Made by a program: the position numbers and the translations under genes
The notes under the pieces: model-generated
The model's input: the letters and a program-made list of their open reading frames with translations, nothing else
Database searches by the model: none
What the model was told of the DNA's origin: nothing
Shown here: positions 1 through 26,145 of the stretch, one piece after another
Layout of the letters: each line of letters opens with the position of its first letter
Position numbering within the stretch: the first letter of the stretch is position 1
NCBI GenBank assembly: GCA_003194525.1
Contig: NBIV01000685.1
Span: forward strand, 1-26,145
Length of the DNA: 26,145 nucleotides
Source of the DNA: Gracilariopsis chorda
Lineage: Eukaryota > Rhodophyta > Florideophyceae > Gracilariales > Gracilariaceae
Direction: 5' to 3'

Positions 1-335
1 CCACACCCGATAACAGAACACTCATCGAGCGTATTTCAAATTCATGTGTCACGTGCCAGCGCTTCACACCTCGGCCACAGTCTTTCCCAAGTATCCATTT
101 GAGGCAACATAATATACAACAATGAAATTGCTTTGGAACATATGTTTTTGAATAAACTGCCAGTTTTACACGTTTTTGGTACACAAAAGCACTGCAGCTC
201 TGCAGCATTCTTAAAGAGCCAAACCACAGAGAATTCTGGTATGCATTTATCAGTTGTTCGGCAACATTACACCGGCTATCAGACAGGATGGGACTGGGTA
301 AAGCCAAATAATTCACATCCGCTCGATGGAAAGAA
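1..335. other. gene-poor left edge
   Basis: I see no coding region, repeat or RNA gene that I can support here. Short open frames exist on both strands, but they lack recognisable motifs and overlap one another, as expected by chance. Confidence 0.5.
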
Positions 336-1313
336 TTGACCAGCATAGCTGGAATCACCTTACGATTCTCAGGCTTTGAAAGTCATAATTTACCTGGCAC
401 TGGAGAACGGTACCATGAGCCCTTACGTCCTAACTACCAAAGGATTCGATGCAGTGGTCCCGATCCAAATTTCTTTAAGGAGCACCCCTTGGCGGCAAGT
501 ACGATAGCGGAGAGCACACGAAATCAATACGTGCGAGCCTACAAAAGCTTTTGGTCCTCATTTTCTTCCCAAACTAGATCCCCGCCATATTTAGACTACG
601 CTCTATCAGCGTATCTTGAAAAGACTTCTGAAAAAACTGCACACCCAGGCCTCGGCAGGAAATATATTACGTGTTGGCATTTCTTTTGTTTTGCTTGTCC
701 GGACTCGAGAAGCAGTTTGGGACTATCTTTACGAACATTAGATGGCTGCTCAAAGCTCGTACCACCGAAGCCAGCTCTTCCGCTGACGCGAAAACTGATG
801 CTCACTTTTGCCGAGTTCTTTCGCAGACACTGCTCTCTCGCAGCCGCTGTTGCAGTATGTGTACAATGATGCACGTTTATGAGAGCCTGAGAAGTTTTGA
901 ACCTACGTGAGCAGGACACTTCTTTTCCAACTTACTTCCGAATGAACCACATTGGGAACCAGGTAGCAGGTATTCCCATTGAGAATTATAAGACTGGACC
1001 AAAACAGTTCACTCTGATCCATAATGGAAACTTCATCTCTCTTCGTCGAGTATTCTTTGAACAAAGAGACTTAAAACCTTCTGAAAAGGTTTTCGATTTG
1101 ACATATCAGGAAAAAACCGCTTCATTCAAATGCCGCATCGTTTCTGGGTCTCGACTAAGCTCGTTTCATGACTCAATCGGCTCGAATAGGTGGAGCGCTT
1201 TCTGATTTTCTTGATGGAATTTGTGCAGAGACTATAGCTATAACTGGAAGATGGCAGTCCCTCACCTCCCTGAAGCCTATCTAATGAATGGGAGGGTTTG
1301 GCTTTTTGAAATT
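336..1313 (+). pseudogene. broken tyrosine recombinase (DIRS/Crypton-type integrase relic)
   Basis: Seen: an N-terminal SAM-like core-binding stretch (ESTRNQYVRAYKSFW, about 510-560), then a catalytic domain spread over three frame segments. The first segment runs to about 1130 with in-frame TGA at 867-869 and 888-890. The second, about 1132-1275, contains QSARIGGALSDFLDG and ITGRWQSLTSL, with a TAA at 1156-1158. The third, 1275-1313, carries AYLMNGRVWLFEI and then a stop. In this family the HxxR box II, the W/H before the end and the nucleophile Tyr are catalytic. Here box II reads QSAR, so the His is replaced, while the GRW motif and the Tyr (codon 1278-1280) remain. The part upstream of about 480 is not recognisable. 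Such recombinases integrate circular DNA in DIRS, Ngaro and Crypton elements. I see no RT or terminal repeats nearby to say which. It is certainly inactive as read. Confidence 0.7.
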
Positions 1314-1835
1314 TAAAACAGAGTCCTACTCCACGTCGCGAATTGCTTCTTACGCCCACGTCCTTTCCTCGTTTATGGCAAGGTGTAATCCTCACGCTAC
1401 TGCCAATGACATCAATCAGAACCACAAGAAGATTGTTTTCTCTTCTATTCGGGGTGGTATAGGCGACAAGAATCGTCGCAATAGGGCACAAGCAACCATT
1501 ACCCGCGCGCATTTGGTCCCTTTCAGTATATTACGGAAGTACTGAAGGCACGTTTCCAATTTTTTTGGCGAAAGAAACTGTCTGCAAAGTGCAGCCATCC
1601 CACTGAAAGGTTCCCATGAAGATGGCCGGTCGTAAATAGCCGGTTTAGAAAGGCGCAACAACTAACACAACAAGAGACAACAACAAAAACAACAAAAACA
1701 ACAATAACATAGTCGGGCTGGCAAGAAATGAAGTTGAGGCAGCCCTAGAAGGTTGGAACTCTGATCCCCAGAGCGCTTCCGGTTAGAAGACGCCTTCTAC
1801 TGTCTACCCTCTCCTGCGTCGACAGAAAAGGTTCA
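1314..1835. other. non-coding stretch after recombinase relic
   Basis: No supported gene. The stretch contains the CAA-rich tract listed separately and otherwise unremarkable sequence. Short frames on both strands have no motifs. Confidence 0.4.
1656..1710. repeat. CAA/ACAAAA-rich simple tract
   Basis: A run of CAAC, CAACAA and ACAAAAAC units with almost no T on the plus strand. It is low-complexity sequence, possibly an A-rich tail-like or microsatellite relic. Confidence 0.6.
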
Positions 1836-2294
1836 ATGCTCTCTAGGAGAGTTCCAGAGGATGGTTACGACCGAAAGATATACCTTCACCAATACAATCT
1901 CTGTGGTCTCTTGCAAGCACTTGCGCGACCTCGTAACAGCATTTACTTTGAAAAGCCAGAGTACGCTCCTTACGGGCAAGCAATTAAACTCATACGCGGC
2001 CTGATCCTTAAAAAGAAGGTCAGCTTACGGTACGTCGCCTCCCTGCGCAAACAAAATTGTTCAGATCAAAAGCTCGTCAAGGTTTGCCTTCACCACAGCA
2101 CAAGAACTCAACATAAAGTCGAGTTCAGCAAAAGGTCAAACACCAGTACCAGCACAGTACACCAAGGTACCCCGTCCACAGATGTACTCGCTGAGCTCAC
2201 CAGGTCTCACGACCAGACACCGTTATCCGCCCTACAAAGTAGAACCAGTGGGGAACCCGCTAGACGATACACTCGCTTTTGTTCAAGCTGCTAG
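1836..2294 (+). CDS. unrecognised 152-codon ORF
   Basis: This is the longest open frame in its neighbourhood, with an ATG at 1836. The first half is basic and mixed in composition (LHQYNLCGLLQAL, KLIRGLILKKK). The second half is Ser/Thr-rich. I recognise no domain. There is no neighbour in the same frame and no sign of introns or a signal peptide. It could be a fragment of a decayed element, such as the one that supplied the recombinase, or simply a chance ORF. Overlapping open frames on the same strand (2182-2367) weaken the case. Confidence 0.15.
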   Translation: MLSRRVPEDGYDRKIYLHQYNLCGLLQALARPRNSIYFEKPEYAPYGQAIKLIRGLILKKKVSLRYVASLRKQNCSDQKLVKVCLHHSTRTQHKVEFSKRSNTSTSTVHQGTPSTDVLAELTRSHDQTPLSALQSRTSGEPARRYTRFCSSC

Positions 2295-3784
2295 GCTAAC
2301 GCCCCCGAATACCAGGAATTACTCAAAGTACTCGGATCAACCACTCGTCGCACTGGACCCACAGTGATGACCAACACATACATAGAAAGACACAAAAAAG
2401 CTAAGCATGCAATCACAGGTGCACACACTTCAACGAGAAACAGTCTAAACCTCACGGAGGAGACCCGAAAACACCACGGGGATCCCATACATACAACAGA
2501 GGAACACTCCAACAGACGGTAGCGATCGACAGCACGGGCAACAACGGAGGCCCAAACACAATCACGATAGAAATTCGACGTCAAACCACTACCATAACAA
2601 CCTAAGGGAGGAACGCAAACCAAAGAGAAAGATCAACACCGCCAACAACACAATCAACACACCCGACGCAACGAGAACGGGACACTGAAACAGCGAAACG
2701 GATGAACGGCGGTGAAGCAGAGCAGCGAACGACGAACAAGAATGATGATGGCAGAGGTCAGCGGGGCTGGGCCCATAACCTGAAAGATGTTGTAGCTGAG
2801 AAGAAAAGGTTGAAAGAAAAGATTGGGGGGTGCAAGGGAGTTTCGCCAGCTCTAGATCGGAGTTACTGGGATGTTCTAAAATCACAACTTATATAGTACT
2901 CTAACTTGCTCGATATCTTAACTTCGATTACAAGTGAACTCTAACCATCCTGCCAGAGACATTCAATACTAGCAATCATCATCAAACATAACATGGCCAT
3001 GCCAGCACCAACTCATGACACATTACATCAACTCAGAACAACAACGCACCACCAAATCACTATAAGCTACGTGCCTACAAACAACAATGACAAAGCACAA
3101 ATTCACATTCCTACACACGCCAACACACGCCAACACATGCCTCACGTCCAAACTCACTTCTACACTAACATCAAACCATATACGTCCAACCAGCACAAGT
3201 TGCGCTTTAACAACAGCATTTTGTACCTGTAAACCTGAAGACAGCATAAATGCTCCTCACCATAGTGCCACTGTTGTACCACATGTTCCATGTGTCCACA
3301 CTCATACCTGGCTGTACTGGACACTGTGCACACTGTGATAACTTTACTAGCTAGGTACGTGGGAGTGCCCATCTAGCCCACTCGTACAGAACCAATTGTA
3401 TGCGTTACAATGCATATGTACCTTTGCAGTAGCCAATCACTGCTCAGATTCACGTTCAGTTTGCACATCCTCGCATATGGGCTTCAACAAAGCCAGCGTC
3501 CAAAACAGCCTATGCTACCCGGAATGTTTTGGTTTTCAGTGACAACACAGCCACATCAGCCCACACTGCCTACCATGCAAGTGCCTGAAAGGCAATGTGA
3601 CTGGAGCTGTTCTTTTTCCCCGTGACAAACAAGGTGAATGGACGGATTTGAGGCCTGATGGGGTGCAAATTGTGTGGTTTGCCTTGCCATTACGAGACAA
3701 GAGAACAGCAGCCTGCTGTAAAGCATGGCATTGTGCAGCTGAGTTGGGCGAGAGTGGGTGGTATTAAGCGGTGCAAATTGAGGT
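2295..3784. other. gene-poor, A/C-skewed stretch
   Basis: No supported gene. From about 2350 to 2700 and again 2990-3220 the plus strand is strongly A+C rich with few G or T, including a short tandem of ACACGCCAAC-like units at 3113-3139. The open frames here are low-complexity by-products of that skew. Confidence 0.45.
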
Positions 3785-3842
3785 AATTGGGCACCACCGG
3801 GAGGCATTCGAATGCCAAGAATTGCAATTGCAGTGCCCAATT
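3785..3842. repeat. nested foldback
   Basis: Perfect 10-bp inverted arms AATTGGGCAC (3785-3794) and GTGCCCAATT (3833-3842) enclose two further perfect palindromes, GGCATTCGAATGCC (3803-3816) and AATTGCAATT (3820-3829). This could be a foldback-element end or a cruciform-forming site. Confidence 0.65.
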
Positions 3843-3879
3843 CGTAGAACAGCCTTACCTCTGTGTGCTGAACTTCTTA

Positions 3880-5249
3880 CTATTCAACTACATGTAAGTA
3901 TGCCTTTTTCAGAATCTTTTCGCCCCCAATCACTTCATTATCATCTTCATCGCTGCCAACAGCATTACATGCACCAGAATTAATTCTATCGGTTATGTGC
4001 CTGTTGTACGCAGAGTCCCATACAAAAATATCATACCAGAAGGAATCAGCAATAAATGGCAAATTGTCATTGAAATGCTATCCTCCCGCATTTTCCCCCA
4101 ATTTAGAAATAAACGACTGTAGAGCCTCATAGCACCTGCTCTGTGTATCTGCATTAAACACTGCGTCATCCGCTTTTTTATTTGCCTCCAAATTCTCTAC
4201 CATACTCATGTCTGAGGCAGCATGCTCATTATGATCATGAAACAAAGTAGCGATAGAATCGAGATCAAATGTCAAGAAGTCTTCAGCAGATGGACTTTCG
4301 CGTTATTCTTGTACCAAAGCCTCAACATCCTCTGTTCTTAAATGTGTTATTTCTGTTTCTGCCGTTCGGTCTAAACAGAGAGATACGTGTCTCGCCCCCA
4401 GTTTTCACTTCACTATCTTTTCTTCCTGCCACCTTTTTGCGGGGATGGGACACAACTTTCAAATTGGTTCTCTACTGGAAAGGAATCAACGTTCTTTCTA
4501 GAACATCAGAACACGAAGAGGTATCCTGCAGCCTGTGCTATTTCCTCTAGGTCTTAAAATATCTGCGAATTTATCCTTCAAAGACGTTGTACCTATCCTC
4601 ACACACCTTTTGTGAAACGGGCTCTATGGTATGACTGTGGGTCCCCGAGAAAGATAAAACTCACTTCATCAATCCTGCTTGTAGTTTTTCAATGATGCAG
4701 CTCTGACATGATACTGACCACTTGTGCTTAATATAACGAAATCGGGATGTTAATAATGTACTAAGTAGTACGCAAGTTCGGGATATGATGCGGAATCTAT
4801 GTAGCCCATGAAAGTTTCCAGACTGGCTCAATTTATAAATAAAGTTTGGCAAATCTGACATTTCTTCACAGAGGTCTTCTACACCATTAGTAGTATTCGA
4901 GCTGGGAGTCTGACTAGCAGATAGATGTGAAGAAGAGCTCAACTTGATCACCTCAGTATATTTGGTTTTGTGATGACGTGACTGCATTCGTAACAATGTC
5001 CTCGATGACACTACTGATGACAAGTGCGCTGTCCATGAATCTTGTTCTTTTTTGACGACGACGAGAAATTGGATTCTTGACAGAGTCACATTTGTACCAA
5101 CCATTCGAACTCTCCACAGCTGCTCCCAGTTTCTCGACACGCGCTTGAATCCTTTCATGATCTCTAACCGAAGCTGATACCCGGGCCCGTTCTCGTTTTT
5201 CATATGCACCCTGTACTGAATCCATAACACTACAATGCGGGGTGGGCAT
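3880..5249 (-). other. series of minus-strand ORF fragments, unrecognised
   Basis: Consecutive minus-strand open frames at 5249-4953, 5230-4661, 4275-4078 and 4062-3880 are separated by stops and frame changes. They contain plausible protein-like stretches. One is a charged region with RERARVSASVRDHERIQARV and a basic ISRRRQKRTR motif. Another is an acidic segment, GSDEDDNEVIGGEK. They lie downstream of, and in the same direction as, the C48-like fragment at 5774-5421, so all may be exons or shards of one decayed gene. I recognise no family. Confidence 0.2.
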
Positions 5250-5420
5250 GAGAGTTTCGGTTGCTTTTTCTATTACTTTTTTCCCAGTGTTGCTATGACG
5301 AGCATGTTACCGTCACCGAGCAGGACGGTGCTCCTAGTTTTCATATTGGGAAGCAGCAACGTCACCTTCGGAAACACTTCCGAAACTCTTGTTTTCTGAT
5401 GCAAGAGCCATACGCAAGAC

Positions 5421-5774
5421 TTAACGTTTTGCAGAAATCCTCCTGTATTGATCTTTAAGATGATTTTCGTACCCATATGCAAATGTTAGTTGTGGAAGAC
5501 TCTCTGGGCTTGCGGCAAAAGAAGTAAAATCTGCTCTAACGTAAGCACCACAGCTGTGAGAATCGTTTTGCTTTTCGAACCCCAAAATATCCAGCAAATA
5601 GTTCTGTCTCGATTTCATCCATTCAAAAGACTTTCGTGGAAATGCGTGGTGAAAAGCAGCCATCAAGAACCTCAGATTATAGTCTGGGCAATTCCAGCCG
5701 AGATTATCCCCAACAAATGCAGTTCTTGTCTCCAACATTTTAAGTTTACTCAACGACCTCTTTTCCAACATCAT
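5421..5774 (-). pseudogene. possible C48 (Ulp1-like) peptidase core fragment
   Basis: The frame contains DILGFEKQNDSHSCGAYVRA. This resembles the Q...D/S-C-G block of Ulp1/SENP cysteine peptidases, where the Gln forms the oxyanion hole and the Cys is the nucleophile. The expected upstream His-Trp motif is not visible in this frame, nor clearly in the minus-strand fragment at 6089-5898, so the domain is incomplete or decayed. Ulp1-type domains are common passengers in large DNA transposons (KDZ/Zisupton and some Mutator-like elements), which would fit the repeat-rich setting. The match rests on one motif. A chance resemblance is possible. Confidence 0.3.
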
Positions 5775-5897
5775 CCCTCAATTTGCTCTTCTACGACTCA
5801 GCGGTACGACCAAAGTTTGTATCTCAAAATCACCTTCACACAATGAATATCGAAAAGGACGTACAAAGGTTTCTAGGTGCTCCAAATTGAATTAAGG

Positions 5898-6089
5898 TTA
5901 ACTGCCATTGGAATAAAACGACTTCAACACTCCAATGAGGTATACGCCTGCGTTGTATGTGCAAAGAACCAATCCATGTTCTGGTTCTATGTCCATGATC
6001 CGAGCGGTGATAAAAACATTACACATGTACTCACCCAATCGGCAATTGTGAATGAAAACATTTGATGTTGAATGGTTGCGATCGTTCAA
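5898..6089 (-). other. minus-strand ORF fragment upstream of C48-like fragment
   Basis: A 63-codon open frame with ordinary mixed composition (GEYMCNVFITARIMDIEPEH) lies just upstream of the C48-like fragment and on the same strand. The frame stays open further upstream (YNFIGTPILNDRN). It may be the N-terminal part of the same decayed gene. No family is recognised. Confidence 0.2.
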
Positions 6090-6720
6090 GATAGGCGTTC
6101 CAATGAAGTTATATATCGAAGAAAATCGAAACTTCTGCGAGTCGCTGTCCTGCGCGAAATTCTACTGCCCATGTTTCTTCGAGCCTAAGAAAAAGTTCTC
6201 TATCTCTTCAATTTCCCACTGACGTAGTTTTTCTCTGACACATAAGGTCATAATGCATGCACACAACTACAGAAAGTGTAGAATCTGTTGAATTAAATAA
6301 AAGAGAAAGAATTGTTGAAACGACTTCAGTGTAATCGTAAAAGATGAAGAATTAATACCCACACTTCGTACAGCATAAAGCGATCACTGCGGTCAGAGAG
6401 TAAGGTATAGCATTTATATCTCTAGTGCGCCACTTCAGCTGACTTCAAGGTAACAAGAATGGAAATTTAAGATCGAAGGTTCTGTTTGAATGTCAACCAG
6501 AAGACAAGCTAAGTTCCGTTTCTCAGTTCGCAGCTCACAAGCAACTACGAAATACCGTCATATAAAACGGCAACTTTGATTCTATCTAAAACGCAATGCA
6601 GAGCCTTGAGAAGCAAAAAGAAAAGACAATGCAATATACTATTGGTACAGTTGTTTGCCTAAGGCCATGCGTGTCGAAACGCGCACCCGTAGTGCGATCT
6701 GAAATTAAACCAAAAAAGCA
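6090..6720. other. AT-rich non-coding stretch
   Basis: No supported gene or repeat. The sequence is AT-rich with stops in all frames. The minus-strand open frame at 6957-6586 overlaps the adjacent minisatellite and has no motif. Confidence 0.45.
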
Positions 6721-7052
6721 AGACCCTCTTGCCCAAGTTCTGCAATGACAAGGCGCACCAGACAGAGAAAGTATGCTTGTAGTAAAGCGCTGTATTACTG
6801 CAATCGAGAAACGCATCAAACAGACAAAAATTTGCTTGCAGGAAAGCGCATTAGTATTGCAATCGAAAGTGTACCAAAAATGGCAAAAGCTGTTTGTGGG
6901 AAAGCGCACTGTTTGATCAAAAGTTTTTTGATCAAACAGCACACCAAGCAAAGACATATGTGCTTGCAGTTAAGTGCAAAAGTTGGCCGATCTGAAAGTG
7001 GACCAGATTGACAACACTGTGATCGCAGGAAAGCGCACCAGTCTCGATAGTC
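6721..7052. repeat. degenerate ~58-65 bp minisatellite
   Basis: The core GAAAGCGCA or AAAGCGC recurs at about 6784, 6843, 6901 and 7030, with a degenerate TAAGTGCA at 6971. Each is preceded by TGCTTGCAG-like sequence (6774, 6834, 6961) and followed by GCAATCGA-like sequence. About five diverged units. The minus-strand open frames here arise from the repeat. Confidence 0.65.
6909..6939. repeat. perfect 14-bp hairpin inside minisatellite
   Basis: CTGTTTGATCAAAA (6909-6922) is followed after a 3-nt gap by its exact reverse complement (6926-6939). It sits in one minisatellite unit and lengthens that unit relative to the others. Confidence 0.85.
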
Positions 7053-7870
7053 AAGAAAAATGAGTAGAAGCGTGAAGAGGGTATTGGAGTTGTAAAGCTT
7101 GCGGTGCAAGGTTGAGGCTATGGTAGTCCTTGCTACGGGCAGTTTCGCGCCTTTTGTCAAGTTTGAATTTGGGTGAGGATGACTTGGCGTCGTTTGATTG
7201 GTTGCAAGCAGTTAGGGACGCCGTGCCGGGGTGAATTACTTGCTATGATTGGCGGTGTGAAAACCATCCATAGGCACACAGTGGGGGTGGTACCCCATGC
7301 TGCTGCACTCGCTGATCGAGAGTGAACTCCTGCCTTTGATTGGCCGAATTTGTATTGTTTTTCCTACAAGTAGATTCAGCCATTCCCTTGGGCGCAGGGG
7401 AGTCCACGTATGTTGCGTGGCGCTTGGTGACACCCAGATTCATACTCCACACCATCTCCGTCACGCCGAGTGGCAGCTACTGTCCATCGTGCGCGATGCA
7501 AACGGTATGTGATTCGCGTCATCCACGCCGCGCCCCGAGTACGCCGTTCAGTCGCCGCGATATATGCTGTTGCTGCCCGCAACTATTCCATATTTTTGAG
7601 AACCAGTGAACTCTCAAACAATATCACCGGTCTTTCGTTAGTGCAAATCGTGCCGTCCTTACTGGATATGAAATGCAGTGCTCCAGATTATGATCTCATT
7701 CTTGTCGTTGCTAGCCCCAAATTGCAACGAGTACAACAACAATTTCCAATCTTCACCTAAGTTTGGCCCACCATCCAAGTCATAGGCCACAACTTATTCA
7801 TATGTCCAGATCATCGGCTAGGCCAGAGACACGAATTTATCTTACTTCGAGTTCTTTCGTATCAAAACCG
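7053..7870. other. stretch without supported gene
   Basis: Overlapping open frames occur on both strands at 7236-7760. None has a recognisable domain, and codon usage gives no preference among them. I would not call a gene. Confidence 0.4.
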
Positions 7871-8170
7871 TCATTTACATCCGCAGACCACATATAACAT
7901 GTAAAAGGAGTGTGTGGGGTTAAATACGGGTGCGGCGACGGCGTTGCCGATAGTGGCAGCGATAGTTCTTGTGCTGGGCTTCCGGACGGACTTTAGAGCG
8001 ACTGCACTTGCGTGTGGGCGTAGGATAGACTGGACAACTTGGCGTGATTGATGCCAACGGCTTGCAATCAACTTAGAGAGCAATTTAGTCGGCGCGTCCG
8101 CGGAGACGTGCGCAGCCTTCATTGCGTTCTGGGTTATTTCCAAGCCAACTGGAACTGCAGTGGTTATCAT
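7871..8170 (-). CDS. unrecognised 99-codon ORF
   Basis: The frame starts at an ATG that overlaps the stop of the upstream ORF (ATGA at 8170-8167). Composition is Ala/Ser/Val-rich with basic patches (RWHQSRQVVQS, SVRKPSTR). In a eukaryote the overlap more likely marks a frameshift inside one decayed gene, or an exon continuation, than translational coupling. No family is recognised. Confidence 0.2.
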   Translation of the reverse strand: MITTAVPVGLEITQNAMKAAHVSADAPTKLLSKLIASRWHQSRQVVQSILRPHASAVALKSVRKPSTRTIAATIGNAVAAPVFNPTHSFYMLYVVCGCK

Positions 8171-8526
8171 TCTAACTGAGCCCCCATTGCAGCAAGGAGC
8201 TGTTTGGGTTCAGTCATCGTCTGCTTCACTGTGTTCAATTCAAGTTTTAATGCTGCAACCTCCGCACCCAACTCATTGACGCGACTTTCATAGAGTTGCC
8301 TCAGGGACAGATGACACTCAAACCATGCATCGTCTTCTAAATTTGATTGAAATGGATTGGTATTGTGCGGAAGCGCTGAAGAATTCGTGGCCGGGCTCAA
8401 GGCAGGAACGGGCACATCATCGGTATGGAGCTGAGCCGATTGTGAAGACGGAGCGGGTGCCAGCTGAGGTGTTGAAGAATGCGAGCCATGTGTGTCACTC
8501 ATGTGCAGTTGCGGCAGCATAAACAA
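8167..8526 (-). CDS. hypothetical 119-aa protein with predicted coiled coil
   Basis: It opens with an ATG at 8526. A second Met at residue 9 (MSDTHGSHSS) could equally be the start. Residues 1-65 are Ser/Pro/Asn-rich and probably disordered. Residues about 70-119 form a heptad-like helix (LRQLYESRVNELGAEVAAL and onward) compatible with a coiled coil. No domain is recognised. The C-terminus runs into the next minus-strand ORF by a 4-nt overlap. It could be a small gene, the N-terminal exon of a longer one, or a fragment of an element. Confidence 0.3.
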   Translation of the reverse strand: MFMLPQLHMSDTHGSHSSTPQLAPAPSSQSAQLHTDDVPVPALSPATNSSALPHNTNPFQSNLEDDAWFECHLSLRQLYESRVNELGAEVAALKLELNTVKQTMTEPKQLLAAMGAQLE

Positions 8527-9069
8527 CAGTACTTCTTGTGCTTGCTACAGGTTCTCGGTTAAAAGCTGTTCGGGAGACAGGTGATGATTGTTGAGGAAAA
8601 TGGGTTAAAGGGGGGAGGATACAGTATGTCTTGAGTGGCGACGCTTCAGCTGAGGATTATGATAGTCGAACGGAGCTGAGTTGATCGTCAGCGGAAAGAG
8701 TGAACTGTATACGGCAACGAGGAAGGAAAAGATCGCAGAGACTTTCCTTTGGCTGTAAACTGGGCTGGATAAATTATGAGAACTTTGCTAACGTAAGCGT
8801 GAAAACAGGACGAGCATATTTGTTCTGTGTCCCAAAGAGTCTGTGTCGCAGAATGGTTATCACACAGGACGCAGTTCACGGCTGAAGAATACAATCATGT
8901 TTCGAAGCGGGGGAGCGATATAACTTCGCGCCATGTGCAGCAAAAGCATCATGATGAGCTTTGCGCGTAGAAATTTCTTGGCAAAGCGAGCGTGCCTTTC
9001 GTTTCGAGTGGCAGGTTAGCGTGACGCCTGTGATATGACAGGAGGCTTGATCACTTCTATAACCGCCTT
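8527..9069. other. stretch without supported gene
   Basis: Two overlapping ~60-codon frames on opposite strands (8688-8894) have no motifs. Nothing else is seen. Confidence 0.4.
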
Positions 9070-9345
9070 TTACCGCTCAGCCTGGTTGGGGGTCAAGATC
9101 AGAGTATCGCGTTGTATAGGAACAAAGGCATCCATAACATCCGCAATGAACTGAGCAATGACACTTCTGCCGTACTCAGCGCCGCGCGCATGAAAGAAAT
9201 GAAGCCCTTTGTCGAAATTCATAATCGCAATGCGCGCATCGTAGTTGCTACCCCGTAGCAAACTTGAAACAATGGTGAATCGAATGGACCTAGTCGCAAA
9301 GGCAGCATGTGCTGATAACACAAAACCTGAGGATGCATCAAGCAC
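9070..9345 (-). CDS. unrecognised 91-codon ORF
   Basis: The composition is protein-like, with alternating hydrophobic and polar residues (RIAIMNFDKGLHFFHARGAE, SVIAQFIADVMDAFVP). There is no low-complexity bias and no recognisable domain. It may be a remnant of a larger decayed gene. No neighbour continues it. Confidence 0.22.
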   Translation of the reverse strand: MLDASSGFVLSAHAAFATRSIRFTIVSSLLRGSNYDARIAIMNFDKGLHFFHARGAEYGRSVIAQFIADVMDAFVPIQRDTLILTPNQAER

Positions 9346-9438
9346 AGAAATGCAACAAGGAGGTGGAGATGGTCGAACGCATTAGTCGAGCAAGCAAACT
9401 AGTAAGCCCCCCACTTATACTAAAGACAATGATTGTCC

Positions 9439-9457
9439 GTCTGTCTGTCTGTCTGTC
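9439..9457. repeat. (GTCT)n microsatellite
   Basis: Nearly five tandem GTCT units. Confidence 0.9.
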
Positions 9458-9511
9458 AGCTAACACTCACTCACTGGCCGCAAAATCTGCAAGGAGGCTG
9501 CCAGTGGAAAC

Positions 9512-9593
9512 GTGGCATTTTACGTGCTCCAAGAGGAATGTTGCACCGCAAAGTGGCATTTTATGCGCTCCAAGAGGCATCTTGCACCGCATA
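9512..9593. repeat. two tandem 41-bp units
   Basis: Units 9512-9552 and 9553-9593 both begin GTGGCATTTTA and contain GCTCCAAGAGG and TTGCACCGCA. They differ at about five positions. Confidence 0.85.
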
Positions 9594-9685
9594 ATGCGAC
9601 ACGTTTTCACCTGGCACCTTTTGCACGCCACAGTAGCCTAGCCGTTTGACTAAAGTAGCCCACCCGTTACACTACAGTAACTGAG

Positions 9686-9780
9686 CCATTGCAGTGCACT
9701 GCATATGACCGTTCTAATTAGTAATTTTCAACGGTCATGTGCACCAATGGCATTGCACGCTATACAAAAGCGTGCAATGC
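9686..9780. repeat. two adjacent foldbacks
   Basis: The first pairs TGCATATGACCGTT (9700-9713) with AACGGTCATGTGCA (9730-9743) with one wobble position. An outer CCATTG (9686-9691) pairs with CAATGG (9745-9750). The second is a perfect 12-bp stem, GCATTGCACGCT (9750-9761) and AGCGTGCAATGC (9769-9780), with a 7-nt loop. They abut at 9750. Confidence 0.75.
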
Positions 9781-10131
9781 ACTTGCCCACTGAGCACTCG
9801 CGTTCTCCTTCGCTGTGGTGAACGTACGATGTGGGTTCTAGCACTCTGGGCGAGTCAGAACGTCTGAAGAAGGTACGCTGGCGGTACTGGCGGGATCTGT
9901 TAAGTTTAACTTTCTCACCGAATAACGTGTTCGTCATCCAGATTTAATTGATTCGGCAACTATTTCTGGGTGACGTTCACGTGAGGTACGATAGCTCCCC
10001 ACCAAACGTGCTTTGCGTGGAAGGAGTAGCGCTTGAAGAGTCTAGAAAGGAGACAACAGAGTAAGAGTCGAGCAACAGCGGCTCCGTCTGGATCTAAGGA
10101 ACTGTTAAAGGGAAACGGTCTTCGGCCTAAA
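9781..10131. other. stretch without supported gene
   Basis: One motif-free minus-strand frame (9728-9937) overlaps the foldbacks. Nothing supportable otherwise. Confidence 0.4.
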
Positions 10132-10216
10132 GTACAGAGCTGCCTAGCGAATTTGGGACTGTAAATCTCGCAGTCCTGGCAGAATCTCTAGGCACGGCCC
10201 CCTGTTTACTCTGTAC
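10132..10216. other. three-tier nested hairpin, possible structured RNA or element end
   Basis: Three perfect stems nest inside one another: GTACAGAG (10132-10139) with CTCTGTAC (10209-10216), TGCCTAG (10141-10147) with CTAGGCA (10188-10194), and GGACTG (10156-10161) with CAGTCC (10171-10176). TGCCTAG can alternatively pair with a second CTAGGCA at 10232-10238. It lies about 240 bp upstream of the Helitron start codon. It could be a 5' leader structure, an ncRNA relic or part of a transposon terminus. It lacks tRNA A and B boxes. Confidence 0.5.
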
Positions 10217-10345
10217 AGGTCAGTTCCCAATCTAGGCAGTTTCTTTGTGGTCAAGATATTTTATCTTCCTTGCAACAATCCAAAACGTCGGTGCTAGGTG
10301 CATAAAAGGGTTTGGCAGCACGTAGCACAATTGTTCTCGACTATA

Positions 10346-10391
10346 TCCTTTTTTCTTTTTTCCTTCCTTTTTTCGTTTTTCCTTCCTTTTG
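10346..10391. repeat. pyrimidine tract with direct repeat
   Basis: Almost pure T/C. TTTTTCCTTCCTTTT occurs twice about 20 bp apart. It lies immediately upstream of the Helitron reading frame and could be part of its promoter or leader. Confidence 0.7.
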
Positions 10392-10454
10392 TTTCTTGCT
10401 TTGCCGGTCTTTGGACAGTTTGCATTTTGGGTCGTGTGCTTAAGTTCTTTTACA

Positions 10455-13400
10455 ATGCCTCCAACTCAGCCCAATGCTTCAGGCGATGCCACACGTGAGC
10501 AGAACCGTCAACGTACTGCTGCGAGACGTCGAGCAGAGTCCAGTGAGCAACAGGCAGAGAGGAGAAGTCATGATAGAGAGCGAACAGCCATACGGAGGGC
10601 AAATAAAACTGAGGAACAGCGTGAAGCACGAAGAGCAGCTGATAGGGAACGTGCGCGAAGAAGAAGGACTAGAGCTTCCGCCGCGCACACTTAGGAAGTT
10701 TGTGAGGCCGACCGTACAGCCACTGCTTCGGCACGAGCTTCAGAGACGCCGGATAATCGCGCCAATCGTCAGGCAAACGATCGTGACGCCCCTAGTGCTG
10801 CAAGGCAACAGGATGAGCCCACTGCTGAACATTCTCGCTCTCACTCTGAAAGAACATCTAGACAGGCATCGCGAGAGCTCGAGAGCGCAGCTCAGAGGCA
10901 ACAGCGTCTTGAATCTCAGCGCGAGAGCCAAAATGTGGCCCGCCGATTGTTTGACTCGGATGATGTCGACGAGAGAGGCTACATGGACCTCGGTGCCATG
11001 AATGTAGAGCGCCGCTTTTGCAAGGTACTGCATCTCAAAGAGGAAAGGGTTATGAGCAGCTCCCGCTCGCAACCTTTTGAAGCTGAGCGCGAGAGCCGAA
11101 ATTTCACCCGTTGATTGTTTGAATCGGATAATGTCGATGAGAGTGGCTACATAGACCTTGGTCTTATGAATGCCGAGTGCCGCTTCTGCAAGGCACTGCA
11201 CTTCAGAGAGGAGAGAGTGGTGAAAAGCTCTCGCCGGAACCCGCTTTTCTCGCAGTGCTCCGCAAAAGGGCAGCTCAGCTTCCCTGCGCTTCTGCAGCCT
11301 CCACCTCTTCTTCGTCAACTGTTGACTGGGACGGAACCCCGAGAGAACCACTTTCGTGCTGAGAGCCGTGCCTACAACACAGTTATGTCTATGGCTTTCG
11401 TCAAGGCAAACTGGATGAGCCTTGGTTCAGGAGACTCTACCTTCAATCCTACGATCACCATGCAGGGACAGATCTATCACTACATGGGTCCGGTCATTCC
11501 TGCTCAGGGTGTCCAGCCCGCATTTCTGTCTGTTTACTTCCATGAAACCGACTATGACGCGCAGTATGCGAGGCGAGCGGGGTTGCTGCCCCGCCTCCAA
11601 CCGGAACTGCTGTCTCAGTTGGATGCCATGCTGCACACGGGGAATCCATACGTGCAGACATTCGACAGCCTGTGCGAGTGGGCTATCACCGATACGCCAG
11701 CAATTACGTATCAGATGGTGATTTATGCTGATAGACGGCCCCATGGCGAGCATGTTCGTCGCTACAATGGGCCCGAGGCGTCGCAAGTAGCCGCCATCAT
11801 TCCAGGGAATGAGGACGGCGAGATTGGGACGCGCGATATTGTTGTGCGTAGGCGTGGAGAGCTGACTGTAAATGGTGATGAGTTGCTGGACACTATCCCC
11901 GTCAGTTACAGATCTTACGGTCCCTTGAGCTACGTTCTTTTGTTCCCATGTGGCCAGGACAGATGGCACCCTGAGATGAGGTATTGCCCACCAAATGCCT
12001 CGCGAGAGAAGAAGGTGACTCCGCTGATGTAATATTCGTGGCAGCTTTTTCAGAGACCGACCGAGTTCAGTACAATTCTACGTGGCAAACGGCTCTTCCA
12101 GCAGTACATGGTTGACCAGTTCTGCAAGGTGGAGTCGGAGCGCTTGTCTTACTTACGACACAACCAGGACAGACTTCGAGCTGCGGACTATACATCCCTG
12201 CGGGAGAGCCTGGGTGACTATCTGCTGGGCGTGGATGAGGCCGATGCTGTTTGCGCTGGACGACTGTTCGTATTGCCCTCCACATTTGTAGGAGGTGACC
12301 GATACATGAGACAGCAAATGCATGAAATCATCGCCATATCCAAAACTATTGGGCACCCCGATATCTTTCTCACGATGACGTGCAATCCGAACTGGCCTGA
12401 AATTACCAGGGCGCTGTTCGATGGTCAGCGCACTCCCGATCGACCCAATCTTTGTGTTCGAGTGTTTCGTCTCAAGATGAAAGCCTTGATGTCGTTTGTC
12501 ATTGATGAACAGTTCTTTGGAGCCGTTCTTGCTCACGTGCGGGTAATCGAGTTCCAAAAGCGAGGCCTACCGCACGTGCACATTATCTTCTTCCTCAACG
12601 AAGATGCAAAGCAGCAGCCCCGAGACCCTGCTCACATTGACGACCTCATCTCAGCTGAGATTCCTCTTTCCTCCGACGCCACCTTACAAGAGTTGGTGCT
12701 CAAGCACATGAGTCACACTCCGTGCGGTGCACGCAACCGGTCAGCGCTGTGCATGCGTGAGCTGACCTGCTTGAAGCACTTTCCGAAGCTGTTTCGCTCC
12801 GAAACTGCACGGCTTGAGAATGACTACTACGTGAGCTACCGACGACGCACTCCGTCAGAGAGCGGGGTGTCTGTGGAACGAAGCTGCAGGGTTGGCCGTC
12901 GACAGCGCGTAGTGACATTGGACAATTCGTGGGTTGGGCCACATTACCTAGAGCTTCTCCGCTGGTTTGCATGCTACATCAACGTTGAGCTATGCGTATC
13001 GCGACTTGGCGGTATCAAGTACCTTTTCAAGTATGTGTGCAAGGGTTCCGACAGAGTCACAATGGAGATTGTAGATAAGAACGGACGCCATGAACAGATC
13101 CAGAAATTCCAGGACGCACGGTATGTGTCAGCCTCCGAAGCAGTGTGGCGTATACTTGCTTTCGACATTTTCGATCGCAATCCACCCGTCGTGCGGCTTG
13201 AAGTACACTTGGAAGATCACCATACGGTGTTATTCCAGGAAGGCGACGAGCACTCTGCTGCTAACAGAGAGCGGGCAGGAACCAAGCTGACTGAGTGGTT
13301 TGTGGCCAACCAAAAGTACCCCACTGCACAGCATATCCCTTGTGCCCAGTTCCCGAGGTACTTCACTTGGAACAAATGAAACAAATGCTGGAAGCCGCGT

Positions 13401-14216
13401 GCATGTCTCCGAAGTCGTTCGGTGTCTCGAAGCCAGCGCACCTTCTCCTCAGCGGCCGCTGCAGCAGCCGATCTATACGACTTCACTGGCAGCGGTGGCC
13501 ATGTAGTTGGGCGCATTTACACTGCCAGTCCACGAGAGGGTGAGCGGTACTACCTCCGCTTACTCTTGACCCACGCAGCGGGTGCTACTTCCTTTCAGCA
13601 TCTTTGCACCGTGGATGGTCAGCAGTGTGGTAGCGTCAGGGAGGCCTGCCTCAAGAAGGGCGTTCTCGCCGACGACAGCGAGTGGAGACGGGCACTACGC
13701 GAATCCTTTCGCTCCTCATTTGTTCCGCTCTCTCATTTGTTTGCCATCATCTTGCTTTACTGCGAGCCGTCGGACCCCCGTTTTCTGTGAGAGCAGCATC
13801 TATCGATGTTCGTGCAGGATATACGCCCTCGACATCGTGGCATGATGCATGCACTGGACGACGACGAAAGAGCCAGCTCTTACGTTCTCTTACAAGTGCA
13901 AAAGGCATTGCAAGAAATGGGTGGCCCACTGTCATCGTACGGTCTTCCGACACCCATGCAGGACCTACCGGAAAATCGCGCTCCAGCTCGGTCTCCGCAG
14001 CAAATCCAGTCGGAGCTGAACGACAATGTGCAAGCTGCCCTCCCTCTCTTCAATGAGCGTCAGCGTCTGGCGTTCAATACCGTCGTGGGGGCCATGCTTC
14101 CTGGCGTGTCCGCGGAGAGCTTGCAGGGCCTTGGTGGTCCTTCTACAGCAACGCAGCCAATTATTCGCATCTTCTTCTTGGATGCTCCGGGTGGAACCGG
14201 CAAGACTGTAGTACAG
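10455..14216 (+). pseudogene. Helitron Rep/helicase, stop-riddled and truncated after Walker A
   Basis: One frame runs through the whole span and is broken only by stops at 10692 (TAG), 11112 (TGA), 12030 (TAA), 13377 (TGA) and 13788 (TGA). In order it holds an Arg/Glu-rich N-terminal helix (10455-10690), a zinc-finger-like region (CRFCKALH at about 11179), and the Rep domain. The Rep domain has FVLPSTFVGG, TCNPNWPEI, the HUH motif HVH (12573-12581) and the two-tyrosine motif KYLFKYVCKG (Tyr codons 13020 and 13032). These residues nick and rejoin DNA in rolling-circle transposition. Next come WNK...WKPR, GERYYLRLLLTH, and the start of the Pif1-like helicase with Walker A DAPGGTGKT (about 14184-14210). 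Helicase motifs beyond Walker A are missing: an LTR-like sequence begins at about 14217. Start chosen: ATG at 10455, which begins the MPPTQPNAS stretch. Confidence 0.9.
10455..14216 (+). mobile_element. Helitron (rolling-circle transposon), 5' part
   Basis: Defined by the Rep/helicase pseudogene. Neither terminus (5' TC, 3' CTRR with hairpin) could be placed. The right part is missing or displaced by the retroelement insertion at about 14217. Confidence 0.75.
10911..11246 (+). repeat. 168-bp tandem duplication within Helitron gene
   Basis: Unit 10911-11078 and unit 11079-11246 align without gaps over 56 codons. Shared protein pattern: RESxN..R.LF(D/E)SD.VDE.GY.DLG. The second copy has TGA where the first has CGA (RRLFDSD). 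The copies are clearly diverged, so the duplication is not recent. Confidence 0.85.
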
Positions 14217-14850
14217 TGAATCCTAAGGTGATATTGTGGTGTGGCTTTACGACGGGATATTCCTAAGGAGGGCTCGTATTGTATTAACTGAGCCACGCGG
14301 TGCATAGCTCGGCCCACGTGCGCTACAGTACCCTTCAGGAACGGTAGAATGTAGATTTATTTTAGTTAATTGGTGCAGGTAATTACTACAGTAGTGAGAC
14401 CTGCCGAGGCGGCCTCTTGGCGTGGTACTTAACCTGCCGGTCGAGCTCCACCTCTTGGGAAGTAAACCAAGCACCCTTGAGTCTACGTCTATTTTTCCGG
14501 TTGGAGACTCTCGTCGAACCTCCGTAGGTTTCTAAGCCGCCGATCCCCAGGTCGCCTCGTAGCAGCGCCTGTAAGAGCATTGTCCGCCCAGTGAACCTCC
14601 CGCTCCGCTTGGTGTTTGCGGACCCCCTTTCAGAATTCCCCCGGCTCATGACAGCGATTACTGGAGACCACCTTTAGGAACTGGCGCCTTTGGAGTCAAC
14701 CAAAACTCCTAACGGACGTTGTGCGCTACTACCTCGAAAGAAGAACTGACGGTACCACAACTGGTCTCCTGACTTAGAATGTCAGTTTCCTAAAGGAATC
14801 GCAACAGTCACGACAGAACAGCGTTTCTAGTTTGCAACGATCGGAACCCA
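14217..14850 (+). repeat. probable 5' LTR of plus-strand Ty3-like element
   Basis: It begins TGAATCCTAAGG exactly where the Helitron frame loses homology, and it precedes the gag start by a short leader. It shares collinear blocks, in inverted orientation, with 17.9-17.3 kb: TATTTTAGTTAATT (14358-14371 versus 17902-17889), an ACGG...AATGTRGA block just before it, GTACTTA, AGTAAACC and GGTGTTT. The 3' boundary is a guess: ...CCCAACA at about 14851 would give a CA end close to a TGG. I could not identify the primer-binding tRNA. Confidence 0.5.
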
Positions 14851-14914
14851 ACAGTGGAATTCTTCCTTAAGAGGATTCGGAAGTGGAAGGAAACCACCCT
14901 CGACCTACTCCTAT

Positions 14915-17188
14915 ATGGACCCCTCCGAACCCCCAATGGAAACCCCCTCACAGGACCCTCAAGCAACCGACTCCGTCGGTGGGCGCAGCACGCGCAGCGC
15001 TCCGCAGGAGATGGCCGCCAAACTGGAGGATCCTGAAAGTCTCCTTAGGAATCCCGGCTCCTCTGTGGAGCGTTTCAGGAATCGCCTTAGGAGAGTGCAC
15101 GATCGGAAGCAAGCAGAATCCCCCGCGACACCTTTGTAGACCGCCGACGTGGAGGTTGAAGAACCGCACACGGCATCGCAGCTGCCGCCTCAGGAGCTGC
15201 AGAGACGGGAAGACCCGAAGGCTAACTCCCTCCTGGCGTCCCTGGTCCCGCGCCTTACGGATTGGCTCTCACAGGAGCTGGTCGAAAGAATTCCTGGAGG
15301 TGTCGAGGCGCATTTCGGAGCGCGCCGCCACGCCCTTGTGGAAAAAATCGCACCGGAGAGTGCTCACCGTGCTGTGGATGCCTTGCTGGATTCGGACCCC
15401 TTCCTAGAGGTGATCTCAGATGTGATCCGTGCGGAGGTTCGTTCCCAAACCGCGCAGCTGCTCCCCGCAGCGGCGTTTCAAAGTCATTCTTCCGTACAGG
15501 AGAGGTTCCCTCTATCAACACCTAAGGTGACACCGGGCAAAAAAGGACAGGATACTGCCGCCCCCTACGCCAGGGGAGGAAAGGATACTGCCGTAGGGAA
15601 ACGGGAACACCTCAGGAATATTGCCATGCACCGTCTGGACCTGTCGCCCCACGGAGGAGGACAAGACACCGGTCGCGAAGTATTTCACCCAGGGAGAGAA
15701 GGAAAGGATACTCCCCGGGTGAATCTCGATAGCGGGGGTATCAGCAGGCACCCAGACAACCTAAAGGCAGGACGCCGAAAGAAACGGAGGGAAAAAAGCA
15801 GAAAGCGAGACACCGATTCGGAGAGAAGCTCAGAATCTGAATCCGTAAACAGCTCCAGCTCGGAGGACAGTATACCTCCCAAGGAGAAAAGCAGAAGGTT
15901 CAGGAAGGTCGTCCCGTCTAACGACCTCTTCGCCAAAGTGGTGGATTATGACACCTACAGGTTGAATGATCGCTCCACTCTTTACGACGCGTCGGTCGCT
16001 AAACGACTCACGAAGATCCAGCGCCGCATGGATATTCAAATGAAGAAGCACTCCTTCTCAGGTGAAGACCCCATCTCGGTGTTGAATTTTCTTACACGCT
16101 TCCGTTCAGCGTGTAATACCAATGGTGTCCATGAAGGTGCCGCCGTATGGTGCTTTCAGTTCTACCTCACAGGTAAAGCGCACTCGCTGGTGCAGCCGCG
16201 CCTCACGGGGGAGAGCACCATTGTGGATGATCCTGGAACGGAGATCTTGAAGACGTACTCGGAGGTGGTGAATTTCCTCCTCAAAAGGTACGCAACGGAC
16301 GAGGTGATAGCCGATGCTGACGCAGAACTCACCTCCTATAGGCAAAATACGGGAATGACCGAAACGGAGTTCTCGCAGAAGCTGTGGACGAAGGCCTTAC
16401 GGTGTTGGAACGTGTACTCCGAACGTCGGTTGAAGTCGTTGTTTGTCGAGGGACTCCTTCCCTTGATCCGCGCCAGGGTGCGTAATCACTTGACAACGCA
16501 CCCAAAGACCACCTATACGGAGCTAGCACGTTTCGCGGAATCATATGGGGATACCCACCGTGCCACTCGCCACAGCTACGCTCCACTTTCGGACAAACCG
16601 ACGGCCTTAAGGAACCGTCGGCCATCCGCCCTGACGTTGGACTCCAGCAGCTCAGGGGAGGTCGACGAGCTCGCGCTCGAGGGAGAGCAAGAGGCCCTTG
16701 CTCTTACATACGCCTCATCTCAGGGAGCACCGTCTAAAATGAAGACACCCTCGTCTCCTACTTCGTACGCATCGGCAGGATCCTACAGTAGTGTCCGATT
16801 CGCGAAACCTCGAGGCTACCCACCGCCTTGCAGGATTTGCTTGTCTCGAGAGCCAGTACACTGTAATAATCTCACTCCGGCAATGAGGGCCACCATCCTG
16901 CAGGAACGGGAGAAGAAATTCCAGGACCTGAAGGACACACCAACGGAGAGCGGAAGTTATCGAACCGCGGATCACGATATCCGCTCCCCTCAAGGAAACT
17001 ACGGTTACCGCACTCCAGTTGGAGTGCAGCCTGTTCCACTGGCCCTTGCACCGACAGCGCAATGGCCGGCACCCAAACCGCCTGCACCTCAGAGGAACAC
17101 GTCGCATCCCAATGCGCAACCGCAGCAGCCGTCCCCCACTGGAACTCTGATCCTCTCCAACCAGGAAAACCCTCAGGGTCACGCGTAG
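14915..17188 (+). pseudogene. gag: retrotransposon Gag polyprotein with one in-frame amber codon
   Basis: ATG 14915 opens a frame that runs to TAG 17186-17188, interrupted only by TAG at 15137-15139. The downstream segment alone has no ATG before about 15626, so the two parts belong together (758 codons). Counting from 15149: residues 1-115 helical; 120-190 Gly-rich with four G(Q/K)DT repeats; 207-220 a basic cluster resembling a nuclear localisation signal; 220-250 Ser/Glu-rich; 300-470 the retrotransposon capsid-like domain (DPISVLNFLTRFRSACNTNG, SEVVNFLLKRYATDE). A knuckle-like CRICLSREPVHC sits at 561-572, then a Pro/Gln tail. Gag forms the particle that packages element RNA in the cytoplasm. 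The amber is probably a loss-of-function mutation; the context (TAG ACC) does not match known readthrough signals. The knuckle is atypical, lacking a clean CX2CX4HX4C. Confidence 0.75.
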
Positions 17189-17249
17189 AGGCTCCGCGTG
17201 GCTCCTTACTATCGAGCCTGGGCCCCACGGAGGTCGCCTTTAGGAAAGA

Positions 17250-18073
17250 GGGAGAAGCCGTCTGCACGGTCTGTGGTGCAATGCCCCAAAGGGGAAAAAC
17301 ACCGAAAGACGTCCGGGATCTTCCTCTCACGAGGTGAACCCAGTTGGGTAGAGCCCTCCCAGAGGTGTCACGGCGAAGCCGGTTTGTAAGACCAGGGACA
17401 CCTGTCGCGACTCGCGCAGGGAGGTGAAGGCGAAGAATCGGTATCCGCGTGAGCGGGGTGTGATCCTCAGTAGAGGTATGTTTCCACGTAAGTGGGGGTG
17501 TGTGAGCGGATGCGCACACGAGGGCCGCGGATAGCGGGAGGTGCTACCCTAAAAAGGGGAAAGAGGAAGGACGAGTGGGTCGCGAGAGCGACGAGTAGAT
17601 ACGGCAATGCCGGTGGACAGGACTCCCTATACAGGGCGAAACACCAATATGATTGGAACAATTAGTACTCCCAATGATGGGTCTCCTTTAGATGTGCAAG
17701 GGGGGTGAACTTCCGTACACTACGGTGCTTCCCTCCAAGGAGGAGTTGAGAACACGCGGAGGCGGTAAAGCTCAGAGCCAATTCCCCAGGTTGGGGTCCC
17801 TTGTTGGGGAAGGTTTACTGGTGCGATGGCAGTGCGCCGTCGCACTAAGTACTAGCTTCCCAGAAATGGGTGTGAAAATAATAAATAAAATTAACTAAAA
17901 TACTCCACATTCCGTGGCAACATCCACTACTGTGGCCAACCGCCAATTGACCCAAAACCGTGTCCCACGTGTCCATACCCACCATTGTGGGGCGTAGTTC
18001 ATATACACACTACACAACCGATAATATCGGGAAAGCGTTCAAGTACCCAGAATCCCTCCCTGAGGGCGTTGCA
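17250..18073 (-). repeat. probable 3' LTR of minus-strand Ty3-like element
   Basis: In minus orientation it shares, in the same order, the blocks found in the plus element's LTR (TATTTTAGTTAATT at 17902-17889, then GTACTTA, AGTAAACC, GGTGTTT). It is preceded in minus orientation by a purine run (18090-18081), as a 3' LTR should be. If it begins TGCAACGCC the upper edge is 18073; TGTATATGAAC at 18007 is an alternative. The lower edge is uncertain, near the gag stop of the plus element. The segment is densely packed with small hairpins and has no supported gene. Confidence 0.45.
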
Positions 18074-18080
18074 CTTCATA

Positions 18081-18090
18081 TCCCCCCCCT
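18081..18090 (-). promoter_or_regulatory. putative polypurine tract
   Basis: On the minus strand this reads A, eight G, A, followed by TATGAAG and then a TG that could open the LTR. Polypurine tracts prime plus-strand DNA synthesis in LTR elements. It also lies about 50 bp upstream of the divergent plus-strand ORF. Confidence 0.4.
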
Positions 18091-18135
18091 TAAGACGGGA
18101 AAACGACCGCGGGCGCGGAGGATTCCCAGACGAAA

Positions 18136-19977
18136 ATGGGTGATAAAAGCGCGTGCTTTGTCTCCGGTTCTCCGGTAAATCCCTCTGCACCAGAGTCATC
18201 AAGCACACAAACGACAACAACAGCCACCCTCCAAAAGGGACAAATGAACGACGACAACCATATCAACAGCCACAGCCAACCGCCGAGACTTCTCGGGCGG
18301 TACACCACCGGTTTCCGGTCAGTTCCCCTGCCTCAGGGCGATCGAAATCCGGTACAACCGGGGAATATGGCTGCTGCAGCCGACCATCCCTTCGCACTAC
18401 CACCTTCGGTGGTGTCCTCCGGAACCACTCCGGTGTCCAACTGGCCAACCTACAACACCCTGGTGGGGCTCAACCCGATGAATCGGAATCACGCGTCGCG
18501 CCTGCGCCTTGCCCCGTGGTTTCACCCGGTCGCTGTCCTCAATGAGGGGTTGGTCACCGCTTATGCGGATGGTTCAGACACCCTTCCGGGGGATCTGCCC
18601 AGAGCAGTCACCACATCGTGGGATTGGCGGCACCGGATTGCGATTCCGCGTCACCACCTCCGAAGAAACTCGGGCGAGACCGTCGCTGCGGCGCAGACCG
18701 CGTTGACGCGGATGGCGTACCAACGGCAGAGCCGGGCTCCATTCGATGTACCGGTCCCACCGGAGTTTGGCTTCGACGTTAGCTACTTCCGCACTCGCGG
18801 GGAGATTGGGTACGGCGAGAACCTGTTCCGCCTCGAGACCCTCGCTTGGAGGAATTTCCCCGCAGCGCGGCAAGAGGCCCTTTGCTGGGAGCGACCGATT
18901 ATTCGGGCGGAGTTCAGGTACCTTCCCCGGCAATACCGGTCCAACTTTCTCCAAAACTTCATCCGCTACGAGCGGCGTTGGCGATCCCGATTCGGGTACT
19001 TTATCCCGTATCAGAACGTGGAGATAGAGCGGATTGCGCCGCCTCACCGACTAGGTCGGTATGTAGCACTCCCCGAGTGGTGGCGCTTCCATGAAGCCTG
19101 CCGGGGGTGCTACATAGAACTCCCGCCGGTACTTACGTACCTCGGTTCGCTGCTCATGCAGGATCCCCGGTCGGGGTTGTGGTCCGTAGTGGTTACGGAG
19201 TGGGCGGCCCGCAGTGCGGCTTATATCCTCAACGAGGCGTACGACCAGTATCGTCTCTGGTTCCTTCAACCGCGTGTGCGGGCAGCGATCCGAAACCTGG
19301 ATCTTCGCATCCCCCTTGGGGGCCAGGCCAACAATGAAGAGGTCCTCCAATTACTTGGGTACATCGACAGCGTTAGCTGGAGTGAGGTCCCGCTGGAGCA
19401 AAGCGGTCGTCTGGATGGCGGCAGCGGTAACACCGGTGGTCCGGGACTCGGTAGAAACACCGCCCTTGCGGGGGATTTTATCTACTTCGACCCCTGGGAG
19501 TTCCGGGAAATTTCCTCCGAGGAGGCGCGAGAGCTTCGCGATACGCCCCGGCATGTGCCGGAAGACCACCCGGTGGGGTACGTCGATTCTGACGACTACT
19601 ACCGCGCATACGGCGGGGATGACCCAATGGTCGATAACGAACCGGAAGAACCCGGGGAGATGGACGTAGAGGAAACCGGCGCTAGCGCGGAAGCTTTCCC
19701 AGAGGGGGTATCTCCGGCCGAGCCGGCTGCTGACCCTTCAACGGCAACTGCCGGACCTTCTATCCCCAGCGGGGTGACGGCGAATGAAAACGAAATCATC
19801 GCACGTTTCCTCCGGGGTGCCGGTCTTAGCGCTGCCGAGGTATCGGGGGATGTCACCACCATGGCGGACGCGTTGGCCTACCGCCTTGCTGGGGTTACGC
19901 CCCGGACGATGGGGGTGAGTGAAACCTCTAGTCCAGTTTCCTGGTTCTTCTTTCCCTGGCTATGCCAGTTAGTGTAG
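18136..19977 (+). CDS. 613-aa ORF of unknown function, antisense to the retroelement
   Basis: It is intact from ATG 18136 to TAG. It converges on pol, whose chromodomain frame ends 137 bp away, and starts beside the putative polypurine tract. Residues 1-100 are Ser/Thr/Asn/Gln-rich and probably disordered. Residues about 100-430 look globular and are rich in Arg, Trp, Tyr and Phe (ETLAWRNFPAARQEALCWER, RYERRWRSRFGYFIPYQN, LPEWWRFHEACRGCYIELP). Residues 430-560 are acidic with Gly and Pro. A small helical module (ENEIIARFLRGAGLSAAEV) is followed by a hydrophobic end (VSWFFFPWLCQLV). There is no signal peptide, zinc finger or polymerase motif, and I recognise no family. Known precedent: Ogre/Retand-type plant elements carry antisense ORFs between pol and the 3' LTR. 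The aromatic/Arg-rich core could bind nucleic acid, which is only a guess. The same mini-hairpins run through it. Confidence 0.8.
   Translation: MGDKSACFVSGSPVNPSAPESSSTQTTTTATLQKGQMNDDNHINSHSQPPRLLGRYTTGFRSVPLPQGDRNPVQPGNMAAAADHPFALPPSVVSSGTTPVSNWPTYNTLVGLNPMNRNHASRLRLAPWFHPVAVLNEGLVTAYADGSDTLPGDLPRAVTTSWDWRHRIAIPRHHLRRNSGETVAAAQTALTRMAYQRQSRAPFDVPVPPEFGFDVSYFRTRGEIGYGENLFRLETLAWRNFPAARQEALCWERPIIRAEFRYLPRQYRSNFLQNFIRYERRWRSRFGYFIPYQNVEIERIAPPHRLGRYVALPEWWRFHEACRGCYIELPPVLTYLGSLLMQDPRSGLWSVVVTEWAARSAAYILNEAYDQYRLWFLQPRVRAAIRNLDLRIPLGGQANNEEVLQLLGYIDSVSWSEVPLEQSGRLDGGSGNTGGPGLGRNTALAGDFIYFDPWEFREISSEEARELRDTPRHVPEDHPVGYVDSDDYYRAYGGDDPMVDNEPEEPGEMDVEETGASAEAFPEGVSPAEPAADPSTATAGPSIPSGVTANENEIIARFLRGAGLSAAEVSGDVTTMADALAYRLAGVTPRTMGVSETSSPVSWFFFPWLCQLV
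19915..19968 (+). other. possible 54-nt in-frame intron at the 3' end of the antisense ORF
   Basis: GTGAGT at 19915-19920, a pyrimidine-rich run (GGTTCTTCTTTCCCTGG) and TGCCAG ending at 19968 look like a small intron. Its length is a multiple of three and it starts on a codon boundary. Removal would delete the hydrophobic tail and leave Leu-Val-stop. It could instead be plain coding sequence. Confidence 0.25.
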
Positions 19978-19989
19978 TGTAGTATTGTG

Positions 19990-20015
19990 GGGAGCTAGCT
20001 GCTCCCTTGAATAAA
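19990..20015 (+). terminator. stem-loop and AATAAA after the antisense ORF
   Basis: GGGAGC (19990-19995) and GCTCCC (20001-20006) form a perfect stem with a 5-nt loop, followed at once by AATAAA (20010-20015), 33 bp after the ORF stop. This is a plausible polyadenylation region for a plus-strand transcript. Confidence 0.45.
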
Positions 20016-20113
20016 CTTTCCCGTTTAGAACGGTGCTTCTCGGTTGAGTTCCCCGTCTTCGACGGACCTGGTCTTGTTATCCTTTCCTTTCGCTCTCCGC
20101 TCGCGCGGCAACG

Positions 20114-21397
20114 TTACCCAACTTGGGCATTTACCAGCGTGGCTGGAGCTGCAGTTCCCGTTTGACGGTGGTATCGCACGACCTGCGACCGTGGGAGGTG
20201 TTCCATTGGCTCCCACGTATCCCCACTGGGGTCGTACCCGTACCAGCGGACGCGGTATTGTAGAATACCATCCTGGTCCCAGGTGTGTCCGACAAGTCGG
20301 TCTACTACGAACTCTCGTTCGTAGACCTGCCGGCCGTGCCGGGTGGTGGTTGTAATCCCTGGCGAGGGTTGCCCGCGGTGCGGTATAATGTCCCTTAGCA
20401 GGGTGTTCGGCGATAACTCCGACGTTGCCGTGCGCTGTCCTAGTGGCCGCTGCTCATGCAGGAAAATATCTCTCAAGAGGGTGTGTGGTGCCACGGTTTT
20501 CACCGGCAAGTCGTTCCCCAGAGGGGTGTCGTTGTTTCCGTCTTCACGGTAGGCCGGGCGAACCGCCAGTCGGCGGGGGACTTGGGTTCCGCCTTCGCGG
20601 TTGAGCGCACGAACCGCGAGTTTGCGGGAAGATGACCGCTCCTGCGGGATCGGCATTTCCACAATCCCCTGGGGGGTCCCGTGCGACACGGTGATTGGGT
20701 GGCAAACCGCCTCCCTGCCAGGCGCACGAGCGCTCTGCACCATACGTTCCGGCGATGCCGTGGTGTCCCCGGCTACTGACGGGTTGCCTGGGGCTAACTC
20801 CGGTACACCGGTATTTTGGTCAAAATTCCCCTCTGGGGGGTTCCGGGCAGGTGCCGATGACACCCTTTTCAGGGGAATTGCCGCTGAGCGCAGTGCACCA
20901 TCTCCGTGAGGAGGAGCAGCGTCCGGTACGACCGGTTTCGAGCGTGCGATGGCGCGCGTTATTCCCGAGTTCCTCGGTTCTTCGCCGCAGCGATGCGGGG
21001 GTTGGCGCAAATTATTCCCCGTAGCGGGGGCTTTGATTCCGTCAACGACGGGAGGCGTTTCCGGTGCTTGCGAGCCAGGGCTTAAAGCTTCGACTGCAGC
21101 TTGGCCGCCTTTTTCCCCAAGAGGGGTGTGGGTATTCCCCTGTGAGGCCGGCGTATCTGGGCGCCCCTTCTCCGCAGGGCGCGGGTCTGATCGACCTGAT
21201 TGAACCGCTTCCGCGGGGACTTCCGCCAACGGCGGCTTCGAGGCATCGGGCGATTGCCTTTCCGCTGCTGCGGTATTGGAGTGAGGCTTCTCGTTTTCCC
21301 GGGACAAACGGTGTATTTGCCGCTTTTGCAGGGCCTGTGCGTCTGGTTCCTGTTGCACAGCACTGCCCGGGAACGGGGGATTAGTGTCGCGTGACAT
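20114..21397 (-). CDS. pol C-terminal extension with chromodomain
   Basis: This frame overlaps the end of the RT/integrase ORF by 316 nt and lies -1 relative to it. Residues 1-350 are Pro/Ala/Arg-rich linker with short internal duplications (LLRDIFLHEQ and LLRDIIPHRG; LAVRALNREGG and LAVRPAYREDG). Residues about 360-410 (20320-20168) are a chromodomain: EREFVVDRLVGH, YRVRWYGYDPSGDTWEPMEHL. The aromatic positions expected to bind methyl-lysine are present (Phe in EFVV, Trp and Tyr in RWYGY). In chromoviruses this module follows integrase and steers integration towards marked chromatin. In an intact element it should be fused to integrase, so either a frameshift mutation or a -1 shift within 21397-21082 separates them. 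The ATG at 21397 could be fortuitous. Confidence 0.75.
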   Translation of the reverse strand: MSRDTNPPFPGSAVQQEPDAQALQKRQIHRLSRENEKPHSNTAAAERQSPDASKPPLAEVPAEAVQSGRSDPRPAEKGRPDTPASQGNTHTPLGEKGGQAAVEALSPGSQAPETPPVVDGIKAPATGNNLRQPPHRCGEEPRNSGITRAIARSKPVVPDAAPPHGDGALRSAAIPLKRVSSAPARNPPEGNFDQNTGVPELAPGNPSVAGDTTASPERMVQSARAPGREAVCHPITVSHGTPQGIVEMPIPQERSSSRKLAVRALNREGGTQVPRRLAVRPAYREDGNNDTPLGNDLPVKTVAPHTLLRDIFLHEQRPLGQRTATSELSPNTLLRDIIPHRGQPSPGITTTTRHGRQVYEREFVVDRLVGHTWDQDGILQYRVRWYGYDPSGDTWEPMEHLPRSQVVRYHRQTGTAAPATLVNAQVG

Positions 21398-24300
21398 ACT
21401 CCGTGCTCCACGGTCAGTGTTCCGTATGTTACGGTGTGTTTCCCGTTGCGACGGTGATATCGTTCCTCGAAAACGAGTGTTCTCCTCCCCTCCTTAGACG
21501 GAGCGGCGGGATAAGGGATAACATTCCCCGCCTGGCGGGTATAGATGCGCGCCAGTGGGGCAGACGTGGTAGGGGCGGGCGCTGAGGGGCCCGAATTACC
21601 CGGCTGAGCCGGTGAGTCCGACAGAGTCGGTAGGTCTGAGAGTCCCCGGCTGGGGTGTGGTAGTACCGTAGGTCTAGTACTCCCGGATTGTTCCGGTGTA
21701 GCGGAGTCCGTAGAAACGGGGTTGCCTGGATCCAGGACTACCTCTGACGAGGGAGGAGCGGCAAGGACAACACGATCACGGGAAATCCGTTCGTGCGTGT
21801 CCCCCATCTCTACCACGACAGTGTCGGTGTTAACAGAGATCACCTTGAAGGGTCCATCCGCCACAGGCGAGAGTTTGTGACGCTTCTCCCGTTCCGGGTT
21901 GTAGTATTCCTTCCTGATGAAGACGTAGTTATTTGCCCGAATCGGGGATGGTTTTCCTCGCACGCGAGCGTCAAAATCCCGCTTGTAAGCGGCTTGGGCC
22001 CGTGCCATAGACTTCCGCGCAGCGGGGACCAGCTTGGAAAGCCATCGCTTCCATTGCTGCCGGTAGATACCCACAGATGGGAAATTGTCCAAGGTAGCTT
22101 GGGGTTCCAGCGCCACAGGCGGGGGTGTTCTAGATAGAACTAACTCGAATGGCGAAACTCCGGTAGTCCGGTGTACCTGTGTATTGTACGCGTAGGTTAC
22201 CGCATCAGCGTAGAGATCCCAATTTGTTGGGTGGTCAGCGACGTAGGAACGTAACGCCGCGAGTAACGTCCGGTTAAACCGTTCAACTTGCCCATTACAC
22301 TGGGGGTGGTAGGTAGTCGTGAACAAGTTCTTGACATCCAGGATGCGACAAACATCCTGGAAGAACTTGCTCACGAACTGCTTCCCGTTGTCAGAGAGCA
22401 CCTCTACAGGGGGACCGTAGACAAAAATCCAGTGCGTCACCAGAGCCTGGGCCACCGTGAGAGCGGTTATCCTCCGAAGAGGGACAGTCCGTACCAGCTT
22501 AGAAAAGCGGTCGGTAATGACAAGTAGAAACTTGTTTCCACGTTTCGTGGTGAGTAATGGTCCGAGAATATCGATCGCGATAAACTCGAGCGGCGCCCTT
22601 GCGGGGAATAGTTTCATCTTCTTCGCATTTTTGCGGAGTTTGACGCGATTCTTCGCGCATTCGCTACAAAACCGCACAGTTGCGTAGCAATCCACCGCCA
22701 TTGCGGGCCAATAGAAATCCCTTCGCAGAGTTAGGTAGAGTTTCCTCCCACCTGGGTGACCTCCAATGGGGGCGTAGTGTGATAGATGTAACACCCGCGA
22801 TTGCAGGGAATGTGGTACCACAATCTGTGGGCGGGCTTCGACCTTTCTTACGAGGTAGCCTTTGTCGTTTACCCCGAAAGGGAGATCTTCACCACCGTTG
22901 ATACGGGCACGAATTCTCGTACAGAATGGGTCGCCGAATTGTTCTCGGATCATTTCTTCCGGTGATACCGGTACAAAGTTTCCCGGTAACGGGTTCTCAG
23001 ATTTATCTCGCGATGCGAGTAGTTCGTCAAAATCAGCATCCTCGTCCCAGGTTTCTGGCCTAGCCTCGACGGCATGTTCCGGATCATCCGGGTCTATAGC
23101 CATGAAGCATGGGACTTCATCATCCTCCGTTGGGAGTGCTTCCCCACTTGTGGGTAACCGCGATAAAGCGTCGGCCTGGGTGTTCTGCGCACCCTTTTTA
23201 TAAATGACTTGAAAGTCATATTCCGCGAGGCGGAGTCTCCAGCGCATGAGGCGTCCCGACGGGTCGGAGATATTCATCAACCACCTCAATGAGGAATGAT
23301 CCGTGTACACGGTGAAGTGAATTCCCATAAGGTAGGGGCGCAGAGTGGTCATCGCCCATACGACGGCGAGGCACTCTTTCTCCGATACGGAGTAGTTCCG
23401 CTCATGAACATTGAGCGATCGCGACCAATAACCAATTGGATGTCGTTCCCCCTCGGGGGTGGTTTGAAAAAGAGCACACCCGACTTGGTAGTCGCTCGAG
23501 TCCGTATCTACGGAGTATGGCAACCCAAGTTTTGGGAGATGTACGATTGGTGCTGATGTGACAGCCTCCTTTAAGGAGTTAAAAGCTTCCGATTGCTCGG
23601 GCGTAAATGTTCCCAGTTGTGGGGGGTTCCCCTTTCGCAACAACGCGTTCAGGGGCGCTGCAGTATCCGAAAAGTTCGGGATAAACCGTCGATAGACGTT
23701 GACCAGCCCCAGAAAGGAGCGCAGTTCCGTTTGAGTACGGGGTTCTTTCGCCTCAACGAGGGATTTGACTCGAGCTTTCTCGATCGCTAACCGTCCAGGA
23801 CGGATAATGTGACCCAGATACTTCACAGTATCTGTGAAAAACTCGCATTTCCTCAACTTGAGGGTAATTCCCGCATCGCGGAGTACGGTCAGCACGTCTC
23901 GGACGTGAGTGAGATGGTCGTCCAACGAGTTGGAGAAGATGATAATATCATCAAGGTAGACCAGACAACTCCGCCACTTAAAGCGGTTGAGTAGAATATC
24001 TACTGCACGCTGAAAGGTGGCGGGGGCGTTGGTTAACCCAAATGGCATCCGCTTGAAGCGGTACGTTCCTGCATGGCAGGTGAATGCGGTTTTGTCGCGA
24101 TCCTCCTGTCTGACAGGTACTTGCCAATATCCCCAATTGGCATCAAGGGCCGTGAACACGGTGGCGTCTCCAAGGGAGTCAATGCACTCGTCCATACGAG
24201 GGATGGGGTACGTGTCCCTAACAGTCACGGCATTGAGCCGGCGGTAGTCGACACAGAACCTCCAGGTTCCGTCAGCCTTTAAAGCCAGTACAACTGGGGA

Positions 24301-24747
24301 TGCCCAGGGCGACTGAGCGGGCTCAATCACACCTGCGCGGAGCATCTTGTCCACCTGGGACTGCTCCTCTTCCCGAGCTTTCGGACCTGCCCTGTAAGGG
24401 GGTTGTGCAACCGGTCGCGCACCGGGGATTAAATCGATCCGGTGTTCCGTTGCATCAATCTCGCCAAGCGAGCCATCCCACGTTGTGGTGAATTCCCGTA
24501 ACATAGTACGGAGTTTGTCGCGGTGCGACTCTGGCACGTGGCTGAAGTCCAGCGCTTCAAGTGCTTTTTTCCGGATCAATCCGGTCATTGCTCGATGGAG
24601 CATTGTCCTGTGGAACAGGTGTGGTTCGCAATTCTGAGTTACTCGGTATGTTCGACGCTGAAGTAGCGGTTTCCTCCCCCTCCTTAGACTTGACGTCTTC
24701 GGACGGCGGGGTGAACTCCTCAGAAGAGGTGGTAACTCCGAGTACAT
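21082..24747 (-). CDS. pol: Pol: reverse transcriptase, RNase H and integrase
   Basis: A 1221-codon open frame; the ATG at 24747 is internal to the real polyprotein. RT: motif A LDANWGYWQ with Asp202, FGLTNAPATFQ, and active site YLDD at 264-267. RNase H: Asp416 (DTDSS), Glu458 (SEKE), Asp483 (YTDH), Asp526 (ADALSR). Integrase: zinc site His657/His664 and Cys694/Cys697, then the catalytic triad Asp726, Asp786 and Glu822 (35 residues between the last two), and a GPY/F-like module (ADGPFKV, 963-969). After about 1000 it is Pro/Ser-rich linker. All catalytic residues are present, so this part looks functional. The protein copies element RNA into DNA and inserts it. It continues from the protease region in another frame and is followed by the chromodomain frame. 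The last ~105 codons, where the chromodomain frame overlaps, are probably read out of frame. Confidence 0.95.
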   Translation of the reverse strand: MYSELPPLLRSSPRRPKTSSLRRGRKPLLQRRTYRVTQNCEPHLFHRTMLHRAMTGLIRKKALEALDFSHVPESHRDKLRTMLREFTTTWDGSLGEIDATEHRIDLIPGARPVAQPPYRAGPKAREEEQSQVDKMLRAGVIEPAQSPWASPVVLALKADGTWRFCVDYRRLNAVTVRDTYPIPRMDECIDSLGDATVFTALDANWGYWQVPVRQEDRDKTAFTCHAGTYRFKRMPFGLTNAPATFQRAVDILLNRFKWRSCLVYLDDIIIFSNSLDDHLTHVRDVLTVLRDAGITLKLRKCEFFTDTVKYLGHIIRPGRLAIEKARVKSLVEAKEPRTQTELRSFLGLVNVYRRFIPNFSDTAAPLNALLRKGNPPQLGTFTPEQSEAFNSLKEAVTSAPIVHLPKLGLPYSVDTDSSDYQVGCALFQTTPEGERHPIGYWSRSLNVHERNYSVSEKECLAVVWAMTTLRPYLMGIHFTVYTDHSSLRWLMNISDPSGRLMRWRLRLAEYDFQVIYKKGAQNTQADALSRLPTSGEALPTEDDEVPCFMAIDPDDPEHAVEARPETWDEDADFDELLASRDKSENPLPGNFVPVSPEEMIREQFGDPFCTRIRARINGGEDLPFGVNDKGYLVRKVEARPQIVVPHSLQSRVLHLSHYAPIGGHPGGRKLYLTLRRDFYWPAMAVDCYATVRFCSECAKNRVKLRKNAKKMKLFPARAPLEFIAIDILGPLLTTKRGNKFLLVITDRFSKLVRTVPLRRITALTVAQALVTHWIFVYGPPVEVLSDNGKQFVSKFFQDVCRILDVKNLFTTTYHPQCNGQVERFNRTLLAALRSYVADHPTNWDLYADAVTYAYNTQVHRTTGVSPFELVLSRTPPPVALEPQATLDNFPSVGIYRQQWKRWLSKLVPAARKSMARAQAAYKRDFDARVRGKPSPIRANNYVFIRKEYYNPEREKRHKLSPVADGPFKVISVNTDTVVVEMGDTHERISRDRVVLAAPPSSEVVLDPGNPVSTDSATPEQSGSTRPTVLPHPSRGLSDLPTLSDSPAQPGNSGPSAPAPTTSAPLARIYTRQAGNVIPYPAAPSKEGRRTLVFEERYHRRNGKHTVTYGTLTVEHGVCHATLIPRSRAVLCNRNQTHRPCKSGKYTVCPGKTRSLTPIPQQRKGNRPMPRSRRWRKSPRKRFNQVDQTRALRRRGAQIRRPHRGIPTPLLGKKAAKLQSKL

Positions 24748-25648
24748 CGGCGGCTGTCATCTTCGTTGGCAGCATTCCCATAGGATGGGGGGTTACACTC
24801 CCAATTACTTGGTGTTTGACCAGATACTGGGGGTGTTTGCCAAGGTTGGCAACCAATATCCGGAAAGGAACATCCGGGGAAATGGAGACAATTCCATTAG
24901 CCAGCGCCAGCTGGGATTTCTCGTACAACGAGGCGAGGGGTTGTATAACCCGAAGACCGTGTTGACGGGAATTTACCTGTACCCAGACTTGGGACTCAGC
25001 CGGTATAGAAACCGAGGCAGCGACGCGGAGCTTGGTGGACTCGCGGGACGCGGGCGGTGGTTCCTGCGCAGCAGGGAGCGGAACTTGTTTCCGAGAGGAC
25101 CGCTTTAGCGGGCGGCGAAACAATCGGAACCGACGATCCGTCGTCAAGTTCTACACGCCTGAGGCGGGGCCTGATTGCGTCGACAAATCTGTCGCAGTAA
25201 TCACATCCCAGTATGACTGGTGCTGCCAGTGAACGGCAAACGATGAAGTCCAACTTCACCACAGATGTACCAAGTCTCACGACGAGGTCCACTGTGCCCA
25301 CCGTTTGTAACGGATTGTTGTTCGCATCCGAAAATGTCGGGGACCGCGTCAGAGCGGATACGCGACCGCACAAGCGGGGGTAACAATGATTCCACGACAA
25401 AGTTGGGGCCTGCAACCTGTATCCAGGACGGTGAGAAACCTCACCATAAACTGGGGGTCAAGGCCAAGGTCGGCATAGACCTTATAATTGCGCTTGGCCA
25501 AGACCAAGACTCTACCGGGAATCCGGGGATTTTTACTCCATATCCACGGGCGACGCAACACACCGAGGTGCGCAGAGTCCGCGTCAGCGGTGTCTTTCCT
25601 CGAGAGGACTTTCACCGGGGAGCGAGGCGAGGACGCCTCGGGCGCCAA
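24557..25648 (-). pseudogene. aspartic protease and protease-RT linker, split over four frames
   Basis: The order of recognisable pieces is clear although the frame changes. FLTVLDTGCRP is the protease active site (Asp-Thr-Gly, about 25420). NFVVESLLPPLVRSRIRSD follows at 25401-25345. Then FSDANNNPLQTVGTVDLVV and SLAAPVILGCDYCDRFVD are the flap and ILGxD region, then RRPLKRSS. The linker QVNSRQHGLRVIQPLASLYE and VPFRILVANLGKHPQYL, typical of Ty3/Gypsy elements, runs to a stop at 24557. RT follows in yet another frame. The changes fall near 25408 (CCCC), 25345 (CCCCG), 25119 (TTT) and within 24747-24560. Each needs one base to be skipped. The protease would cleave Gag-Pol; as read it is broken. 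Confidence 0.75.
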
Positions 25649-25766
25649 CAGCCTCAGTTTTTGAGGACGCCTCTCCCAAAGGGGAGACTCCCTCAGTTAG
25701 TTTTCCGCCTTCGGCGGTGGGTTGGTTTCCTCGACAACGAGTGCTTCATCCGTTGACGGGGGTTTC

Positions 25767-26145
25767 TATCCGCATAAGCGGTGGTTGCAACGGATGGTTG
25801 GCGTGATCTCCGAATCGGGGTGTATGAAGCTTGCCGCGCACGCGGGGGTCTGTGGTAGGGCGTGAGAAAAGTCCGTTTTTAGCACGGAGGTAGGAAGCCG
25901 TCGGGACGGAACGTTCTCCTCTGGAGTGAGGGCCTCATAATTTGCCACCACCTTGGCCATATCCTTCAGTGAACAAATACACTGAGGAGAGGTATGGCCA
26001 TGGGCATAGCACAGGTGGCAAATGAGAGCCAGCACCGCGACACGCGGGATTAATTATTCCGAGTATCGGAGAAGCGAAACCGCAGGGCGGGTGTCAGTCC
26101 ATCCAGGCCGTTGATAACGGGATTGACCGTTTGAAAACGGGAGTC
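25767..26145 (-). pseudogene. gag: Gag C-terminal part with CCHC zinc knuckle, partial
   Basis: CHLCYAHGHTSPQC (26020-25979) is a perfect CX2CX4HX4C nucleocapsid knuckle, the RNA-binding end of Gag. It is followed by an Ala/Glu/Pro-rich tail and TAG at 25766-25768. The same frame continues through a further TAA to the protease start. Upstream, the frame from the window edge (FQTVNPVINGLDGLTPALRF) ends at a TAA about 25 codons before the knuckle, and the knuckle frame has its own TAA at about 26055, so a frame change lies near 26055. The region just after the knuckle (SLKDMAKVVANYEALTPEEN) resembles the post-knuckle region of the plus element's Gag, supporting kinship. The N-terminal part is outside the window. 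Confidence 0.7.

Follow-up and report, generated by a model that had tools for sequence, protein, structure and literature searches.

The question raised by this locus is why a retrotransposon should carry small perfect hairpins along its entire length. The window, by which we mean the whole stretch of 26,145 nucleotides analysed, comes from the red alga Gracilariopsis chorda (contig NBIV01000685.1). The choice of their own RNA by retroelements is usually explained by a local packaging signal. That choice, and the separation of sister families that share one nucleus, is an open question, and here a structural motif, different in different families, appears to recur throughout a whole element; it is visible from sequence alone and, in one family, is under selection that can be measured. 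Judging from the sequence features described below, we believe that the hairpins probably form a code, spread along the element, by which its own proteins recognise it.

On its minus strand, the window from 17272 to 26145 holds the 3' three-quarters of a Ty3/gypsy chromovirus, of which a full-length copy elsewhere measures about 11.5 kb. A single ORF contains PF00078, PF17917/17919, PF17921 and PF00665 in the order reverse transcriptase (RT), RNase H, integrase, and a chromodomain (Pfam PF00385, E 2.6e-10) follows the integrase. An earlier note on this DNA had placed the element at 17258..26140. The hairpin excess does cover that interval, but the precise edge, which is the end of the 3' LTR, lies at 17272, and on the opposite side the contig stops inside the element, before the 5' LTR. 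The features are as follows.

17272..26145, minus strand: hairpin-studded chromovirus (Ty3/gypsy LTR retrotransposon), 3' three-quarters, without the 5' LTR
17272..18078, minus strand: 3' LTR, 807 bp, with TG...CA ends (edge from 7-813 matches)
18136..19977, plus strand: antisense ORF, 613 aa, function unassigned, hairpin-rich
18307..18433: dense hairpin cluster in antisense-ORF DNA
20186..20311, minus strand: chromodomain PF00385 in ORF 20114-21397 (computed from residues 363-404)
21082..24747, minus strand: pol ORF
21366..21752: dense hairpin cluster
about 22303-22596, minus strand: integrase core in the pol ORF (this and the next three from Pfam residue ranges)
about 22645-22818, minus strand: H2C2 in the pol ORF
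about 23218-23607, minus strand: RNase H in the pol ORF
about 23803-24279, minus strand: RT in the pol ORF
24049..24269: hairpin cluster within the RT core
25979..26020, minus strand: CCHC zinc knuckle CX2CX4HX4C in the C-terminal part of Gag, which also has a basic stretch

With chromoviruses the element shares the order of RT, RNase H, H2C2, integrase core and chromodomain, the TG..CA LTRs, the CCHC knuckle of Gag, and a 5-bp target-site duplication (GGAAT), read by eye at one of the two copies inspected (C50) and absent from the other (C41). The LTR pairs of these copies are 99.5% and 97.7% identical, respectively. It differs from chromoviruses in its studding with mini-hairpins whose outer pairs are family-specific, and in the antisense gene that lies between the chromodomain and the 3' LTR. 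Scans of viral contigs returned no relatives.

The central claim of the earlier note, that the element is studded with hairpins, is confirmed. In the element's part of the window we count 406 perfect stems of 4 bp that enclose a loop of 3-5 nt, whereas dinucleotide shuffles yield about 114. Over 17258-26140 these stems number 141, 150 and 115 for loops of 3, 4 and 5 nt (shuffles about 38, 39 and 37), and 5-bp stems with a 3-nt loop number 69 (shuffles 10.7), while the three other parts of the window have counts near those of their own shuffles. Counted without overlap, the density of mini-hairpins is about 31 per kb in the element including its LTR, compared with 11 in shuffled sequence and 10.5 in the rest of the window. 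A typical hairpin has a stem of 4-5 bp, a loop of 3-4 nt and a footprint of 12-13 nt, and linkers are often 5-12 nt; few stems exceed 5 bp.

Local clusters stand out equally well. All six 5-bp stems previously listed for 18307-18433 were found in place, and their loops are 3 nt long except at 18419, where the loop has 5 nt. The total in this cluster for loops of 3-5 nt is 7, which includes one hairpin scored in two registers, against a mean of 0.46 and a maximum of 6 in 2000 dinucleotide shuffles. The five 5-bp stems reported in 24049-24269 are all present, and with loops of 3-4 nt they compare with a mean of 0.44 and a maximum of 4 in 2000 such shuffles. The chance estimates that had been offered (0.12 per loop length for the first cluster and 0.4 for the second) were thus about right. 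Where about 15 stems of at least 4 bp had been counted (21366-21752), we find 19 stems of 4 bp enclosing 3-5 nt, and 5.8 are expected.

As had also been proposed, the hairpins run through coding, linker and LTR DNA. In shuffles that keep amino acids, codons and dinucleotides, the excess persists both in pol (163 hairpins versus 52.3±7.3, z 15) and in the antisense ORF. The 813-bp LTR stretch at 17272-18084 has 37 hairpins (9.5±3.3 in shuffles), and the 870 bp just beyond it have 13 (11.1±3.5). The excess spans coding, antisense-coding and LTR DNA and stops at the element's edge. An artefact of composition or codon use is ruled out by the dinucleotide- and codon-preserving shuffles and by the controls.

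Among those controls, the codon shuffles limit the excess to one clade: all five clade loci have 2.0-2.5 times the expected hairpins, whereas eight of eight other gypsy loci (0.71-1.13 times) and four of four host kinase loci (0.73-1.34 times) do not. The earlier note had named matched shuffles and host genes as the decisive checks, and its claim withstood both. A host-wide mutational habit is likewise ruled out, because two more distantly related gypsy loci of the same genome (L069 and L071) and the four kinase loci are without excess when codons are preserved. Under plain shuffles a weak excess (z 2.2-2.5) appears at L059, L062, L065 and L071, the last with 51 hairpins versus 38.1 (z 2.2).

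The hairpins follow a grammar. The outermost two positions of window-family stems pair as CC..GG in 160 cases against 9.9 expected, a 16-fold enrichment, whereas GG..CC is unenriched (13 versus 10.2); CT (21 versus 3.2) and CG (27 versus 10.3) are also raised. The statement that nearly all stems close with CC/GG was nevertheless too strong, since this holds for 180 of 339 maximal stems with footprints of 11-14 nt. Given CC..GG and a footprint of 12, the third pair is Watson-Crick in 63% of cases (29% expected) and the fourth in 59% (28% expected), with the fifth at chance level. The inner pairs are thus free in sequence but required to be Watson-Crick. On the sense strand G.U (20 versus 64 expected) and C.A (29 versus 75) are equally disfavoured, and G.U is used on neither strand. 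The GG of a hairpin is followed by A on the sense strand in 61% of cases, compared with 41% at non-stem GG (p 5e-4), a control that is needed because much of the raw A-flank signal is background; in the 5' part of copy C50 the signal is absent (48% versus 52%). These A-rich flanks look RNA-like, and could equally be read as T-rich flanks on minus-strand cDNA. A strand-blind DNA motif is weakened by them, modest as the signal is.

Sister families in the same genome share the excess and have other outer-pair preferences. L025 favours CC (41 versus 2.0 expected), L030 favours TC (19 versus 2.2) together with CC (16 versus 2.4), and L064 has no dominant outer pair. L030 (7 versus 2.1) and L064 (11 versus 3.2) have an excess of GG..CC stems as well, so the preference for one orientation does not extend to every family. 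When families that are 64-71% identical are compared, hairpin positions mostly turn over, and the compensatory signal is weak: double changes keep pairing above control in two of five comparisons (p 0.016 and 0.08), with p 0.2-1 in the rest.

Comparison of 20 copies of the window family, in which private variants (singletons) were separated from shared ones, reveals that stems rather than loops are under purifying selection. Singletons fall evenly on stem, loop and linker (117, 119 and 114 per 1000 sites), whereas shared variants are 3-4-fold rarer in stems (11.5, versus 44.8 in loops and 37.6 in linkers; Fisher 2.5e-8). Against a class-matched null, z is -5.4 for shared variants and -1.4 for singletons. 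In subfamily L074 (88% identical) the change rate is 0.052 in stems, half that of linkers, as against 0.123 in loops and 0.101 outside hairpins, and 174 of 209 hairpins are kept where 43% would be expected. We therefore conclude that selection keeps the hairpins in this family. The L030 family shows no stem protection among its 30 shared variants, and L025 offers only four. The covarying stem changes for which the earlier note had proposed a test do occur, but sparsely, as three co-inherited pairs in the 20 copies; in comparison with L074 there are 7 in one direction and 2 in the other, not significantly above control.

Of the causes originally suggested, a hairpin-reading protein is the best fit, given the oriented CC..GG, the Watson-Crick inner pairs, the set size, the family-specific outer pairs and the purifying selection on stems. 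We infer the reader and the strand, and are evenly divided on the proposal that the hairpins are dispersed binding sites on genomic RNA for a nucleic-acid-binding protein of the element, most likely Gag. Each hairpin would be a weak, degenerate site for such a protein, and Gag does have a basic stretch and a CCHC knuckle. Hundreds of such sites in series might allow the element's RNA to be told from that of the host and of sister families, and might also condense it into a particle. Single sites would be dispensable because recognition is spread out, and positions could therefore drift while density is kept. A more tentative extension, which we hold below an even chance, is that the outer pairs act as a family password read by the element's own Gag or cDNA-handling protein, such that sister families are not cross-packaged and density, not position, is inherited. 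Counted against the reading of RNA by Gag are the better folding of the antisense strand (z -1.53 in 120-nt windows, versus -0.86 for the sense strand), the modest sense-flank signal, the unprotected L030 stems, and the CCHC knuckle that L059 likewise carries. An RNA helix would also not be expected to exclude G.U, unless its reader requires Watson-Crick geometry.

This last feature is what a single-stranded DNA stage would explain, in which the hairpins would act on either cDNA strand (first or second) while reverse transcription is under way and would be read by nucleocapsid, RT or integrase. DNA folding parameters also separate the element from the control stretch (-1.01/-1.00 versus -0.02) better than RNA parameters do (-0.66/-0.50 versus -0.32). 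However, the A-rich sense flanks favour RNA, with the cDNA caveat noted above, and we regard this alternative as unlikely. If true, it would reveal an unfamiliar use of hairpins in reverse transcription.

Less probable is a reader other than Gag, either a host factor for RNA export, stability or translation or the 613-aa antisense protein. The latter has relatives in Gracilariopsis chorda and Gracilaria domingensis, and of the 72 matches scored in this genome 45 lack internal stops, but no Pfam family exceeds the cut-off and its structure model is unusable (mean pLDDT 38). The loci analysed for the L025, L030, L072/L073 and L064 families do not cover the position of this gene. A host reader should impose one code on all families, yet outer pairs differ within one nucleus.

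Mutation without selection, in which the element's RT perfects near-palindromes each cycle through fold-back or template switching, seems to us very unlikely. It would account for a clade-limited excess of perfect pairing in every DNA class, and two double changes do occur together in the same copies; one compensated pair, however, has copies that bear the first change alone, and the CC..GG orientation and family-specific outer pairs are hard to derive from copying errors. The earlier note's suggestion of template switching gains no support from singletons, which give rise to hairpins at the chance rate (50 versus 49.3±6.8), but this says little about a process confined to reverse transcription, because singletons are probably mostly post-insertion changes and give low power for RT-phase errors. 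Generic selection for RNA folding was also among the earlier suggestions. As genome-scale ordered RNA structure, or as a shield from small RNAs or nucleases, it is highly improbable: mean folding z on the sense strand does lie below the control stretch (-0.86 versus -0.23 at 120 nt, -0.66 versus -0.32 at 60 nt), but the lowering is slight, stems beyond 5 bp are few, and in this family GG..CC hairpins, although equal in stacking energy to CC..GG, are unenriched and G.U is not used. Overall, the earlier interpretation is partly supported.

The recognition code that we favour has a close parallel in RNA viruses, in which, according to the portion of PMC6281560 consulted, multiple dispersed packaging signals consist of many degenerate stem-loops with a common recognition motif across the coding genome. 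The likeness, which we draw from sequence alone, extends to a motif kept by selection in the window family, though not seen among the L030 variants. In contrast, the density here is about 30 per kb, the shared motif sits not in the loop but in the outer pairs of the stem, G.U pairing is excluded, the hairpins extend into the LTRs, and the pattern varies among sister families. Genome-scale ordered RNA structure, described in the consulted parts of PMC7642675 and PMC3950689 as raised global folding across a whole genome, is similar in being present throughout, whereas the present element has just slightly lowered folding energy, and it is hairpin size and outer pairs that are fixed. Plant Retand elements, a non-chromovirus lineage, also have antisense ORFs between pol and the 3' LTR, most of which, according to the portion of PMC11963269 consulted, carry a TRP28 domain; the antisense protein of the window does not match TRP28, and the word 'hairpin' is absent from the main text of that paper. 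The open-licence literature, as far as it was covered, yielded no earlier description of such a hairpin-studded element. Its family-specific hairpins make own-RNA recognition testable by a simple binding assay, and constitute a second layer of information at very high density over protein-coding sequence.

Finally, regularity of spacing is only short-range. A long-range lattice of 20.2 nt was considered and rejected, because its spectral peak is of marginal significance when gaps are shuffled (the fraction of shuffles reaching its height is 0.007, 0.023 and 0.053 where the peak is seen) and is missing from the 3' half and from the further families analysed. At locus L073 there is a spectral peak at 10.75 nt (fraction 0.010).

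The right third of the window holds, on the minus strand, the 3' three-quarters of an LTR retrotransposon (17272-26145). The element is a Ty3/gypsy chromovirus, because its reverse transcriptase, RNase H, H2C2 zinc domain and integrase core are followed by a chromodomain. The features needed here are the following.

12108-13379, plus strand: Helitron Rep domain (Helitron_like_N, E 2.9e-47)
15149-17188, plus strand: gag-like ORF of another LTR element, adjoining the hairpin element
17272-18078: 3' LTR of the hairpin element
18136-19977, plus strand: antisense ORF (613 aa) between chromodomain and 3' LTR
26145: contig end, inside the Gag region of the hairpin element

A copy on another contig of this genome, C50, extends by matches over 216859-228372 (about 11.5 kb). 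It has LTRs on both sides (813-bp match, 99.5%), TG..CA ends and, judged by eye, a duplication of 5 bp. The frames of the window copy (20114-25700, minus strand) are broken around the protease-pol junction and near the end of pol; other copies have longer open frames, and many read on where the window copy breaks. A rolling-circle transposon (Helitron) lies near the element.

The earlier note had claimed that small perfect hairpins stud this element along its length, and the claim is borne out; its own chance estimates of stem numbers were about right. The 8.9 kb of the element hold 406 stems of 4 bp with loops of 3-5 nt, where dinucleotide shuffles give about 114; counted in 500-nt bins, the excess continues from 17.0 kb up to the end of the contig, and the remaining three parts of the window have counts near their own shuffles. 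It also withstands the stricter comparison that the note had proposed, shuffles preserving amino acids, codon set and dinucleotides: the pol frame has 163 hairpins vs 52.3±7.3 (z 15.2), the antisense ORF 81 vs 35.4 and the chromodomain ORF 59 vs 21.8. Two control ORFs in the window, the gag-like ORF and a Helitron ORF, give z of -0.2 and 1.1. The former (30% identical to the Gag of the window element's family, PF03732 below cut-off) adjoins the hairpin element and shows no excess, and is thus a natural negative control. The LTR stretch by itself has 37 hairpins vs 9.5 in shuffles.

The design of these hairpins is specific. Among maximal stems the commonest forms are 4 bp with a 4-nt loop and 5 bp with a 3-nt loop. 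The outer pairs CC..GG close 160 stems (9.9 expected), compared with 13 (10.2 expected) for GG..CC of equal stacking energy; CT and CG are also enriched (21 vs 3.2 and 27 vs 10.3). Given CC..GG at footprint 12, Watson-Crick pairing reaches 63% at pair 3 and 59% at pair 4 (29% and 28% expected) and is at chance level at pair 5; at footprint 13, pairs 3-5 are enriched and pair 6 is not. Inner sequence is therefore free, pairing obligatory and the loop kept open. Where all other inner pairs can form, the tested inner pair is Watson-Crick in 463 cases (145 expected), sense-strand G.U in 20 (64), C.A in 29 (75) and otherwise mismatched in 57 (285), so that G.U is no substitute for a Watson-Crick pair; these counts pool the window element with 1.8 kb of 5' sequence from the C50 copy. 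Greedy tiling of the 8874 nt yields 279 hairpins without overlap (31 per kb, 40% of the sequence), against 11 per kb in one shuffle and 10.5 per kb in the rest of the window. Linkers of 5-12 nt are favoured and those below 5 nt are rare. Long-range periodicity was tested for and is not claimed. In the sister-family locus L073, one of 12 rows tested, the centres of hairpins with outer CC/CT/TC/CG give a spectral peak at 10.75 nt, a height reached in a fraction 0.010 of gap shuffles.

Variation among 20 copies, each about 6 kb long, indicates that stems are protected; the sites counted are those filled to at least 70% at which the reference copy carries the commonest base. Singletons, which are probably mostly post-insertion changes to judge by how far the LTRs of the C50 copy have diverged, fall at like rates on stems (214), loops (88) and linkers (402; 117, 119 and 114 per 1000 sites). 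Variants common to at least two copies number 21, 33 and 133 (11.5, 44.8 and 37.6 per 1000) and are scarce in stems (Fisher p 2.5e-8). Compared with a null that takes one real copy and matches base change and coding class, the 187 shared variants destroy 20 hairpins vs 51.8±5.9, with a shortfall among synonymous (z -3.0), non-synonymous (-2.5) and non-coding (-3.7) changes. The 704 singletons destroy 198 vs 214.7±11.8 and create 50 vs 49.3, non-coding singletons by themselves being somewhat low (50 vs 67.1, z -2.5). With the two most diverged copies removed, shared variants destroy 13 vs 31.2±4.7, and synonymous ones 7 vs 11.1.

The earlier note had also proposed testing other copies for covarying stem changes. 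Compensated pairs are few everywhere. There are 4 shared partner pairs (0.12 expected), three of them in overlapping copies with pairing restored. One of these has copies with the first change only; the fourth pair has its changes in different copies. Singleton partner pairs number 19 (11.4 expected), 4 within one copy, of which 2 restore pairing.

L074, a subfamily 88% identical in its interior, repeats this stem protection. Of 4954 aligned columns, 457 were set aside because the alignment around them is poor. In the rest, changes affect 72 of 1388 sites in stems, 68 of 551 in loops and 258 of 2558 elsewhere, and 174 of 209 hairpins are intact (43% expected). Its LTR (C363:42122-42934) is listed at 100% identity beside the diverged interior (G000:C363:44800-49800), perhaps through subfamily recombination or LTR exchange. 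No stem protection appears among 30 shared variants of the L030 sister family, and L025 offers four shared variants only.

Among the gypsy loci tested, only some are hairpin-rich. In the longest open frame per locus, shuffles preserving codons and dinucleotides give a 2.0-2.5-fold excess in five of five related loci: sister families L025, L030, L072 and L073 (the last two near-copies of one family; 64-71% nucleotide identity to the window family) and L064, a foreign relative (68% identity over 167 residues) whose contig belongs to a bacterial MAG. The same shuffles give an excess in none of eight other gypsy loci, two in this genome (L069, 0.71; L071, 1.13) and six foreign (L059-L063 and L067, 0.93-1.09); L065, L066 and L068 were outside this test. 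Comparable counts in host genes, which the earlier note had named as counter-evidence, are absent from four host kinase loci, taken from 132 matches listed (0.73-1.34). Plain dinucleotide shuffles of whole loci separate hairpin and other loci less cleanly: L064 has 132 vs 51.9 (z 9.6), L059 136 vs 108.6 (z 2.5; 5-bp stems 3.6), L062 170 vs 135.7 (z 2.3; 5-bp stems 3.1), L065 71 vs 55.5 (z 2.2) and L071 51 vs 38.1 (z 2.2), with L066 and L068 near 1. L059-L068 are gypsy-like contigs in bacterial and archaeal MAGs, probably eukaryotic contamination. In the RT tree the hairpin rows form one side of a branch that has modest support (84/73).

Outer pairs vary among these families: CC in the window family and L025, TC and CC in L030, CC, CG, CT and TC in L072, and none dominant in L064; GG..CC is enriched in L030 (7 vs 2.1) and L064 (11 vs 3.2). 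The window family shares 7-9 of 72 hairpin positions with L025/L030 and 18-22 with L072/L073 (shifted chance 0.6-0.8). Between families, density is preserved and positions are largely replaced.

On the sense strand, the base directly after a closing GG, counted where it is not another G, is A in 85 of 140 cases vs 87 of 210 at non-stem GG (p 5e-4), and T precedes the opening CC at background level (27/109 vs 68/263). The A enrichment recurs in L074 (55/78 vs 55/109) and in the 3' part with its oppositely directed ORF (28/47 vs 28/74), and is absent from the C50 copy's 5' part (16/33 vs 22/42). These flanks modestly favour genomic RNA as the molecule read, although the signal could alternatively be read on minus-strand cDNA. 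With RNA parameters, folding energy in 60-nt windows is only slightly below the control value of -0.32 (sense -0.66, antisense -0.50). At 120 nt the antisense strand, at -1.53, is more stable than the sense strand at -0.86; global folding of the sense RNA is therefore not the likely target.

A copying-error process that makes hairpins would need a bias towards particular outer pairs, and towards different ones in sister families; single-copy mutations carry no trace of it, at low power. Generic folding would be indifferent to orientation and tolerant of G.U, unlike these hairpins. Because both fit poorly, we favour recognition, in which some reader would sense the outer pairs and require a Watson-Crick stem of set size. 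Such a reader would most simply be encoded by the element, because it would differ between sister families in one nucleus. Gag, which in the window family has a basic stretch and a CCHC knuckle, would be the obvious candidate, and we infer this role cautiously because the knuckle also occurs in a relative that has no codon-level excess. RNA viruses, with their multiple dispersed packaging signals, offer the nearest known principle (PMC6281560); no earlier description of such a hairpin property was found in searches of an open-licence library.

The protein of the antisense ORF gave nothing above cut-off in Pfam and a structure model of too low quality to interpret. Its relatives are 5 proteins in all, among them Gracilariopsis chorda BWQ96_03215 (51% identity over 95%) and Gracilaria domingensis FGB62_50g12 (48% over 71%). 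Together with a protein match named Agarophyton chilense (Gracilariaceae), these relatives indicate a gracilarioid red alga as the source. Within its own genome, 72 matches at ≥94% were scored, 45 of which have no internal stop.
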